Source: Paludibacter sp. (GTDB lineage Bacteria > Bacteroidota > Bacteroidia > Bacteroidales > Paludibacteraceae). From it: a stretch of 64,000 bases of DNA. Shown here piece by piece: positions 1 to 64,000 of the stretch (its first letter is position 1; every line of letters begins with the position of its first letter). Where the stretch lies: contig JAFLKK010000005.1 of assembly GCA_019163375.1 (NCBI GenBank), positions 159,511 through 223,510 of the forward strand. Reading direction: 5' to 3'. The position numbers and the translations under genes were made by a program. The notes beneath the pieces are model-generated. The model was not told the DNA's origin, searched no databases, and saw nothing but the letters and a program-made list of their open reading frames with translations.

Positions 1-155
1 TGACCTCAACTACCGATTCAACAAATACAAATAATAAAATTAGTGTTAGTGGCGAAAGAAATACAGTCTCAATAATTCAGAGTGATAGAAAATCGGATGT
101 AAATATAAAACAAGAAGGAGCACATAATCAGGCAATTATATCTCAAAGAAAATAA
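1..155 (+). CDS. Curlin-repeat protein, C-terminal end (partial)
   Basis: Open frame entering from the left edge (codons start at base 3) and ending in TAA at 153-155. The 50 visible residues are rich in Asn, Gln, Ser and Ile and end with two curlin-like repeats (ERNTVSIIQSD and AHNQAIISQRK), the alternating pattern of amyloid curli subunits. It lies 53 bp before another curlin-repeat gene in the same direction, so it is probably an additional fibre subunit of the same operon. Its N-terminus and total length cannot be seen. Confidence 0.75.
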   Translation, partial: TSTTDSTNTNNKISVSGERNTVSIIQSDRKSDVNIKQEGAHNQAIISQRK

Positions 156-208
156 CCGGTATTATATAATAATCAAGATTTTTTAACGCAACAAAAAAAA
201 CAAATCTT

Positions 209-1282
209 ATGAAAAAGTTAAGTTTTATTATCGCAGCTCTCCTATTGTTTGTAGGAGTATCATTGGGACAAACAAACGTAGCAAATGTCACAGAATCGGG
301 TACTGGACAAAATGCTTCAATCGATCAAAACGGGATTTTAAATAAATCCTACGTTACTCAGTCTAACTTAGAAAACACGGCCAAAGTAACTCAAATTAAT
401 CACAATGCAGCATTTAGTACTCTTTCTGAGGTTAATCAATCGGGAGAAAAGAATTTATCGACCATCGAGCAAAACTCCAATGGATCGTTAACGACTAATC
501 CTAATGTTGTTGGAGCTTTGAAAGCTGTTACAACTCAGTCTGGTAATCTGAACAAAGCGCTTCAAGTGCAGGGTCCAACATTGACAAATAATCAGCAGGG
601 TAAATCACTTGCAGAAATTGTACAAAGTGGCAACGAAAATTATGCATCACAACATCAATTGAGATATGCCAATGATGCAAAAATAGTTCAATCGGGCCAT
701 AGAAATACAGCCATGCAAGCCCAAGATGCAAAAATACTTCCTGAAGAAGAAGGAAGTGCAAACATTGCCTATATCGAACAAGGAGGAAGCGATAATACAG
801 CTACTCAAACTCAGGATGGTTGGGCTAATGATGTAAAAGCATATCAAGCAGGCAATGGAAATACTTCAACTCAAATTCAACAGGACTATTCCTGGAAGAG
901 TAAAGCTGATGTACACCAATCAGGCAACTATAATAAAGCTGATCAATTGCAGGTCGGCAATTTAAATTCTGCTGGCATTAATCAGGAATCAGGTTATAAT
1001 ACAGCTAAGCAAACCCAAACTACCTTAGGAGCTTCTCGTGGAGGCACAAATTATGATCCTTACAACGAAGCATGTATCGGTCAAAAGGGTGGTGACGGTA
1101 ATATTGCCGAACAAACTCAAACTTCACCTGGTGCAGGTGCAATAGAAAATTATGCACAAATTTGTCAGGATGGTGCTTTGAATTATGCAACACAAGTTCA
1201 GGTTGGTGGTGATAATTCAAGTATAATCTCTCAAGTTGGCAATGGAAACCATGCAGTTGTATCTCAAATGATGGTCCCATAA
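209..1282 (+). CDS. Curlin-repeat secreted protein (CsgA/CsgB-like), 357 aa
   Basis: Starts with a typical signal peptide (MKKLSFIIAALLLFVGVSLG, then Q). The rest is about a dozen degenerate repeats of roughly 20-25 residues built on N-x-A-x-x-x-Q-x-G-x-x-N, for example TQSGNLNKALQVQ, VQSGNENYASQHQ and VHQSGNYNKADQLQ. This alternation of Gln/Asn and small or aliphatic residues is the hallmark of curli amyloid subunits. It is more than twice the length of E. coli CsgA (about 150 aa), as is common in Bacteroidota. The csgE, csgF and csgG homologues downstream support secretion by the type VIII pathway and assembly into surface fibres. Which subunit is the major fibre protein cannot be told from sequence. 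Confidence 0.88.
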   Translation: MKKLSFIIAALLLFVGVSLGQTNVANVTESGTGQNASIDQNGILNKSYVTQSNLENTAKVTQINHNAAFSTLSEVNQSGEKNLSTIEQNSNGSLTTNPNVVGALKAVTTQSGNLNKALQVQGPTLTNNQQGKSLAEIVQSGNENYASQHQLRYANDAKIVQSGHRNTAMQAQDAKILPEEEGSANIAYIEQGGSDNTATQTQDGWANDVKAYQAGNGNTSTQIQQDYSWKSKADVHQSGNYNKADQLQVGNLNSAGINQESGYNTAKQTQTTLGASRGGTNYDPYNEACIGQKGGDGNIAEQTQTSPGAGAIENYAQICQDGALNYATQVQVGGDNSSIISQVGNGNHAVVSQMMVP

Positions 1283-1485
1283 GTAGTGAGCGTTAAATAA
1301 CTACAGAAGTTTTTATCAGGTAAGTATAGCTATGAATTTGAAGGTCAAATTTATATTAATTTAATAAAAAATGATATACACAAGATATACAAATTTAAAA
1401 GCTTAAATATTATACCGGTTATTACATTCCTGGAAAGTTTCTGTAACTATTTAAGATTAGAATCAAACAGGCATAAGGTTTAAAG

Positions 1486-1508
1486 CCCCAACTCGTCGAG
1501 AGTTGGGG
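1486..1508 (+). other. Intercistronic hairpin between curlin genes
   Basis: A perfect 9-bp stem (CCCCAACTC pairing with GAGTTGGGG) with a 5-nt loop, 61 bp before the next curlin gene. No T-tract follows, so it is not a classical terminator. A related hairpin occurs before the third curlin gene. It may protect or process the mRNA, or cause partial termination that sets subunit ratios. Confidence 0.7.
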
Positions 1509-1569
1509 TAATAAACTGAAATTTATCTTACATTCAATTTAACTAACCAGTACATTTAAAATAATCGTT

Positions 1570-2802
1570 ATGAAAAAACTAAACTATATTATCGCAACTC
1601 TCCTATTGTTTACAGGAGGTATTTTCGCACAATCTAATATCGCAAATGTAACAGAATCCGGACAAGACCAAAATGCAACGATTGATCAAAAAGGGATTTT
1701 AAATCAATCGTATGTAAACCAATCAAATAAAGCAAATACGGCCTTAGTTACTCAGATAAATATGAATAAGAAAACAAATACTTATTCTGAGATAATTCAA
1801 TCCGGAGAAACAAACAAAGCCAAGGTTGAGCAAACTTCAAATGCGAGATTCCCATTATCAGTTGGTAAGATTGAAGCATACATCACTCAATCGGGTAATC
1901 AGAATGAGGCAGTACAGGTTCAGGGACCACATTTACTTCAGGGAAGAACATTTGGAGAAATTATTCAAGGTGGCAATGAAAATTATGCTTCGCAACACCA
2001 GGTAAAAAATGGTAATGTAGCCAGAATCAATCAAGCTGGTAATAAAAACAATGCAAAACAAGGACAGGATATTGAATTACTAGAGGAAGAAGAAGGTAGC
2101 TTCAATATTGCCCTGATTGACCAAGCCGGTAATTTGAATACTGCAACCCAACGTCAAAACGGAGCAGCAAATGATGCCAAAATCAATCAATCGGGTAATG
2201 ATAATAAAGCCGACCAGATTCAATACGGTGGTTTGAATATTGCCAAGGCAGATCAATCAGGATCGTCCAATGTATCCATGCAAAATCAAAAATTTATCGG
2301 GAATTTTGCAGATGCAGATCAATCCGGTGATTATAATACTTCAGAACAGATTCAGGATTTTGGTGGATTAAATATGGCCAGTGTAAATCAATCGGGTGAT
2401 TTAAATACCTCTGTGCAAAAACAATTAGGCATAGAAAACAAAGCTCAGGTTGATCAATCAGGATTGGGAAATTCTGCAGATCAAAGTCAGGTAGGCATGA
2501 TGAACAAGGCTAAAATAGATCAAGCTTCAACTGCCAGCAAAGCAATCCAAATTCAAAAATCGGGACTTTCTTGTGCCGATATTTCAAATAATGCAGAAAT
2601 TGTTCAACTTGGTGGTTCTAATAATTATGCTCTTCAGGATCAAACTTCGTTGGGTGAAGCTGCATTGTTAAACAATGCAATGATCACTCAAGATGGATCT
2701 TCGAATTTTGCAACTCAAACACAAACCGGTGGCGATAATTCGAGCACTATATTGCAAACAAGCAATAGCAGCTATGCTGTTGTAACGCAAACAATGCCTT
2801 GA
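1570..2802 (+). CDS. Curlin-repeat secreted protein (CsgA/CsgB-like), 410 aa
   Basis: Close paralogue of the preceding gene: the signal peptide (MKKLNYIIATLLLFTGGIFA) and the first mature repeats (NVTESG, ATIDQKGILNQSYVNQS) match it strongly. The body is 15 or so curlin repeats such as INQSGNDNKADQIQ, VNQSGDLNTSVQKQ and VDQSGLGNSADQSQ. Both proteins contain the same acidic interruption (EEEEGS here, EEEGS upstream) at a similar place, and both end in a Thr/Ser-rich repeat followed by V-x-Q-x-M-x-P. They therefore arose by tandem duplication. Expected to be exported through CsgG and to polymerise on the cell surface. Confidence 0.88.
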   Translation: MKKLNYIIATLLLFTGGIFAQSNIANVTESGQDQNATIDQKGILNQSYVNQSNKANTALVTQINMNKKTNTYSEIIQSGETNKAKVEQTSNARFPLSVGKIEAYITQSGNQNEAVQVQGPHLLQGRTFGEIIQGGNENYASQHQVKNGNVARINQAGNKNNAKQGQDIELLEEEEGSFNIALIDQAGNLNTATQRQNGAANDAKINQSGNDNKADQIQYGGLNIAKADQSGSSNVSMQNQKFIGNFADADQSGDYNTSEQIQDFGGLNMASVNQSGDLNTSVQKQLGIENKAQVDQSGLGNSADQSQVGMMNKAKIDQASTASKAIQIQKSGLSCADISNNAEIVQLGGSNNYALQDQTSLGEAALLNNAMITQDGSSNFATQTQTGGDNSSTILQTSNSSYAVVTQTMP

Positions 2803-2886
2803 TTTGGTCTGTCTGAAAGGACGACATAGAATCAAGCATTACAATTTAAGCTTTGTTCTTGATTCACTAAATTAGGATGAATAACT

Positions 2887-2910
2887 CCCCGACTCGCTTA
2901 TGAGTCGGGG
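2887..2910 (+). other. Intercistronic hairpin before third curlin gene
   Basis: A perfect 9-bp stem (CCCCGACTC with GAGTCGGGG) and a 6-nt loop, ending 16 bp before the ATG at 2927. Compared with the hairpin at 1486-1508, an A-T pair is replaced by G-C, a compensatory change. No T-tract follows. It may affect translation initiation or mRNA stability. Confidence 0.7.
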
Positions 2911-2926
2911 ATAATTGAACAAAAAT

Positions 2927-3790
2927 ATGAAAAAGCTAATTTTCTATTTACTATTTCTTTTGTTGAGTATTATTTCCACGCATTCGCAAGAAATACTCAA
3001 TAATACTGGAACAGATACGAATGAAGCGATTCAGCAGATTCGAACGCCGGGGATAGATAACATAATGATTTTTCAAACCTTGAATCAGGGAATTAGTAAT
3101 TATGCTTTAACCCAGCAGATTGGTAACCAAAACAGGGCAGACATCAAACAACAAAACGATGCAAATTCTGAAATGAGCAATCAATCCTACACAGTTCAGT
3201 CAGGTAATTCCAATGAGTTAATTATTGGTCAGATTGGAAGTGGTAATTTATTGCTTGGCTTTCAATTGGGGTACATGGCTATGCTAACCGGCAATAATAC
3301 GGAGTGCTCGGTTGGAACAGAGACAACTAATGCTTCGATAGCAGAAACGCCTGATGTTGGAAATGGGTATATTGTTGAAGGAGAACGTAACAAAATGACC
3401 ATATCCCAAAATGGTAATAATAATGGGATTATGGCGGTTCAACAGGGTTCCGACAATACTATTTCGGCTGAACAAATAGGAAATAATAATTATTTACTGG
3501 CACTTCAAAAAGGGACTAATAATTCGATAACAGGTTATCGGCAAGAGAATGAAACCGATCAAGTTTTATTTGACAAAGTGATTCAGACAGGCGAAAACTT
3601 AACTCTGAAAACCGATGATGATTCCAGATCATCAATAACCGGTAATACATTTATCCAAACAGGAACCAATTTGTCGCTCCACGTGAATAATGATTTGCTA
3701 AACTCAGAAGGAGGAATTGAAATTAATCAAAAAGGCAATGATATGAAGGTAGTTATCGATCAATCATTTTTCTTATTTCCAATGAAATAG
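2927..3790 (+). CDS. Curlin-repeat secreted protein, possible nucleator/minor subunit, 287 aa
   Basis: ATG at 2927 is chosen because it gives a clean signal peptide (MKKLIFYLLFLLLSIISTHS); an in-frame TTG at 2915 sits just after the hairpin and is unlikely. Curlin repeats are fewer and more irregular than in the two genes upstream (MTISQNGNNNGIMAVQQGSD, TISAEQIGNNNYLLALQKG). The long non-repeat segments contain charged residues. It follows the larger subunits and precedes csgE, so a minor or nucleating (CsgB-like) role is plausible, but that is inferred only from position and irregular repeats. Confidence 0.8.
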   Translation: MKKLIFYLLFLLLSIISTHSQEILNNTGTDTNEAIQQIRTPGIDNIMIFQTLNQGISNYALTQQIGNQNRADIKQQNDANSEMSNQSYTVQSGNSNELIIGQIGSGNLLLGFQLGYMAMLTGNNTECSVGTETTNASIAETPDVGNGYIVEGERNKMTISQNGNNNGIMAVQQGSDNTISAEQIGNNNYLLALQKGTNNSITGYRQENETDQVLFDKVIQTGENLTLKTDDDSRSSITGNTFIQTGTNLSLHVNNDLLNSEGGIEINQKGNDMKVVIDQSFFLFPMK

Positions 3791-3844
3791 CATAATAAAA
3801 TAGACGAATTTCAACTTCATATTGTCATTTACAACATAATTCTT

Positions 3845-4327
3845 ATGAGCATGATTGTCGGTACCGTTTTGTCTGTTCTGCTTTCTATTTCAGCTGTAAG
3901 TCAAACAGATTCATTGAAATCAAAGCCATTACCTGCTTCTTTAAAAAAAATCATTCAGCAGGTAATATTAAAGCCTACCAATTCGAACGATGTTGAGATC
4001 GAGATTGATGGGTTGTTGGTGGATGATACAAAAACCAAAAGTGGCAAGGATTTTTATGACTTATTTTATGCCAATTGGGATGCTCCAAATGGATCGAAAA
4101 ACTTCACGATCACAGTTTCAGAAAAACCCTTTCGATTAACATCTACCCTGATACAAGTTTCTATAAATGATAATGTTGTATATCAAGGCGTTCTTCAACC
4201 GAGACAAGATATTCTCGAGGCGCTCACCGAAGAAGCAGTAGCAACAACACAAAACTACTTGGCAAATTATGAAGAAATAACCCGACAGCTTAATGGAGAA
4301 GACTTAGCTGGATCTGGGATCTATTAA
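3845..4327 (+). CDS. csgE: Curli assembly protein CsgE
   Basis: 160 aa with an N-terminal signal segment ending near Ala-Val-Ser-Gln. Residues 51-78 carry the diagnostic CsgE block EIEIDGLLVDDTKTKSGKDF followed by YDLFYANW, which aligns with the E. coli CsgE region containing GLLTDHT and GHDFY. CsgE is a periplasmic factor that caps the CsgG channel and directs curlin subunits to it. The gene sits between the fibre subunits and csgF in a + strand operon, with a 54-bp gap upstream and a 51-bp gap downstream. Family identity is secure. Confidence 0.92.
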   Translation: MSMIVGTVLSVLLSISAVSQTDSLKSKPLPASLKKIIQQVILKPTNSNDVEIEIDGLLVDDTKTKSGKDFYDLFYANWDAPNGSKNFTITVSEKPFRLTSTLIQVSINDNVVYQGVLQPRQDILEALTEEAVATTQNYLANYEEITRQLNGEDLAGSGIY

Positions 4328-4378
4328 TCATAAGTAAGGCATTCAACTCGCTGATTACTAACATATAAAATCTACACA

Positions 4379-4798
4379 ATGAAAGCTATTTTACAAATTC
4401 TGTTTGTCTTGTGTTTCGTACTTACGGCAAAAACCTATGCACAAGACCTGGTTTATACTCCCAAAAATCCCGCATTTGGTGGAAATCCATACAATTACAG
4501 TTGGTTAATGAGCTCTGCGCAGGCACAGAATGACATCAAAGAAACCACTACCAGTAGCACCAGTAGCTACAAAACTGATCCATTAAAAGATTTTTCAGAA
4601 AGTTTGAACAGGCAAATTTTAAGTCAACTATCTCGACAAATCGTTTCACGTCAGTTTGGAGAAGATGCCTTAAGTGCCGGAACGTATGTACTCGGCGATT
4701 ATCAGATAGAAATTGGTGATCAGTCATCTGGATTGAACATTACTATTGTTGACAACAAAAGTGGAAGTTCTACAACTGTTTCAGTCCCTTATTTTTGA
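4379..4798 (+). CDS. csgF: Curli assembly protein CsgF
   Basis: 139 aa with a signal peptide cleaved near Ala-Gln at residues 21-22. The mature N-terminus contains the CsgF signature: NPAFGGNPYN (residues 30-39), then SSAQAQN (45-51). In E. coli this part plugs into CsgG at the outer face and makes a second constriction. The rest matches the CsgF body, including a D-Y-x-I-x-I-x-D element. CsgF couples secretion to nucleation on the surface. It lies 26 bp before csgG. Confidence 0.92.
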   Translation: MKAILQILFVLCFVLTAKTYAQDLVYTPKNPAFGGNPYNYSWLMSSAQAQNDIKETTTSSTSSYKTDPLKDFSESLNRQILSQLSRQIVSRQFGEDALSAGTYVLGDYQIEIGDQSSGLNITIVDNKSGSSTTVSVPYF

Positions 4799-4824
4799 TT
4801 ATTCATTCTCATAGCTAACTAATT

Positions 4825-6225
4825 ATGCTACGAAAAACTATTCTGCCAAGAGTCATTTATCTGTTTAGCATAGTTCTTCTTGCGGCTGCTTGTGGTCCAT
4901 ATATGCGCCAATCATTGCAGTCCCGAAGAGCTGTTCTTGGACCCGAATCACCTGCTAAAAGAATATTGTTGGATTTACCTAAACCTCAGGAAAAAATTGT
5001 TACGGCTGTGTACAAATTTCGTGACCAGACCGGCCAATACAAACCATCCGAAAGTGGTGCCAGTTGGTCGACTGCAGTAACGCAAGGTGCTACTACTATC
5101 CTGATTCGTGCCTTGGAAGAATCGGGCTGGTTTATTCCTATAGAGCGCGAAAACATGGCTAACTTATTGAATGAAAGAAAGATTATCCGAACAAGTCGCG
5201 CACAATATGAAGGGAAAGATCAAAACAGCGAATCACTCCTACCCGCACTTTTATTTGCCGGTGTCATTCTTGAAGGCGGAATTATTTCGTACGAATCGAA
5301 TATACTAACCGGTGGTGCCGGTATCAGATATTTCGGGGCGGACTTATCGGGGCAATATCGCGAAGATCGTATAAGTATATATATTCGCGCGGTATCAACT
5401 GCCAATGGCAAGGTTTTAAAAACCGTATACACCACAAAATCAATTCTTTCTCAAGAAGTATCGGTCGGATTATTCAGATACGTGAAAGCCAAAAGATTAC
5501 TTGAAGCCGAGACCGGCTTTACGTACAATGAACCTTCTGAAATTTGCGTCACAGAGGCCATCGAAAAAGCCGTTGAGAGTCTGATTATTGAAGGTGTAAA
5601 AGATAAACTGTGGGGACTTGAAAATCCGAAAGATACTGCATCCGTCTCGTTTATGAATTATCAGGATGAGAAGCGAATTAACTACGAATCTGACAATGCT
5701 TTAAGCAGAAGATTAGATAAAAATAATCGCGGTTTACTGACGGTTGGACTTAATGCGGGAACCAACTCATATTCAGGAGATTATTCTAAAAGCGACATTA
5801 GAGCTAAGTCTTCATTAGTTGTTGGCTATGCCATCAATCCTTATCTTAACCTTGATCTTGAAGCCGGATACCGTGGCTTGATGGTGCAAAAAAAAGTAGA
5901 TGATTATTCTTATTTTGGCAACATCTCATTGCGCTATGTTTTTTTACCCTTCGAAAAACTCACTCCGTTTTGCAGTTTAGGAGGTGGGTTTGATAGAAAT
6001 CACCTGGGGGTGGGATTATCAGGGAAATACTACTTACCCAAGCTCAACGGACTATTTGGACTCGAATATATGATTAACCACAAATTGGGATTGTCTCTGT
6101 CAACTGGCTTAGATTATTATTTAAGCGACGATTTTGATGGAAGCAGTTCCGGTAGCTACAATGATATAGACTGGGGTATTTCACTTGGAATTAAAGTCTA
6201 TTTTATAAAAACGAAACAAAAATAA
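4825..6225 (+). CDS. csgG: CsgG secretion-channel lipoprotein with C-terminal beta-barrel extension
   Basis: 466 aa lipoprotein: hydrophobic signal then Leu-Ala-Ala-Ala-Cys (Cys23), as expected for CsgG. Residues about 40-265 match the CsgG domain (VTAVYKFRDQTGQYK, then GWFIPIERENMANLLNERK), which forms the nonameric outer-membrane pore for curlin. E. coli CsgG is only about 277 aa. Here residues about 295-466 add alternating amphipathic strands (LLTVGLNAG, LVVGYAINPYLNLDLEAGYR, GISLGIKVYF) resembling a small 8-strand outer-membrane barrel. The fused barrel is the oddity: it could anchor or gate the channel or fold separately in the membrane. The CsgG assignment is firm; the barrel's role is unknown. 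Confidence 0.93.
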   Translation: MLRKTILPRVIYLFSIVLLAAACGPYMRQSLQSRRAVLGPESPAKRILLDLPKPQEKIVTAVYKFRDQTGQYKPSESGASWSTAVTQGATTILIRALEESGWFIPIERENMANLLNERKIIRTSRAQYEGKDQNSESLLPALLFAGVILEGGIISYESNILTGGAGIRYFGADLSGQYREDRISIYIRAVSTANGKVLKTVYTTKSILSQEVSVGLFRYVKAKRLLEAETGFTYNEPSEICVTEAIEKAVESLIIEGVKDKLWGLENPKDTASVSFMNYQDEKRINYESDNALSRRLDKNNRGLLTVGLNAGTNSYSGDYSKSDIRAKSSLVVGYAINPYLNLDLEAGYRGLMVQKKVDDYSYFGNISLRYVFLPFEKLTPFCSLGGGFDRNHLGVGLSGKYYLPKLNGLFGLEYMINHKLGLSLSTGLDYYLSDDFDGSSSGSYNDIDWGISLGIKVYFIKTKQK

Positions 6226-6236
6226 TTCTACAGATT

Positions 6237-6878
6237 ATGAAAAGAACTATATTCTTTATTAGCGTACTTTGTTTAGTGTTAATCGTATCGTGCGAATCCG
6301 AAAAACTGGAAATAGTCAGTTATGGCTCTATCACAGGTGTGGTAATGGATGGAGAAACATTTCTGCCCATACAGGGAGCTCTTATAACTACAACACCTGC
6401 CAGTGTTTCAGTATTATCAGATATTAACGGAAAATTTACAATTCATAAAATCAAGGAAGGAGAAGTGGCTGTAAATATAAAGAAGAAAGATTATCTGACA
6501 AATTCTCTTTCAGTTGCTGTTTATGAGAATGATAGTACTCAAATGAATTGTGTAATTTTTAAAGATGATACCAATATAGGTAATGTATCCATATACGATC
6601 CTGTGCCTGGAAATGGAGCTGTAGATCAAAATCTATCCATCACTTTAAATTGGAAAGTGGAAGGTAACAAAACGGGTACAAAATTGACCTATAATATTTA
6701 TCTATTTGAGTCTAACTCCACAGTACAACAATTACTAGGCGAGAATATTGAAGTGCAAGAAGTTACCACAAGTAATTTAAAATTAGGCACAACATATTTC
6801 TGGTATGTTGTGGCCAAATACGACGGCACTAAGGTCGCATTTAGTCCTACATGGTCGTTCAGAACAAGAGAGAAATAA
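6237..6878 (+). CDS. Lipoprotein with carboxypeptidase-regulatory-like domain
   Basis: 213 aa, signal peptide with a lipobox ending at Cys19 (Leu-Ile-Val-Ser-Cys). Residues about 31-105 look like a CarboxypepD-regulatory beta-sandwich (ITGVVMDGETFLPIQGALI, then SDINGKFTIHKI). The C-terminal half (about 118-210) resembles a fibronectin-III-like fold with a final TYFWYVVAKYDG strand. It starts 11 bp after csgG and is the last gene before a strong terminator, so it belongs to the curli operon. A role in anchoring or modifying the fibres is possible but inferred from context only. Confidence 0.75.
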   Translation: MKRTIFFISVLCLVLIVSCESEKLEIVSYGSITGVVMDGETFLPIQGALITTTPASVSVLSDINGKFTIHKIKEGEVAVNIKKKDYLTNSLSVAVYENDSTQMNCVIFKDDTNIGNVSIYDPVPGNGAVDQNLSITLNWKVEGNKTGTKLTYNIYLFESNSTVQQLLGENIEVQEVTTSNLKLGTTYFWYVVAKYDGTKVAFSPTWSFRTREK

Positions 6879-6890
6879 TTACATATCTGA

Positions 6891-6939
6891 AAAAAATGAG
6901 GCTATATCAAATTATCATTTTGATACAGCCTCATTTTTA
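6891..6939. terminator. Bidirectional Rho-independent terminator
   Basis: Stem ATGAGGCT (6896-6903) with AGCCTCAT (6927-6934), extended by ATATCAAA/TTTTGAT pairing, preceded by an A-tract and followed by a T-tract. It lies between convergent genes and can serve both the curli operon and the minus-strand DUF3857 genes. Confidence 0.85.
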
Positions 6940-6949
6940 TACGTAATGC

Positions 6950-7881
6950 TTAATTCTTCACAAAAGATATTTTTTCATTTCCCTTTTTTATAATTTCATT
7001 GAAATAATATTTTATTTTTCCATAATCTACAGCGTTATAAACAGGAAGTTTAAAGTAATACGAAAAAGACACCACAACTTTATTATCATCAACTATAGCA
7101 TTATAATCCATTTCAAATAGATCATTATCAATTCTGATTTTCTCAGGAACAAAATCAACCTTATATCCTTTGGGGGAGTTTATCACCGAATAGTAGGTTC
7201 TTTTTGTTGGATAAGTCATATCAATGGGATAAGTTCGGGTTGGCTGTTTCATAGGGTTATCCTTTATTATTTCATGTAAAAAAGGTGATACATAAATTTT
7301 CCCGTTTATAATTTCCGGAGTATCTACTGTTTTATATTTGAATTGATAAGGCGTTTTAGGTAAACTGCTTATGATTGAAAGGCTGGAATCAGGTAAATTA
7401 TATCCTTTGTCTGTCAAACTTTTCTTTAATGCATTCAAATCCGATGCAAACTCATTCCTTGAGTTTAACGCATCCTGGTTTGTTTCCGATGTTTCAATAC
7501 CGGCACTTTGACTCAAGTCCGACACGTCGATAACCAACTTACTAACCTTTTTTGATGCCAACAAAGGTTGTAGCATGATCCAGTTTACCTGATCTTTCTT
7601 TATCATCAATCCCTTATCATTCATACACTTTATAGAAATCTGGTCATTCGCTGCCTGAGGTTCGGTAGCATCAGCAAGTATATTTTTACCATCAATAGTT
7701 GCGAAGATGATGACATAATTGAAGAAACGGCTGAAAGGATAATCGTATTTAATCCGTCCATTCTTCCGGGTACTGACGATTACCGGAACTGCTTCAATAC
7801 CAACTGCGTTTAGCAAACCTATTGTAAACAGATTAATATCTGCAGCATTTCCATACTTATCTTTTAAAAAATTCTTTGGAG
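6950..7881. repeat. Near-identical tract shared with 8916-9847, copy 1
   Basis: 932 bp matching 8916-9847 at an offset of 1966 bp. I see only two mismatches, both silent and both within about 60 bp of the stop codon. The match ends abruptly at 7881/9847, after which the paralogues differ every few codons. This pattern fits recent gene conversion or unequal recombination. Confidence 0.9.
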
Positions 7882-8896
7882 TTTTTGAAGCGTACTTGCT
7901 ACTCGTTTTATTCCAACTAAAGTTATTTTTCACCAAAGTAATTATACTATCAAATTTTTCTTGCGGAGTTTTAGCCGTAAAACTCTTTAAATCAAATTGT
8001 TTAGCAGCTATCTCACTACTCTTTTTGATATATCCGCCGAAACTTTCATCTTTCAAAAAGTCTGTTATCAATTCCGGCCAAGTGGTCATCACATTTTGAG
8101 AAATCCCTGTAATTTGTGTCACTTTCGACAACTGAAAATCAAGCTTAATTATATAGTCATCACTGGTGGTGATAAATTCTTCATCTTTAAATGCTGGAAT
8201 ATTTATCATTCCAAATTCTGAAATCGCTTCGTGATATTTGGCACCTCCAAAATTTTGCTCAGACGGATCAACACTGGAAGTTTGAGAATCAAATTTATTG
8301 GCTCCCTGTAATATCCACGCGTATTGGTAGAATGGATTTCTTCTGACTATGTACTTACTTGACAAGACCGGAATTTTCCATTGAAATTCCCAGTCGCGAA
8401 GATTAAATATATATTCAGATCTAATTCTATATCTATATTCGATCACTGAGCCCGGTTTTACATTTGGCATTGCAAATTTGGTTTGATTCCATGATTCATT
8501 GATCTTTTCGACATGACAATTCGCATAATCAAGATTTGATTTAATTAGTTTTCCATTTTGAAAATTATAAGTACTTGCTTCAATAAATTCAACTTGTTCA
8601 TAAATATCGCCTTCCCGATAAAATGGGATTTCCACAGTAGCCCATTTCATTCCAGCTTCATTAAAGATCTTAATGCGGGTTACACGTTCGTAAACAACTT
8701 CAAAAGAATTTGGAGTTTGTTCAAAATGCGATTCCCCTACGTCTGAAAGTACAACAGCCTCAGCAGTTATATCAAACGGACAAGACTTATAATCAATGGA
8801 TTCAAGTCCGACCTTACCATACTGTTTAAATTCATTTTGTGCATCAACTGTAATTATACTGCATAAAATTAGCAGCACGAGTAATAATTTTCTCAT
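6950..8896 (-). CDS. DUF3857 / inactive transglutaminase-like secreted protein, paralogue A
   Basis: 648 aa with a signal peptide (MRKLLLVLLILCSIITVDA). Residues about 50-215 match the DUF3857 beta-domain (VTRIKIFNEAGMKWATVEIP), followed near 300-400 by a transglutaminase-like fold. The usual catalytic Cys is absent: the motif reads KYGNAADINLF where active relatives have GDC or GNC. This suggests a binding or structural role. The C-terminus is beta-rich. It is the last gene of a three-gene minus-strand run, 19 bp after its near-twin. The last 932 bp are almost identical to that twin. Substrate is unknown; the protein is probably periplasmic or outer-membrane associated. Confidence 0.8.
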   Translation of the reverse strand: MRKLLLVLLILCSIITVDAQNEFKQYGKVGLESIDYKSCPFDITAEAVVLSDVGESHFEQTPNSFEVVYERVTRIKIFNEAGMKWATVEIPFYREGDIYEQVEFIEASTYNFQNGKLIKSNLDYANCHVEKINESWNQTKFAMPNVKPGSVIEYRYRIRSEYIFNLRDWEFQWKIPVLSSKYIVRRNPFYQYAWILQGANKFDSQTSSVDPSEQNFGGAKYHEAISEFGMINIPAFKDEEFITTSDDYIIKLDFQLSKVTQITGISQNVMTTWPELITDFLKDESFGGYIKKSSEIAAKQFDLKSFTAKTPQEKFDSIITLVKNNFSWNKTSSKYASKTPKNFLKDKYGNAADINLFTIGLLNAVGIEAVPVIVSTRKNGRIKYDYPFSRFFNYVIIFATIDGKNILADATEPQAANDQISIKCMNDKGLMIKKDQVNWIMLQPLLASKKVSKLVIDVSDLSQSAGIETSETNQDALNSRNEFASDLNALKKSLTDKGYNLPDSSLSIISSLPKTPYQFKYKTVDTPEIINGKIYVSPFLHEIIKDNPMKQPTRTYPIDMTYPTKRTYYSVINSPKGYKVDFVPEKIRIDNDLFEMDYNAIVDDNKVVVSFSYYFKLPVYNAVDYGKIKYYFNEIIKKGNEKISFVKN

Positions 8897-8915
8897 GTTT
8901 TAATCTTGTTTGTAA

Positions 8916-9847
8916 CTAATTCTTCACAAAAGATATTTTTTCATTTCCCTTCTTTATAATTTCATTGAAGTAATATTTTATTTTTCCATAATCTACAGCG
9001 TTATAAACAGGAAGTTTAAAGTAATACGAAAAAGACACCACAACTTTATTATCATCAACTATAGCATTATAATCCATTTCAAATAGATCATTATCAATTC
9101 TGATTTTCTCAGGAACAAAATCAACCTTATATCCTTTGGGGGAGTTTATCACCGAATAGTAGGTTCTTTTTGTTGGATAAGTCATATCAATGGGATAAGT
9201 TCGGGTTGGCTGTTTCATAGGGTTATCCTTTATTATTTCATGTAAAAAAGGTGATACATAAATTTTCCCGTTTATAATTTCCGGAGTATCTACTGTTTTA
9301 TATTTGAATTGATAAGGCGTTTTAGGTAAACTGCTTATGATTGAAAGGCTGGAATCAGGTAAATTATATCCTTTGTCTGTCAAACTTTTCTTTAATGCAT
9401 TCAAATCCGATGCAAACTCATTCCTTGAGTTTAACGCATCCTGGTTTGTTTCCGATGTTTCAATACCGGCACTTTGACTCAAGTCCGACACGTCGATAAC
9501 CAACTTACTAACCTTTTTTGATGCCAACAAAGGTTGTAGCATGATCCAGTTTACCTGATCTTTCTTTATCATCAATCCCTTATCATTCATACACTTTATA
9601 GAAATCTGGTCATTCGCTGCCTGAGGTTCGGTAGCATCAGCAAGTATATTTTTACCATCAATAGTTGCGAAGATGATGACATAATTGAAGAAACGGCTGA
9701 AAGGATAATCGTATTTAATCCGTCCATTCTTCCGGGTACTGACGATTACCGGAACTGCTTCAATACCAACTGCGTTTAGCAAACCTATTGTAAACAGATT
9801 AATATCTGCAGCATTTCCATACTTATCTTTTAAAAAATTCTTTGGAG
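8916..9847. repeat. Near-identical tract shared with 6950-7881, copy 2
   Basis: Second copy of the 932-bp tract. A further short match (CATGTTTTAATCTTGTTT) lies just upstream of both start codons, showing that the original duplication included the start region. Confidence 0.9.
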
Positions 9848-10865
9848 ATTTTGAAGCAAATTTACTATTCGTTTTATTCCAACTAAAGTTATTCTTCACC
9901 AAAGTCATAATACTGTCAAACTTCTCCTGCGGAGTTTTTTTTGCAAATTCACTTAAATCAAATTGTTTTGTTGCTATTTCACGACTCTTCTTTAAATAAC
10001 CACCAAAACTTTCGTTCTTCAAAAATTCATTTACCAGCTCTGGCCATGTTGTCATAATATTTGTAGAAGTACCAGTAATTTGAATGACTTTTGATAATTG
10101 AAAATCAAGTTTTATTATATAATCATCACTCGTTGCGATAAATTCTTCATCCTTAAATGCAGGAAGATTCTTCATCTCATATTCAGAAATCACATCGTGA
10201 TATTTGGCACCTCCAAAATTTTGTTCAAGACCTTGATCTACATTGGAAGTTTGGGAATCAAATTTACTGGCTTTTTGCAACAGCCACGAATATTGATAGA
10301 ACGGTATCATCTTGACTATATATTTACTTGACAAGACTGGAATTTTCCATTGAAATTCCCAGTCGCGAAGATTAAACACATAATCCGATCTAATTTTATA
10401 TTTATATTCGATGACTGAGCCAGGTTTTACATTTGGCATTGCAAATTTGGTTTGATTCCATGATTCATTGATTTTTTCGACATGACAATTTGCTAAATCA
10501 AGATTTGATTTTGTCAACACTCCATCTTGAAAATTATAGGTACACGCTTCCAAGTTCTCAACTTTCTCATAAACAGTACCTTCCCGATAAAATGGAATTT
10601 CCACTGTAGCCCATTTTATTCCGGCCTCGTTGAAAATTTTAATTCGGGTTATACGTTCGTAAACAACTTCAAAGGAATTTGAGGTTTGCACAAAGTATGA
10701 TTCTCCAAGGTCTGAAAGTACAACAGCTTCAGCAGCTTTATCAAACGGACAAAACTTATAATCGATAGCCTCTAGCCCGACCTTACCATATTGTTTAAAA
10801 TCATCTTGTGCATCTACTGTAATTTTACTGCATATAATTAGTAGTACGAGTAATAATTTTCTCAT
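8916..10865 (-). CDS. DUF3857 / inactive transglutaminase-like secreted protein, paralogue B
   Basis: 649 aa, tandem paralogue of the next gene downstream. Signal peptide MRKLLLVLLIICSKITVDA, then a DUF3857 domain and a transglutaminase-like fold with the same NAADINLF in place of the catalytic Cys motif. Residues from about 342 to the end are identical to paralogue A, while the N-terminal half differs at many positions (EKVENLEACTYNFQDGVLT here against EQVEFIEASTYNFQNGKLI). It starts 3 bp after the stop of the third DUF3857 gene, so the three are co-transcribed. The variable N-half with a fixed C-half suggests diversification of one surface. Confidence 0.8.
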   Translation of the reverse strand: MRKLLLVLLIICSKITVDAQDDFKQYGKVGLEAIDYKFCPFDKAAEAVVLSDLGESYFVQTSNSFEVVYERITRIKIFNEAGIKWATVEIPFYREGTVYEKVENLEACTYNFQDGVLTKSNLDLANCHVEKINESWNQTKFAMPNVKPGSVIEYKYKIRSDYVFNLRDWEFQWKIPVLSSKYIVKMIPFYQYSWLLQKASKFDSQTSNVDQGLEQNFGGAKYHDVISEYEMKNLPAFKDEEFIATSDDYIIKLDFQLSKVIQITGTSTNIMTTWPELVNEFLKNESFGGYLKKSREIATKQFDLSEFAKKTPQEKFDSIMTLVKNNFSWNKTNSKFASKSPKNFLKDKYGNAADINLFTIGLLNAVGIEAVPVIVSTRKNGRIKYDYPFSRFFNYVIIFATIDGKNILADATEPQAANDQISIKCMNDKGLMIKKDQVNWIMLQPLLASKKVSKLVIDVSDLSQSAGIETSETNQDALNSRNEFASDLNALKKSLTDKGYNLPDSSLSIISSLPKTPYQFKYKTVDTPEIINGKIYVSPFLHEIIKDNPMKQPTRTYPIDMTYPTKRTYYSVINSPKGYKVDFVPEKIRIDNDLFEMDYNAIVDDNKVVVSFSYYFKLPVYNAVDYGKIKYYFNEIIKKGNEKISFVKN

Positions 10866-10868
10866 GTT

Positions 10869-12749
10869 TTAATCTTGTTTTTTTGTGACTATATAGCAAT
10901 TAGATTCAATGTCCATTATCTTTTTTACAAATTCGTAAAACTCCTTATATTGTTCCAAAGGATAATTGCCGGAGTTTATATAGAAGTTTTTTACAACTTG
11001 GATTTGATGGTCTTTTTGTTCATATTTAGCACTATATCCGCCGTATATCGTATTGAAAGAAACGTTTTGGGGTATAGAGGAAATACTATATCCGGTAGGA
11101 ATATCATACTCCAACGTATCCGAATTATTTATAGGATAATTTAATTGTACCGGAAATTTACGCACCTTTGAATTTTTAAAATTCGGAAGAGAAAATGGAA
11201 TGACTTTAATCAATTGCTCATTTCCATAACTTTGAAATAGTCTCTCATTCGTAGCAGAATAATTTAGCGAAATATAATCCGAATCGCGATGATACGATTT
11301 TATTTTATAATCATTTATAGCGAAGCCTTTTTCAATTAAATGATTCACAATCACTTTCGATTTACTTGATTCATCAAGCGATTTTGAAACATCAGACAAA
11401 GCGTCAAAATACTCTCCTTTATAAGTATTCCTGAATTTTGTAATCATTTTGTTTGTTGAATCCTTCTGAATTTTAATATGTCTGGAAACCAACACATTTT
11501 CCTTTGATAGTCTGGGCGTATTTGTAAAGTAACTGTTGTTGTTTTCGACCAAAAAAGCTTCACGATTTTGCGTGAAAGTACCTAAATGATTGAATGGTCC
11601 ATCGCTTGTACAATCTAACCATAGGCTATCGGACGATTGAAGCGGAACGCACAAAATAACATGATTGAATTGCTGAGAGGGAAACTTTAAATTTACTTTT
11701 CTGACTACATCCCCTGCGTATACTTTTGCATAAATGGAGTTAATTCCAACATAATTTAAAATTGCTTTAAAATAATTAGATAAGGCTTTGCAATCTCCAT
11801 ATTTATTTACTGCAACATACTCTGCAGAATAGGGTTTCATGCCGCCGGTCTCAATCGTTACGTTGACGTAGCGTGTCTCATCCTGTAAATAATGATATAA
11901 AATCCTCACCATCTCTTTTTTGTCAGTCACACCCGATACTAATGAATTGATTTTCATTTTCTCGCTTTCGGGCAACACATTAAGTCCTGCTAATAAGCTA
12001 TATTGCCAATTACCATATTCCTTCCATGTTTTGAAAGAACCGGTCTTGTCATAATTAAATTTTTCGGGAACTATCAATACAGTAGGATAGTAATTACTTA
12101 TGTCAGGCGAATAGATTTCCGGCTCAGGAAGTGTGGTGTATTTGGTGCGCCAAGTATATTGGATAGTATTCTCAAGTGTATCTGTCTTCAAACTATCAAT
12201 ATGCTGCGAATAATAATTTATTTTGTAATGTTTGGGAACTTCCAGTGATAATGTTGCATTTAAAGTTGGTACTTCCCTGTTTATAACCGGTGTCCAGTCG
12301 TCTATATACAAAAATGAACTTTGTTGTTCTTCATATTGATAACAAATAGTATAGGGGTGAACATTATGAAGAAGGGTAAATTCCTTTACATAGCTATCTT
12401 CATATAATGAAAAATCCTGCATCTCTGATCGTGCGGTAATTTCACTTGCTTTGAGCTTTTTGATAATTGTGCCATGTATGTCTTTTATAAATGCTTCTAT
12501 GTTTGAAACCTTATTTAATTTTGAGTACGGGATACTCACTTTCGCATATTTATCACCATCCCTGTTATTTATCAGGATTTCATAACTCCGTAAAATAGTC
12601 AACTTTTCATTTTTTACTGATGCACTTGTGTGTTGTGTAGTAAGTATAGCTTCTGGAATTTGAGAATAACTCCTGGCAGATAAAAAAAGAAAAAGAACTA
12701 AACAAAAAACATGTGATTTGATATATATATTATTAGTCATTGTTTGCAT
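10869..12749 (-). CDS. DUF3857 and transglutaminase domain secreted protein, intact catalytic motif
   Basis: 626 aa with a signal segment (hydrophobic SHVFCLVLFLFLSARSYS). DUF3857 domain at about 40-200, transglutaminase-like domain at about 270-400. Unlike the two following paralogues it retains a plausible catalytic triad: Cys in KYGDCKALSNYF, His in QFNHVILCVP and Asp in LWLDCTSDG. It is therefore the only candidate enzyme (protease or cross-linker type) of the cluster. First gene of the minus-strand operon 12749-6950. An alternative start three codons downstream is possible. The product is expected in the periplasm; its substrate is unknown. Confidence 0.8.
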   Translation of the reverse strand: MQTMTNNIYIKSHVFCLVLFLFLSARSYSQIPEAILTTQHTSASVKNEKLTILRSYEILINNRDGDKYAKVSIPYSKLNKVSNIEAFIKDIHGTIIKKLKASEITARSEMQDFSLYEDSYVKEFTLLHNVHPYTICYQYEEQQSSFLYIDDWTPVINREVPTLNATLSLEVPKHYKINYYSQHIDSLKTDTLENTIQYTWRTKYTTLPEPEIYSPDISNYYPTVLIVPEKFNYDKTGSFKTWKEYGNWQYSLLAGLNVLPESEKMKINSLVSGVTDKKEMVRILYHYLQDETRYVNVTIETGGMKPYSAEYVAVNKYGDCKALSNYFKAILNYVGINSIYAKVYAGDVVRKVNLKFPSQQFNHVILCVPLQSSDSLWLDCTSDGPFNHLGTFTQNREAFLVENNNSYFTNTPRLSKENVLVSRHIKIQKDSTNKMITKFRNTYKGEYFDALSDVSKSLDESSKSKVIVNHLIEKGFAINDYKIKSYHRDSDYISLNYSATNERLFQSYGNEQLIKVIPFSLPNFKNSKVRKFPVQLNYPINNSDTLEYDIPTGYSISSIPQNVSFNTIYGGYSAKYEQKDHQIQVVKNFYINSGNYPLEQYKEFYEFVKKIMDIESNCYIVTKKQD

Positions 12750-12918
12750 TGCTGTATTTCTTGTATCTTCTTATTTATCTGAACTATACGTAATTTGAAT
12801 TTATTTGAAACCAACCTGCAATGATATTTTTAGGTCACTTCCAATAACATTAATTATGTTAGATGACAAAACTAATAAAAACTATTGAATTAACAAGTTC
12901 AATCACGATTTAATTTTG

Positions 12919-12926
12919 TACTTTTG
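12919..12926 (+). promoter_or_regulatory. Bacteroidota-type -7 box (TACTTTTG)
   Basis: TACTTTTG fits TAnnTTTG and lies 45 bp before the ATG of the small gene at 12972. No clear TTTG -33 element is seen at the usual distance. Confidence 0.55.
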
Positions 12927-12971
12927 CATAATACATCGGTAAAAATAATTTTAAAATAAAAAAAGCATATT

Positions 12972-13076
12972 ATGGCAAAAAGTCAAGACGCAAAAAAGAC
13001 AGAGAAAAAAGAGCCTTTGAAAACCGCTAAGGAAAAGAAAGCTGAGAAAAGAGAGAAAAAACCGAAGTATTCATAG
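12972..13076 (+). CDS. Very small lysine-rich protein, 34 aa
   Basis: ATG to TAG frame of 34 codons preceded by a good -7 box. The peptide starts MAKSQDAKKTEKKEPLKTAK and continues with more Lys/Glu. It is strongly basic, with no hydrophobic core, and likely disordered or helical. My impression is that short MAK(S/A)-(K/Q)D-type lysine-rich peptides recur in Bacteroidales, but I cannot verify this here. A nucleic-acid or ribosome-binding role would suit the charge but is a guess. The next gene starts 79 bp later. Confidence 0.55.
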   Translation: MAKSQDAKKTEKKEPLKTAKEKKAEKREKKPKYS

Positions 13077-13155
13077 TGTTGTGTTTCACACAGTAAATAC
13101 TTTTTTATATTGAGTTATATAATTCAATATTGATTAACTATACAATAAATTCAGG

Positions 13156-13518
13156 ATGCTTAATTCATTTTCACAAACAATTATAGTAAATTCAGATCAA
13201 ACGGCTGAACAATTAGGTTCAGGGTTATTACCCGTTTTTTCGACACCGGCAATGATTGCATTAATGGAAAATACGGCCATGAAATGTATCGATGATTTAT
13301 CTGAGCAAGATTCAAGCGTAGGTATAGCAATTAATGTTAAACATCTAAAAGCGAGTGCAGTTGGATCCGAGATAAGCTGCGAAGCAAAAGTTGTAGCATT
13401 TGAAGGTCGCAACTATTCATTTCAATTAGTAGTTACAGATGCCACCGGCAGTGTGGTTGGCGAAGGTACGCACGACCGAGTAGTTATAAATATCGAAAAG
13501 TTTATGAGTAGACTATAA
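13156..13518 (+). CDS. Hotdog-fold thioesterase (FlK-like family)
   Basis: 120 aa single-domain protein. It has the features of the fluoroacetyl-CoA thioesterase-like hotdog family: LLPVFSTPAMIALMENTAM (residues about 25-43), then VGIAINVKHLKASAVG, and a C-terminal GEGTHDRVVIN with conserved Gly, His and Arg. Such proteins hydrolyse acyl-CoA thioesters or act as house-cleaning thioesterases; the actual substrate is unknown. A strong terminator follows, so it ends a transcription unit. Confidence 0.8.
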   Translation: MLNSFSQTIIVNSDQTAEQLGSGLLPVFSTPAMIALMENTAMKCIDDLSEQDSSVGIAINVKHLKASAVGSEISCEAKVVAFEGRNYSFQLVVTDATGSVVGEGTHDRVVINIEKFMSRL

Positions 13519-13572
13519 TTACAACATCAAAATTTTCATTATATTCTGCAACAGTAGGATATTGTGGAAAGC

Positions 13573-13611
13573 AAAAAAGAGATACTAACCGAAGTTAATA
13601 TCTCTTTTTTT
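13573..13611 (+). terminator. Rho-independent terminator
   Basis: AAAAAAGAGATA...TAAC, loop CGAA, GTTA...TATCTCTTTTTT. It lies just after the thioesterase gene and 3 bp before the 3' end of the minus-strand tRNA-Gly, so it may also act on the reverse strand. Confidence 0.8.
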
Positions 13612-13613
13612 GT

Positions 13614-13689
13614 TGGAGCGAAAGACGGGACTCAAACCCGCGACCCTCAGCTTGGAAGGCTAATGCTCTATCAACTGAGCTACTTTCGC
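13614..13689 (-). tRNA. tRNA-Gly (anticodon TCC)
   Basis: On the minus strand the sequence starts GCGAAAGTAGCTCAGTTG and ends CTTTCGCTCCA. The acceptor stem GCGAAAG/CTTTCGC pairs fully, the D-arm is standard, the anticodon loop CTTCCAA gives TCC, and the T-arm contains GGTTTGAGTCC. The 3' CCA is encoded (13614-13616). Followed downstream by the terminator region; tRNA-Tyr is 40 bp upstream on the same strand. Confidence 0.95.
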
Positions 13690-13729
13690 AATTTGCTTTT
13701 GAAATGAAATTTTGACTTATCAAAATTTG

Positions 13730-13812
13730 TGGGCAGTGAAGGATTCGAACCTCCGAAGTCGAAAGACAGCTGAGTTACAGTCAGCCCCAGTTGGCCACTT
13801 TGGTAACTACCC
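13730..13812 (-). tRNA. tRNA-Tyr (anticodon GTA)
   Basis: Minus strand: GGGTAGTTACC at the 5' end and ACTGCCCA at the 3' end. The acceptor stem pairs with one G-T. The anticodon loop CTGTAAC gives GTA, and the long variable arm typical of type II tRNAs is present. The T-arm contains GGTTCGAATCC. CCA is not encoded (the bases after the discriminator read CAA), unlike the neighbouring tRNA-Gly. Confidence 0.95.
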
Positions 13813-13857
13813 GTTTTCCTTTCAAATGCAGTGCAAAGATAGGCATTTCAAACGAAA

Positions 13858-14382
13858 CTACCAAATAATATTTGCCATTTTTATGGCAGTAATTGCAGCT
13901 TCTATGCCTTTATTTCCATGTATTCCGTCGGCTCTATCAAGTGCTTGTTGTAAGGTATTGGTTGTGAGTACTCCAAAAATAACAGGACAGCCATCGGCGC
14001 TTGTATTTAATTTTGCAATTCCATAAGTTACACCCTGACAAACATAGTCGAAGTGAGGCGTATCGCCTTGTATCACGCATCCAAGAACGATAACAGCAAC
14101 ATATTTGTGCACTTTTTTATTTTCAATCAGACAATAGTAGTCTTCTTGCAATTGCTTTGCAGCGTAGGTGAGTTCGAAAGTTCCCGGTACATGAATCACT
14201 TTTATCTGAGATTGTTTAACCCCGCCATCAACTAAAGTAGCTATAGCACCATTAAGCAATGTATGCGTTATTGTCGGATTCCAATCGGCTACAACAATTG
14301 CATATTGCTGTTCAGAGACCTTTGCTTTGTCCGGCATTGAATCGGCATCGTATTCCGATAGATTTTGATATTGAGTTGCCAT
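13858..14382 (-). CDS. ribH: 6,7-dimethyl-8-ribityllumazine synthase
   Basis: 174 aa. Condenses 5-amino-6-ribitylaminouracil with dihydroxybutanone phosphate, the penultimate step of riboflavin synthesis. Family motifs are present: VADWNP near residue 31, [14 protein letters not shown] (65-78), [15 protein letters not shown] with the catalytic His110, and [18 protein letters not shown] near the C-terminus. A non-conserved N-terminal tail of about 25 residues is slightly longer than in many homologues. Same strand as the TPR gene upstream, but 140 bp and a terminator separate them. No FMN riboswitch is evident in that gap. Confidence 0.95.
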
Positions 14383-14464
14383 AAAAATAAACGTTTTATT
14401 GTTTTTTGATTGTAATGAAGCTCAAAATAGAAGAGCAAAAAACTTTCGAAGTTATAGATAAACG

Positions 14465-14498
14465 AAAAAGCTACCTCTTTTCACGGAAGCAGCTTTTT
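14465..14498 (-). terminator. Terminator after the TPR gene
   Basis: AAAAAGCT (14465-14472) pairs with AGCTTTTT (14491-14498), with partial inner pairing. Read on the minus strand it ends in a T-run, 24 bp after the stop of the TPR gene at 14522. Confidence 0.6.
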
Positions 14499-14521
14499 AT
14501 TTTCTTTGCCGTTACAAAATT

Positions 14522-15199
14522 TTACTTTTGTACTCGCGCCAGATATTTATCAATATCAGCTGCTTCCGGACTTTTAGGATATTTTTCTTTGATTTCGGTA
14601 TAATTCTTTTCAGCTTTATCAAGTTGATTCAGCGATTCGTTTACCAAACCGGCTTTTTTCAAATAAACAGGACTCATTACCTGATTATTCAAATCAGCTG
14701 CTTTTTCAAAATAATCAAGTGCTTTAGAAGTTTCGTTTAATTCTACATAGCAATCACCGGTTAAACCAATTACTGAAACTGCAAAATAAGAATCATCACC
14801 ATCAAAATTTGAAAGTGATTTAACAGCGTTGTCATATTGACCTAGTCTATAGTAACAGATACCTGCATATGCCGAAGCTAATTTACCGGAAGCTGTAAAG
14901 CCATATTCCGAAGCAATTTGTTTAAAGCCCATTGAATTAGGCTCGTTACCTTCTAAAGCTACGCGGAACGAATCGGCTGCAAAAAAAGCTTGTGATTTAT
15001 ACATTTCATTTTGGGCAGCAACTTCACGTGGCTCCAGGTAAAAGTTCCTAACAGACAGAGCTACCAGTACTACAAGAATAATTGCACCAACCCCAATGAA
15101 AATTTGTTTTTGGTATTTTTCAATAAACGCTTCAGAAGTCGTTAGAACGTGTTCTACATTTTCTAATTCGTCTTGTTTTTTCTCCACTTTTTTTGACAT
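14522..15199 (-). CDS. Membrane-anchored TPR protein (YfgM-like)
   Basis: 225 aa. A cytoplasmic N-terminus of about 30 residues is followed by one transmembrane helix (residues about 34-53, IFIGVGAIILVVLVALSV). The rest is alpha-helical tetratricopeptide-like repeats facing the periplasm (GKLASAYAGICYYRLGQYDN, then KALDYFEKAADLNNQVM, then LDKAEKNYTEIKEKYPKSPE). The arrangement is that of YfgM/BamD-like tetratricopeptide proteins, which act as chaperone or envelope assembly partners. No specific partner is evident from the neighbours. A consensus -7 box precedes it. Confidence 0.8.
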   Translation of the reverse strand: MSKKVEKKQDELENVEHVLTTSEAFIEKYQKQIFIGVGAIILVVLVALSVRNFYLEPREVAAQNEMYKSQAFFAADSFRVALEGNEPNSMGFKQIASEYGFTASGKLASAYAGICYYRLGQYDNAVKSLSNFDGDDSYFAVSVIGLTGDCYVELNETSKALDYFEKAADLNNQVMSPVYLKKAGLVNESLNQLDKAEKNYTEIKEKYPKSPEAADIDKYLARVQK

Positions 15200-15247
15200 A
15201 AGATTTTATTATAATTAGTTCCTTTGTTAATCCGTTTTTTAGTATGG

Positions 15248-15255
15248 CAAAAGTA
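15248..15255 (-). promoter_or_regulatory. -7 box for the TPR gene
   Basis: TACTTTTG on the minus strand, 48 bp before the ATG at 15199, matching TAnnTTTG. Confidence 0.55.
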
Positions 15256-15600
15256 GATAATTTCTTTTAAATAGCGAAATTTTAGCTCAGATTTTTTTCA
15301 TATATGTTGAGTTCTACCGACTTGCCATTAAATAAATCGACAATGCTCACATTTAACTAATTTTATTGCCATAAAATGCCCGCAGAATAAATAAAATACA
15401 GTACATTTGTAATAGAAAAAGACTACCGCATTGTTCTGAGATTGGAAAACTCAACGTTTAAAATTTAAACGAGAAATGTCTGGTTTTTAATGGCGGGCTG
15501 CGCCTTCGGGTATCCTCTATGGACGGCAGATTACAACGAAAACCAACACCTCAAATCCTATCATATAGGAGTTTTCTCAACTAACGGCAATGCGGTTTTC
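15256..15600. other. Intergenic stretch downstream of mfd
   Basis: About 345 bp between the mfd stop and the TPR promoter. It is AT-rich with a GC-richer patch at 15490-15540. No gene, RNA or clear terminator recognised. Short frames here lack coding features. Confidence 0.5.
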
Positions 15601-18600
15601 TCATCTTCCTACCTCAGTAAATATTTCCCAGGCTTTCTCTACCGTCTTTACATCCATAAATACTACCGAACGACGCATATTCCGCTCCCTAAGCTGGCAT
15701 TTACGTGGATGAGTAGTCATATATTGTAACAAACGACCAAACGGTTCTGATTGATAATAAGGTGATTGAGGATTCGACACCAAAAATGCTGTCATTTGTT
15801 CGTTTTTGAGTACCAGTTTTTCTACGCCGTAACGCATTGCTAACCAACGCAGTTTTACTACCAACATAAGGCTTTGTCCTTCGGTAGGTATTTTCCCAAA
15901 CCGGTCTTCCAGTCGTTTTTCAAACTCAATTAAACTAGCTTCATCCTGGATGCTATCCAATTCGCGATACAAACTAATACGTTCAGATACATTCTCTATA
16001 TAGTCTGATGAAAACAGAACTTCCAAATCGGAATCAATCTGACAATCGGTTACAAAAATGGTTGAGCTCTCATTTTCAGCACGTTCATCGGCATAAAGTT
16101 CTGCAAATTCTTCATCTTTTAATTCATGAACGGCTTCGTTCAGAATTTTTTGATAGGTTTCGTATCCCAGATCGGCAATAAATCCACTCTGCTCCGCTCC
16201 CAGCATGTTTCCGGCACCACGTATATCAAGATCCTGCATTGCAATATTAAAACCACTCCCTAGCTCTGCGAATGTTTCAATAGCCTGCAATCTTCGACGA
16301 GCTTCAGGGGTAAGCAAACTCATTTCGGGAGCAAGCAAATAACAGAAAGCTTTTCGGTTACTTCGTCCTACCCTACCCCGCAATTGATGTAAATCACTCA
16401 ATCCAAAATTATGAGCGCTATTTATAATAATAGTATTCGCATTCGAAATATCAATACCCGATTCGATAATGGTGGTAGCAACCAGCACATCGTACTCATA
16501 ATCAATGAAATCAACAATAATCTCTTCTAATTTATCAGCCGGCATTTGTCCATGCCCCACTGCTACCCTACAACCCGGGATAAGTCGTTTTATCAGCGCT
16601 TCAATATTATAAATACTCTGAATACGATTATTTACAAAGAAAACTTGTCCATTTCTATTCATTTCCAGCTGAATAGCTTCACGAATAACATCTTCGTCAA
16701 ATAAATGAATTTCGGTTTGTACCGGATAGCGATTGGGCGGTGGCGTATTGATAATGGACAAATCGCGCGCACCCATCAGCGAAAACTGCAAGGTGCGTGG
16801 AATTGGCGTAGCTGTCATGGTAAGTGTATCCACATTTACCTTCATCTCTTTTAGTTTTTCCTTTATCGACACGCCGAACTTTTGCTCTTCGTCAATAATC
16901 AATAATCCCAGGTCTTTGAACTTTACGCTTTTGCCAACTAATTTGTGTGTGCCGATAACAATATCCACCTCGCCTTTTTCCAGACGTTCCATTACTTCTT
17001 TCGATTCTTTGGCCGAGCGGGCACGGCTTAAATACTCAATGGTACATGGAAAATCTTCCAATCTACTTTTAAAAGTATTATAATGTTGCAAGGCTAGAAC
17101 GGTAGTTGGCACCAATACGGCCACTTGCTTGCTATCGGTAACTGCCTTAAAAGCAGCACGAATAGCAATTTCAGTTTTACCAAACCCTACATCGCCACAT
17201 ACTAATCTATCCATGGGTAAAGTCGATTCCATATCTTTCTTTACATCGGCGGTCGATTTTATCTGGTCGGGAGTGTCTTCGTATATAAATGATGCTTCGA
17301 GTTCTTGTTGCAGGTAACTATCAGGCGAATATTGAAATCCCTGTTCCGCCTTGCGTTTTGCATACAGCTTAATGAGCTCACGAGCAATGTCTTTTACCTT
17401 CGATTTGGTGCGTTCTTTTAGTCGTTCCCATGCGCCTGAGCCAAGCTTGTTGATGCGTGGGGCTTCACCTTCTTTGCCTTTGTACTTAGAAATGCGGTGC
17501 AAAGCATGTATGCTTACAAATATGATGTCATCATCTTTGTAAATCAGTTTTACCATTTCCTGCATCTTTCCGTTCACATTGGTGCGCACCAATCCACCAA
17601 AAGTCCCTACTCCATGATCAACGTGCACCATAAAATCGCCTTGCTGAAATTGGTTTAACTCCTTAAGAGTCATCACCACTTTTCCTAAACGCGTTTTATC
17701 TGTTTTGAGTTGGAATTTATGAAAACGATCGAAAATTTGATGATCGGAATAGCACAGAAGTGATAAATCATGGTCGATAAATCCTTCGTGCAAGGTATTT
17801 TTTACCGGTTGAAAAGAAATAGCATCACCCCTATCGGAAAAAATGGCTGCAATACGGTCGGTTTGTTTGGTACTATCGCTCAGAATATAAATTTTATACC
17901 CATCGTTTGTCCATTTTTTCAGGTTGTCAGCCACCAGGTCGAAGTTCTTATGGAAAATCGGCTGTGGAGAAGTATTGAACGAAACAGTTGTTTTATGTTT
18001 AAAAACGGCCTTTTCACCCCATTCAATTTTACGAAACGGCTGTATCAATTCAATAAATTCATCGCCGGTAATCATTGTTTTATGCAAACCGGCCGTTTTA
18101 TGATCGCCCGCATTGGCTTTTACCAGCGCTTCATCGTAAAGTTGATTGATCCTCTCTTTCACAAAATGCACACCGGAGAAAGTCAACCATGTATTGGAAT
18201 CAATAAACTCAAAAAAAGAAACATGTGGCGAAGTTGTATCGCGATGCAAATCCGGAACGATGATAATCTCAGTTTTATGTTCCTGCGATAATTGCGTTTC
18301 GATATCAAAAACACGAATTGACTCTACCTCATCACCAAAGAAATCGCAACGATATGGCAATTCAAATGCAAACGAGAAAATATCGACAATACTACCTCTG
18401 ACGGAAAACTGCCCCGGTTCGTATACAAAGTCTACGCGTTCAAATCCATAATCCAACAGCATTTCCACTATGAAATCAATGCTAAGCTTCTCGCCAACTC
18501 TCATTTTCAACATTTTGGATTGCATGCCATTTACCGAAATTACTTTCTGTATCAACGATTCGGGATAGCTTATTACCACGCAGGGCGATGCATTATTTGC

Positions 18601-18936
18601 CAAGCGGTTGAGCACTTCGGTTCGCAAAATTTCATTGGCAGCATCCAGTTGAGATAGTTTTATAGCTCGTTTAAAAGATGATGGAAAGAAAAATACGTCA
18701 TCGGACGGGAGTATAAATTTCAAATCGTTATAAAGGTATGCAGCTTCGTCGGCATCATTCATTACCAAAATCTGGGTGTTGGGTTGAGATTTAAAGAGCG
18801 ATGCTACCACCAGTGCCGATGAAGATCCACTCAAACCGCTAACTTTTACGTTTGGTTCGAGTGAAGAAGCCCAGTTGACAAGTGCCTTGACTTGTGGATG
18901 AAGGGCGTATAATTGTTGAAAATCAGAAAGAATCAT
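15601..18936 (-). CDS. mfd: Transcription-repair coupling factor Mfd
   Basis: 1111 aa, normal for the family. Mfd is an ATP-driven translocase that removes RNA polymerase stalled at DNA lesions and recruits UvrA. N-terminal UvrB-like part (about 1-380), RNA-polymerase interaction (CarD-like) domain near 425-500 with GDFMVHVDHGVG, then helicase lobes: Walker A GDVGFGKTEIAIRAAF, DEEQ box LLIIDEEQKFGVSIKEKLKE, LTMTATPIPRTLQFSLMGAR, and motif VI QLRGRVGRSNRKAFCYLL. The C-terminal TRCF domain is present. It follows guaD on the same strand by 78 bp, across a short heptamer repeat. Confidence 0.97.
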   Translation of the reverse strand: MILSDFQQLYALHPQVKALVNWASSLEPNVKVSGLSGSSSALVVASLFKSQPNTQILVMNDADEAAYLYNDLKFILPSDDVFFFPSSFKRAIKLSQLDAANEILRTEVLNRLANNASPCVVISYPESLIQKVISVNGMQSKMLKMRVGEKLSIDFIVEMLLDYGFERVDFVYEPGQFSVRGSIVDIFSFAFELPYRCDFFGDEVESIRVFDIETQLSQEHKTEIIIVPDLHRDTTSPHVSFFEFIDSNTWLTFSGVHFVKERINQLYDEALVKANAGDHKTAGLHKTMITGDEFIELIQPFRKIEWGEKAVFKHKTTVSFNTSPQPIFHKNFDLVADNLKKWTNDGYKIYILSDSTKQTDRIAAIFSDRGDAISFQPVKNTLHEGFIDHDLSLLCYSDHQIFDRFHKFQLKTDKTRLGKVVMTLKELNQFQQGDFMVHVDHGVGTFGGLVRTNVNGKMQEMVKLIYKDDDIIFVSIHALHRISKYKGKEGEAPRINKLGSGAWERLKERTKSKVKDIARELIKLYAKRKAEQGFQYSPDSYLQQELEASFIYEDTPDQIKSTADVKKDMESTLPMDRLVCGDVGFGKTEIAIRAAFKAVTDSKQVAVLVPTTVLALQHYNTFKSRLEDFPCTIEYLSRARSAKESKEVMERLEKGEVDIVIGTHKLVGKSVKFKDLGLLIIDEEQKFGVSIKEKLKEMKVNVDTLTMTATPIPRTLQFSLMGARDLSIINTPPPNRYPVQTEIHLFDEDVIREAIQLEMNRNGQVFFVNNRIQSIYNIEALIKRLIPGCRVAVGHGQMPADKLEEIIVDFIDYEYDVLVATTIIESGIDISNANTIIINSAHNFGLSDLHQLRGRVGRSNRKAFCYLLAPEMSLLTPEARRRLQAIETFAELGSGFNIAMQDLDIRGAGNMLGAEQSGFIADLGYETYQKILNEAVHELKDEEFAELYADERAENESSTIFVTDCQIDSDLEVLFSSDYIENVSERISLYRELDSIQDEASLIEFEKRLEDRFGKIPTEGQSLMLVVKLRWLAMRYGVEKLVLKNEQMTAFLVSNPQSPYYQSEPFGRLLQYMTTHPRKCQLRERNMRRSVVFMDVKTVEKAWEIFTEVGR

Positions 18937-18952
18937 TTTTATGGCTACGGAC

Positions 18953-18971
18953 GACAGTCAACAGTCAACTG
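18953..18971. repeat. Heptamer repeat (AGTTGAY family)
   Basis: Degenerate tandem copies reading AGTTGACTGTTGACTGTC on the minus strand, between guaD and mfd. Related to arrays at 26308, 28401 and 49677. Confidence 0.6.
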
Positions 18972-19014
18972 CTTTGCGTATTATTTTAAATTTGCTGTGT
19001 ATGATGTTAGTAAT

Positions 19015-19485
19015 TTAATATTCAACTTTATTTTCAGCATTTGCCCATACTTTAAAAGCTTCAATGGCCTCATCCGAAAGTAGTTGAGTCGTAATTAATC
19101 TTCGTTTCTCGGGCTTTAATTCTATTTCGTCATAAATAAACGAATCGTCGAATCCAATATCTTTGGCATCAGCTTTAGTATTGCCATAGTACATTTTGTC
19201 CAAATGAGCCCAATAAACAGCTCCCAGACACATGGGGCAAGGTTCACACGATGTATAGATGTCGCAACCGGCCAAATCGAATGTCCCTAATTTTTTGGAA
19301 GCTTTGCGAATGGCTGTTACTTCGGCGTGCGCAGTAGGGTCTGTGTTTCGGGTAACCCGGTTTACACCGGTGGCTATCACTTTTCCATCCTTTACTATAA
19401 CAGCCCCGAAAGGACCACCGCCCTTTTCTATATTTTGGATTGACAAAGCTATTGCTTTGCGCATAAATTTCTTATTATATTCCAT
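19015..19485 (-). CDS. guaD: Guanine deaminase (cytidine-deaminase fold)
   Basis: 156 aa, the length of B. subtilis GuaD. Zinc-deaminase motifs: TAHAEVTAI with zinc ligand His53 and catalytic Glu55, and CEPCPMCLGAVYWA with Cys83 and Cys86. The C-terminal GFDDSFIYDEI matches the guanine-deaminase group and not tRNA adenosine deaminase TadA, which lacks it. It converts guanine to xanthine in purine salvage. Two tandem 14-bp repeats stand directly before the start. A specificity for other purines or pyrimidines cannot be excluded. Confidence 0.85.
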   Translation of the reverse strand: MEYNKKFMRKAIALSIQNIEKGGGPFGAVIVKDGKVIATGVNRVTRNTDPTAHAEVTAIRKASKKLGTFDLAGCDIYTSCEPCPMCLGAVYWAHLDKMYYGNTKADAKDIGFDDSFIYDEIELKPEKRRLITTQLLSDEAIEAFKVWANAENKVEY

Positions 19486-19490
19486 AAAAT

Positions 19491-19518
19491 AGTTACAAGT
19501 AATTAGTTACAAGTTATA
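19491..19518. repeat. Two tandem 14-bp repeats before guaD
   Basis: AGTTACAAGTAATT followed by AGTTACAAGTTATA. A similar AGTTACGAGTTAC pattern (reverse orientation) lies at 47981-48000 before asnB. Confidence 0.6.
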
Positions 19519-20038
19519 AGCCAGCCTTAGGAAAGCATTTGTCACTAATATTTTCTTTCGAAAAACATATTGATAATAATACTCTCTTTTAGTATACTCT
19601 AAATCTTATCAGGTAGCTTCAACATGAAACGAGCACGATGTTTAAATCATTTCACTAAAAAAATAGCGGGGTACAAAGATAGTCATTTTTTGAAAGACAA
19701 ATATCCTGTTCACAATTATTGAATTATAGTTTTGAAAAGAGCATTTTATTACCAATATCTGGCTAATGAATATAAATGAGATATTTTTTTCATTAATTAT
19801 TGAAATATGTGTTACAAAATAGTTTCAGTGAATCTTCCCCTTTTTCCAACACTCATAATTTCATATTCTAAATATTCAAAGTTCCTTTTGTAATAATTGG
19901 AACAAATTAAGAAAAATAGTTTCAAATTGAAAGTTTATAGTAATTTGCTAATAATAGAAATATGAAATTTAGGATATATATGAATGAATTGTTGATAAAT
20001 ATTCATTACTCTGTAATAACGCTTAACAAATTATGTAT
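19519..20038. other. AT-rich divergent intergenic region
   Basis: About 520 bp between divergent guaD and the TonB-receptor gene. Very AT-rich, with a long leader-like sequence. Apart from the -7 box at 20039 I recognise no gene, RNA or repeat. Confidence 0.5.
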
Positions 20039-20046
20039 TATATTTG
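20039..20046 (+). promoter_or_regulatory. -7 box for the TonB-dependent receptor operon
   Basis: TATATTTG, matching TAnnTTTG, 50 bp before the ATG at 20097. The -33 element is unclear. Confidence 0.55.
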
Positions 20047-20096
20047 CACAAATTGAAAAATAAATTAAAAACAACGTCTAACAAATTAACAACTTT

Positions 20097-22733
20097 ATGA
20101 GAAAAGTTATTTCATTTTTTGTTGTGATTATGATAGCTCAGCTTTCGTTTTCGCAAGGTTTGGTGAAAGGAGTAGTGGTTGATAAATCCACAAACGAACC
20201 TCTGGTAGGAGTAAGTGTTTATAATCCTGCTTCTGGTACGGGTGTGATATCTACTTTGGATGGTAGTTTCACTGTAAAGCTATCTTCCAATTCGGGAACT
20301 CTTACACTCACCTATGTAGGATACACAAGTAAAACGATTCAAATTTCGACGGGTGACCAAGATTTAGGAAAGATTGAAATGGAGAGCGAAAGTGTCGGAT
20401 TAAAAGATGTAACTGTGACTTCTTCAGTTGCCATTCGTCGCAAAACTCCGGTTGCCCTTTCTGTTGTTACACCATTGCAAATTGAAAATAAATTAGGATC
20501 GCAAGAATTTCCTGAAATATTAAAATCAACTCCGGGGGTATATGCCACTAAACAAGGTGGTGGATTTGGAGATTCACGTATCAACTTGCGTGGTTTTGAG
20601 GCTGCCAACGTCGCTGTAATGATTAACGGTGTTCCTGTTAATGATATGGAATGGGGTGGTGTTTATTGGTCGAACTGGGCAGGTCTTTCTGATGTAACCC
20701 GCTCTATGCAGGTGCAACGCGGATTGGGAGCGTCGAAGGTAGCAGCTCCTTCATTAGGAGGTTCTATCAATATTGTAACACGCTCGACAGATCAAAAGAG
20801 AGGCGGATCGGCATCTTATGGTATAGGAAACGATGGTTATGAAAAAATTGGATTTGCAGTTTCTACCGGATTGACAAAAGACAACTGGGCAATTACTTTG
20901 TTGGGGTCAAGGACAAAAGGTAATGGATATGTTCAGGGGACACAATTTGAGTCATATTCATACTTCGTAAACATTTCAAAAATTATAAATGATGCTCATC
21001 AGTTATCTTTGACTGCATTTGCGGCGCCACAATGGCATAACCAACGTAATAGCAGCGACAAACTTTTAATTTCGGAATGGCAGAAACAACCAATGAAATA
21101 TAAATATAATGCTTCATATGGTTTTGACATGAACGGACAACAAAGAGCTTCTTCATACAATTACTATAACAAACCTCAGATTTCATTGAACCATTTCTGG
21201 ACTATAGATGAAAAATCTAGCTTGTCAACCGCCTTGTATGTATCCATAGGTGATGGTGGTGGTTATAGCGGTCAGGGTTACACTAGTGCTGACAGAAATA
21301 ACTGGTTCGGAACAGCTTCAGGATCGGGTGTTCCTAATACAATCTTTAGAGCAGCCGACGGAACCTTTGACTATGGCGCAATTTACACTTTAAACAAAGC
21401 CAGCGAAACAGGTTCTAAAATGGTAATGTCGAGTAGTATTAATAACCATATTTGGTATGGTGCTTTGTCAACCTACACTACTAAAATAGGACAAGACATT
21501 GATGTTTATGGTGGAGTGGATTTACGTTACTATAAAGGTACACACACTAATAAAATTACAGACTTATACGGCGGTAACTTCTTTATTGACGCAACATCAT
21601 TACGTCCATTGTTAAGCAATACTGATTGGAAAACCAAAAAAGTAGGTGTTGGTGATGTTGTTTATCGCGATTATGATGGTTATGTGGCCAGCGAAGGTGT
21701 TTTTGGTCAAGCTGAGTATAATAAAAACGGATTAAGTTCATTTATTTCTTTGTCAGCTTCCAATACATCACAATGGCGTTATGATCGTTTTTATTATGAT
21801 GCTGCGAATGCGAAATCGAAAACAGCAAACAATATAGGTTATTCTGTAAAAGGTGGTGCTAACTACAACTTAAACGAGAATCATAATGTATTTGCCAATG
21901 TAGGTATAATTTCCCGTGCTCCTTATTTTTCGGGAGGTGCTTTCCTTCAATCAACGACAAGTAACACTTTAAACCCTAATGGAATTAACGAAAAAGCATT
22001 TACTGCCGAGGTTGGATACGGATATAAATCAAAATATCTTTCGGCAAATGTAAACGTTTATCGCACAAAATGGATGAATAAAACAATGGTGACAACGGAT
22101 ACAAAAGATCCGCTAAACATCACCGTTGCTAATTTGGAAGGAGTAGATGCATTACACCAAGGAGTAGAACTTGATTTTGTTGCCCGCCCTTTTGATCATC
22201 TTGAACTAAGAGGAATGGTATCAATTCAAGATAATACATGGCAAAGTAATGTTAGCGGATATATGTACGACACGCAAGGTCAACCTGTAAATGCCGCCCG
22301 TCAGGTGGTTGCATTGATGGGTCCTGATCACGCTAAGGTAAATGTAAATCTGAAAGGTATTCGTGTAGGTAACTCTGCTCAAACGACTGCCGCATTTACT
22401 TCTGATTATGAAATATTGAAAGGATTCTATGTTGGATTCGATGCTAATTACTACGGACGTAATTACGCTAGTTTCAAAATCAACTCCAATGTTGGGGACA
22501 ATAATTTCCAACAACCTTGGCAAATTCCTGATGCAGTAACAGTTGATTTTAACGCAAGATACAATTTCAGAATTGGTGAATATCAAGCATCATTGGTTGG
22601 AAACATAAATAATTTGTTTGATAATGCATATATCATGGATGCAGCCGACGGAAGTGATCATACTTGGAAAACAGCTCAGGTATTCTATGGTTTTGGTCGT
22701 ACATGGATGACCACTTTAAAAATTAGATTTTAA
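20097..22733 (+). CDS. TonB-dependent outer-membrane receptor with CarboxypepD plug domain
   Basis: 878 aa. Signal peptide to about residue 20, then a CarboxypepD-regulatory-like domain (about 22-100, VKGVVVDKSTNEPLVGVSVY). The plug domain (about 115-235) contains SRINLRGFEAANVAVMINGV and LGGSINIVTRS. The C-terminal beta-barrel ends in an aromatic-rich strand, TWMTTLKIRF. Such receptors import large or scarce ligands using TonB energy. No SusD gene follows, so it is not a canonical SusCD glycan pair. The lipoprotein gene 33 bp downstream is the probable partner. The ligand is unknown. Confidence 0.92.
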   Translation: MRKVISFFVVIMIAQLSFSQGLVKGVVVDKSTNEPLVGVSVYNPASGTGVISTLDGSFTVKLSSNSGTLTLTYVGYTSKTIQISTGDQDLGKIEMESESVGLKDVTVTSSVAIRRKTPVALSVVTPLQIENKLGSQEFPEILKSTPGVYATKQGGGFGDSRINLRGFEAANVAVMINGVPVNDMEWGGVYWSNWAGLSDVTRSMQVQRGLGASKVAAPSLGGSINIVTRSTDQKRGGSASYGIGNDGYEKIGFAVSTGLTKDNWAITLLGSRTKGNGYVQGTQFESYSYFVNISKIINDAHQLSLTAFAAPQWHNQRNSSDKLLISEWQKQPMKYKYNASYGFDMNGQQRASSYNYYNKPQISLNHFWTIDEKSSLSTALYVSIGDGGGYSGQGYTSADRNNWFGTASGSGVPNTIFRAADGTFDYGAIYTLNKASETGSKMVMSSSINNHIWYGALSTYTTKIGQDIDVYGGVDLRYYKGTHTNKITDLYGGNFFIDATSLRPLLSNTDWKTKKVGVGDVVYRDYDGYVASEGVFGQAEYNKNGLSSFISLSASNTSQWRYDRFYYDAANAKSKTANNIGYSVKGGANYNLNENHNVFANVGIISRAPYFSGGAFLQSTTSNTLNPNGINEKAFTAEVGYGYKSKYLSANVNVYRTKWMNKTMVTTDTKDPLNITVANLEGVDALHQGVELDFVARPFDHLELRGMVSIQDNTWQSNVSGYMYDTQGQPVNAARQVVALMGPDHAKVNVNLKGIRVGNSAQTTAAFTSDYEILKGFYVGFDANYYGRNYASFKINSNVGDNNFQQPWQIPDAVTVDFNARYNFRIGEYQASLVGNINNLFDNAYIMDAADGSDHTWKTAQVFYGFGRTWMTTLKIRF

Positions 22734-22766
22734 TTCAGAGTCCATATTTATTAAAAGAGATAAACA

Positions 22767-23930
22767 ATGAAAAAGATATATTTCATACTAAGCTTGGCAG
22801 TTATTGCCTTACTTTCTTCTTGTTCAGAAGATTACAACGAACACAATTTCAAGGGGTATAAAGATGCTTCAACTCCCACGAATTTGACCAGCTATACTTA
22901 TACGTTACTTGATGCAGATTATACTACGATTAAAAATGCTGCCCTAAAAATAGCTGCAAATGCTACTGATTCAACTAATGCGAAAGCAATTGCAACAAAC
23001 AAGTATTTTCAAAATGTAACACCTCCGGGCACTTTAATTCCATTATTGCTAAACACGAAATATGTTTATGCTGATGAGAAATCTGTTGCTAATGTAACCT
23101 ATAATTACAGTGCTCCTTATGACACTCTAACTATTGTTGCAGCAAACAAATATGCATTAGTTGCACCAACAGATTATGCTGCTATGGGTACTGCTAGCGG
23201 TCAACCAGGTAAAAATAACAATTTTTCTTCATCTGTCTCCCCAGATTTATATATTCCGATTTGGCTTAAATTAGTAAAATATCCATATGCAAAGGCAGGT
23301 GATGTTAAGCTTATTCGATATAAGTATTATGTGAGCAGCACAGTTACCAATACTATTAATGACGTATTTGTTTATGATGGAACCAATTGGGCAAAATATA
23401 AAACCAATAATCCTGCAACTAAAACATTTGTGTATAAAGGCGGTAAATGGTTGGATATACTAATCTACAAGGGCTTAACCAGTGGATTTGGAGACTTTAC
23501 AACATATAGCGTTAAAGGAACTCCGGTTTGGGCTTGGGATGCTGTTTATACTTGTGCTAAAATGTCGGGTTATTTGGTGACAAATCTCGAAAATGAAGAT
23601 TGGCTGATTTCACCACAGATTGATTTAACTACCAAGTCTGCTGCAACACTTACATTTAACCACACAGGTAAATACTTTGGAACAACTACAAATGAGGCAA
23701 CTCTGTGGGTTTCTGAAAATTACACCACAGGCGATCCTAGTGCTGCTACCTGGACACAAGTTACAATTCCAAATTACATGCCGAATGCGGATTATGTTTT
23801 TGTTTACTCAGGTTTAATAAATCTGAAAAGCTACGTAGGCAAGAAAATTACTTTAGGATTCAAGTATCTGAGTTCAACAGCTGCAGCTGGAACATGGGAA
23901 GTTCAAAATGTAACAGTAACAGAAGAGTAA
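22767..23930 (+). CDS. Surface lipoprotein with choice-of-anchor-J-like C-terminal domain
   Basis: 387 aa. Lipobox LLSSC with Cys19. The middle region has no recognised motif. Residues about 250-385 resemble a jelly-roll or choice-of-anchor J domain (NEDWLISPQIDLTTKSAATL, then the TFNHTGKYFG strand, then KKITLGFKYLSSTAAAGTWE). These domains usually bind carbohydrate or protein on the surface. It is the second gene of an operon with the TonB receptor and could deliver ligand to it. Function beyond that is unknown. Confidence 0.75.
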   Translation: MKKIYFILSLAVIALLSSCSEDYNEHNFKGYKDASTPTNLTSYTYTLLDADYTTIKNAALKIAANATDSTNAKAIATNKYFQNVTPPGTLIPLLLNTKYVYADEKSVANVTYNYSAPYDTLTIVAANKYALVAPTDYAAMGTASGQPGKNNNFSSSVSPDLYIPIWLKLVKYPYAKAGDVKLIRYKYYVSSTVTNTINDVFVYDGTNWAKYKTNNPATKTFVYKGGKWLDILIYKGLTSGFGDFTTYSVKGTPVWAWDAVYTCAKMSGYLVTNLENEDWLISPQIDLTTKSAATLTFNHTGKYFGTTTNEATLWVSENYTTGDPSAATWTQVTIPNYMPNADYVFVYSGLINLKSYVGKKITLGFKYLSSTAAAGTWEVQNVTVTEE

Positions 23931-23953
23931 CATCTCTGTTTAAAATATAAACT

Positions 23954-23990
23954 AAAAATGGCTATCTCAATTCGAGATAGCCATTTTTTT
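23954..23990 (+). terminator. Strong Rho-independent terminator
   Basis: ATGGCTATCTC (23958-23968) pairs with GAGATAGCCAT (23973-23983), loop AATT, then a run of seven T. It ends the receptor operon. An A-run on the other side allows action for murB too. Confidence 0.9.
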
Positions 23991-24017
23991 ATTGCTCAGA
24001 AATGGAATTCAGATTAT

Positions 24018-25028
24018 CTAGATATAATTCACCTCAGCGCGTAGTTCAATGCCGAATTTGGATTTTACTGAGGCTTGGATTTGTTCGGCCAGGTAAACGA
24101 TTTCCGCACCGGTGGCGCCGCCTTTGTTGACCAATACCAACGCTTGTTTGTCGTGAACGCCGGCATTGCCTATCTGCTTGCCTTTCCAACCGCACTGGTC
24201 GATAAGCCAACCTGCCGGCACTTTCTCTTCTGTGTCGGAAACAAAATAATGTGGCATCTGAGGGTATTGAACTAGTAATTCGTTGAAATGAGCTTTCGAG
24301 ATCACCGGATTCATAAAGAAACTTCCTGCGTTCCCGAAAATCTTAGGGTCGGGCAACTTGCTTTCGCGAACGGCAATGATCGTTTTGCGAATGTTTTGAA
24401 GATTGATATCGCCATTTTTCAATACTTCGGCTTCCAAATGCTGATAATTGAGTTTAAAGTCAGGTTGTTTCTGTAGTTTAAATACAACCGAAGTAATGAT
24501 ATACCTTCCTTTCAGTTCCTTTTTGAAGATGCTTTCGCGGTAACCGTACTGACAGTCTTCGACCAAAAAATTTTTAGTTTCGCCCGTTTCTATCTCCACG
24601 GCATTCACTTCTGTAATCACATCCTGCACTTCCACACCGTATGCACCGATATTTTGCACAGCGGAGGCTCCTACTTCGCCCGGGATAAGCGAAAGGTTCT
24701 CCACTCCTCCCCAACCGTTTTCAACCGTGTAGGCCACAAAATCGTCCCAATTCACAACGGCCCCGGCTTCCAGCATAACGGTATCGGCATCTTCGCTCAC
24801 CTTCTTTATGAAATTAATAGCCGAATGAAGTATCACGCCATTGAAATCTTTCATAAAAAGTAAATTGCTACCACCGCCAATATGAAGCAGGCGATTTGAT
24901 TTGACAATTTCCGATTGTAAGGCCGTTTGGAGTTCTTCTACAGAACTGTATTCTATAAAATAATCGGCCTTGGCATCAATGCCAAAGGTATTGTATGAAA
25001 GAAGAGATATATTTTCTTTGATAATCAT
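24018..25028 (-). CDS. murB: UDP-N-acetylenolpyruvoylglucosamine reductase MurB
   Basis: 336 aa type I MurB. Reduces UDP-GlcNAc-enolpyruvate to UDP-MurNAc in peptidoglycan synthesis; FAD and NADPH dependent. Start LLSYNTFGIDAKAD, FAD-binding GGGSNLLF and SLIPGEVGASAVQNIGAYGV. Catalytic elements visible: Arg in YGYRESIFK, Ser in GNAGSFFMNP and Glu in the final GIELRAEVNYI. Convergent with the receptor operon across a terminator. Only 17 bp separate it from the small lipoprotein gene upstream, so murB, the lipoprotein and miaA likely form one minus-strand operon. Confidence 0.95.
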   Translation of the reverse strand: MIIKENISLLSYNTFGIDAKADYFIEYSSVEELQTALQSEIVKSNRLLHIGGGSNLLFMKDFNGVILHSAINFIKKVSEDADTVMLEAGAVVNWDDFVAYTVENGWGGVENLSLIPGEVGASAVQNIGAYGVEVQDVITEVNAVEIETGETKNFLVEDCQYGYRESIFKKELKGRYIITSVVFKLQKQPDFKLNYQHLEAEVLKNGDINLQNIRKTIIAVRESKLPDPKIFGNAGSFFMNPVISKAHFNELLVQYPQMPHYFVSDTEEKVPAGWLIDQCGWKGKQIGNAGVHDKQALVLVNKGGATGAEIVYLAEQIQASVKSKFGIELRAEVNYI

Positions 25029-25045
25029 TATTACTATTATTTGAA

Positions 25046-25396
25046 TTAGAATGTAATTCTGTTTGGGTTCCAGGAAATATTATCTATTGATACCCAATTA
25101 CGATTTTTTTTATGAAACCAAACGACTTTCTCATTGAATTTTGTTTTCCAACCAAATTCTTTTATTCGTATATTCCTACCTTCTGGTTTTGGGAAATAAG
25201 TCAACAAGCCATATTGATATTCGTACGGATTTTCTGACAAAATAAATTCCTTTTGATAATTAGGTTTCCCTAGATAACTAATTACCCATTCAATTGATTT
25301 ACCATCTATTGAGTCGTTTCTATTTACTTTATTTGAACAAGAAGTACAAATAAATGACACAATAAGTATTAGTGAAAATAATTTGAAAATATTCAT
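25046..25396 (-). CDS. Small lipoprotein of unknown function, 116 aa
   Basis: ATG at 25396 is chosen: it gives a clean signal (MNIFKLFSLILIVSFICTSC) with a lipobox Cys and starts 7 bp after the miaA stop. A longer frame reading back to 25483 would overlap miaA and add a non-signal extension. The mature part has a WVISYLGKPNYQKEF element (a SmpA/BamE-like look: a short hydrophobic block followed by Leu-Gly-x-Pro). It is then tyrosine- and tryptophan-rich. BamE-like fold is a guess. Sits between miaA and murB. Confidence 0.65.
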   Translation of the reverse strand: MNIFKLFSLILIVSFICTSCSNKVNRNDSIDGKSIEWVISYLGKPNYQKEFILSENPYEYQYGLLTYFPKPEGRNIRIKEFGWKTKFNEKVVWFHKKNRNWVSIDNISWNPNRITF

Positions 25397-25403
25397 GACA
25401 TGA

Positions 25404-26354
25404 TCATTTATATATTTTATTATTGACAAATTCGATAACTTCGTCTTCGTTTGTTGGTTCGAACCATTGTATTTCTTTGTCACGATTGAACCAGGTAAGC
25501 TGACGTTTAGCGTATCGACGGGAATCTTGCTTAATCATATTTACCGCAAAGTCGAGCGTCCAATTACCATTCATGTATTCATACAGTTCTTTGTAGCCCA
25601 CAGTATTCAGGGTGTTGAGGTGTCGGTATTGAAAAAACTGTTCAGCTTCATGCAGCAAACCTTCGGTCATCATCTCTTCTACACGGGCGTTAATGCGGTC
25701 ATACAATTCGGGGCGCGGTCGGTTCAAGCCTACTTTAAGGATATTGAAATTGCGTTGTTTGCGTTCACCGGTGCGTAAATCGGAATAGGGCTTTCCGGTC
25801 ATGCTGCAGATTTCCAAAGCGTGCAAGATACGTTTAGGATTTTGCTGATCCACCTCTTCGAAATGTTTGTGGTCAAGACGTTTCAATTCATTTTGTATGA
25901 ATTCTAAGCCATTCGCAGCAAACTGTTGTTGCCAGAAAGTGCGCGTTTCTGCATCCACCGTTGGAATATTATCCATACCGTTGCACACAGCATCGATATA
26001 CATCATCGATCCACCTACCAACATGACCACATCGTGTACAAGAAATAACTCATCCAACAATTGAATAGCGTCCTGTTCATACTGACCGGCGTTATATTCG
26101 TCGAAAATGGAATGTGATCCAATGAAATAATGCTTTACGCGACTGAGTTCCTCATCGGTGGGTGCTGCAGTGCCAATTTTCAACTCGCGATAAAACTGTC
26201 GCGAATCGGAAGAAACGATAGGACATCCGAAATGCTCAGCTAATCGGAGACTAATATTTGTCTTCCCTACGCCTGTGGGGCCAAGAATAACGAGTAAAGT
26301 CTTATTTAGTTGATAGTTGATAGTTGATAGTTGACAGTTATCGCTGGTGTCCAT
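25404..26354 (-). CDS. miaA: tRNA dimethylallyltransferase MiaA
   Basis: 316 aa. Adds a dimethylallyl group to A37 of tRNAs reading UNN codons. Walker A GPTGVGKT, SSDSRQFYRELKIGTA with the catalytic Asp/Arg region, GGSMMYIDAV, and YAKRQLTWF near the C-terminus are all present. The first about 16 residues (MDTSDNCQLSTINYQL) precede the conserved start of the family and are partly encoded by a heptamer repeat array. No other ATG, GTG or TTG in frame lies between, so the start is retained though unusual. Followed closely by the small lipoprotein gene. Confidence 0.93.
   Translation of the reverse strand: MDTSDNCQLSTINYQLNKTLLVILGPTGVGKTNISLRLAEHFGCPIVSSDSRQFYRELKIGTAAPTDEELSRVKHYFIGSHSIFDEYNAGQYEQDAIQLLDELFLVHDVVMLVGGSMMYIDAVCNGMDNIPTVDAETRTFWQQQFAANGLEFIQNELKRLDHKHFEEVDQQNPKRILHALEICSMTGKPYSDLRTGERKQRNFNILKVGLNRPRPELYDRINARVEEMMTEGLLHEAEQFFQYRHLNTLNTVGYKELYEYMNGNWTLDFAVNMIKQDSRRYAKRQLTWFNRDKEIQWFEPTNEDEVIEFVNNKIYK
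26308..26342. repeat. Five-unit heptamer array inside the miaA start region
   Basis: (AGTTGAT)x3, AGTTGAC, AGTTATC read on the + strand. The array encodes the non-conserved N-terminal residues of MiaA on the minus strand. Confidence 0.85.
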
Positions 26355-26381
26355 TATTTTAAAAGGGTGTTATTGATTACA

Positions 26382-26420
26382 AAAAAGACAGAAAATAAAC
26401 GAGCTTATTTTCTGTCTTTT
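26382..26420 (-). terminator. Terminator after the pRiA4b ORF-3-like gene
   Basis: AAAAGACAGAAAATAA (26383-26398) pairs perfectly with TTATTTTCTGTCTTTT (26405-26420). It lies 22 bp downstream of the minus-strand stop at 26442 and ends in a T-run on that strand. Confidence 0.8.
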
Positions 26421-26441
26421 ATCAAATTTCTTGTACGTTAT

Positions 26442-27002
26442 TTAGAACTTTGGATCTTCTGCAAAAAGACTGCTATCATCAAAATTCATTTCACCGAAAC
26501 CTTCTTCGTCCAGTTCGTCCATTTCGAAATCCTGATCACCATAAAATTCTTCATCAATAACAGCTTTTGGTGGTGCAATAACAATTCCATCATCCTCCAT
26601 TATTTGCTGTGGTGCATCGCCTTCGGCCGATTCACAAACTGCTTTTTTCAAATTTTTGAGTGGAATAATCTCGGTCAACTCCATGAAAAACACTCTATCG
26701 GACATCATATCAAAAACATAAAGCAGTTTTTGGTTTTCCTCCGACAATAATTCTTCCAAAGTAGTATCTTCCATGGTAAGATTATCGTATTCTGAACTCG
26801 ACTCCATTTCCACTAAAGTAACCTCTTGCCCTTTTTCCCAATTATCAGAACAGATAAAAAAGGATGTCATCTCATTTTTCTCGTAATTCACCGAATCGAG
26901 AATAGCGTTGTGCAACTCGAAGAATTTGGCTTCCGAGTCGATCTTGATAACGCGTACAAAGTTATCCACTTCATCGGATAGCATTGTGAATTTATATACC
27001 AT
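26442..27002 (-). CDS. Plasmid pRiA4b ORF-3 / IS1096-passenger-like protein
   Basis: 186 aa. The N-terminal about 100 residues (VYKFTMLSDEVDNFVRVIKI, then ELHNAILDSVNY, then SFFICSDNWEKGQEVTL) match the pRiA4b ORF-3-like family, called IS1096 passenger TnpR in some databases. The C-terminus is an acidic, Glu/Asp-rich tail (from about 130) with no predicted fold. Despite the family name no transposase is nearby. It forms its own unit with a terminator. Biochemical role unknown. Confidence 0.75.
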   Translation of the reverse strand: MVYKFTMLSDEVDNFVRVIKIDSEAKFFELHNAILDSVNYEKNEMTSFFICSDNWEKGQEVTLVEMESSSEYDNLTMEDTTLEELLSEENQKLLYVFDMMSDRVFFMELTEIIPLKNLKKAVCESAEGDAPQQIMEDDGIVIAPPKAVIDEEFYGDQDFEMDELDEEGFGEMNFDDSSLFAEDPKF

Positions 27003-27379
27003 TGTGTGTTCGTTTTGATTTCGGTTGTAAAAATACTACATTTTTTTTATTGGCATCGAGTTTGGATAAAGAATTTTTCGAACAAATACTAATCTTTCGT
27101 GTTTTAGAAACGAATAAAACTTTAATTTACAATTAGATAATTCGTAACCGTTTCATGCTGTTTGACTTCTGAATCAATTGATTAAAATTGCAGTTCCTAT
27201 AGATGAAATCAGTTACTTAACCAAACATTAGCTACAAATTGTGCTCCGCAGTTTTGAAACTTCAAATATCAAATTATCAAATATTATGCCTCATTTAAAA
27301 CAAAGCATAAGTAAACGTTTTAAAATTATGCTATATCGTAAATAAATGGTATTATTTTGAAACCTTTGAAGCTAGTTTA
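27003..27379. other. AT-rich divergent intergenic region before dapF
   Basis: About 380 bp, AT-rich, between divergent genes. No gene or repeat is recognised. It contains a second GATTAAAATTGCAG-like sequence at about 27180 that resembles the dapF -7 region (GATTAAATTTGCAG). Confidence 0.45.
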
Positions 27380-27409
27380 TTGTCCTTATTGTGCTATTGA
27401 TTAAATTTG
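27380..27409 (+). promoter_or_regulatory. Promoter of dapF (TTG, 19 bp, TAAATTTG)
   Basis: TTG at 27380-27382, a 19-bp spacer, and -7 box TAAATTTG at 27402-27409, 46 bp before the dapF ATG. A full match to the Bacteroidota promoter pattern. Confidence 0.75.
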
Positions 27410-27455
27410 CAGACTATTTACAACTAATTTGACTAAAAAACAACCATCATAGAAT

Positions 27456-28289
27456 ATGAAATTCACCAAAATGCATGGAATCGGAAACGATTATATATAC
27501 GTGAACGGTTTCGAAGAAAAAATTGAAGATCCTGCGAGCTTTGCTATCTGCTACAGCGATCGCCACAAAGGCATTGGTTCTGACGGATTGGTAATGATTT
27601 TACCTTCGGAGAACTCAGACTTTAAAATGCGTATGTTTAATGCCGACGGATCCGAATCGGAAATGTGCGGAAATGCTTCGCGCTGTATTGGCAAGTTTGT
27701 ATACGACAAAGGATTAACCAACAAAAAGGAAGTGACGCTTGAAACATTGGCCGGTGTAAAAATTCTGAAACTGACAGTAGATACCGACAACAAAGTGGAA
27801 AGTGTAACCGTGGATATGGGTGAGCCGATATTAAATGGTGAGCTGATTCCTACCACTTTCAAACAAGATAGAGTTATAAACGAGGCGGTAACCTTTAGCC
27901 CGGAGATAAGCTATAACATTACCTGTGTTTCGATGGGAAATCCACACGCTGTGATATTTACCACCGGCATTAGCGAACTTGACTTACCAAAAGTGGGTCC
28001 GGTTATTGAAAATGCGGCTATATTTCCACGTCGCACCAACACCGAATTTATTGAAGTGCTTTCGAAAGATCGCCTAAAAATGCGTGTTTGGGAACGTGGT
28101 TCGGGCGAAACGCTGGCCTGCGGAACAGGAGCCTGTGCTTCGGTGGTGGCAGCAGTACTAAACGGACATACCGAACGGAAAACAACCGTGGAGCTATTGG
28201 GAGGCGAACTCACCATTGAGTGGAAGGCCGATGATAACCACGTTTACCTCACCGGTGGTGCAACTACGGTGTTTGAGGGAGAGGTATAA
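27456..28289 (+). CDS. dapF: Diaminopimelate epimerase
   Basis: 277 aa. Interconverts LL- and meso-diaminopimelate for lysine and peptidoglycan. The two catalytic cysteines are in [12 protein letters not shown] (near residue 73) and [15 protein letters not shown] (near 220). The N-terminal [12 protein letters not shown] and ERGSGE motifs are typical. The next gene on the same strand is dapL, 147 bp away, separated by a heptamer repeat. Together they form the terminal part of the DapL-type lysine pathway. Confidence 0.96.
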
Positions 28290-28400
28290 TGTGCCTAATC
28301 TTCCAGATAATCAGAAGGTGATAGACTAATCGTAGCCCTTTGCCCTCAAAACTACAAAAGAGAAATAAAATAAACAATAACATAAATCGTAATAGTCGGC

Positions 28401-28431
28401 ACTATCAACTGTCAACTATCAACTGTCAACT
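28401..28431. repeat. Heptamer array between dapF and dapL
   Basis: Reverse-strand units AGTTGAC, AGTTGAT, AGTTGAC, AGTTGAT, ending 5 bp before the dapL ATG. It therefore replaces the normal ribosome-binding region. Confidence 0.85.
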
Positions 28432-28436
28432 AAATT

Positions 28437-29660
28437 ATGGCACAAATTAATGAGAATTTCATCAAGATTCCGGCAACTTATTTATTTTCGGAAATAGCAA
28501 AACGAGTAACACAACATAAAGAAGAGAATCCAACTGCTCCTATCATCCGCATGGGAATTGGCGATGTAAGTCTGCCCCTACCTGATGCAGCTGTGGATGC
28601 AATGATTAAAGCTGCTGACGAACAACGCAGTGCAGCCACTTTCAGAGGCTACGGTCCTGAGCAAGGATATGCTTTTTTACGTGAAGCTATCGTTGAAAAT
28701 GATTTTGCAGCCCGGGGAATCACTATCGAAGCTGATGAGATCTTTGTAAGCGATGGAGCAAAAAGCGACACCGGAAATATCGGTGATATCTTTGATAAAA
28801 ATAACCGCGTGGCTATTACCGATCCAAGCTATCCGGTATATGTAGATACCAATGCTATGGGCGGACGTGCGGGCGAACCTACTGCCAGCGGCGAATGGAC
28901 TAATTTGGTGTATTTATCGTGCAACGCTGCCAACAACTTTGTACCTGCACTTCCAACCGAAAAAGTGGATTTGGTATACCTTTGTTATCCAAACAACCCT
29001 ACCGGAACCACATTGACCAAAGAACAACTGACTGTGTGGGTAGAATACGCGAAAGCAAACAATGTGATTCTGCTTTTCGACGCGGCTTACGAAGCATTTA
29101 TTACTGAAGAAAACGTACCTCATAGCATTTACGAAATTGAAGGTGCTGAGGATGTGGCCATCGAATTCCGCAGTTTCTCGAAAACAGCAGGATTTACAGG
29201 AACTCGTTGTGGATACACTGTTGTACCGAAACAATTGATGGGTTATTCGGAAAACGGTGAACCTGTATCGTTGAATAAACTTTGGAATCGTCGTCAATGT
29301 ACTAAGTTTAATGGTACTTCGTACGTGGTACAACGTGCGGCAGAGGCCACTTATACACCAGAAGGAAAGAAACAAGTAAAAGCCCTTATCGATATTTACA
29401 CCGAGAATGCCCGCATTATTCGCGACGGATTGACAAAAGCCGGATATGCCATTTTTGGTGGTGTAAATGCTCCTTATGTTTGGGCAAAAGCTCCGGAAGG
29501 AATGGGAAGCTGGGAATATTTCGATTACCTGTTGAAAGAGAAAAATATTGTAACTACTCCGGGTGCGGGCTTTGGTGCCAGTGGCGAGGGTTATGTTCGC
29601 TTCTCGGCATTCGGTAGCAGAGAAGCTACTATCGAAGCAATGGAAAGACTTTACAAATAG
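28437..29660 (+). CDS. dapL: LL-diaminopimelate aminotransferase
   Basis: 407 aa, fold-type I PLP enzyme. Converts tetrahydrodipicolinate directly to LL-diaminopimelate using glutamate, bypassing the succinylase and acetylase steps. Motifs: [48 protein letters not shown], Schiff-base Lys in [17 protein letters not shown], and [12 protein letters not shown] near the end. Length fits DapL. Paired with dapF. Its glutamate supply links to the gdhA gene facing it across a shared terminator. Confidence 0.96.
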
Positions 29661-29691
29661 ATGATAGATTAAAGAACAAAGACAAAAGATT

Positions 29692-29730
29692 AAGAACGCC
29701 CTGGAATTTTTCCAAGGCGTTCTTTTATTT
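29692..29730. terminator. Terminator between convergent dapL and gdhA
   Basis: AAGAACGCC (29692-29700) pairs with GGCGTTCTT (29716-29724), with inner GGAA/TTCC, then a T-run. Likely works for both strands. Confidence 0.85.
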
Positions 29731-29751
29731 TAGATTCTAGCAAAAAAGCAA

Positions 29752-31089
29752 TTATAGAACACCTTGTGCAATCATTGCTTTTGCCACTTTCATAAAGCCG
29801 GCAATATTGGCACCTTTCACATAATTTACAAAGCCATCCTTTTCGGTGCCATATTCTGCGCACGAAGCGTGAATGCTATTCATGATGCTTTTGAGTTTTT
29901 CATCCACCTCTTCTTTAGTCCAGCTTAGCTTTATCGAATTTTGGGTCATTTCTAAACCGGAAACGGATACTCCACCCGCATTGGCGGCCTTACCGGGACC
30001 ATACAAAATTTTGTGTTTCAAAAATATCTCTACAGCTTCGGGAGTAGAAGGCATATTAGCCCCCTCGGACACCGCTATGCAGCCATTATTCATCAGCATT
30101 TCAGCATCGTCTCCATTCAATTCGTTTTGTGTGGCCGAAGGCAAAGCGATTGTACATTTCTCGCTCCAGGGCCGACCACCTTCCACGTATTTACAACCGT
30201 ATTTGTCGGCATATTCTTTAATACGTCCACGATAGAGATTTTTTAGTTCGAAAATATAGGCCAGTTTTTCGCTATCAATACCATCGGCATCGTAAATATA
30301 TCCACTACTATCAGATAGCGTTACAACTTTTCCGCCCAACTCTATCACTTTTTCTGCGGTGTAGGTAGCTACATTGCCCGAGCCCGAAATTGCTACTACC
30401 TGTCCTTTTAGATCGGTAATCCCTTTATACTTCAACATATTCATCAAAAAATAGATGTTACCGTAACCGGTTGCTTCGGGACGGATCAACGATCCTCCAA
30501 ATCCAAGACCTTTTCCGGTAAAGGTACCGGTGTTTTCGCGCGCCAGCTTCTTGTACATACCGTACATATAAGCCACTTCGCGTCCTCCAACCCCTATATC
30601 GCCTGCCGGTACGTCTGTTTCCGGACCGATATGATGCCAAAGCTCCAGCATAAATGCCTGACAGAAGCGCATTATTTCTTCGTTCGACTTTCCTTTGGGA
30701 CTAAAGTCGGATCCACCTTTAGCACCTCCCATCGGCAATGTGGTGAGTGCATTCTTAAAGGTTTGCTCGAAGGCTAAGAATTTCAGAACCGAGGGACATA
30801 CCGAAGCGTGAAATCGCATACCACCTTTGTAAGGGCCTATTGCGTTGTTGTGCTGAACGCGGTAGGCCATGTTTGTTTTTACATTACCCTTATCGTCGAC
30901 CCAGGTAACACGGAAGGTGAAAATTCGTTCGGGGATGCAGATACGTTCAATTAAATTTTGTTTTTCAAACTCGGGATGTTCATTGTACACTTCTTCGATG
31001 GAATGTAATACCTCTTCTACAGCCTGATGATACTCCGGCTCATTTGGAAATCTGCCTTTCAAATTGTTGATGACTTGTTCTACTTTCAT
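29752..31089 (-). CDS. gdhA: Glutamate dehydrogenase
   Basis: 445 aa hexameric-type GDH. Reversibly aminates 2-oxoglutarate to glutamate; the preference for NADPH is assumed from the family. Motifs: YKGGMRFHASVCPSVLKFLA, catalytic Lys in PMGGAKGGSDF, ETDVPAGDIGVGGREV, and nucleotide-binding SGSGNVATY. ATG at 31089 (MKVEQVINNL) is chosen. A longer reading to 31155 would start inside the promoter. 445 aa equals the normal family length. It is divergent from the porin-glnK-amt operon and belongs to the nitrogen cluster. Confidence 0.95.
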   Translation of the reverse strand: MKVEQVINNLKGRFPNEPEYHQAVEEVLHSIEEVYNEHPEFEKQNLIERICIPERIFTFRVTWVDDKGNVKTNMAYRVQHNNAIGPYKGGMRFHASVCPSVLKFLAFEQTFKNALTTLPMGGAKGGSDFSPKGKSNEEIMRFCQAFMLELWHHIGPETDVPAGDIGVGGREVAYMYGMYKKLARENTGTFTGKGLGFGGSLIRPEATGYGNIYFLMNMLKYKGITDLKGQVVAISGSGNVATYTAEKVIELGGKVVTLSDSSGYIYDADGIDSEKLAYIFELKNLYRGRIKEYADKYGCKYVEGGRPWSEKCTIALPSATQNELNGDDAEMLMNNGCIAVSEGANMPSTPEAVEIFLKHKILYGPGKAANAGGVSVSGLEMTQNSIKLSWTKEEVDEKLKSIMNSIHASCAEYGTEKDGFVNYVKGANIAGFMKVAKAMIAQGVL

Positions 31090-31124
31090 TGTAATACATT
31101 TTTTAGTTCTTATTGTTTGAATTC

Positions 31125-31156
31125 CAAAAATAGCATTATCCATCAGAACTATCAAA
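31125..31156 (-). promoter_or_regulatory. Promoter of gdhA (TTTG, 20 bp, TATTTTTG)
   Basis: On the minus strand: -33 TTTG at 31156-31153, spacer 20 bp, -7 TATTTTTG at 31132-31125. It lies 36 bp before the ATG at 31089, supporting that start. Confidence 0.75.
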
Positions 31157-31231
31157 GTAAAACTATTAAAATAGCATAAATTATTGTTTGATTATATTGA
31201 TAGTCATATAATTACAAATTAATAGATAAAT

Positions 31232-31330
31232 ATGAAGTTGTTAATTGCAAGTGATGATGAAAGAGCTATTCTGCTTACAAAATGTGTTCATTTGAGCGAT
31301 AGTTTTAATCTATTTGATATTGGCAGCTAA
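31232..31330 (+). CDS. Possible small protein, 32 aa
   Basis: ATG-TAA frame starting MKLLIASDDERAILLTKC, directly followed by a strong terminator at 31341. Nothing is recognised in it and it may not be translated. It lies in the divergent region between gdhA and the ammonium-transport operon. The terminator nevertheless implies a transcript here. A loose -7-like TATTGTTTG lies at 31182-31190. Confidence 0.3.
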   Translation: MKLLIASDDERAILLTKCVHLSDSFNLFDIGS

Positions 31331-31340
31331 ATACAGGAGT

Positions 31341-31379
31341 AAAATCCCATCTATTTCGAAGGAAATAGATGGGGTTTTT
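31341..31379 (+). terminator. Orphan strong terminator
   Basis: ATCCCATCTATTTC pairs with GAAATAGATGGGGT around loop GAAG, followed by TTTTT. It lies in the gdhA/porin divergent region where no conventional gene precedes it, so a short + strand RNA or the 32-aa frame is probably what it ends. Confidence 0.8.
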
Positions 31380-31630
31380 ACTCGTCATTTCTGTTAAATT
31401 GAAATTCTACTGCTCAAATTGACAATTTTTTGTGTTTTATAGCATATTTTTGCCAACAAAATCAATAAATATCGGACATAAATGTAATATGTATCAAAAT
31501 AAAAATAAATGTAAATATAACGATATGAAAGTAATTTGTGTAATTTGATTACATATTGATATGAATGTAATGAATATTATATCATATTGGAATGCGTATT
31601 TTTAATTAAGCAACATTTTGGTAGTTTTTA
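31380..31630. other. AT-rich region upstream of the porin-glnK-amt promoter
   Basis: About 250 bp of very AT-rich sequence with several ATATTGATATGAATG-like stretches. No gene recognised. It may hold upstream regulatory sites. Confidence 0.4.
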
Positions 31631-31661
31631 TTGTAGATGTGTGACATTTTGCTTAGTTTTG
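31631..31661 (+). promoter_or_regulatory. Promoter of porin-glnK-amt operon (TTG, 20 bp, TAGTTTTG)
   Basis: TTG at 31631-31633, spacer 20 bp, TAGTTTTG at 31654-31661. The word CATTTTGCTT just before the -7 box also occurs in the second glnK promoter region. Confidence 0.7.
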
Positions 31662-31938
31662 CAATGTATTAGAAACAATATGACAATAGAACTAAAACAT
31701 TACTATCTTTTTTATTGAGTCAGCATATTATTAACTACAATATGATTTTTCTGAACAACAATAAATAAGAAAATGGATTGGAATAACGCAACAAACAGAA
31801 AAGCCTGTGAAATAATAGCAATAGGCTTTCAGAATACCCAATCGGAACTATCTGTTCATATTACTCTATAAAAGATATTAATTCAAAAATATAAACAAGT
31901 AACGGATTTTTAATTATTAAATTTTAAAAGTAAACAAA
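31662..31938 (+). other. Long 5' leader with hairpin and possible upstream frame
   Basis: About 270 bases between promoter and porin ATG, unusually long. It contains hairpin AAAGCCTG / TAGGCTTT (31800-31829) and a 32-codon frame 31773-31871 (MDWNNATNRKACEIIAIGFQ...). Either could regulate, but there is no direct evidence. Confidence 0.4.
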
Positions 31939-32631
31939 ATGAGAAAGATTAAAGTTTTAGCAATCTGCGCGATTGCGGTTTTAGCAGTTTCAAACATTAA
32001 AGCTCAAGGTTTTTCAACAGGTGCTGACATTGTGAGTTCGTATGTATGGCGTGGTGTACCACAAGATGGTACTTCGTTAGGTGGAACTCCAAATATCCAA
32101 CCTTATGCATCATTCACTACCGGCAAGTTAACTTTGGGTTCATGGGCTTCAGGTAGCTTTACCGGAGCAGTTAAAGAAGTAGATTTATACGCAACACTAG
32201 CCGTTTCAAGCAAATTTGCGATTACAGTTACCGATTATTACTACAATTTTGCAGGTCAACCAAACTATTTCAAATACAGCGGAGGTACCGGTCACGTTTT
32301 CGAAGGTACATTAGCTTACACAGGTTCAGCATTTAGTGCCTCTATCAACACTATGTTTGCAGGAGCCGACAAAAAAGTAAACGGCGACAACGCTTTATCA
32401 ACATATGTTGAGTTGGGTTACCAAATTGCTCCGGTTGCTAAAATTTTCTTAGGCGGTTCACTTGGCGAAAGTCAAACTTATGGTACAACAGGCTTCGGTA
32501 TCACCAACCTGGGTATTAAAGTGAGCAAATCGATTGCTATCACCGACAAATTCAGTCTTCCGGTTTATGCTATTGTTGGAGCAAACCCTTATGCTAAAAG
32601 CACATTCTTTGTTGCTGGCGTGACATTATAA
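31939..32631 (+). CDS. Outer-membrane beta-barrel protein, putative porin
   Basis: 230 aa. Signal peptide to about residue 22 (VLAVSNIKA, then Q). The mature part is alternating amphipathic strands with small and aromatic residues (GADIVSSYVWRGVPQDG, then ITVTDYYYNFAGQPNYF), ending STFFVAGVTL as outer-membrane barrels do. SSYVWRG resembles the start of TorF-like putative porins. First gene of an operon with P-II and Amt, so it probably admits ammonium or small nitrogen compounds across the outer membrane; that is inferred from position. Confidence 0.75.
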   Translation: MRKIKVLAICAIAVLAVSNIKAQGFSTGADIVSSYVWRGVPQDGTSLGGTPNIQPYASFTTGKLTLGSWASGSFTGAVKEVDLYATLAVSSKFAITVTDYYYNFAGQPNYFKYSGGTGHVFEGTLAYTGSAFSASINTMFAGADKKVNGDNALSTYVELGYQIAPVAKIFLGGSLGESQTYGTTGFGITNLGIKVSKSIAITDKFSLPVYAIVGANPYAKSTFFVAGVTL

Positions 32632-32647
32632 TCAAAAGCACAAGTTA

Positions 32648-32670
32648 AGCTACCCCTTTATGGGGTAGCT
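32648..32670 (+). other. Intercistronic hairpin porin-glnK
   Basis: AGCTACCCC (32648-32656) pairs with GGGGTAGCT (32662-32670), loop TTTAT, followed by only TTAT. It could attenuate transcription between the porin and glnK or stabilise the porin mRNA. Confidence 0.6.
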
Positions 32671-32705
32671 TTATACCAATATTCATTCATAAAATCAAAG
32701 GAACA

Positions 32706-33062
32706 ATGAAAAAAATTGAAGCAATTATCCGCACTTCCAAATTTTCAGAAGTACAGGCAGCTTTACGAGAAGCTGGTATCGATTTCTTTACATATGCTGA
32801 TGTAACCGGCGTAGGAAATGAGGTTGATAAAGGTGAACACAGCTACCGAGGTACTGTCTATGACACAACTTACATACCAAGACAATTATTAACAATAGTT
32901 GTGCGTGATGTGAATGCTGAGAAAACAATAGCTGCAGTTCTGAAAGCTGCTAAAACTGGCGAAATAGGAGATGGTAAAATCTTCATTTCAACTATTGACG
33001 ATTCATATCGCATTAGAACCGGAGAAAACGGCGACACTTCACTATACAACAAAGAAGCTTAA
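32706..33062 (+). CDS. glnK: P-II nitrogen regulator (GlnK-type), copy 1
   Basis: 118 aa. Trimeric signal protein that senses ATP/ADP and 2-oxoglutarate and gates the Amt channel. Begins MKKIEAIIRTSKF. The T-loop (about 37-55) reads GNEVDKGEHSYRGTVYDTTY with Tyr residues at the positions where modification or Amt contact occurs in relatives. The ATP-binding TGEIGDGKIFIS and the C-terminal RIRTGENGD are typical. It is 34 bp before amt1 on the same strand, the usual glnK-amtB pairing. Very similar to copy 2 at 37255. Confidence 0.93.
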   Translation: MKKIEAIIRTSKFSEVQAALREAGIDFFTYADVTGVGNEVDKGEHSYRGTVYDTTYIPRQLLTIVVRDVNAEKTIAAVLKAAKTGEIGDGKIFISTIDDSYRIRTGENGDTSLYNKEA

Positions 33063-33095
33063 GAAAGTAACTCAATTAAAATAGGAGAAAAGTAT

Positions 33096-34637
33096 ATGAA
33101 AAAGTATATATTATTGATATTATTAATGCTGGTGACTGCATCTGCATCTAGCTATTTGTACGCAGAGAAAGCAGCCGACCCAACAGGAGCAACGACTGGA
33201 ACTGCCAGCGATATTGCCGCTGCTACTCCGGGTGCACCAACACTGGATGAAGTTGCAGCTCAAGCAGGTCATAACAAAGTGGCCATTAACATGGTATGGG
33301 TATTGGTTACCGGATTTATTGTAATGTTTATGCAGTTCGGTTTTGCTGCCGTAGAAGGTGGTATGACCCGTGCCAAAAATGCGTCCCACACCTTTGCTAT
33401 GAACTTTTTGATTTATCCTTTGGGTATGATTGGGTTCTTTATATGTGGATTTGCATTTATGTTTGGTGGTGTAGGCGCACTTGGAACACTGGGTGGATAC
33501 GACGGCTTAAACCAGGAATTCACTATTAACATAGCAGGACATGCATTTGGTTTAATTGGAACAAAAGGGTTCTTCCTTAGTGGCGTATACGACGTTTCTG
33601 TATTTGCTCTATTCTTATTCCAAATGGTATTTATGGATACAACTGCTACTATTCCTACTGGTTCTATGGCTGAAAGATGGAAATATTCTTCATTCTTTAT
33701 TTATGGTCTTTTAGTAGGTTCAATCATCTATCCAATCTACGGAAACTGGGTATGGGGCGGTGGCTGGTTGTCACAACTTGGTAACATGTTTGGTTTTGGA
33801 CACGGTCATGTTGATTTCGCAGGTTCATCTGTAGTTCACTTAAGTGGTGGTGTATTGGCATATGTTGGAGCAAAAATGCTTGGTCCACGTTTAGGAAAAT
33901 ACAACAAAAACGGATCTGCAAATGCAATTCCCGGACACAATCTTCCACTTGCAATCCTTGGTGCTTTCGTACTTGCATTCTGTTGGTTCTCTTTCAACGC
34001 CGGATCTTCATTAGCCGGTGGTGATCTAAGAATATCAATTGTTGCTGTAAATACAATGATTGCTTCTGCAACCGGCGCATTGGCTTCAACACTTTATATG
34101 TGGTTCTTTAAAACTAAAAAGCCAGATCCAACTATGATGATAAACGGTTTACTTGCCGGATTGGTTGCAATTACTGCACCTTGTGCTTTCGTAACTGTAG
34201 GTTCTGCTGCTTTGATTGGTTTAATTTCAGGTATTTTGGTAATTGAAGCCGCATTCTTTATTGAACTTAAACTTAAAATCGATGATCCTGTTGGTGCAAT
34301 TGCAGTACACGGTGTAAACGGTGCATTTGGCTGTATAGCTCTTGGATTATTTGCAGACGGAACATACGGAGACGGATTAAACGGTGTTAAGGGCAATGTA
34401 ACAGGTTTGTTTTACGGTGACGGAGGTCAGTTAATTGCTCAAACTATTGGAGTTGCCTCAAATATCATATATATTGGTTTAGTAGGCTGGGTAGTATTCA
34501 AATTAATTGATCTGGTTGTTGGAAATCGCGTTAGTGCTGAAGATGAACTCAGAGGTCTTGATATTCCTGAAATGGGCGTTGAAGCTTATTCAGGTATCAA
34601 AATGGACAAAAACTCTGAAACTCCGCTTTCAAGATAA
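33096..34637 (+). CDS. amt: Ammonium transporter (Amt/MEP), copy 1
   Basis: 513 aa. Cleavable signal (MKKYILLILLMLVTASASSY) and a 30-residue linker, then 11 membrane helices. Pore signatures: twin histidines in DFAGSSVVHLSGGV and AVHGVNGAFG, the outer phenylalanine region in FAAVEGGMTRAKNASH, and WFSFNAGSSLAGG. Moves ammonium into the cell under P-II control. The N-terminal extension and long C-terminal tail (EDELRGLDIPEMGVEAY) make it longer than copy 2. It is followed by its own terminator. Confidence 0.95.
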   Translation: MKKYILLILLMLVTASASSYLYAEKAADPTGATTGTASDIAAATPGAPTLDEVAAQAGHNKVAINMVWVLVTGFIVMFMQFGFAAVEGGMTRAKNASHTFAMNFLIYPLGMIGFFICGFAFMFGGVGALGTLGGYDGLNQEFTINIAGHAFGLIGTKGFFLSGVYDVSVFALFLFQMVFMDTTATIPTGSMAERWKYSSFFIYGLLVGSIIYPIYGNWVWGGGWLSQLGNMFGFGHGHVDFAGSSVVHLSGGVLAYVGAKMLGPRLGKYNKNGSANAIPGHNLPLAILGAFVLAFCWFSFNAGSSLAGGDLRISIVAVNTMIASATGALASTLYMWFFKTKKPDPTMMINGLLAGLVAITAPCAFVTVGSAALIGLISGILVIEAAFFIELKLKIDDPVGAIAVHGVNGAFGCIALGLFADGTYGDGLNGVKGNVTGLFYGDGGQLIAQTIGVASNIIYIGLVGWVVFKLIDLVVGNRVSAEDELRGLDIPEMGVEAYSGIKMDKNSETPLSR

Positions 34638-34646
34638 ATCATAAAT

Positions 34647-34696
34647 TATTTTATCAAAGAGATTTCTGGTCAAACAGAATCTCTTTGATAAAATTT
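34647..34696 (+). terminator. Terminator after amt1
   Basis: ATTTTATCAAAGAGATT pairs with AATCTCTTTGATAAAAT, 17 bp, with inner CTG/CAG. It ends the operon, with possible read-through to 34730. Confidence 0.85.
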
Positions 34697-34729
34697 ATTA
34701 CTTTAAACCTCATAAAAAACTGAAACAAG

Positions 34730-35143
34730 ATGACTAAAGAAGATAACACATTGAATTGCTACATAAAATTATTTCCCAAATGGATCGCTTATGTAGTTTT
34801 AGTTGCGGGCATAGCAGGCGCCTTTATTATACCTGTTACATCAGTCGCCTTTTATATATGGATTGGCTTATGTGGATTATTCATTGCAAAAACACTGACT
34901 CAAAAACCACAAATTGAACCGGTTATAGTTTTAGCAGAAACCGGAATTCAATTAAAAAATGAACAGTTTTATCCCTATAATGAAATCGAAAAAGTCATGG
35001 CATTCTCTGTCAAAAGACTAAGATTCAGAACAATAAATTTTAAATTATATTTAAAAAAAGGCAATCAAATTGAATTTAATGTTGATAATTTAAGTATCAA
35101 GCCTCAACATTTGCTTGATGTGATAAATGAAAAAATAAAATAG
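34730..35143 (+). CDS. Small membrane protein with PH-like tail
   Basis: 137 aa. Two adjacent membrane helices (about 17-35 and 38-54: WIAYVVLVAGIAGAFIIPV, then FYIWIGLCGLFIA) followed by a soluble domain of about 80 residues. That domain (VIVLAETGIQLKNEQFYPYN, then RTINFKLYLKKGNQIEFNV) resembles a bacterial PH-like beta-barrel. It lies after the amt1 terminator and is unlikely to be essential to transport. No function is known. Its co-location with the nitrogen genes may be incidental. Confidence 0.6.
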   Translation: MTKEDNTLNCYIKLFPKWIAYVVLVAGIAGAFIIPVTSVAFYIWIGLCGLFIAKTLTQKPQIEPVIVLAETGIQLKNEQFYPYNEIEKVMAFSVKRLRFRTINFKLYLKKGNQIEFNVDNLSIKPQHLLDVINEKIK

Positions 35144-35264
35144 AACATAGTACTCTCCAAATATAATTAGAATTATTTAGACAGCAGAGTATTTTATTCT
35201 ATTCTCTCTTTATATAGATATGTAGGTTGTGTTACACAATAGTATTTATGTAAATATTCCCCAA

Positions 35265-35358
35265 ACACGGTGAAACTGCTTACAACTAATCGTGTGTTTT
35301 TTAGTTTTATTGTTTCAAACAGGCTATTTCGTGAGAAATGGCCTGTTTATTTATAGAC
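35265..35358 (+). ncRNA. Bipartite structured RNA element, copy 1
   Basis: First half: ACACG pairs with CGTGT around a 20-nt loop (GTGAAACTGCTTACAACTAA then T), followed by TTTTTTAGTTTTATTGTTT. Second half: AAACAGGC-T-ATTTC with a GTGA tetraloop and GAAAT-G-GCCTGTTT, a 14-bp hairpin. Copy 2 (39033-39122) shares 47 of the first 51 bases. Its distal stem keeps pairing by compensatory changes, which supports a real RNA structure. It is 121 bp after the small membrane gene and before the nhaD promoter. It could be a complex terminator or the 3' part of a small RNA. Confidence 0.6.
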
Positions 35359-35462
35359 CCTTTAGTACTTTACCTACAAGCTAACCACAACATTTGATTC
35401 GCATTTTTTTAAATTATAATACATATATTAACTGCCCAAGCCCATATTTGACAAATTATATG

Positions 35463-35470
35463 TAACTTTG
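35463..35470 (+). promoter_or_regulatory. -7 box for nhaD
   Basis: TAACTTTG, matching TAnnTTTG, 58 bp before the ATG. A TTTG lies upstream, but only 12 bp away, so the -33 element is unclear. Confidence 0.55.
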
Positions 35471-35528
35471 GCGGGTGCAAAATAAAAAAAAACAAACCTC
35501 CTAGTGGGTTAAATTAAACAAGATAAGA

Positions 35529-36854
35529 ATGAAAGATATTGCAATGATTCCTTTATGGTGCTCTATTCCATTTGTAGTAATGCTTCTGGCCATTGCCGTC
35601 GGACCGCTTATTGCCGAAAAGTGGTGGGGCGAAAACAAAAACAAACTACTTGTTTCTCTATTTCTAAGTATTCCGGTAACCATTTATATGTTGGTAAATG
35701 GTCTTTCCGAAAGCCTGATCGACACCGTAGCGTATGACTACATTCCGTTTATGGTTTTGCTCGGATCCTTATTTGTTATTACCGGGGGCATTCATTTGTC
35801 GGGTGATATTAAGGCCAGCCCGATTAACAACACACTATTTTTGGGTATAGGTTATGTGTTGGCATCTGTTATGGGTACCACCGGAGCCGCCATGCTGCTT
35901 ATCCGTCCGGTAATCACTACTAACCAGGAGCGTAAATATACGACTCATACCATATTGTTTTTTATTGCCACGGTGGCCAACTGTGGCGGACTTTTAACCC
36001 CACTCGGCGATCCTCCCCTATTTATGCTTTACCTGCGTGGAGCTGAATTTACGTGGTTTCTCAATTTGTTTCCACAATGGATTTTTGCCGGAACCTTATT
36101 GCTTTTGATCTATTATTTTGTGGATCGGTATTATTACAAAAAAGAAGACTGGGTAGATATAGCCGAAGATTATATTCGGGTAGAACCAATTCGGGTATCC
36201 GGCAATATTAATTTCTTGTTTCTGATAGGTGTGGTTATCTCGGTTGCTTTTATCAACAAGGGAAACATTCCTCAGATGGGCGAAGAACATGCAGCTATCT
36301 GGCTGAAGTATCTTCGGGAAATCGTGCTCTTGGTTCTCACCGCTATGTCATTGTATTATACCAAAAAGGAAGTTCGCAACAGTAATAAATTTACATGGGA
36401 ACCTATCATTGAAGTTGCTTATCTGTTTTTGGGTATTTTTGTAACCATGGCTCCTACATTACTTTGGTTGGCAAAAAATGCTGCAAGTTTTGGAGTAACC
36501 GAACCCTGGCAGTTTTTATATGCTTCGGGCACGCTAAGTTCATTTCTGGACAATACTCCTACCGCAGTTGCTTTTTATGATTTAGCACGCGGTTTAGTTT
36601 CCGGAGGATTACCGGCGACACTTTCGGGCTCAACAATGATAGCCGGAGTTCCTGAAATTATATTAAAAGCCATTTGTGTAGGAGCCGTATTTTTTGGATC
36701 CATGACCTATATTGGTAATGGTCCTAACTTTATGGTAAAATCTATTGCCGAAGAAAGTGGCATAAAAATGCCTGGTTTTTTTGCTTATATGTGGAAATTT
36801 TCGCTGATTGTACTATTGCCAGTCTATATCCTGGTTCAATTGATTTTCATATAG
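35529..36854 (+). CDS. nhaD: NhaD-type Na+/H+ antiporter
   Basis: 441 aa integral membrane protein with about 12 helices, in the ion-transporter (ArsB/NhaD) superfamily. Characteristic elements: HLSGDIKASPINNTLFLGIG, NCGGLLTPLGDPPLFML, SSFLDNTPTAVAFYDLARG, and MTYIGNGPNFMVKSIAEESG, the typical NhaD signature. Exchanges sodium for protons for pH and Na+ homeostasis. It has its own promoter and strong terminator, so it is not strictly in an operon with amt. It may balance charge or Na+ while nitrogen uptake runs, but that is speculative. Confidence 0.9.
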   Translation: MKDIAMIPLWCSIPFVVMLLAIAVGPLIAEKWWGENKNKLLVSLFLSIPVTIYMLVNGLSESLIDTVAYDYIPFMVLLGSLFVITGGIHLSGDIKASPINNTLFLGIGYVLASVMGTTGAAMLLIRPVITTNQERKYTTHTILFFIATVANCGGLLTPLGDPPLFMLYLRGAEFTWFLNLFPQWIFAGTLLLLIYYFVDRYYYKKEDWVDIAEDYIRVEPIRVSGNINFLFLIGVVISVAFINKGNIPQMGEEHAAIWLKYLREIVLLVLTAMSLYYTKKEVRNSNKFTWEPIIEVAYLFLGIFVTMAPTLLWLAKNAASFGVTEPWQFLYASGTLSSFLDNTPTAVAFYDLARGLVSGGLPATLSGSTMIAGVPEIILKAICVGAVFFGSMTYIGNGPNFMVKSIAEESGIKMPGFFAYMWKFSLIVLLPVYILVQLIFI

Positions 36855-36903
36855 ATTTTTATCGGCACAAAAAAAAATAAGTTGATTCGAATCGAATCAG
36901 TAC

Positions 36904-36950
36904 AAAGCACAGCCAACTATTTTATTATAAATAGTTGGCTGTGCTTTTTT
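36904..36950 (+). terminator. Very strong terminator after nhaD
   Basis: AAAGCACAGCCAACTATTT pairs with AAATAGTTGGCTGTGCTTT (19 bp), loop of 6-7 nt, followed by T-run. Confidence 0.92.
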
Positions 36951-37087
36951 GTTGAATATACATCTGATACCAAAATGTAGTTTTTACTAAAAACGAGTAT
37001 TTACAATAGAATCAGCCGTAAAATCCAACCTCAATGTCGCTATTTTGAGTTAAATAATACCTTTTTGTTGTTTTTTATATGGTTTTG

Positions 37088-37107
37088 TTGTCATTTTGCT
37101 TGTGTAA
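37088..37107. repeat. Left arm of 20-bp inverted repeat at glnK2 promoter
   Basis: TTGTCATTTTGCTTGTGTAA; reverse complement matches 37177-37196 at 19 of 20 positions. It overlaps the -33 element. Confidence 0.8.
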
Positions 37108-37130
37108 TTCAAAACAAAGGTATACTTTTG
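37100..37130 (+). promoter_or_regulatory. Promoter of glnK2-amt2 (TTG, 20 bp, TACTTTTG)
   Basis: TTG at 37100-37102, 20-bp spacer, TACTTTTG at 37123-37130. The transcript leader would be about 115 bases. The inverted-repeat arms lie on both sides. Confidence 0.75.
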
Positions 37131-37176
37131 CAATCAAATTATTCAAATATACTACTTTTTGACACAAATAAGGCAT

Positions 37177-37196
37177 TTACACAAGTAAAATGACAA
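37177..37196. repeat. Right arm of 20-bp inverted repeat at glnK2 promoter
   Basis: TTACACAAGTAAAATGACAA, about 40-50 bp downstream of the expected transcription start. Confidence 0.8.
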
Positions 37197-37254
37197 ATAT
37201 TTCATACATTTATGTAAGAAGTAACAATAAATAAAAACAAATAAAACACGATTT

Positions 37255-37602
37255 ATGAAAAAAATTGAAGCAATTATCCGCAAATCAAAATTTGAAGATG
37301 TAAAAGAAGCACTTTATGATCAAGGCATCGAATGGTTCTCTTATTGGGATATTACCGGACTTGGTAAATCGACAGAAGAGCAAATTGTAAGAGGTCAGGT
37401 ATTCCAATCGAGCTACATTCATCGCAGAATGTTATCCATCGTGGTTCGTGACATTAATCTCGAAAAAACAATAAATGCCATTCTGGACTCGGCATGGACC
37501 GGCGAAACCGGAGATGGAAAAATATTTGTTTACGATATTGAAGATACATTCCGTATTCGTAACCGTGAATCAGGCCCGGACGCATTGTTTAACAAAGAAT
37601 AA
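37255..37602 (+). CDS. glnK: P-II nitrogen regulator (GlnK-type), copy 2
   Basis: 115 aa. Starts MKKIEAIIRKSKFEDVKEAL, and the T-loop region (GLGKSTEEQIVRGQVFQSSY) differs from copy 1: it lacks the SYRG sequence of copy 1 and has a Val before Arg-Gly. This suggests partner-specific gating of amt2 and no Tyr at that position for modification. TGETGDGKIFVYDIED and RIRNRESGPDALFNKE are conserved. It lies 47 bp before amt2 in its own operon. Confidence 0.93.
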   Translation: MKKIEAIIRKSKFEDVKEALYDQGIEWFSYWDITGLGKSTEEQIVRGQVFQSSYIHRRMLSIVVRDINLEKTINAILDSAWTGETGDGKIFVYDIEDTFRIRNRESGPDALFNKE

Positions 37603-37649
37603 GAGAAAGAGATAATACAAAAGTTTAAGCATTAAGAAGAAAAAAAGTT

Positions 37650-39020
37650 ATGAAGAAAAATATTTTATCAATAATGGCTCTTTTAGCCTTATCAGTTTCT
37701 GCGCTATCGGCTCAAACGGCTGCGCCTGTTGCCCCCACTGTAGATGCCGGAGACACGGCATGGATGATTGTTGCCACTGCATTTGTGCTACTTATGTCTA
37801 TTCCCGGATTGGCCTTATTTTATGGTGGTTTGGTTCGTCGCAAAAACGTACTGAACGTTTTCATGCAGGTATTTATCCTGGTAGCTGTTATCAGTGTAGA
37901 ATGGGTGATAATTGGTTATAGCAATGCATTTGGATCCAACTCTATAGAAGCACTTAAACCGTATATTGGTGGATTTGATTGGGCATTTTTAAACAACATC
38001 GGCATTAATGATTTAAGCCCTTACTTTATTTCACACTCACAAGTTGGACTTGATGGTGCTGCTGTAGGAACTATACCGCATATCATATTTATCATGTTCC
38101 AATGTATGTTTGCGGTTATTACTCCTGCTTTAATTATTGGAGCATTTGCCGAACGTATTAATTTTAAAGGCTTTCTAATTTTCTCTGTCCTTTGGTCTTT
38201 ATTTATCTACAATCCTGTAGCACACTGGGTTTGGGCTGGTGATGGTTGGTTATTTAAACTAGGAGCATTGGATTTTGCCGGAGGTACCGTAGTACACATC
38301 AATGCCGGTGTAGCTGCCATTGTTACAGCTATCATGCTTGGAAAACGTCGCGACTATAAAGGTCATGCTATACCTGCTCACAACATTACCTATGTGGTTA
38401 TTGGTGCCGGTTTGCTATGGGTTGGTTGGTTTGGATTTAATGCAGGTAGTGGATTGGCTGCCGATGGATTAGCTGCTAATGCATTAATGGTTACACATAT
38501 TGCTGCTGCTGCTGCCGCATTAACATGGGCTCTTTTGGACTGGATTATCGACAAACGCCCAACCATTGTAGGTATCAGTACCGGTGCAGTAGGCGGTTTG
38601 GTTGCTATTACCCCTGCAGCAGGATTTGTGGGAATTCCCGGAGCATTGGCTATTGGAGTATTGGTATCGTTGGTATGTTTTTGCATGGTAGCTTACGTAA
38701 AACCAAAATTAGGATACGACGATTCGCTCGATGCATTTGGTGTTCACGGTGTTGGTGGTATTTTAGGCGCACTTTTAACCGGAGTATTGGCATCACCTCT
38801 TATCCAATCGTCGTACAGTGGAGCTATTTACGGAAACTTCCACCAATTATGGATACAATTCCTGGCCGTGGGTGTAACAATAGTTTTCTCTGGTGTCGGT
38901 ACATTTATACTGTTTAAGCTTGTCGATAAATTGGTCGGACTACGTGCTTCGGACAAACATGAAGCCATTGGTCTTGATGAAACTCAACATGGCGAAACAG
39001 CTTACAACAACTTTGATTAA
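37650..39020 (+). CDS. amt: Ammonium transporter (Amt/MEP), copy 2
   Basis: 456 aa, cleavable signal (SVSALSA, then Q) and 11 helices. AmtB-type signatures: DTAWMIVATAFVLLMSIPGL (start of helix 1), ALFYGGLVRRKNVLN, twin histidines in DFAGGTVVHINAG and AFGVHGVGGILGALLTG, and WFGFNAGSGLAADG. Closer to the classical AmtB group than copy 1. C-terminus GLRASDKHEAIGLDETQHGE is the tail that contacts GlnK in relatives. Follows glnK2 and precedes the second RNA element by 13 bp. Confidence 0.95.
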   Translation: MKKNILSIMALLALSVSALSAQTAAPVAPTVDAGDTAWMIVATAFVLLMSIPGLALFYGGLVRRKNVLNVFMQVFILVAVISVEWVIIGYSNAFGSNSIEALKPYIGGFDWAFLNNIGINDLSPYFISHSQVGLDGAAVGTIPHIIFIMFQCMFAVITPALIIGAFAERINFKGFLIFSVLWSLFIYNPVAHWVWAGDGWLFKLGALDFAGGTVVHINAGVAAIVTAIMLGKRRDYKGHAIPAHNITYVVIGAGLLWVGWFGFNAGSGLAADGLAANALMVTHIAAAAAALTWALLDWIIDKRPTIVGISTGAVGGLVAITPAAGFVGIPGALAIGVLVSLVCFCMVAYVKPKLGYDDSLDAFGVHGVGGILGALLTGVLASPLIQSSYSGAIYGNFHQLWIQFLAVGVTIVFSGVGTFILFKLVDKLVGLRASDKHEAIGLDETQHGETAYNNFD

Positions 39021-39032
39021 TCAAACACCCAT

Positions 39033-39122
39033 ACACGGTGAAATTGGCTACAACGAATCGTGTGTTTTTTAGTTTTATTGTTTAGGGCAGATCATCTCGT
39101 GAGAAATGATCTGCCTATAGAC
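39033..39122 (+). ncRNA. Bipartite structured RNA element, copy 2
   Basis: Begins 13 bp after amt2. ACACG pairs with CGTGT around a 20-nt loop almost identical to copy 1, then TTTTTTAGTTTTATTGTTT. The distal hairpin GGCAGATCAT-C-TC, GTGA loop, GA-A-ATGATCTGCC has a different sequence from copy 1 but the same fold; at least four base pairs are compensatory. The first half looks like a Rho-independent terminator for amt2. The conserved loop and distal hairpin go beyond what termination needs. Confidence 0.6.
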
Positions 39123-39494
39123 AAAAAACGGATGCATTTGTCTAAAAAACAATATATTTTAGAATATTTATTCATCATGCAACCGTAAATAGCCTGTTAT
39201 ATTCAATTGTTTTGTATCTTTGCTGCATATTCAATCTGTTTTATACAAAAAAGCATTCAAAACCACAAAATATTGATTTATCACTTTTATTGGCATTATA
39301 GTTTTAAATTGATATAAAAATAGATATTTTATTTTCAAATCAATATTAGTAAATCTTTTTTTTCAGAAATTGAGCATATTGTAGTGTAAAAACTATCATT
39401 TTAATTATTTTTGCACTGATTTAATATCATTACGAAAGAATAAGACCACAATTTAAAAATAAGAACCAAAAAATAACCCTCAAAAAATATAATT
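39123..39494. other. Upstream region of glutamine synthetase gene
   Basis: About 370 bp, AT-rich. Holds two candidate -7 boxes: TATCTTTG at 39215-39222 and TATTTTTG at 39406-39413. Suggests two promoters, one giving a leader of about 270 bases. No other gene is seen. Confidence 0.5.
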
Positions 39495-41690
39495 ATGTCA
39501 TCATTGAGATTTAACGCAGTAGAAGAAGCTTTTAAGAAAAAAGCCGTTGAAGTTATTGCCCCTTCAAAGTTTACTTCCGATTATTACGGAAAATATGTTT
39601 TCAATAAAGCCGCCATGGTAAAATATCTTTCAAAAGATACATTGAAAGCATTAAACAATGTAATTCAAAAAGGTGCAACACTTGATATCGCACTTGCAAA
39701 CCAAGTTGCAGCAGGTATGAAACTTTGGGCTACAGAATTAGGAGCAACTCACTACACACACTGGTTTCAACCATTAACTGATGGTACTGCTGAGAAGCAT
39801 GATTCATTTATTGACTATGCCGGTGCTCCGGGAGAATCTATTATCGAAGACTTTTCGGGAAAACTTCTTGCTCAACAAGAGCCTGATGCTTCTTCTTTCC
39901 CTAATGGTGGTATCCGTAGCACTTTCGAGGCGCGTGGTTATACTGCTTGGGATCCATCTTCACCTGCTTTCGTAGTAGATGATGCGTTGGTAATTCCTAC
40001 AATCTTTATTTCATACACAGGTGAATCTCTTGACTTAAAAGCTCCTTTATTGAAAGCATTGGCAGCAATTGACAAAGCTGCTGTGGCAGTTTGTCAAATG
40101 TTTGACCCTAACGTAAAGAAAGTTGTTGCTTACTTAGGTTGGGAACAAGAATACTTCCTGGTTGATGAAGGTTTGTACGCAACTCGTCCTGACTTAGTAT
40201 TGACAGGTCGCACATTGATGGGACATGATTCAGCTAAAAACCAACAATTGGACGATCACTATTTCGGATCAGTTCCAACACGTGTTGCTTCTTACATGAA
40301 AGATATTGAGTTCGAAGCTTACAAATATGGTATTCCTGCAAAAACCCGTCACAACGAGGTTGCTCCTAACCAATTTGAGCTTGCTCCTATCTACGGAGAA
40401 TGTAATTTGGCAGTAGACCAAAACTTGTTGATGATGTCTATCATGAAACGTGTTGCCCGTCGTCACGGATTCCGTTTATTGTTACACGAAAAACCATTTG
40501 CAGGTATTAACGGTTCTGGTAAACACAATAACTGGTCACTAGGTACTGATACAGGTGTTGTTTTACACGCTCCAGGAAAAACTGCTGAAGAAAACTTACA
40601 ATTTGTAACTTTCTTGGTAAATACATTGATGGCAGTTCACAAACACAACGGTCTTTTGAAAGCGTCGATTATGACAGCTCAAAATGCTCACCGTTTGGGT
40701 GCTAACGAAGCTCCTCCTGCAATTGTATCAGCATTCCTTGGAACTCAATTGACTGCTATTCTTGACAAATTAGAAAACAGCACAAGCGAAGATGCAATTA
40801 TTATTGATGACAAAAAACAACTACATTTAGGAATACCTCGTATCCCTGAAGTATTCTTGGACAATACCGATCGTAACCGTACTTCTCCATTTGCATTCAC
40901 CGGAAACCGTTTCGAGTTCCGTGCAGTTGGTTCTTCTGCAAACTGTTCTTCGGCCATGGCTGCTTTAAACACGGCAATGGCAGCTCAATTGTTTGAATTC
41001 AAAGCTGAAGTTGATGCTAAAATCGCTAGTGGAGTTACAAAAGAAAAAGCAATCTTCGATGTTATCAAATCATACATTAAAGAATGTAAAGCAATTCGTT
41101 TCGACGGTAACGGCTATAGCGATGAGTGGAAAGTTGAAGCAGCAAAACGTGGTTTGGATTGTGAAACAAGCGTTCCAAAAATCATCGAAGCTTACACTAG
41201 CAAAAGCAGCGTAGAATTGTTTGAAAAAATGGGCGTTCTTAACGAAAAAGAATTACACGCTCGTAACGAAGTGAAATGGGAAACATATACTAAGAAAATC
41301 CAAATCGAAGCCCGTGTTTTAGGCGATTTGGCTATCAACCATATTATTCCTGTAGCAACTCGTTACCAATCACTTCTTTTGGACAACGTATACAAAACAA
41401 AAGCAGTATTTAGTGCCGATAAAGCTGATAAAATAGCTTCACAAGACATGGCATTGATCGAAGAAATTGCAGAACGTATTTCTACTATCAAAGACAATGT
41501 TGAAGCAATGGTTGAAGCACGTAAAGCTGCAAATATTATTGAACACGAAGACAAAAAGGCAACTGCATATCACGATGTTGTACTACCATATTTCGATGTA
41601 ATCCGTTACAATATCGACAAACTTGAATTAGTTGTAGATGACGAAATGTGGACATTGCCTAAATACAGAGAATTGTTATTTATCCGATAA
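39495..41690 (+). CDS. glnN: Glutamine synthetase type III
   Basis: 731 aa, the large GSIII form known from Bacteroides and cyanobacteria (about 725 aa). Makes glutamine from glutamate, ammonium and ATP. Visible motifs: NGGIRSTFEARGYTAWDPSS, GWEQEYFLVDE (glutamate/metal site), KTRHNEVAPNQFELAP, GINGSGKHNNWSLGTD, and NRTSPFAFTGNRFEFRAVGS. No adenylylation motif of GSI is expected. It is the centre of the ammonium-assimilation block, followed by gltB with a terminator between. Confidence 0.96.
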   Translation: MSSLRFNAVEEAFKKKAVEVIAPSKFTSDYYGKYVFNKAAMVKYLSKDTLKALNNVIQKGATLDIALANQVAAGMKLWATELGATHYTHWFQPLTDGTAEKHDSFIDYAGAPGESIIEDFSGKLLAQQEPDASSFPNGGIRSTFEARGYTAWDPSSPAFVVDDALVIPTIFISYTGESLDLKAPLLKALAAIDKAAVAVCQMFDPNVKKVVAYLGWEQEYFLVDEGLYATRPDLVLTGRTLMGHDSAKNQQLDDHYFGSVPTRVASYMKDIEFEAYKYGIPAKTRHNEVAPNQFELAPIYGECNLAVDQNLLMMSIMKRVARRHGFRLLLHEKPFAGINGSGKHNNWSLGTDTGVVLHAPGKTAEENLQFVTFLVNTLMAVHKHNGLLKASIMTAQNAHRLGANEAPPAIVSAFLGTQLTAILDKLENSTSEDAIIIDDKKQLHLGIPRIPEVFLDNTDRNRTSPFAFTGNRFEFRAVGSSANCSSAMAALNTAMAAQLFEFKAEVDAKIASGVTKEKAIFDVIKSYIKECKAIRFDGNGYSDEWKVEAAKRGLDCETSVPKIIEAYTSKSSVELFEKMGVLNEKELHARNEVKWETYTKKIQIEARVLGDLAINHIIPVATRYQSLLLDNVYKTKAVFSADKADKIASQDMALIEEIAERISTIKDNVEAMVEARKAANIIEHEDKKATAYHDVVLPYFDVIRYNIDKLELVVDDEMWTLPKYRELLFIR

Positions 41691-41722
41691 TTGAAGGGTA
41701 AAAACATCTTTCAAAAATAAAG

Positions 41723-41758
41723 ATAGTGGGAAGCCCAGGATGGGTCTCCCACTATTTT
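41723..41758 (+). terminator. Terminator after glnN
   Basis: ATAGTGGGA...GCCCA, loop GGA, TGGGT...TCCCACTAT, then TTTT. A 14-bp stem with one bulge on each side. Confidence 0.8.
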
Positions 41759-41835
41759 GCAAAAAACAATAAAACAAATTAACACAGCAGATTAGCTAAA
41801 AGCAACAGTTTTTAAGCGTATAACAAAGAAAAGCT

Positions 41836-44800
41836 ATGACAACTAACTATTTAAACTCACAACACACTGACGAATATGAGCAGAAATCGCTATATTCGCC
41901 TCAGAACGAACACGATGCCTGCGGTGTAGGATTAGTGTTGAATCTACATGGAGAGAAATCACATGAGATTGTAGAAAACGGGCTTCAGGTACTTGAAAAC
42001 ATGGTACACCGTGGAGCCGAAAGTGCTGATAACAAAACCGGTGATGGTGCCGGTATCTTATTGCAAATACCTCACGAATTTATACTGCTACAAGGCATTC
42101 CTGTACCTGCTAAGGGTAAATATGGAACTGGTCTTGTTTTCTTGCCTAAAGACAATAACAAAGCTGAACTTTGCTTGAACGTTATCAGAGAAAACCTCGA
42201 GAAAGAAGGCCTTACATTACTCGCTATCAGAGATGTACCTGTTAATAGCGATATTCTTGGAGCAATCTCCGCTTCGAATGAACCACAAACCAAACAAATA
42301 TTCGTAACCGGATCTAACTCTCAGGAGGATCTGGAGCGTAAATTGTACATGGTTCGCAAAAAAATCGAAAATTCCATTTCAAAATCAAATATATCAAAAG
42401 AACGCAGTTTTTACATTGTAAGTTTATCTACTAAACAGATGATTTACAAAGGAATGCTAACGTCTTTGCAATTGCGCGAGTATTTCCCCGACTTATCTGA
42501 TAAGAATTTCACCTCAGGTATTGCATTGGTTCACTCACGTTTTAGTACCAACACCTTCCCTACCTGGGATTTGGCACAACCATTCCGCATGATGGGTCAT
42601 AACGGCGAAATCAACACAATCCGTGGTAACCGTCAATGGATGGAATCGCGCGAAAGTGTATTAAAATCGGATCAACTGGGTAATCTGAACGATTTATACC
42701 CTATTGTTCAACCGGGAATGAGTGATAGTGCTTCACTTGATAACGTATTGGAATTCTTAGTTATGTCCGGCAAAAGCTTACCACATGCAATGGCTATGTT
42801 GGTTCCTGAAAGCTGGAATAAAAAGAATCCTATTTCTGATAATTTAAGAGCATTCTACGAATACCACAGTACATTTATGGAACCATGGGATGGTCCCGCA
42901 TGTTTACTTTTCAGTGATGGACGTTATGCAGGTGGTTTGCTCGACCGTAATGGTCTTCGTCCTGCCCGCTACCTTGTTACACATGATGATGTAATGATTA
43001 TTGCGTCAGAAACAGGTACTGTAGAATTTGAACCTGCACGCATCAAAGCCAAAGGTCGTTTGAAACCGGGTAAAATGTTGATGGTGGATACTGAATTAGG
43101 TCAGATTTTCTACGATAACGAATTAAAAGAAGGTCTTGCAAAAGCATTCCCATACCGCGAATGGCTAGACAGAAACTGTGTTGATATTGACAATATCTCT
43201 TCGGGTAGAAACGTGCGTAATGATATGGATAATTACCAAACATTACTTCACGCTTATGCCTACTCTAAAGAAGACCTGGAAAGATTGATACTTCCAATGG
43301 CAAATGATGGCTTTGAACCAACTTCGTCGATGGGTAATGATGTGGCATTGTCGGTATTTTCTGATAAACCTCAGCGTTTGTTCAACTATTTCCGTCAACA
43401 GTTTGCACAGGTAACCAACCCGCCCATTGACCCGATTCGTGAAGAATTGGTTATGTCATTGACCGGATACATTGGTTCTGTACATCAAAATTTATTACAA
43501 GCTGCTCCTGAAATTTGTAAAATGGTGAAACTGAAAAGTCCTGTTCTTACAAACTCTCAGTTCGATATATTGAGCAATTTACAATATAAAGGATTCTACA
43601 CTATTTCTTTACCTATGCTTTTCGACCCTAAAACGGGAGCTGCCGGTCTAGAAAAAGCCATTCAGGAACTTTGCTTATCGGTTGAGAAAGCGGTTGATGA
43701 TGGAAAGAATTATATCGTATTGAGCGACCGTGGTGTTGACGCTACCCATGCACCAATACCTTCGTTGCTTGCTGTATCTGCAGTTCACTTGTATTTAGTT
43801 CAAAAACGCAAGAGAATGCAAATCGATATCGTTGTTGAATCGGCTGAACCACGTGAAGTAATGCACTTTGCCTTGTTGTTCGGATTTGGAGCTAACGCTG
43901 TAAATCCATATATGGTTTTTGCAGTTATCAACGACAGAATCAAAGCAGGAGAAATTCCAATGGATATGGAAACTGCTAAGAAACATTATATCAAAGCTGT
44001 AAACAAAGGCTTGATGAAAGTATTGTCGAAAATGGGTAACTCTACATTGCGTAGCTACCGTGGAGCACATATTTTCGAAGCTGTAGGTATTTCTTCTCCA
44101 TTCCTGAAAAAATACTTCAAAGGTATTTCTTCGGCTATCGAAGGTATCGATATAGAAGATGTTGCAAACGAAGTATTGAAACCACATAACGAAGCGTTTT
44201 TCCCTGCCGAAGGAAGTGATCCTACCCAGTTGGAAAACTTAGGTCAATATGCATATCGCAATAACGGCGAAAAACATGCATGGAACCCTGAAACCATTGC
44301 ACGTTTGCAAATTGCAACAAAAACCAATGACTACGCTAAGTTCAAAGAATATGTAAAAGCGGTAGATGAAAAACCGGCACCAATATTTATTCGTGATTTG
44401 ATGGATTTCAAACGCAATCCTATCGACATCAACGAAGTTGAACCTGCCGAAAGCATCATGAAACGTTTTGTTACCGGTGCAATGTCTTACGGCTCCATCA
44501 GTCGTGAAGCTCACGAAGCAATGGCAATTGCCATGAACATTATTGGTGGACGAAGCAATACCGGTGAAGGTGGTGAAGATCCTGAACGTTATAAACCACG
44601 TGAAGACGGTTTAAGTACTCGTAGTGCCATTAAACAAGTTGCTTCCGGACGTTTCGGTGTAACATCTGAATATTTGGTAAATGCCGATGAAATTCAAATT
44701 AAAATGGCTCAGGGAGCTAAACCCGGAGAAGGTGGACAGTTACCTGGTCATAAAGTAGATAAAATCATTGCAAAAACCCGTCACTCTATACCGGGAATTT

Positions 44801-46374
44801 CATTGATTTCACCTCCACCCCACCATGATATTTATTCTATCGAAGATTTGGCTCAACTTATCTACGATTTGAAAAATATCAACCCTACAGCTACCATTAG
44901 TGTAAAACTGGTTTCAGAAACCGGAGTTGGAACAATTGCAGCGGGTGTGGCGAAAGCAAAAGCCGATCTTATTTTGATCAGTGGTGCCGAAGGTGGTACA
45001 GGTGCAAGTCCTTCAAGCTCTATCAAGCACGCAGGTTTACCTGTTGAGATTGGTTTAGCTGAAACTCAACAAACCTTGGTGATGAACAACTTGCGTGGTC
45101 AGGTTCGTTTGCAAACCGATGGTCAGTTGAAAACAGGACGCGACATCATTATCGCTTCATTATTAGGTGCTGAGGAATATGGTTTTGCAACTAGTGCATT
45201 GCTGATTCTTGGTTGTGTGATGATGCGTAAATGTCACTTAAATACTTGTCCGGTAGGTGTTGCTACGCAAGACGAAATATTGCGTAAGCATTTTACAGGT
45301 AAACATGAATACCTTGTAAACTTCTTTAATTTTATTGCACAAGATGTTCGCGAGCACTTAGCTGAAATGGGTTATCGCAAACTAGATGATATTATTGGTC
45401 ATGCAGAATTACTGGAACGCAAAGTAATTGAAGGAAATTCTAAAATTAAAAAAGTAGATCTTTCTAAAATAATGTTTGCTCCAAAAAACATCGAAAATTT
45501 GGCTATTCGTCATATTTCTGAGCAAGATCACAAATTGGATGCAGTACTAGATCGTGAGTTGATTAAAAAATCGCTTCCTGCATTGGATCTGTGCATGCCT
45601 GTACAAATCAAATCGAGAATCAAAAATACCGACCGTACCGTGGGTGCAATGCTTTCGGGCGAAATTGCTAAACGTTATGGACAAACCGGCTTACCGACCG
45701 ATACTATCAAAGCTTACTTTGAAGGATCAGCAGGTCAAAGTTTCGGAGCATTCCTTGGTAAAGGTGTTTATTTCCACCTTACCGGAGAAGCTAATGATTA
45801 CGTAGGTAAAGGTCTTTCGGGTGGTAAAATTGTTATTGTAGCACCAAAAGAAAGCACATTCAAACCGGAAGATAATATCATTGCAGGAAATACCTTGTTA
45901 TATGGTGCTACTTCGGGCGAATTATATGTAAATGGTGTGGTTGGTGAACGTTTCTGCGTTCGTAATTCAGGTGCTATTGCGGTTGTAGAAGGTGCCGGTG
46001 ATCACTGTTGTGAGTACATGACCGGTGGACGTACCGTTGTTTTAGGACAAACCGGTCGTAACTTTGCTGCCGGTATGAGTGGTGGTGTAGCTTACGTGCT
46101 TGATGAGATTGGTAATTTTGATTTCTTCTGTAACATGGAGATGGTTGAGCTTTCGCTTATCGAAGACAGCATGGACAGTAAAGAAGTACAAGGTTTAATT
46201 TCTAATCACTACAAATATACAGGAAGCCAACGTGCTAAACACATTTTGGACAACTGGAGTAGTTATGTTGACAAATTCAAAAAAATCGTTCCTATTGAAT
46301 ACAAAAAAGTATTACAAGAAGAAAAGATGGAAGCCATCAACAAGAAAATTGCTCAAGTAGAACGCGATTATTAA
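41836..46374 (+). CDS. gltB: Glutamate synthase large subunit
   Basis: 1512 aa, full length. Transfers the amide of glutamine to 2-oxoglutarate. N-terminal glutaminase: the nucleophile Cys29 in NEHDACGVGLVLNLHG is exposed after removal of a 28-residue propeptide. Then the central domain, the FMN-binding synthase domain (GGRSNTGEGGEDPERYKPRE, then KPGEGGQLPGHKV, then SGAEGGTGASP) and the 3Fe-4S motif CVMMRKCHLNTCPVGVATQ. The C-terminal GXGXG beta-helix (GEANDYVGKGLSGGKIVIVA) is present. gltD follows 69 bp later across a hairpin. Confidence 0.97.
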   Translation: MTTNYLNSQHTDEYEQKSLYSPQNEHDACGVGLVLNLHGEKSHEIVENGLQVLENMVHRGAESADNKTGDGAGILLQIPHEFILLQGIPVPAKGKYGTGLVFLPKDNNKAELCLNVIRENLEKEGLTLLAIRDVPVNSDILGAISASNEPQTKQIFVTGSNSQEDLERKLYMVRKKIENSISKSNISKERSFYIVSLSTKQMIYKGMLTSLQLREYFPDLSDKNFTSGIALVHSRFSTNTFPTWDLAQPFRMMGHNGEINTIRGNRQWMESRESVLKSDQLGNLNDLYPIVQPGMSDSASLDNVLEFLVMSGKSLPHAMAMLVPESWNKKNPISDNLRAFYEYHSTFMEPWDGPACLLFSDGRYAGGLLDRNGLRPARYLVTHDDVMIIASETGTVEFEPARIKAKGRLKPGKMLMVDTELGQIFYDNELKEGLAKAFPYREWLDRNCVDIDNISSGRNVRNDMDNYQTLLHAYAYSKEDLERLILPMANDGFEPTSSMGNDVALSVFSDKPQRLFNYFRQQFAQVTNPPIDPIREELVMSLTGYIGSVHQNLLQAAPEICKMVKLKSPVLTNSQFDILSNLQYKGFYTISLPMLFDPKTGAAGLEKAIQELCLSVEKAVDDGKNYIVLSDRGVDATHAPIPSLLAVSAVHLYLVQKRKRMQIDIVVESAEPREVMHFALLFGFGANAVNPYMVFAVINDRIKAGEIPMDMETAKKHYIKAVNKGLMKVLSKMGNSTLRSYRGAHIFEAVGISSPFLKKYFKGISSAIEGIDIEDVANEVLKPHNEAFFPAEGSDPTQLENLGQYAYRNNGEKHAWNPETIARLQIATKTNDYAKFKEYVKAVDEKPAPIFIRDLMDFKRNPIDINEVEPAESIMKRFVTGAMSYGSISREAHEAMAIAMNIIGGRSNTGEGGEDPERYKPREDGLSTRSAIKQVASGRFGVTSEYLVNADEIQIKMAQGAKPGEGGQLPGHKVDKIIAKTRHSIPGISLISPPPHHDIYSIEDLAQLIYDLKNINPTATISVKLVSETGVGTIAAGVAKAKADLILISGAEGGTGASPSSSIKHAGLPVEIGLAETQQTLVMNNLRGQVRLQTDGQLKTGRDIIIASLLGAEEYGFATSALLILGCVMMRKCHLNTCPVGVATQDEILRKHFTGKHEYLVNFFNFIAQDVREHLAEMGYRKLDDIIGHAELLERKVIEGNSKIKKVDLSKIMFAPKNIENLAIRHISEQDHKLDAVLDRELIKKSLPALDLCMPVQIKSRIKNTDRTVGAMLSGEIAKRYGQTGLPTDTIKAYFEGSAGQSFGAFLGKGVYFHLTGEANDYVGKGLSGGKIVIVAPKESTFKPEDNIIAGNTLLYGATSGELYVNGVVGERFCVRNSGAIAVVEGAGDHCCEYMTGGRTVVLGQTGRNFAAGMSGGVAYVLDEIGNFDFFCNMEMVELSLIEDSMDSKEVQGLISNHYKYTGSQRAKHILDNWSSYVDKFKKIVPIEYKKVLQEEKMEAINKKIAQVERDY

Positions 46375-46386
46375 TATTAATTATTT

Positions 46387-46420
46387 AGTTTATCCAAAGT
46401 TTAATAGCTTTGGATAAACT
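46387..46420 (+). other. Intercistronic hairpin gltB-gltD
   Basis: AGTTTATCCAAAG (46387-46399) pairs perfectly with CTTTGGATAAACT (46408-46420), loop of 8. No T-run follows; gltD starts 23 bp later. Likely modulates the ratio of the two subunits or protects the gltB mRNA end. Confidence 0.7.
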
Positions 46421-46443
46421 TCAAAGATAAGACTAAAAACATC

Positions 46444-47856
46444 ATGGGAAATCCAAAAGCATTTATAAATATACCCCGTAAGGACGCAGGTTATCGCCCT
46501 ATAAACGAACGTATCTACGACTTCGGGGAAGTTGAACAGACATTAAACCGCGAAGACCGTAAACTTCAGGCTTCGCGTTGTATGGATTGTGGTATTCCTT
46601 TCTGTCACTGGGGTTGTCCACTGGGCAACAAAATGCCCGAATGGCAAGATCTTATATACAAAGGTCAATGGAAAGAAGCAGTAGAAAACTTGCACGAAAC
46701 AAATAACTTTCCTGATTTTACAGGACGTATCTGCCCTGCTCCATGCGAGAAATCGTGTGTATTGGCATTGCACGACGCACCGGTAACTATTCGCGAAAAT
46801 GAAGCTGCTGTTACAGAGGTTGCGTTTATCGAAGGAATGATCAAAGCTCGTCCACCAAAAACACGCACCGGTAAAAAAGTGGCTGTTATCGGTTCAGGTC
46901 CTGCCGGATTAGCTGCTGCGCAACAATTAAATCGTAAGGGACACCACGTAACCATTTTCGAAAAAGACAATGGATTTGGAGGATTGTTGAGATACGGTAT
47001 TCCTAATTTCAAATTGAATAAAAACATTATCGACCGTCGTTTAGCTCAGCTGGAGGAAGAAGGTATTGAATTTAAACCAAATACTGAAGTTGGAAAAGAT
47101 GTTTCGGGCAAAGAGATCATGAAAAATTTCGATGCGGTATGTTTAGCTGTTGGTGCAGGTCATCCACGCGACATTCAGCCCGAAGGTCGTGATTTGAAAG
47201 GTATTTACTTTGCCATGGACTTTTTAAGCCAACAAAATCAGCTTATCATGGGCGAAACGGTTGCTGACGAAGATATCATTTCAGCGAAAGACAAACATAT
47301 ACTTGTGATTGGTGGTGGTGATACCGGATCCGACTGTGTTGGAACATCAATTCGTCAGGGAGCTGTAAAAGTGACTCAAATTGAGATTTTACCTCAACCA
47401 CCGGTAGGCAAAAACCCTGAAACTCCTTGGCCATTTTATCCAACTATCCTGAAAACATCAAGTTCACATCAAGAAGGTTGCGTACGTAAATGGGCTTTGA
47501 ACACCAAACAATTTGTTGGTGTAAAAGGTCAACTTACTGAAGTAATTGTAGAAGAAGTTGAATGGTCGAAAGATGAAAGCGGACGCATGAATATGAAACC
47601 AACGGGCAAAACAGATACTATCAAAGCTGATTTGGTATTCCTGGCACTTGGATTTATTCACCCTGTTCACGAAGGTTTATTGACCGAACTGGGCGTTAAC
47701 TTTGATGGTCGTGGAAACGTGGCTATCGACAAGGAAAACAAAAGCAATGTTGCTAAAGTATATGCTGCCGGTGATGCTGCCATGGGCGCCAGTTTAGTGG
47801 TTCGTGCTATTGCTTCCGGACGTAAAGTAGCTGAAGATATTCATAAATCCTTATAA
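46444..47856 (+). CDS. gltD: Glutamate synthase small subunit
   Basis: 470 aa. NADPH-dependent flavoprotein passing electrons to GltB. N-terminal 4Fe-4S domain: CMDCGIPFCHWGCPLGNKMP and CPAPCEKSC. FAD-binding GSGPAGLAAAQQL near 143, NADPH-binding GGGDTGSDCVGTS near 284, and C-terminal VYAAGDAAMGASLVVRAIASG. Pairs with gltB; the next gene, asnB, is also an amidotransferase and lies 150 bp on. Confidence 0.97.
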   Translation: MGNPKAFINIPRKDAGYRPINERIYDFGEVEQTLNREDRKLQASRCMDCGIPFCHWGCPLGNKMPEWQDLIYKGQWKEAVENLHETNNFPDFTGRICPAPCEKSCVLALHDAPVTIRENEAAVTEVAFIEGMIKARPPKTRTGKKVAVIGSGPAGLAAAQQLNRKGHHVTIFEKDNGFGGLLRYGIPNFKLNKNIIDRRLAQLEEEGIEFKPNTEVGKDVSGKEIMKNFDAVCLAVGAGHPRDIQPEGRDLKGIYFAMDFLSQQNQLIMGETVADEDIISAKDKHILVIGGGDTGSDCVGTSIRQGAVKVTQIEILPQPPVGKNPETPWPFYPTILKTSSSHQEGCVRKWALNTKQFVGVKGQLTEVIVEEVEWSKDESGRMNMKPTGKTDTIKADLVFLALGFIHPVHEGLLTELGVNFDGRGNVAIDKENKSNVAKVYAAGDAAMGASLVVRAIASGRKVAEDIHKSL

Positions 47857-48006
47857 ATACAGTATGGAAAGGTCTAAAGTAACAGTGGTTATTCGGGAAC
47901 TTTCATTCAGATTTAAACTAAAAAACATAACAACTGTTTACTTTTGACTGTCCGCACAAGTTAGGTCTTGTAAAAACAGTAATTGTAACTCGTAACTATT
48001 AAAACT

Positions 48007-49677
48007 ATGTGTGGAATTGTATGTGCATTTGATATAAAACAACAAGCCCAGGCTTTGCGGCCACAGGTATTGAAAATGTCTAAACGTATTCGTCACCGTG
48101 GGCCGGACTGGTCGGGCGTTTACTCTGATGACAAAGCCATTTTGGCACACGAGCGCTTGTCGATTGTGGATCCTGAATCAGGTAAACAACCGTTGTTCAG
48201 TAAAGATGGAAAATTGGTGTTGGCTGTTAACGGTGAAATCTATAATCATGAGGATATCCGCAAACAATTTGAAGGAAAATATGAATTTCTGACTAAATCC
48301 GACTGTGAAGTAATTCTAGCGCTTTATCGCGAAAAAGGACCTAACTTCATGGAAGATCTGAACGGTATTTTCGCATTTGCGTTGTACGATATCGAGAAAG
48401 ATATATTCATGATTGGTCGTGACCATATCGGTATTATTCCATTGTATCAGGGCTGGGACGAGGAAGGAACGTATTATGTAGGTTCTGAGTTGAAAGCACT
48501 GGAAGGATATTGTACTAAAATTGAAGAATTTTTGCCGGGACAATATTACTATAGTCCGGATGGCAAACCTACTCAATGGTACTCTCGCGACTGGATGGAG
48601 TTTGATGCAGTAAAAAATAATGAAACCAGCATTGAGGAATTACACGATGCGTTGGAAGCAGCTGTAGAACGTCAGTTAATGGCCGACGTACCTTATGGTG
48701 TATTGCTTTCGGGTGGTCTTGACTCTTCACTGATTTCTGCCGTTGCCATGAAAATTGCCGCTAAACAATCGGCAAGCTCAGGTTCAGCCTGGGGAAATCA
48801 ACTTCACTCATTTGCTGTTGGTTTGGTGGGTTCTCCCGACTTGGCAGCAGCCCGTTTGGTAGCTGATCATATCGGTACAAAACACCACGAAATACATTTC
48901 ACGGTTCAGGAAGGTCTTGACGCCATCCGCGACGTGATTTACCATATCGAAACTTATGATGTAACCACTATCCGCGCAAGTACTCCTATGTACTTGTTGG
49001 CTCGTGTTATCAAATCGATGGGTGTAAAAATGGTACTTTCGGGCGAAGGTGCCGACGAAATTTTCGGTGGTTACCTTTATTTCCACAAAGCACCAAGTGC
49101 AGAGGAATTCCATAAAGAAACAGTTCGTAAAATTGACAAGCTTCACCTTTACGACTGCTTACGTGCCAATAAATCATTGGCTTCGTGGGGAGTTGAAGGC
49201 CGCGTTCCATTTTTGGATAAAGAATTCATGGATATTGCCATGCGTTTAAATCCGAAAGATAAAATGTGCGGTAGAAACGGTGATGGAAAAATGGAAAAAT
49301 GGATTTTGCGCAAGGCATTCGAAAGTTATTTACCGGAGAGTGTGGCATGGCGTCAAAAAGAACAATTTTCTGATGGTGTAGGCTATAACTGGATTGACAC
49401 TTTGCGCGCGATGACTACCGACCTGGTTTCTGACGAGCAAATGGCTAAGGTAAATGAAACCTACCCTATCAATCCACCCATGAACAAAGAAGAATATTAC
49501 TATCGTACTATTTTCACCGATTTCTTCCCATCGGAAGCAGCGTCGAAATGTGTACCTTCGGTTCCTTCGGTTGCTTGTAGTACTCCAATCGCATTGGAAT
49601 GGGATGCTGCCTTCAAAAATTTGAACGATCCTTCAGGACGCTCGGTTACCAGCGTTCACGAAGATGGATACAAATGA
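48007..49677 (+). CDS. asnB: Asparagine synthase B (glutamine-hydrolysing)
   Basis: 556 aa. Amidates aspartate with glutamine or ammonium and ATP. N-terminal class-II amidotransferase with catalytic Cys2 (MCGIVCAFDIKQQAQAL, then RHRGPDWSG, then AVNGEIYNH). The synthetase domain has the PP-loop LLSGGLDSSLISAVAMK and GEGADEIFGGY. Uses the glutamine made upstream, completing the nitrogen cluster. Stop codon TGA overlaps the start of a heptamer array; a terminator follows. Confidence 0.96.
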   Translation: MCGIVCAFDIKQQAQALRPQVLKMSKRIRHRGPDWSGVYSDDKAILAHERLSIVDPESGKQPLFSKDGKLVLAVNGEIYNHEDIRKQFEGKYEFLTKSDCEVILALYREKGPNFMEDLNGIFAFALYDIEKDIFMIGRDHIGIIPLYQGWDEEGTYYVGSELKALEGYCTKIEEFLPGQYYYSPDGKPTQWYSRDWMEFDAVKNNETSIEELHDALEAAVERQLMADVPYGVLLSGGLDSSLISAVAMKIAAKQSASSGSAWGNQLHSFAVGLVGSPDLAAARLVADHIGTKHHEIHFTVQEGLDAIRDVIYHIETYDVTTIRASTPMYLLARVIKSMGVKMVLSGEGADEIFGGYLYFHKAPSAEEFHKETVRKIDKLHLYDCLRANKSLASWGVEGRVPFLDKEFMDIAMRLNPKDKMCGRNGDGKMEKWILRKAFESYLPESVAWRQKEQFSDGVGYNWIDTLRAMTTDLVSDEQMAKVNETYPINPPMNKEEYYYRTIFTDFFPSEAASKCVPSVPSVACSTPIALEWDAAFKNLNDPSGRSVTSVHEDGYK

Positions 49678-49710
49678 GTTACAGTTGATAATTGACAGTT
49701 GACAGTTAAT
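49677..49710. repeat. Heptamer array after asnB
   Basis: Units AGTTAC, AGTTGAT, AATTGAC, AGTTGAC, AGTTAAT, starting at the last base of the asnB stop codon. Confidence 0.75.
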
Positions 49711-49714
49711 ATAG

Positions 49715-49751
49715 AAAGGCTGATCTGAATTACTCAGGTCAGCCTTTTTTA
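49715..49751 (+). terminator. Terminator after asnB, member of a repeated hairpin family
   Basis: AAAGGCTGA pairs with TCAGCCTTT, with inner CTGA/TCAG, then TTT. Related hairpins (AAACGGCTGATCTGATTAAT type) are at 56931-56968 and 60721-60755. Confidence 0.85.
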
Positions 49752-49763
49752 TTTGCAATTATC

Positions 49764-50034
49764 GGATTTACAACAGCGAAAGCAATTCTACAACAGTATA
49801 AGCCAACTTCAGAACCTAGAAACCAACTCTACAGTCATACAAGTCAACTTTACAACCGCGAAATCAACTCTACAACCGTATAAACCAACTTTACGACTGC
49901 GAAATCAACTCTACAACCGTATAAGCCAATTTTACAACTGCGGAGTCAACTCTGCAACCGTATAAACCAACTTTACAACTGCGGAATCAACTCTACAATC
50001 GTATAAGTCAATTTTACAACCGCGCAACCAACAT
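49764..50034. repeat. Minisatellite with 20/21-bp half-units, 41-bp period
   Basis: About 13 half-units, alternating CAACTTTACAACCGCGAAAT-type (20 bp) and CAACTCTACAACCGTATAAA-type (21 bp) sequence. Period 41 is not a multiple of three and the frame has stops, so it is not coding. No gene in this 580-bp gap. Confidence 0.85.
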
Positions 50035-50179
50035 TCCAGTACTAAGGTGCAGCGCACCGAGATATACATTCCCAAAACCAGGAGTAGGCTACAAAATGGA
50101 TATTCATATTTCAAAACCCACACCACAAATGCCCCGACAATTCAATGAATTAAATTGTATTTTTTTAATATAATTCCAG

Positions 50180-50210
50180 TTGTCGTTCCAGATTATTATT
50201 TTTACTTTTA
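50180..50210 (+). promoter_or_regulatory. Promoter-like TTG, 20 bp, TACTTTTA
   Basis: TTG at 50180-50182, spacer 20 bp, -7-like TACTTTTA at 50203-50210, one base off TAnnTTTG. It lies 50 bp before the ATG at 50261 and argues against a start at 50180. Confidence 0.5.
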
Positions 50211-50260
50211 CCACGTTTCTTTACATAAATAACTTATTTACCATTTTAATTCTAACTAAA

Positions 50261-50953
50261 ATGAACAATTACCAAAAAGCAAGACTCAGCTCCAACAAGC
50301 AGATTGTGATCGAAGCTGAAAACCATGCAGCCGAAGTAGCTGTTATTCCAACTTTCGCAAAAGGCATTGAACAACTGAAAGTTATCAATAGTGAAATTGA
50401 CCAACTATCCGTGATACAAAGTGAGGATCTGACCGGAATTACCGAAGACAAGAACGAAGTACTGCAAGAAGTCATCGATTATCTGATTGAAGTTTCAGGG
50501 GCTATCCACTCCTACGCCGGCCAACAAGGCAACAAAAGCCTGCAAGCACTGGTTAACTTCAAACCTTCAAAAGTAGAACATTTGGACCGGCACGAAATTA
50601 TCAATGTGGCCACTACTGTGCTCAATGAAGCCCGCAAAATAGTACCTAGCGCTCTAATCAACGAAGGAATCACTCCCGATGAGATTACCCAATTCGACAA
50701 TGTGCTTACCAAGCTAAAAAGCTACAGCAACACACGCCACACAGCAGGTATCGACCAAAAGGACGTCACCCGTCGCATTGCCAAGCTCTTTGCCCAAGCT
50801 ACCGACATTAAGAAAAACACCCTCGAGCGTCTGGCTCCGCAGTACGAACGCAAAGCACCGGAGTTTTTCAACAAGTACAAAACAGCAGCTAACGTCATCA
50901 ACCGCCGTGCTGCTAAGACAACTGACACAGCTACCCCAGAGGCAAAAGCGTAA
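50261..50953 (+). CDS. Hypothetical helical protein, 230 aa
   Basis: ATG at 50261 (MNNYQKARLSSNKQIVIEAE). The protein is almost entirely alpha-helical with many Ala, Lys and Glu (LKVINSEIDQLSVIQSE, then RRIAKLFAQATDIKKNTLER). No signal peptide, membrane segment or known motif is recognised. Flanked by the minisatellite upstream and a strong terminator downstream. It could be a cytosolic coiled-coil protein; function unknown. Confidence 0.7.
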   Translation: MNNYQKARLSSNKQIVIEAENHAAEVAVIPTFAKGIEQLKVINSEIDQLSVIQSEDLTGITEDKNEVLQEVIDYLIEVSGAIHSYAGQQGNKSLQALVNFKPSKVEHLDRHEIINVATTVLNEARKIVPSALINEGITPDEITQFDNVLTKLKSYSNTRHTAGIDQKDVTRRIAKLFAQATDIKKNTLERLAPQYERKAPEFFNKYKTAANVINRRAAKTTDTATPEAKA

Positions 50954-50960
50954 CAACATG

Positions 50961-51004
50961 AACTTTCCCAATCCGTCGGTACGGCAGATTGGGAAAGTTT
51001 TTTA
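50961..51004 (+). terminator. Strong terminator
   Basis: AACTTTCCCAATC pairs with GATTGGGAAAGTT, 13 bp, loop CGTCGGTACGGCA, then TTTT. Ends the hypothetical helical-protein gene. Confidence 0.9.
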
Positions 51005-51042
51005 ATATTAAAACAAACATACACTGCCTCTAAAGTGGAAAT

Positions 51043-51082
51043 ATGCGAACAAGGAGTTCGCATAGCAGTTCGTTATGGGCTA
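51043..51082. repeat. Hairpin and CGTTATGGGCTA boundary element
   Basis: ATGCGAAC / GTTCGCAT hairpin (51043-51063), then AGCAGTTCGTTATGGGCTA. The inverted form TAGCCCATAAC occurs at 54616-54626, after the thioredoxin gene. Confidence 0.6.
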
Positions 51083-51106
51083 TAGTAATAAAGAACAAAA
51101 ACAGAC

Positions 51107-52123
51107 ATGAAGTTTAAAACATTTGACTATTTTGCTTTTAATATGACTGACCCATTGTGGGAAGTTTATGAAGTCATAGACAACAAAAGTCATAATCAAT
51201 ACAATAATTTGATAAGCGACCTTGACAGTATTGATAGTTCTGACTTAGAAAAATTCGTAAAGGAGAAACATATTGATGATTTTTTAAATCGTCAAGAAAA
51301 TAAAGACCTTGGAAGAAGGATTCATTACATGATTTACAAACTTCATAAGGAAATAACAAAAGAAAGAATCAGAATACTTATCGATTCTATGGATAGACCA
51401 GAACCTTACAATTCAGAGAACCTCTTAAATATAAAATTGGATAAGAATCATTTAGCAACAACAAATCAATTCAACACAAACTATTCGACTTTTTATTACG
51501 ACAAATTTGTATATGAAATTTGTCCAATTACGGTAAGCTCAAATTCAAGCCATTGGATTTCCCAAGCTATTTTAATGTGTATTGCTAATTCTGGAGTTAT
51601 TTTTAAAGTTAGGCTAGACCCATTTAGAGAAATCCGACCAGAAGACTACAATCCGATGATGTATAAAATGCTCGTTCATGGAACGCCTTTGGATTGGAAT
51701 AAATTGCTTGAATTAAGAAACGAAGATTTTGGTCAATGGTTTAACGAGAGAGATAATAGCTTCACTGATTATGTTTGGACTCCAAAGGACGATGAGATTC
51801 ATTTTACGTGTGAAGAATATCCAAACTTTAGTTATGATGGTTTCAATACAAGTCGATATTTCCATGCAATATTTAATAAAAAATCAGGTAGTATTAAACA
51901 TTGCGATGGTGCACTAAGACTTTATAACGATTACGAAATATCTGAAAGAGGAAATTTCCACATAAGACAACCTGAAGTAAGAAAAGTTGGAGAGAGAATA
52001 AAAATTTTCCAGTTTGACAGTAAAGAAAATCTAAATAAAGAAATTAGTCAAGATGATTTTAGTCAGTTAGCTGTGAGCTTCTTTGTTTGGAATCAAGATG
52101 TTCTGAACTATTTTAATGCTTGA
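51107..52123 (+). CDS. Hypothetical protein, 338 aa
   Basis: No signal peptide and no recognised domain. Acidic and aromatic-rich with many Asn, Asp, Tyr and Trp (KFKTFDYFAFNMTDPLWEVY, then WISQAILMCIANSGVIFKV, then SFFVWNQDVLNYFN). The N-terminal part is helical, the rest mixed. It stands alone between dispersed palindromic elements in a cassette-like region with lower coding organisation than the surrounding core. It might be an accessory or defence-type protein but nothing supports a function. Confidence 0.6.
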   Translation: MKFKTFDYFAFNMTDPLWEVYEVIDNKSHNQYNNLISDLDSIDSSDLEKFVKEKHIDDFLNRQENKDLGRRIHYMIYKLHKEITKERIRILIDSMDRPEPYNSENLLNIKLDKNHLATTNQFNTNYSTFYYDKFVYEICPITVSSNSSHWISQAILMCIANSGVIFKVRLDPFREIRPEDYNPMMYKMLVHGTPLDWNKLLELRNEDFGQWFNERDNSFTDYVWTPKDDEIHFTCEEYPNFSYDGFNTSRYFHAIFNKKSGSIKHCDGALRLYNDYEISERGNFHIRQPEVRKVGERIKIFQFDSKENLNKEISQDDFSQLAVSFFVWNQDVLNYFNA

Positions 52124-52660
52124 CAACTTGAACATGGCTTTAAACTCAGGTTCGGCGTAGTCTCAGTTCAGCGTAGTGTATAAATGTTCGGCATAGCGTC
52201 TCGCTATGTCGAAGCTAGAAGCAAGGCTCTGCCTTGCATATTTAAATATACAATGAAAAGCAGGAGCTTTTCTTTTAGCCCGACGAAGCGGGACGCTTCG
52301 CCGAACGAGAGCGACTTTGTTGCTGAAAAATCTTTGACGAACTGTCCGCTTTCGTTTGGACTTTACGACTTATCGGCAACGACTGAATTTGCTGGCTTTC
52401 GGGATTTTGCTTGGCGGACAATTCCTCGCAGATTTTCTAGGGAAGAAAAAACAGAATAACTATTTATCATTTCGACTATTGAACATTACGACTGGAAACA
52501 TATGAAATGGTTATTTTACCATTGGATTTTAAAACGTATTCGACAAAACAAGAAGCAACAATAAAATCAATCACAAGATAATCAACGAAATAGAAAGAAA
52601 GTCGGGGAAAAGTCGGGAGAAATACATAAAAAAATGAAGAGATATATTTAGTAAATATCA
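52124..52660. repeat. Intergenic patchwork of dispersed repeats
   Basis: Contains CTCAGTTCAGCGTAGTG (52162-52178), also found at 56678 and 60775. Adjacent hairpins include ATAGCG-TCT-CGCTAT (about 52193-52207) and GCAAGGC-TCT-GCCTTGC (about 52222-52238), with CGAAGC-GGGAC-GCTTCG further on. No protein gene is convincing here. Confidence 0.55.
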
Positions 52661-52668
52661 TATTTTTG
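52661..52668 (+). promoter_or_regulatory. -7 box of the XRE regulator, next to imperfect palindrome
   Basis: TATTTTTG, only 18 bp before the ATG, so the transcript leader is about 12 bases. An imperfect palindrome (GATATATTTAGTAAATATC, 52641-52659) sits just upstream and is a possible operator for self-repression. Confidence 0.5.
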
Positions 52669-52686
52669 TCAAAAATTTTAAGTACA

Positions 52687-53160
52687 ATGAAACAACCAGA
52701 ATTAGGTAAGAAAATAATAGAACTTAGGAAGAGCAAAGGTTTGACCCAAGAAGAATTGGTTGAAAAATGTAATCTTAATGTAAGAACTTTACAACGAATT
52801 GAATCGGGCGAAGTAAATCCAAGAGATTACACAAAGAAAAGCATTTTTGCTGCACTTGACTATGATGCAAGCAAATTTTCTTCAAATACAGAAAATACGA
52901 TTAAGACATATTTGGCAAAAACGATAAAAAAAACATATATACAACTTCAAAATTTCAATGAAATGAAAAACTTAAAAAAATTCACACACAATTTCTTCTT
53001 ATCGACTGGAATTGTCTGGTTTCTATGTGCAACAGTAATAGTAATTTTCGAACTTAATTTCCAAGAAAGGGAAATACTCTTGACATTAATTTTTCCTTTG
53101 GCATACGCATTAATTAGACTATTTGATAAAAGTAACGCTTCAAAAACTACTCAAGACTAA
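52687..53160 (+). CDS. XRE-family regulator with C-terminal membrane helices
   Basis: 157 aa from ATG 52687; an in-frame TTG at 52666 lies inside the -7 box and is rejected. Residues about 5-60 form a Cro/CI-type helix-turn-helix (GKKIIELRKSKGLTQEELVE, then NVRTLQRIESGEVNP). The C-terminal half holds two hydrophobic helices (about 102-122 and 128-146: FLSTGIVWFLCATVIVIFEL, then ILLTLIFPLAYALI). This makes it a probable membrane-tethered transcription regulator. Its target is not evident; self-regulation is suggested by the palindrome. Confidence 0.8.
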   Translation: MKQPELGKKIIELRKSKGLTQEELVEKCNLNVRTLQRIESGEVNPRDYTKKSIFAALDYDASKFSSNTENTIKTYLAKTIKKTYIQLQNFNEMKNLKKFTHNFFLSTGIVWFLCATVIVIFELNFQEREILLTLIFPLAYALIRLFDKSNASKTTQD

Positions 53161-53208
53161 TCATATAGACTTTGCTTTTGACTATGAAAAACAAAACAAA
53201 CTTTTCAC

Positions 53209-53361
53209 AACCAAGCTGCTAGCACATAACACACGCTATGCGCTTTGGGCGGCTAATGTGCTTTTGGCAGTCTTTGCGCCCGCATTTCCTTTGTCGCTAT
53301 TGCGACAGGAAATTCGCCCGCAGGCCGCCCAAGCCCATAGCCTCGGTCGTTATGGCCAAAT
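53209..53361. repeat. Long imperfect palindrome (attC-like, about 150 bp)
   Basis: Left end GCTAGCACATAACACACG, then CTATGCGCTTTGGGCGGC. Right end reads, in reverse complement, GGCCATAACGACCGAGG, then CTATGGGCTTGGGCGGC. The middle has a second palindrome TTTCC..TGTCGC-TATT-GCGACAGGAAA. Ends carry CATAAC / GTTATGG. A reading frame crosses it but is an artefact. Typical of dispersed GC-rich elements in Bacteroidota; resemblance to attC is structural only. Confidence 0.65.
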
Positions 53362-53440
53362 TTAGGAAAAAAAATGATGGTAAAAATCAGATCAAAATTA
53401 TTAGTTTATACTTAACGCAAATAAAAAATCAATACTCAGA

Positions 53441-54598
53441 ATGAAAAGAATAATTATTTCATTATTATCAGTTTCTTTATCTTTTGGCGCATTTGCTCAA
53501 GGGGGAAAAAAATTTGTAATTAAAGGTACTCTTAAGAACGTCGAAGATGGTACGGTGTTTCAATTAATGAAACAAGAAGGTCGTCTAGGAATATCTGTTT
53601 GTTCGGACACAGTTCGGAATGGTAAATTTACACTTAAATGGACGGTTGTTGATGGAACAGAAAAATACTCATTATCTCCAGACACTAAAGAAATTGGATT
53701 TCCTCCAATGGGATTAGATATTTGGGTTAAATCAGGTTCTGTGATAGAAGTAACGGGAAAAAACAAATGGTTTTACACATGGGAGATAAAAAGTGACATT
53801 CCGGAACAAATAGAGCGAAACCGGTTTGTTGTAGCAAATGCAGCAAATTGGAATGAAATACAGGCACTGCTTGTAGAAAGTACAACTTTGTCTAAGAAAA
53901 ATTTGACAATATCAGAAAAAAAGAATCTGACTGACTCCTTAAATCGATTAACACAAGTAACTCTCAAAAAAATATTTTTAAATGATATAGAATTGTTCAA
54001 ACAAAAACCCATAACAACTAGTGCGGGGGTTGAAGTTTTAGGAATGGCTGTCTCGGTAATGAAAGAAGAAAACGAAACAACAAAACTTTCAGAGTTGAAA
54101 CTTTGCTACAATCAGTTATCTAAATATCAAAAAGAGACTATTGAAGCAAATAATATTTATTCTATCCTTTATCCTTCTAAAAAAGTGAAAGTTGGAGACA
54201 TTATGGCTGATGGAGAATTATTTGATTTAAGTGACAACAAACACAGTCTGTCTGAATATAAGGGGAAATATCTTCTTTTAGACTTTTGGTCTGACGGTTG
54301 CAGTGCTTGTATTCAGGCACTGCCAAAATTAGCCAAAATCTATGAAAAACAAAGAGATACACTCAATATCATTGGAATTAACATGAACACACCATCGGTT
54401 TGGAAAAAAAGAAACAAAATAAATCAAATATCGTGGGTTAATTTGAATGACAAAAAAGAATATTCGGGTCTTGCCACAAAATATGGATTGAGAGCAATGC
54501 CGCTCTACGTATTTATATCTCCCGAAGGAAAAATTCTTTTTTCAACATCTTATTGGGAAGAATTAGAAAATAAAATGAAAGAATATATAAATGATTGA
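53441..54598 (+). CDS. TlpA-like thioredoxin-domain protein, exported
   Basis: 385 aa. Signal peptide (ISLLSVSLSFGAFA, then Q). N-terminal about 25-115 resembles the DUF4369 beta-domain (FVIKGTLKNVEDGTVFQLMK) often found with thioredoxin. Thioredoxin domain about 250-385, with the redox centre DGCSACIQALP (Cys-Ser-Ala-Cys) and the cis-proline strand LRAMPLYVFISPEG. Likely a periplasmic thiol-disulfide reductase of the ResA/TlpA type. The partner is unknown. Isolated between palindromic elements. Confidence 0.85.
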   Translation: MKRIIISLLSVSLSFGAFAQGGKKFVIKGTLKNVEDGTVFQLMKQEGRLGISVCSDTVRNGKFTLKWTVVDGTEKYSLSPDTKEIGFPPMGLDIWVKSGSVIEVTGKNKWFYTWEIKSDIPEQIERNRFVVANAANWNEIQALLVESTTLSKKNLTISEKKNLTDSLNRLTQVTLKKIFLNDIELFKQKPITTSAGVEVLGMAVSVMKEENETTKLSELKLCYNQLSKYQKETIEANNIYSILYPSKKVKVGDIMADGELFDLSDNKHSLSEYKGKYLLLDFWSDGCSACIQALPKLAKIYEKQRDTLNIIGINMNTPSVWKKRNKINQISWVNLNDKKEYSGLATKYGLRAMPLYVFISPEGKILFSTSYWEELENKMKEYIND

Positions 54599-54842
54599 AA
54601 GACAAAGAAAAAACCTAGCCCATAACACACTTTGAATAGCGCAGGTTTAGCGAAGCGTAACTTGTGCTGTGAATAAATCAGTCTATTGACTGATAACAGA
54701 AGTTGAAAACTTCCAAAATATGAGTCCAAAGCCTGTCCGACTACCGGCGGATCTCCGCTACGCCCGGACTTGAACTAACTAGTACAAAAAATAATTTAAA
54801 TTGCACATTTCCATTAATTTATAAACGGTAAAATTTTCATTT
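54599..54842. repeat. Palindromic repeat region
   Basis: CTAGCCCATAACACAC (54615-54630) matches the left end of the 53209 element. Hairpins ATCAGTC-TATT-GACTGAT (54677-54694) and GTCCG...GCGGA-TC-TCCGC...CGGAC (54735-54768) follow. No gene. Confidence 0.6.
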
Positions 54843-55232
54843 ATGAAACAAATTATTTTCGGACTGTTCTTCATCGCTTTTATACAGATGAGTTTTTCTC
54901 AAGTATCAAAAAATGATATTAAAATTGACTCTGTATCAATTACTAAAAAATATGTTTATTGCGAAATTGTAGGAAATGAAAGTCTATTAAGTTCTAAATT
55001 AAAAATCGATATCGACTATGGTCAAGATGTTAGTTTTTGGTACCAAGATAGAAGACTTAAAGACGAAAATGGTAAATCTATAAAATTCAATTCTATGGTC
55101 GATGCTCTTAATTATATGGGTGCATTGGGTTGGGAATTTGTTCAGGCTTACGTCGTTACTACGACGTATTCGGGAGGACAATATAATAATGTTCTTCATT
55201 GGCTCTTGAAAAGAGAATTGCAGAAACAGTAG
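54843..55232 (+). CDS. Small secreted hypothetical protein, 129 aa
   Basis: Signal peptide MKQIIFGLFFIAFIQMSFS then Q. The mature part is beta-strand-like, with WYQDRRLKDENGKSIKF and MGALGWEFVQAYVVTTT; GWEFVQAY is a motif seen in many short DUF-type Bacteroidota proteins. No catalytic residue or membrane anchor evident. It stands alone between repeats; function unknown. Confidence 0.65.
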   Translation: MKQIIFGLFFIAFIQMSFSQVSKNDIKIDSVSITKKYVYCEIVGNESLLSSKLKIDIDYGQDVSFWYQDRRLKDENGKSIKFNSMVDALNYMGALGWEFVQAYVVTTTYSGGQYNNVLHWLLKRELQKQ

Positions 55233-55265
55233 TTTCTAATAAGCTATAAACAAGATTAAAATAGT

Positions 55266-55346
55266 CCTCCCGCTGGCGCGGTTCTGTGAATCGTGTCAAA
55301 CATCATGAAAAGAAGCACAGGTAGCAGAACTGCACTAGCGATGGGA
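55266..55346. repeat. Inverted-repeat element (GCGCGGTTCTG type)
   Basis: Left TCCCGCTGGCGCGGTTCTG and, in reverse complement, right TCCCATCGCTAGTGCAGTTCTG match imperfectly. Enclosed 40 bp. Another dispersed hairpin at a gene boundary. Confidence 0.6.
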
Positions 55347-55397
55347 TTTATATAGCACGACTGGAATACAATTTATCAAATAAAATTCAAATAAATT

Positions 55398-56285
55398 ATG
55401 GAGAATAAATTTAGTTTAAAGTTCAAGTATGCTTTTATGATGCTGTTTGTGTTGGCATTGAACCCTTTCAGCCCTTCTGTAAAAGCAAGTAATCCATCAC
55501 CATTAATCAAGTTGATATCAGAGAAAAATTATTTTAGCTGCTGGAATGGAGAAGATGCCGAAACTAAGATATTGACTTATCTTACTGATATGTATAATAA
55601 TGAACATAAACCTGCACCTGAAGAAATTGCTGAAAAAGCTAGGGAGATTGGTTTCAATTATTCAATTTTAGGAAATAACTATTTAGCAACTTATTATTAT
55701 ACTTACGCTGTTCAATTAGTTCCAAAAAATGCCGATTATCATCTCGATTTAGCACTGGAATTATGGTGCACAGGAAAAACAGATCAGGCAAAAGATCAAT
55801 TTGAGATTGGGTATAAATTAGATGCTAACAACTCATCTTTATTAAAGATGTATGGACACTTTAATTTCAGCCAAAACAAATTTCCTGAAGCCATTGAATT
55901 GTATAATAAGTCTTTGAAATGTAGTGATAGTGAACATAATTCAAACTATGAATACATAATGAAGCACATTGCACAATTATTGATTTCGCAAACAAAGAAG
56001 TCCACTAAAATAATATCAGAAAATCAGGAATGGCCTTATCAAATTGTTCAGTGTATAAATGGCGAAATCGATGAAGCTAAATTGGCTAAATATATTAAAG
56101 ATCAGAATGATGAAGATCTGATTAGAGAACAATTATGTGAAGCCCTATATTATTTAGGCTATTACAAAATAGCAATTGGTGATACCTTTAATGGTGAATT
56201 AATGATAAAGCAATGCTTAAACACGCGATTGCCTGCTTTTATTGAATATAATTTGGCATTAAATCATGTACTTAAAAACAAATGA
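55398..56285 (+). CDS. Exported TPR-like protein
   Basis: 295 aa. N-terminal hydrophobic segment (FKYAFMMLFVLALNPFSPSV) acting as a signal or anchor. Then tetratricopeptide-like helices: NYSILGNNYLATYYYTYAVQ, then YHLDLALELWCTGKTDQAKD, then KMYGHFNFSQNKFPEAIELY. C-terminal half is also helical. Such proteins mediate protein contacts in the envelope. No enzymatic feature. Flanked by repeats on both sides; no operon partner. Confidence 0.7.
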   Translation: MENKFSLKFKYAFMMLFVLALNPFSPSVKASNPSPLIKLISEKNYFSCWNGEDAETKILTYLTDMYNNEHKPAPEEIAEKAREIGFNYSILGNNYLATYYYTYAVQLVPKNADYHLDLALELWCTGKTDQAKDQFEIGYKLDANNSSLLKMYGHFNFSQNKFPEAIELYNKSLKCSDSEHNSNYEYIMKHIAQLLISQTKKSTKIISENQEWPYQIVQCINGEIDEAKLAKYIKDQNDEDLIREQLCEALYYLGYYKIAIGDTFNGELMIKQCLNTRLPAFIEYNLALNHVLKNK

Positions 56286-56677
56286 TTTAAAAGAAATGAC
56301 AACCGAAATTAATGCAGAGTTGAATAACTTGTCCTCGCAGATATATAACCATTACATACTTGCACAAAAGTGCGGGCTGGTCGGTGGGAACCAACGGTCA
56401 GCGTAGCTAATTTATTTTAATCCCACCTCTTTGTATTCTTTCCCGATAGCTATCGGGATTGTAATCTGCCCTTTTCTCAGGTTCGGTGCTACGCACCTTA
56501 TAATTTGCTTTTTTTTAATTCTACAAATGGTTCGCAACTACGTTGCTATTAGGTGCGTAGCACCGTACTATTTGTAGAAAAGTGAAACACACAAAACAAA
56601 GGTGCGTAGCACCGAACATAAAATGTAGATTGAAATAAGAACGTGTATTTTAAAAAGTGAACCATAATTTTTCAAAC
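56286..56677. repeat. REP-like palindrome cluster
   Basis: Palindrome CCCGATAGCTATCGGG (56442-56457) and three copies of GGTGCGTAGCACC or its inverse (56485, 56552, 56601). A larger palindrome TTCTACAAAT...ATTTGTAGAA (56519-56579) encloses one copy. No gene is recognised in about 390 bp. Confidence 0.7.
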
Positions 56678-56744
56678 CTCAGTTCAGCGTAGTGTATAAA
56701 AATGACAGATGCGGAGAATAAATCAACTAATATACGCACTTTAT
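56678..56744. repeat. Dispersed repeat, copy 2 (CTCAGTTCAGCGTAGTG)
   Basis: About 67 bp matching 60775-60839: CTCAGTTCAGCGTAGTG, then ATGACAG(A/G)TGCG, then ACTAAT(A/G)TACGCACTT. Ends 8 bp before the DUF1016 fragment. Confidence 0.75.
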
Positions 56745-56751
56745 AAAGCAA

Positions 56752-56946
56752 ATGAGAACGTTCTACCTAACTTATTCAAAAGGTCAGACAGTGTCTGACG
56801 AATTCAGATTGAGTTGGTCACATTATCTTATGTTAATGAGAATTGACGGAGTCGAAGAACACAAATTTTTTAAAGTGGTCGAATTTGACCACTTTAAATC
56901 GCAAACTGGAATAGCTAAGAGTATTTTACAAAAACGGTTGATCTGA
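56752..56946 (+). pseudogene. YhcG/DUF1016 N-terminal fragment
   Basis: 64-residue frame. Residues 1-45 (MRTFYLTYSKGQTVSDEFRL, then SWSHYLMLMRIDGVEE) match the N-terminal DUF1016 region of YhcG-type PD-(D/E)XK nuclease proteins, normally more than 300 aa. The family's usual first 40-60 residues and the whole nuclease domain are missing. The last four residues are encoded by a repeated hairpin, so the gene was truncated, probably by repeat insertion or rearrangement. Non-functional as a nuclease. Confidence 0.7.
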
Positions 56947-56968
56947 TTAATTCAGGTCAGCCGTTTAT
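56931..56968. repeat. Repeated hairpin (GATCTGATTAATTCAGGTC), copy A
   Basis: AAACGGTTGA pairs with TCAGCCGTTT via one G-T. Another copy lies at 60721-60755; both are followed after about 30 bp by CTCAGTTCA(G/A)CGTAG (57001 and 60775). Confidence 0.75.
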
Positions 56969-57135
56969 GTTTTTGGTGTCTTCTCCTATTTATAAGAACA
57001 CTCAGTTCAACGTAGTTTGTTCGGCTCTACTCATTTATAGTTCAATAACGACTTTAGCCTAAACACTGCTGTAAATTTTCTTCGTGATTTTATGACAATA
57101 ATATTACAATTTCTTTGATTAAATTGCTTTTTGAT

Positions 57136-57166
57136 TTTGGTGTGTAACAAAAAAGCAGTATTTTTG
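57136..57166 (+). promoter_or_regulatory. Promoter of iorAB (TTTG, 19 bp, TATTTTTG)
   Basis: TTTG at 57136-57139, spacer 19 bp, TATTTTTG at 57159-57166. An exact consensus, 58 bp before the iorA ATG. Confidence 0.8.
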
Positions 57167-57224
57167 GCCGATTTATCAGAAAAATGATAAAAATAAGCAA
57201 CAATATGAGGAGTCGTTTTATAAT

Positions 57225-59030
57225 ATGAAGAAAGAGAATAAGATTACCACACTGAAGATGATGAATGGTAACGAAGCAGTTGCCAGAGGTGCCTTTGAAG
57301 CAGGCGTGAAAGTTGCTTCCGGTTTCCCGGGTACACCTTCCACCGAAGTAATGGATTATACCCAACAGCGATATCCTGATATCTATTGTGAATGGTCGAC
57401 GAATGAGAAAGTGGGTTTAGAAGTAGCCATTGGAGCTTCATTTGCAGGCTATCGTAGCCTCGCAGTAATGAAAACAGTGGGTTTACATGTTGCAGCAGAT
57501 GCATTGGGTGGAGCCGCCGGCAGTCAGATCAATGGTGGCCTGGTATTGGTGGTTGGCGATGATGTAGGCCGTATTGCGGGTGATGACTATAATGATGTTC
57601 GTCATTATGGGAACATGTTTAATATCCCGGTATTGGAGCCAAGTGACAGTCAGGAAGCCAAGGATCTTATGGTTAGAGCATTCGAGATTAGTGAAGAATA
57701 CAGCACGCCGGTTATACTTAAAATCACATCAGTAATCTGCAAAACAACCAGTTCGGTTGCCATTGATGAAAACTATACTTACGAAGTAAAATGCAGAAAA
57801 AAATATCCGGTAAGTTTCAGCAAGGTTATCATGACCACCATGATGATGAATGCAAAAGGCTCCGAGCATCCTAAGTTGATCAAATGCTTTCAGGATTTTC
57901 CGGCACAAATGAAGCGCTTGGCTGCGGACAGCAACAACTTCGGTATTAATAAACTGGAGTTGAAGGGTAAAAAAATTGGGGTAATTACAGCAGGTACTCC
58001 TTACTTTTATACTAAAGAAGTTTTACCCGACGCCTCGATTTTAAAACTGGGTATGGTTATGCCACTTCCTGAAAAGCTGATTCGTGAATTGGCTGAACAC
58101 GTAGAACAACTCTATGTGATTGAAGATGGTCATGATATTATGGAAAAGAATATCAAGGATCTTGGAATTTCGGTAATAGGGAAAGAACTATTCCCTAAAT
58201 TCCCGGAAATGACGCGTTTTACTCCCGATATTATTGAGGAAAAACTCGTTCCGAACGCACCAAAAAGAACTCCTATGGAAGGCATTCCTTTCCGACTGCC
58301 GGTTAGTTGCGCCGGATGCTCTCATCTCTTTATTTCACAAATATTAAGAAACCATAAAATCAAGGCGGCTTCCGATGTTACTTGTGGACTAATAGGTTGC
58401 TTCCCTCACATGGAGGCTTATCAACTACAAAAATGCATGGGGTCGAGCATTGCGTTGGCTCATGGTTTCAACGTGGCAACCGATCACAAAGAAAAATTTG
58501 TGGGTATGATAGGCGATGGTGGCTTTTGGGCAACCGGAATCAATGGGCTAATGAATCTGATTTTCAATGACAGTCAGTCAACTACGATTATTGTCGACAA
58601 TAGCTGTCTGGCCATGACCGGTGGTCAGCATGTGGCTTCCAGTGAGTTTGGGTTTAATTACAAACCGGAAAATAAACTGGAAATTGCCAAAGTATGCGAA
58701 GCCATTGGTGTAAAAGATATTGTAACCGTAGATGCTTATGAATTTGAAAATCTGGAAAAAGCTATTTTAAATGCAGTAAAAGCAAATACAAATTCGGTGG
58801 TTATTGTAGAAAAACCCTGTGTAACGAAATTTAAGCTGCCTAAAGGTGACGCTTATTCTATTGATCAAGATCTTTGTACGCAATGTCGCAAGTGTATAAA
58901 AATTGGTTGTTTAGCTATAGAGAGTAAAAAAGGCAAGGACGGAAAAGTTGAAATAGTTATTAACGAGGATCTTTGTGTAGGCTGTGGATTATGTTCTACG
59001 GCATGTAAGTTTGACGCCATAAAATCATAA
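57225..59030 (+). CDS. iorA: Indolepyruvate ferredoxin oxidoreductase, alpha subunit
   Basis: 601 aa. Oxidatively decarboxylates aryl-2-oxoacids (such as indolepyruvate and phenylpyruvate) to aryl-CoA, reducing ferredoxin; in anaerobes it may also run in reverse. Pyruvate:ferredoxin-type domains: GNEAVARGAFEAGVKVASGF, then GFPGTPSTEVMDY. ThDP-binding GDGGFWATGINGLMNL then IVDNSCLAMTGGQ. C-terminal ferredoxin domain with two 4Fe-4S clusters: CTQCRKCIKIGC and CVGCGLCSTAC. iorB begins 2 bp after the stop. Good promoter present. Confidence 0.95.
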   Translation: MKKENKITTLKMMNGNEAVARGAFEAGVKVASGFPGTPSTEVMDYTQQRYPDIYCEWSTNEKVGLEVAIGASFAGYRSLAVMKTVGLHVAADALGGAAGSQINGGLVLVVGDDVGRIAGDDYNDVRHYGNMFNIPVLEPSDSQEAKDLMVRAFEISEEYSTPVILKITSVICKTTSSVAIDENYTYEVKCRKKYPVSFSKVIMTTMMMNAKGSEHPKLIKCFQDFPAQMKRLAADSNNFGINKLELKGKKIGVITAGTPYFYTKEVLPDASILKLGMVMPLPEKLIRELAEHVEQLYVIEDGHDIMEKNIKDLGISVIGKELFPKFPEMTRFTPDIIEEKLVPNAPKRTPMEGIPFRLPVSCAGCSHLFISQILRNHKIKAASDVTCGLIGCFPHMEAYQLQKCMGSSIALAHGFNVATDHKEKFVGMIGDGGFWATGINGLMNLIFNDSQSTTIIVDNSCLAMTGGQHVASSEFGFNYKPENKLEIAKVCEAIGVKDIVTVDAYEFENLEKAILNAVKANTNSVVIVEKPCVTKFKLPKGDAYSIDQDLCTQCRKCIKIGCLAIESKKGKDGKVEIVINEDLCVGCGLCSTACKFDAIKS

Positions 59031-59032
59031 AA

Positions 59033-59638
59033 ATGCAGGACACAGGAAAAAATATTATCATAGCTGGTGTGGGAGGACAAGGAATTCTCCTTTTCAGCAA
59101 CCTCTTAAGCAAGTATTACATGAAACTTGGTTACGAGTTAAAAATATCGGATGTAATTGGATTAGGCCAACGTGGTGGAGGTGTCGAAAGTCATTTCCGC
59201 TATTCAAATAAGCCGGTTTTATCGCCTTTTATCAAAGCCGGCGATGTGGATTACCTTTTATCATTTGAACAAACGGAAACACTCCGGTATTTGCATTGTT
59301 TGAAAGATGATGGCATCGTCTTTTCAAGCACGTTTGAGCTGTCCACTTCCAGCGTTAATACCCGCCTGGAAAAAGATATGCCTGAATCTAAAACCGAGCT
59401 AATAAAGAAATCGGGAAAGAAGACATTTATTGTAGATCCCGATGAGAACAAAAGTTCGGATTTTGATATCAGCAAAATGATGAATATTGTTATGCTTGCC
59501 TTCTATGCTGAATTTAGAGGCTACTCGCATGAGGAGATGATTCAAATAGTGAAGGAAAGCGTTCCTGGAAAGTTTGTTGAAGGAAATATAAAGGCATACG
59601 AAAAGGGAATATCGATTGCCCGCGCTAAACTTGCGTGA
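59033..59638 (+). CDS. iorB: Indolepyruvate ferredoxin oxidoreductase, beta subunit
   Basis: 201 aa gamma-type domain of the 2-oxoacid:ferredoxin oxidoreductases. Start NIIIAGVGGQGILLFSNLLS, then DVIGLGQRGGGVESHFRYS, then AFYAEFRGYSHEEMIQIVKE. Forms the alpha2beta2 enzyme with iorA, which it follows by 2 bp in one transcript. Probably supplies aryl-CoA acids or aromatic amino acids in an anaerobe. Confidence 0.95.
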   Translation: MQDTGKNIIIAGVGGQGILLFSNLLSKYYMKLGYELKISDVIGLGQRGGGVESHFRYSNKPVLSPFIKAGDVDYLLSFEQTETLRYLHCLKDDGIVFSSTFELSTSSVNTRLEKDMPESKTELIKKSGKKTFIVDPDENKSSDFDISKMMNIVMLAFYAEFRGYSHEEMIQIVKESVPGKFVEGNIKAYEKGISIARAKLA

Positions 59639-59647
59639 TATAATAAG

Positions 59648-59760
59648 TTGACCCCCAAACCCCCAAATGGGGGCTTTAAGACATGGTCAATTAATTTTTG
59701 TAAAACGAGAACAATCTCTTATAAGAACTCTTTAGCCCCCATTTGGGGGTTGGGGGTCAA
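59648..59760. repeat. C/G-rich inverted repeat, about 34-bp arms
   Basis: Left arm TTGACCCCCAAACCCCCAAA then TGGGGGCTTTAAGA (59648-59681). The right arm (59727-59760) is its reverse complement except for one missing A and a TTT/AAA difference. The C-runs give GGGGG tracts on either strand. Lies between iorB and the tandem-domain gene. Confidence 0.85.
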
Positions 59761-59771
59761 AAATAAACAAA

Positions 59772-60638
59772 ATGGAATTACCTAAAGGTGTAATACTGCT
59801 GGATAGTTTAGGTGATTTACAACCTGACAATTCAAATCCAATTCTTGTCTGCGGATCCCATTGCGGTGACAATGGGATTTTTGCCCGAAAGCTAAAGAAC
59901 TGTCATGTAAAAGCCGTTTTCCTCAACAATGCCGGTATAGGCAAAAATCTGGCAGGTATCAGTGGTCTCTCACATTATGAGGCTGAGAATATTCTTGCTT
60001 GTGCTGTTGATCACTACAGTGCCGAAATTGGTGTTGCCAACGATACCTGGGAAAGTGGAATTATAAGTCATACCAATACTCTGGCCGAAGATGCAGAAAT
60101 CCAAATCGGTGACTCAGTGAAAGATGCCGTTGCCAAAATAATCAATCTGATGGATCTGCCTACTTCGACTCAAAAAAATAAGAATTTTGAATCTCCTATT
60201 AATGAAAAGAAAGAAAATAGTAGCAAGGTTGACCTAAAAAAACTAATTCAAACACAAATTGATGGAGTGAATATCACAGTAACAGACAGCATAACTTTCT
60301 TAAACGAGAGCAATGCCGGCGATATTGTTGTATGTGGCTCGCATGGTGGGGTAAGCGCTGGACATTATGCTCAGAAACATCGCCTTAAAGCCGTGTTTTT
60401 TAACGATGCCGGAATCGGAAAAAATAATGCAGGTATAAAAAGTCTTGAATCTCTAAGTGACGCAGGAATCCTTGCATGCACGGTTGACTGCATGAGTGCA
60501 GAAATTTTTAACGGACAAGACATACTTGATAATGGCATTGTCACTGTTTGTAATCAACTGGCAAAATCCAAAAACATCAAAGAAAAAATGACGGTTAAAG
60601 AGGCCATTAAATATTGCAACTTCACTTGTCGTTCTTAG
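59772..60638 (+). CDS. Uncharacterised protein with two tandem copies of one domain
   Basis: 288 aa with an internal duplication. N half (about 8-128): VCGSHCGDNG, then KAVFLNNAGIGKNLAGI, then ILACAVDHYSAEI, then SGIISHTNTLA. C half (about 170-285): VCGSHGGVSA, KAVFFNDAGIGKNNAGI, ILACTVDCMSAEI and NGIVTVCNQLA. A Lys-rich linker of about 35 residues joins them. Conserved Gly, Asn/Asp and Ser suggest a ligand or metal site but no known family active site is recognised. It follows iorB by 133 bp across the inverted repeat; a link to aryl-acid metabolism is possible only by position. Confidence 0.75.
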   Translation: MELPKGVILLDSLGDLQPDNSNPILVCGSHCGDNGIFARKLKNCHVKAVFLNNAGIGKNLAGISGLSHYEAENILACAVDHYSAEIGVANDTWESGIISHTNTLAEDAEIQIGDSVKDAVAKIINLMDLPTSTQKNKNFESPINEKKENSSKVDLKKLIQTQIDGVNITVTDSITFLNESNAGDIVVCGSHGGVSAGHYAQKHRLKAVFFNDAGIGKNNAGIKSLESLSDAGILACTVDCMSAEIFNGQDILDNGIVTVCNQLAKSKNIKEKMTVKEAIKYCNFTCRS

Positions 60639-61165
60639 AATTTGTTCGGCCATTGACGAAAGAAGTCTCCATACTTCCAGATATTGATAAATAAAAATGC
60701 AAGATATATATTGTAACTGAAAACGGCTGATCTGATTAATTCAGGTCAGCCGTTTATAATTGATGTGTCTTCACCTCAGTTCAGCGTAGTGTATAAAAAT
60801 GACAGGTGCGAGAACAAATCGACTAATGTACGCACTTAATGCGGAGAATAAACCTTTGTTTGGGCAAGCGTCTTCACATGGTCGCTGCTAGAACTTGTCC
60901 TTCCATTGACGGAAGGAAGTCGGCGGACTTTCCTATTGATAAACAATAATACAAGGTCGAAGTTTGCATACTACGCCAAACAAGAGACATTGGCTTTTGA
61001 AGAAATGGGTTGATAGAGTATGCAATTTCGAAAAGCTTTATAACTTGTAGATAATTGAACACTTGATTGCCAAATTTGTTACAGTTAGAAATAATTTTCA
61101 AAGACTCCGACCTACAGGAATTTGAGAATTTATAGTATTGAATTAATGATATAAAAAGTAGCAAT
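60639..61165. repeat. Composite of dispersed repeats
   Basis: A CCATTGACGAAAGAAGTC...ATTGATAAATAA block (60638-60693) recurs imperfectly at 60891-60946. Between them lie a hairpin AAACGGCTGA/TCAGCCGTTT (60721-60755) and repeat copy CTCAGTTCAGCGTAGTG (60775-60839). No gene recognised. Confidence 0.65.
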
Positions 61166-61615
61166 ATGGCAAATAACACAGTAAATCTGCACCGGGTTTT
61201 TGCAGCTCCGGTAGAAAAAGTATTTAAAGCATTCACAGACGCCGATTCAATGGCTTCTTGGTTGCCACCATATGGATTTGTATGTAAAATACATAGTATG
61301 AATTTAAAAGTTGGAGGGACGTACAAAATGACGTTTACTAATTTTACCACAGGTAATGGACAAACATTTGGTGGCGAATATTTGGAAATTATCCCTAATG
61401 AGCTTTTAAAATATACCGACCAATTTGACGATCCCAATTTACCCGGACAAATGATTACAACAATTGAATTCAAAAAGGTTATATGTGGTACAGAAATTTT
61501 AGCAACACAGGAAGGAATACCCGATGCGATACCTACTGAAATGTGCTATTTAGGTTGGCAAGAATCATTAGACAAATTAAAGCGTTTGGTAGAACCGAAT
61601 ATCCCGGACGCATAA
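61166..61615 (+). CDS. SRPBCC-fold protein (AHSA1/START-like)
   Basis: 149 aa. VNLHRVFAAPVEKVFKAFTD (residues 5-24), ASWLPPYGFVCKIHSMNLKV and GGTYKMTFTNFTTG are typical of the AHSA1-type hydrophobic-ligand cavity proteins. The C-terminus GWQESLDKLKRLVEPNIPD is typical too. Binds hydrophobic compounds or aids stress response; specificity unknown. It is immediately followed by a VOC-family gene, 23 bp away; such pairs are common and may act together. Confidence 0.85.
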   Translation: MANNTVNLHRVFAAPVEKVFKAFTDADSMASWLPPYGFVCKIHSMNLKVGGTYKMTFTNFTTGNGQTFGGEYLEIIPNELLKYTDQFDDPNLPGQMITTIEFKKVICGTEILATQEGIPDAIPTEMCYLGWQESLDKLKRLVEPNIPDA

Positions 61616-61638
61616 AGTTTCATCAAAAAATTAATAAA

Positions 61639-62049
61639 ATGGCAAAACAAATATTTATCAATTTAGCAGTAAAAGACCTACAAAAATCCATGGACTTTTA
61701 CACTGCCTTAGGATTTACAAACAATCCACAATTTTCGGACGACACAGGAAAATGTATGGTTTGGAGTGAAAATATTTTTGTGATGATATTGACTCATGAA
61801 AAGTTTGCCTCTTTTGCCACAAAACCATTAGCAGACACTAAATCAAATTTAGCCGGACTTTTTTCATTATCGTTAGACAGCATTGACGAAGTGAATAACA
61901 TAATGACGAATGGACTAAATGCAGGTGGAACAGAACCAACCGAAATGAAAGATTATGGCTTTATGCAACTGCGAACTATTGAAGATTTTGACGGACATAC
62001 CTGGGAGATTTTCTTTATGGATATTTCGAAACTTCCACAACAATCATAA
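61639..62049 (+). CDS. VOC-family (glyoxalase-like) protein
   Basis: 136 aa from ATG 61639 (MAKQIFINLAVKDLQKSMDF); a frame starting at 61543 overlaps the upstream gene and is rejected. Signature of the vicinal-oxygen-chelate fold: YTALGFTNNPQFSD, then CMVWSENIFVMIL, then EIFFMDISK with Glu as a possible metal ligand. Role may be resistance or metabolite modification; unknown. Second gene of the SRPBCC-VOC pair. Confidence 0.85.
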   Translation: MAKQIFINLAVKDLQKSMDFYTALGFTNNPQFSDDTGKCMVWSENIFVMILTHEKFASFATKPLADTKSNLAGLFSLSLDSIDEVNNIMTNGLNAGGTEPTEMKDYGFMQLRTIEDFDGHTWEIFFMDISKLPQQS

Positions 62050-62165
62050 AGATTGATTCTTATGGATAAAGAAGTTCTAGAGTATAATCGGTCATTTAGA
62101 TAAATTAATATTGACTTTTCGGATATATTACCATAACCAAACATCTACCAATACACACCTATGCG

Positions 62166-62207
62166 ATCCATCGTGACGAACGGTTTCGAGCGTTCACGTC
62201 GATGGAT
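62166..62207. repeat. Hairpin after the VOC gene
   Basis: ATCCATCG (62166-62173) pairs with CGATGGAT (62200-62207), with partial inner pairing. No T-run. Possibly a dispersed palindrome. Confidence 0.5.
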
Positions 62208-62232
62208 ATATAAATAGCTTATAAAAACAGAA

Positions 62233-62275
62233 AATCCCGCATTAAAAGCCAATACTTTAATGCGGGATTCTTTTT
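62233..62275. terminator. Terminator between VOC and topB
   Basis: AATCCCGCATTAAA pairs with TTTAATGCGGGATT (14 bp), followed by CTTTTT. The A-run on the other side permits use by the minus-strand topB. Confidence 0.88.
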
Positions 62276-62288
62276 ATATCGGTAAAAT

Positions 62289-64000
62289 TCAAAAAATCAA
62301 TCTATACGTGCAACCACTTTTCCACTCGCTGCAACCATATGCCGTTTTACCTTTTAGAAGCGTTCCTTTGCCACAAAGCGGGCAAATGCTACCCACAAGT
62401 GGATCGGCATTATTGATAACTACAGGCTTGTCTCCTACCCTTCGGTTGTCGCATTTTACGTTGAATACAATTTGAGTAACCATGGCTTTCAATTCGTCCA
62501 AAAAGTCCTTTGCAGCGTACTCTCCACGTTCCACCTGACGAAGTTTCTTTTCCCAAAGTCCGGTTAGCTCTGCCGACTTCAGTAAATCCTCTTGAATAAT
62601 CTGAATCAGTTCAACACCTGTGTTGGTAGCTATAAGATTTTTTCGCTCTTTGCGGATGTATTCTCGCTTAAACAAGGTCTCGATAATGGCGGCACGTGTT
62701 GATGGACGCCCAATACCATTTTCTTTCAATGCATCTCGCAGCTCGTCGTTATCAACCAATTTTCCGGCCGTTTCCATAGCTCGCAGCAAAGTAGCTTCTG
62801 TATGCGGTTTTGGTGGCGAGGTCCATTTTTCGGCTAATGTAGGCTCGTGCGGTCCGTTTTCGCCCTTTTCGAAAAGTGGCAACGTACGTTCATCGTCCTC
62901 CTCTCCTTCTTTATCATCAGCGCTTGCTTTTGCAAAAACTACCCGCCATCCCATATCCAGAATTTGCTTTCCGTTTACTTTAAATTCAACCTTTTCCACT
63001 TCACCCAAAACAGTGGTAGTGGCTATTTTACATTCAGGATAAAAATTGGCAATAAAGCGTCGTGCAACTAAATCAAAAACAGCCCTTTCGGTATCGGTAA
63101 GCGCTGTGGGATGTATACCGGTAGGAATAATGGCATGGTGATCGGTTACTTTTTTATTATCAAATACCTTCTTCGATTTAGGTAATTTTCCTTCCAATAA
63201 AGGTTTTGTAAGCAATTCGTAGTCTTTAATTCCTTTCAGAATTTCGGGCACTTTAGGGAAAATATCATCCGTCAGGTAAGTGGTATCCACGCGTGGATAG
63301 GTAGTCACTTTCTTTTCGTAAAGATTTTGAATAATCTTCAGTGTTTCGTCGGCCGAATAACCGAATTTCTTGTTACATTCAACCTGCAGTGAGGTCAAAT
63401 CGAACAAGCGTGGAGCGGATTCAGTTCCTTTTTTAAGAATAATATCAGTCACAAAAAAATCGGCAGTGCGCACCGTGTCGAGAAAGTTAGTACCCTCTTC
63501 GACGCTCGAAAAACGACCACTTGATGCCGAAAAAACAGTATCACGATACACTGTTTTCAGCTCCCAATAGGCTTCGGGCTTGAAATTTTCAATTTCCAGT
63601 TGTCGATTAACAATCAATGCCAGCGTAGGTGTTTGCACACGACCTATGGAAAGTACCTGACGGTTCTTTCCGTATTTAAGGGTATAAAGTCGGGTTGCGT
63701 TCATTCCTAACAGCCAGTCGCCAATAGCACGCGAAAGTCCGGCTTCGTAGAGCGTCTGGAAAGCGCTTTGATCTTTAAGCTTCGCGAATCCTTCTCGGAT
63801 AGCTTCTTCGGTTAGTGACGAAATCCACAACCGTTTCACTGGGCATTTGCACATAGCTTTTTGCATTACCCACCGTTGAATAAGCTCCCCTTCTTGCCCG
63901 GCATCACCGCAGTTCACAACTTCATCAGCATTGGCCATCAGTGTTTCAATCACTTTGAATTGCTTCTGAATACCACTATCGTTCATTACCTTTATGCCAA
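62289..64000 (-). CDS. topB: DNA topoisomerase III (N-terminus beyond window)
   Basis: The 570 residues visible continue in frame past the right edge, so about 110 N-terminal residues (start of Toprim) are missing. Type IA enzyme that decatenates DNA by single-strand passage. The Toprim acidic motif reads CGDAGQEGELIQRW, a variant of DPDREGE. Catalytic Tyr in TTYPRVDTTYLTDD. LSIGRVQTPTLALIVNRQ and GRPSTRAAIIETLF are typical. C-terminal zinc-finger: CPLCGKGTLL...GCSEWKSGC. A chromosomal or mobile-element origin cannot be settled here. Confidence 0.93.
   Translation of the reverse strand, partial: GIKVMNDSGIQKQFKVIETLMANADEVVNCGDAGQEGELIQRWVMQKAMCKCPVKRLWISSLTEEAIREGFAKLKDQSAFQTLYEAGLSRAIGDWLLGMNATRLYTLKYGKNRQVLSIGRVQTPTLALIVNRQLEIENFKPEAYWELKTVYRDTVFSASSGRFSSVEEGTNFLDTVRTADFFVTDIILKKGTESAPRLFDLTSLQVECNKKFGYSADETLKIIQNLYEKKVTTYPRVDTTYLTDDIFPKVPEILKGIKDYELLTKPLLEGKLPKSKKVFDNKKVTDHHAIIPTGIHPTALTDTERAVFDLVARRFIANFYPECKIATTTVLGEVEKVEFKVNGKQILDMGWRVVFAKASADDKEGEEDDERTLPLFEKGENGPHEPTLAEKWTSPPKPHTEATLLRAMETAGKLVDNDELRDALKENGIGRPSTRAAIIETLFKREYIRKERKNLIATNTGVELIQIIQEDLLKSAELTGLWEKKLRQVERGEYAAKDFLDELKAMVTQIVFNVKCDNRRVGDKPVVINNADPLVGSICPLCGKGTLLKGKTAYGCSEWKSGCTYRLIF

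Follow-up and report, generated by a model that had tools for sequence, protein, structure and literature searches.

A conserved U-rich element at the 3' end of ammonium transporter units in Paludibacter, a putative base-pairing RNA linked to nitrogen assimilation

The small RNA GlnZ is found in enterobacteria, which belong to another phylum than Paludibacter; to our knowledge, Hfq is lacking or rare in Bacteroidota. GlnZ originates from the 3'UTR of glnA, depends on Hfq and RNase E, and has a conserved seed and metabolic mRNA targets (PMC9731577). Compared by description and not by sequence, the element presented here resembles GlnZ in its predicted place within the 3'UTR of an mRNA for nitrogen assimilation, in its conserved seed, and in the metabolic nature of its putative targets; on the other hand, the parent gene and the targets are different, and the element is multicopy in part of the genomes (PMC9731577).

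Within Bacteroidota, the sRNAs FopS and GibS of Bacteroides are described as pairing through a seed near start codons, and FopS has paralogous copies, as does our element; nevertheless, these sRNAs regulate PUL or other metabolic genes, whereas the copies studied here lie behind amt units and are complementary to nitrogen genes (PMC11697453, PMC7366714). A shared R1 seed and an own promoter are also given as traits of the FopS family. In Prevotella ruminicola, the transcripts that change with ammonium supply include those of amtB, glnK, gltB, glnN, gdhA, dapF and asnB (PMC5552732). Among the matches listed in the open-access literature no description of an RNA such as the present one was found, which is weak evidence of absence. 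From its sequence features, the element is probably a 3'UTR-derived base-pairing sRNA, GlnZ-like in kind, and would be a new nitrogen RNA in Bacteroidota.

The two copies in the window

The window, i.e., the whole stretch of 64,000 nt of Paludibacter sp. DNA that was analysed, contains two copies of the element, at 35260–35350 and 39028–39118, of 91 nt each and with 81% identity. An earlier note had reported such a pair downstream of both ammonium-transport units, and this observation is confirmed: when the 51 bases that begin at 35265 and at 39033 are compared by direct reading, 47 positions are identical, and the four mismatches all fall within the loop. The first unit includes glnK1 (32706–33062) and amt1 (33096–34637, + strand; TIGR00836, 346.6 bits, cutoff 343.3). 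Copy 1 begins 627 nt past the amt1 stop codon, and in between lies an ORF for a protein of 137 residues (34730–35143, +) with a weak, sub-cutoff match to the STM3941 family (26 bits versus 40). In the second unit, glnK2 (37255–37602, +) encodes a PII-like protein that scores below the cutoffs of the PII models (69.8 bits versus 202), and is followed by amt2 (37650–39020, +; TIGR00836, 444.8 bits); copy 2 begins 12 nt past the amt2 stop codon.

The element is formed by a short stem (ACACG/CGUGU) with a variable loop, a nearly invariant U-rich core, CGUGUGUUUUUUAGUUUUAUUGUUU, and a final hairpin whose loop is of the GUGA type. In copy 1, hairpin 1 (stem ACACGGU/AUCGUGU) occupies 35265–35295, the core 35291–35315, and hairpin 2, which is terminator-like and was assigned from fold, alignment and pair changes, 35317–35348, all on the + strand. 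The core is proposed as the seed on the basis of its conservation over 58 copies and of its complement in nitrogen mRNAs. The corresponding parts of copy 2, also on the + strand, are located at 39033–39063 (from alignment and fold), 39059–39083 (from alignment and conservation) and 39085–39116 (GUGA loop, from fold and alignment).

Both copies fold better than all of 200 dinucleotide shuffles (z scores of −4.81 and −5.65). The first stem-loop claimed in the earlier note forms in the best fold of copy 2 and is 100% paired in the 16 closest copies, but it is absent from the best predicted fold of copy 1, in which the 5' side of this stem pairs with the U-rich linker. The consensus fold obtained from energies for the 16 closest copies likewise pairs the core with the 5' side of the element itself, so that the seed is hidden. 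A switch between these two folds, i.e., hairpin 1 or the pairing of its 5' side with the core, is possible from these models, where the alternative is seen for copies with an amt-like loop. No two-sided changes occur in the first stem because six of its seven pairs never vary among the 16 closest copies. Regarding the second hairpin, the alignment of copies 1 and 2 bears out the GUGA loop and the four fully compensatory pairs that had been counted. It also reveals two one-sided changes, A-U to G-U and U-G to C-G, and a pair broken in copy 2 (C-A) that had gone unmentioned. Over the 16 copies, five pairs show two-sided changes, versus 1.7 ± 0.7 in shuffles.

Conservation in the genus and in its relatives

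A model search in Paludibacter yielded 58 copies that score 47.9 bits or more. They are spread over 39 of the 48 genomes, some of which contain several; 7 of the 48 genomes gave no match at E 0.001. An amt, amt-glnK or amt-hyp137 unit is located upstream on the same strand for 49 of the 58 copies. Two further weak matches (35.7 and 34.6 bits, the first inspected by sequence only) are present in the window's own genome, away from the amt units of the window. The invariant part of the element is the U-rich linker, in which AGUUUUAUUGUU is 98–100% identical over the 58 copies, versus 32–59% in the far flanks; the 5' flanks are not conserved. The loop of hairpin 1, described earlier as a conserved loop of 20 nt, differs in length and sequence among the 58 copies. 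Judged by conservation, the true core is the U-rich linker, and the stress laid on a conserved loop and a covarying hairpin was misplaced. The genome G014 carries the same U-rich core behind a different amt class, with an unrelated hairpin. The exact 23-nt core GTGTGTTTTTTAGTTTTATTGTT was found in 38 stretches of the GTDB genome set, a count from which records close to the window's genome may be missing, and by eye all 38 match contigs of this genus.

In the closest copies, including copy 1, the loop of hairpin 1 resembles the C-terminal codons of AmtB; translated, the hairpin gives HGETAYN-stop, and in G034 this frame is that of amt. The own end of amt2 (38986–39008) is 87% like hairpin 1 of the element. 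Both observations suggest the end of an amt gene as the probable origin of hairpin 1 in these copies. The whole element as a mobile element or an amt gene remnant was rejected, since hairpin 1 is not conserved in divergent copies and the core is.

At the order level, 19 of 393 genomes, the own genome included, have model matches at E ≤ 0.01. By eye, in an inspection of all the outside matches but those in L021 and L025, these consist mainly of the end hairpin or of an amt2 coding end (L024, L031). Exact TTTTNNAGTTTTATTGTT is present in 23 of 150 family genomes; outside the genus these occurrences were judged by sequence alone, except in L249. A window-wide scan with Rfam 15 gave nothing at gathering score over either copy of the element; its only matches, RF01693 and two tRNAs, lie in other parts of the window. 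Below threshold, copy 1 matches BTnc231 (RF04180) with 37.1 bits (E 4e-05) versus a gathering score of 80.4, and copy 2 is not listed for this family; the likeness lies in an end hairpin with UUCGUGAGAA, which according to our reading of the alignment carries most of the 37.1 bits. The region of copy 2 gives 19.5 bits with GibS (RF04182; E 1.5, gathering score 115).

Complementary sites in nitrogen-assimilation genes

In the window, the gltB leader has its predicted pairing site at 41765–41781 (+), with AACAATAAAAC exact at 41765–41775; the duplex, at −18.7, was equalled by none of 400 shuffles. That of the gdhA leader, AAACAATAAGAACTAAAAAA at 31099–31118 (−), lies 9 nt ahead of the start codon (ATG at 31089), and 3 of 400 shuffles were as good as its duplex (−16.5). 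For the argG trailer of this genome, 6 of 400 shuffles paired as well; pairing with the glnK2 (171/400) and dapF (38/400) leaders was no better than with shuffles. Genome-wide, complement sites with up to two mismatches showed no excess in the own genome (28 versus 32 in the control).

Across the genus, the complement of the core recurs in argG 3'UTRs, gltB leaders, gdhA leaders and some glnK leaders, always in sense orientation (0 antisense in the sets counted). Searches covered 60 nt for argG and gdhA, 70 nt for most leaders and 110 nt for gltB. Among the gltB leaders, 20 of 28 contain exact ACAATAAAAC, as do 16 of 30 argG trailers; it is also present in the glnK2 (7/37), gdhA1 (4/24) and dapL-like (2/14) sets. 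It was found in 0 of 185 members of seven control sets (TorF 31, Amt1 31, GlnK1 25, Amt2 34, GlnN 28, argG leader 30 and gdhA2 6), nor did it occur in the tiny sets Hyp137 (n = 3) and NhaD (n = 4). The labels TorF, NhaD, AspC/dapL, glnN and Hyp137 are our own naming, and NhaD has no NCBIfam match. The inspection of sites comprised 40 fetched regions; 30 of the 42 argG matches were fetched, and 30 of 64 for gdhA (24 of the first paralogue and 6 of the 40 others).

The real core paired better than all of 200 shuffled cores with argG trailers (z −6.3, n = 30), gltB leaders (z −6.0, n = 27), leaders of the first gdhA paralogue (z −5.9, n = 22) and glnK2 leaders (z −3.7, n = 37), orthologous leaders not being independent samples; argG leaders (z +1.3) and the second gdhA paralogue (z −0.9) gave no such result. 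With non-target leaders the real core also beat most shuffled cores, ranking 3 of 200 for both TorF and Amt1, 9 for Amt2 and 18 for GlnN, and at 13 of 17 matching positions the non-target sets contain 6 to 13 sequences each (TorF 7/31, Amt1 7/31, GlnK1 6/25, Amt2 6/34, GlnN 13/28). With one mismatch at most, the genus yields 157 matches, amt elements included, versus 71 in the control. Among the matches listed, 13 of the 16 exact 17-nt ones outside amt elements belong to argG (7), gdhA (2), glnK2 (2), gltB (1) and dapF (1), in counts that cover the genomes other than G004, G008 and G036.

Conservation of the site exceeds that of its flanks in argG and in gltB, with a less clear difference in gdhA. 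For gdhA and glnK2, most sites stop no more than 16 nt from the start codon, and 18 of 25 gltB sites lie 46–65 nt before the start chosen by the script. In argG, the site is a conserved 3'UTR block directly before a hairpin. Given the position in argG and that of most gltB sites, no single mechanism fits all. Within the genus, a conserved seed was thus found together with a conserved complement in the putative target mRNAs.

Candidate roles of the element

The complementarity of a conserved core to nitrogen-assimilation mRNAs suggests a small regulatory RNA as the probable role of the element. The reading that we favour, with some reserve, is that amt transcripts end in a base-pairing regulatory RNA, similar to 3'UTR-derived sRNAs; that the amt 3' end supplies such an RNA is the most likely explanation of the sequence data. 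The element would be transcribed as the RNA end of the amt transcripts, and would accumulate or be cut free upon amt expression. Its seed, including AGUUUUAUUG, would then pair with the argG, gltB, gdhA and glnK mRNAs. Beside the start codon, as in gdhA and glnK, pairing would be expected to prevent translation. For the argG 3'UTR, and for the gltB leader, where most sites are more distant from the start, it may affect mRNA stability or lead to titration, with either sign. In this way, the uptake of ammonium would be linked to the assimilation route that is used. Several results speak against this reading: the argG site is kept in at least four genomes that have no model match, sister genera lack it in their argG trailers by eye, glnK2 in the window's genome pairs no better than shuffles, the own genome shows no genome-wide excess of sites, some non-target leader sets also rank high, and one predicted fold conceals the seed. 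A broader proposal, for which we see slightly less than an even chance, is that this multicopy amt-derived family constitutes a genus-wide post-transcriptional nitrogen regulon in Bacteroidota, in which one seed pairs with the gdhA, gltB and glnK leaders and the argG 3'UTR, the transporter mRNA itself reports nitrogen shortage to the assimilation genes, and the argG mRNA is a target or a sponge. If true, Bacteroidota would gain a nitrogen-control RNA with a defined seed and four candidate target genes, and a case of a transporter mRNA end carrying the signal.

The earlier interpretation is partly supported: a structured 3' element, or the end of a small RNA, tied to nitrogen genes agrees with the placement of most copies behind amt units and with the conserved complementarity to some nitrogen mRNAs. 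It had also been stated that the element goes beyond a simple terminator, and a nearly invariant core of 12 nt plus a complement in targets exceeds what a terminator needs; a terminator alone was rejected as insufficient for both. A related alternative is that the U-rich tract and the hairpin form a conserved device of amt operons that just ends or protects the mRNA, perhaps together with an RNA-binding protein; its complementarity to A-rich leaders would then be incidental. The presence of hairpins and a U-rich tract where amt units end fits this idea, as do end hairpins with a CGTGAG-type loop seen by eye at several unrelated Bacteroidales loci. Nevertheless, we regard it as unlikely, since a terminator does not require 12 nt fixed in 98–100% of 58 copies, and the complementarity favours some nitrogen genes, where it exceeds that of every shuffled U-rich core. 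Furthermore, a simple terminator scan called neither window copy, and hairpin 2 of copy 2 is followed by no U-run, although by eye many other copies do have one.

That the shared sequence is recognised as DNA by a nitrogen transcription factor binding near gltB, gdhA, glnK, argG and amt is rather improbable. All these genes come from one area of metabolism, and by eye a TAnnTTTG-like box closely precedes the site in gdhA and some gltB leaders; however, the argG and amt sites lie behind the coding region, the orientation does not vary (sense for the target sets, antisense at amt), and the proximity of the gdhA and glnK2 sites to the start codon also speaks against it. In addition, the element and the gltB site of g226 are not the same as DNA, yet as RNA they can still pair through G-U. 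When compared with the Paludibacter core, the g226 core pairs better in two of three gltB leaders and worse in one, which makes this a weak test; G554, a further g226 genome, has no gltB motif.

The base-pairing RNA could in principle act in the reverse direction, with the amt 3' end as a sponge for another RNA, e.g., one from the argG 3'UTR (AACAAUAAAACUAAAAA and then a hairpin), but this is very improbable, as the same A-rich motif in the gltB, gdhA and glnK leaders looks like a shared target and not like several regulators, and by eye the site is present in 0 of 20 argG trailers of sister genera, including the element-bearing G503. In its favour are the location of the argG site, directly 5' of a hairpin, and its persistence in genomes where no amt element was detected: at least four of the seven genomes without a model match (G041, G009, G026 and G029) keep a 16-of-17 argG site.

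The element and its position behind amt

Both copies of the element described in the earlier note are present, one at 35260-35350 behind amt1 and a 137-aa ORF, and the other at 39028-39118 behind amt2; they are 91 nt long and 81% identical, and direct reading gave the reported 47 of 51 leading bases common to both. Their folding is better than that of the shuffled sequences in 200 of 200 cases for each copy; nevertheless, the first stem that had been proposed is missing from the best predicted fold of copy 1, where its 5′ side pairs instead with the U-rich linker. The neighbourhood includes dapF, gdhA, glnK1-amt1, the 137-aa ORF, glnK2-amt2, glnN and gltB; the 731-aa protein that we labelled glnN is glutamine-synthetase-like, with all its model matches below the cutoff. 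Upstream of glnK2, a 20-nt inverted repeat (95%; 37088-37107 and 37177-37196) encloses a TAnnTTTG-like box seen by eye at about 37126-37133, and together they are possibly a candidate regulator site. The window also contains the Rfam RF01693 Bacteroidales-1 (6S-like) RNA at 15424-15603 (109.7 bits).

Of 100 genomes covered by a pattern search, 13, the window's own among them, carried the element, in 16 copies altogether, and all 13 belong to Paludibacter. The covariance model R1, built from these 16 copies, matched 41 of the 48 genomes of the genus at E <= 0.001. The fetched loci contain 58 copies of at least 47.9 bits in 39 genomes (counted by hand). Of these copies, 49 are preceded on their own strand by amt, amt-glnK or amt-hyp137, and in one case amt lies 1.7 kb away on the upstream side; for the remaining eight, some at contig ends, no upstream gene was recognised, and glnN follows six of these. 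When one genome from each of 84,980 species was scanned, the exact 23-nt core was present in 38 stretches, all placed by eye in Paludibacter and 22 of them named as such.

Conservation, structure and origin of the first hairpin

The U-rich linker, AGTTTTATTGTT, shows 98-100% identity across the 58 copies, and the far flanks 32-59%. A perfect 5′ arm of at least 5 bp in the stem preceding the linker was found in 43 of 56 copies (the other two lie too close to a contig end) versus 131 of 1120 shuffles; this stem is conserved in part. The conserved loop that had been claimed did not hold, given that its length and sequence differ among the 58 copies; the covariation of hairpin 2 is seen in the 16 closest ones. 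One predicted fold buries the proposed seed, which counts against a pairing role. In a second amt class of genome G014 (L209), the core is accompanied by an unrelated hairpin. Hits of the model at the level of the order, such as L020, L026 and L037, and L041 in the window's genome, are unrelated loci that have end hairpins with CGTGAG-type loops in common, as in BTnc231; this type seems to be a preferred terminator hairpin.

The sequence of hairpin 1 in the closest copies is CAC GGT GAA ACT GCT TAC AAC TAA, and its triplets match the C-terminal amt codons HGETAYN-stop, an end motif also known from E. coli AmtB; in genome G034, hairpin 1 is the true end of the amt reading frame.

Complementary sites in nitrogen genes

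The conservation of the element, its location and the conservation of its complements within the genus are established. These complements were noticed first in glnK2 leaders, where 10 of 37 had at most 2 of 200 shuffles as good, versus 12 of the 172 leaders that the same test took from other genes, and then at argG 3′ ends. Sites matching at least 13 of 17 positions occur in 20/30 argG trailers, 15/24 sequences of the first gdhA paralogue, 25/28 gltB leaders and 17/37 glnK2 leaders, orthologous sequences that are non-independent samples; letter shuffles reached this score in 3, 2, 6 and 15%, respectively. None was found in 30 argG leaders or in six sequences of the second gdhA paralogue. The score was also reached in the non-target sets, with counts of 7/31 each for TorF and Amt1, 6/25 for GlnK1, 4/14 for dapL-like, 6/34 for Amt2 and 13/28 for GlnN (shuffles, 32%); the names TorF, dapL and GlnN are our own labels. 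The exact decamer separates target from non-target sets better than the 13-of-17 criterion: it is present in 20/28 gltB, 16/30 argG trailer, 7/37 glnK2, 4/24 first gdhA paralogue and 2/14 dapL-like sequences, absent from all remaining sets counted, and in sense orientation throughout. In a ranking with 200 shuffled cores, the real one came first for argG trailers, the first gdhA paralogue, gltB and glnK2, third for TorF and Amt1, 9th for Amt2 and 18th for GlnN.

The gdhA sites end 7-16 nt upstream of the ATG and those of glnK2 1-15 nt before it (one at 48), and in 18 of 25 gltB leaders they end 46-65 nt before script-chosen start codons. Four genomes (G041, G009, G026 and G029) retain argG sites with no detected element, a point against the pairing reading. 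Some sites were seen in one genome each: G002 has them upstream of a dapF-like, a NagB-like and an unnamed 194-aa gene, and G014 upstream of DAP-dehydrogenase-like, gltB-like and carB-like ones (names by eye).

In the window's genome, the predicted pairings with gltB, gdhA and argG are significant; for glnK2, dapF, dapL, glnK1, amt1, amt2, nhaD, glnN and the argG leader, they do not reach significance. The sequence AACAATAAAAC occurs four times in the window: in both elements (antisense), in the gltB leader and at 14382-14403 on the minus strand, 10 nt before the start at 14382 of an ORF named by eye as ribH-like, where it could be either a further target or chance.

A probable mechanism is that transcription runs to this end of the amt unit and the element RNA is released; it would then pair with complementary mRNA sites and, at those next to start codons, block translation. 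Passages of PMC5552732 describe strong induction of amtB and glnK by ammonium limitation in Prevotella ruminicola, as well as higher amtB under non-limiting ammonium. Pairing near start codons is described for Bacteroides sRNAs (PMC11697453), and GlnZ illustrates that a regulatory 3′UTR RNA can be released from a nitrogen mRNA (PMC9731577).

Sister genera

The core is found behind amt, with changes, in g226 (L192, L193) and g230 (L196); by eye, it was not seen at the other amt2 relatives inspected, from g225, g235, g10, g224, g7 and, in one case, g226. Within g226, ACAATAAAACTTAA, exact or with one base changed, is present upstream of gltB in G503, G540 and G519, and the two known g226 elements (G503, G540) have TTTTGAG in place of the Paludibacter TTTTTTAG, so that G-U pairing with the gltB motif would be possible; the g226 core outpairs the Paludibacter core in two of the three leaders. 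The motif is absent from G458 and G554 (g226), five g235 leaders, two g230 leaders (variant element) and G457 (g225), and is at most partial in G518 (g225). By eye, the argG-trailer site was found in none of 20 sister-genus trailers, G503 included, which speaks against a simple picture.

In g235 (L198-L204), a different hairpin, with no Rfam match in L198, L199, L200, L203 and L204, lies right after the amt2-like stop. Its conserved apical part resembles (T)GGCAGAGCGTC(A), its stems differ in sequence with pairing kept by eye, and a separate terminator-like hairpin follows.
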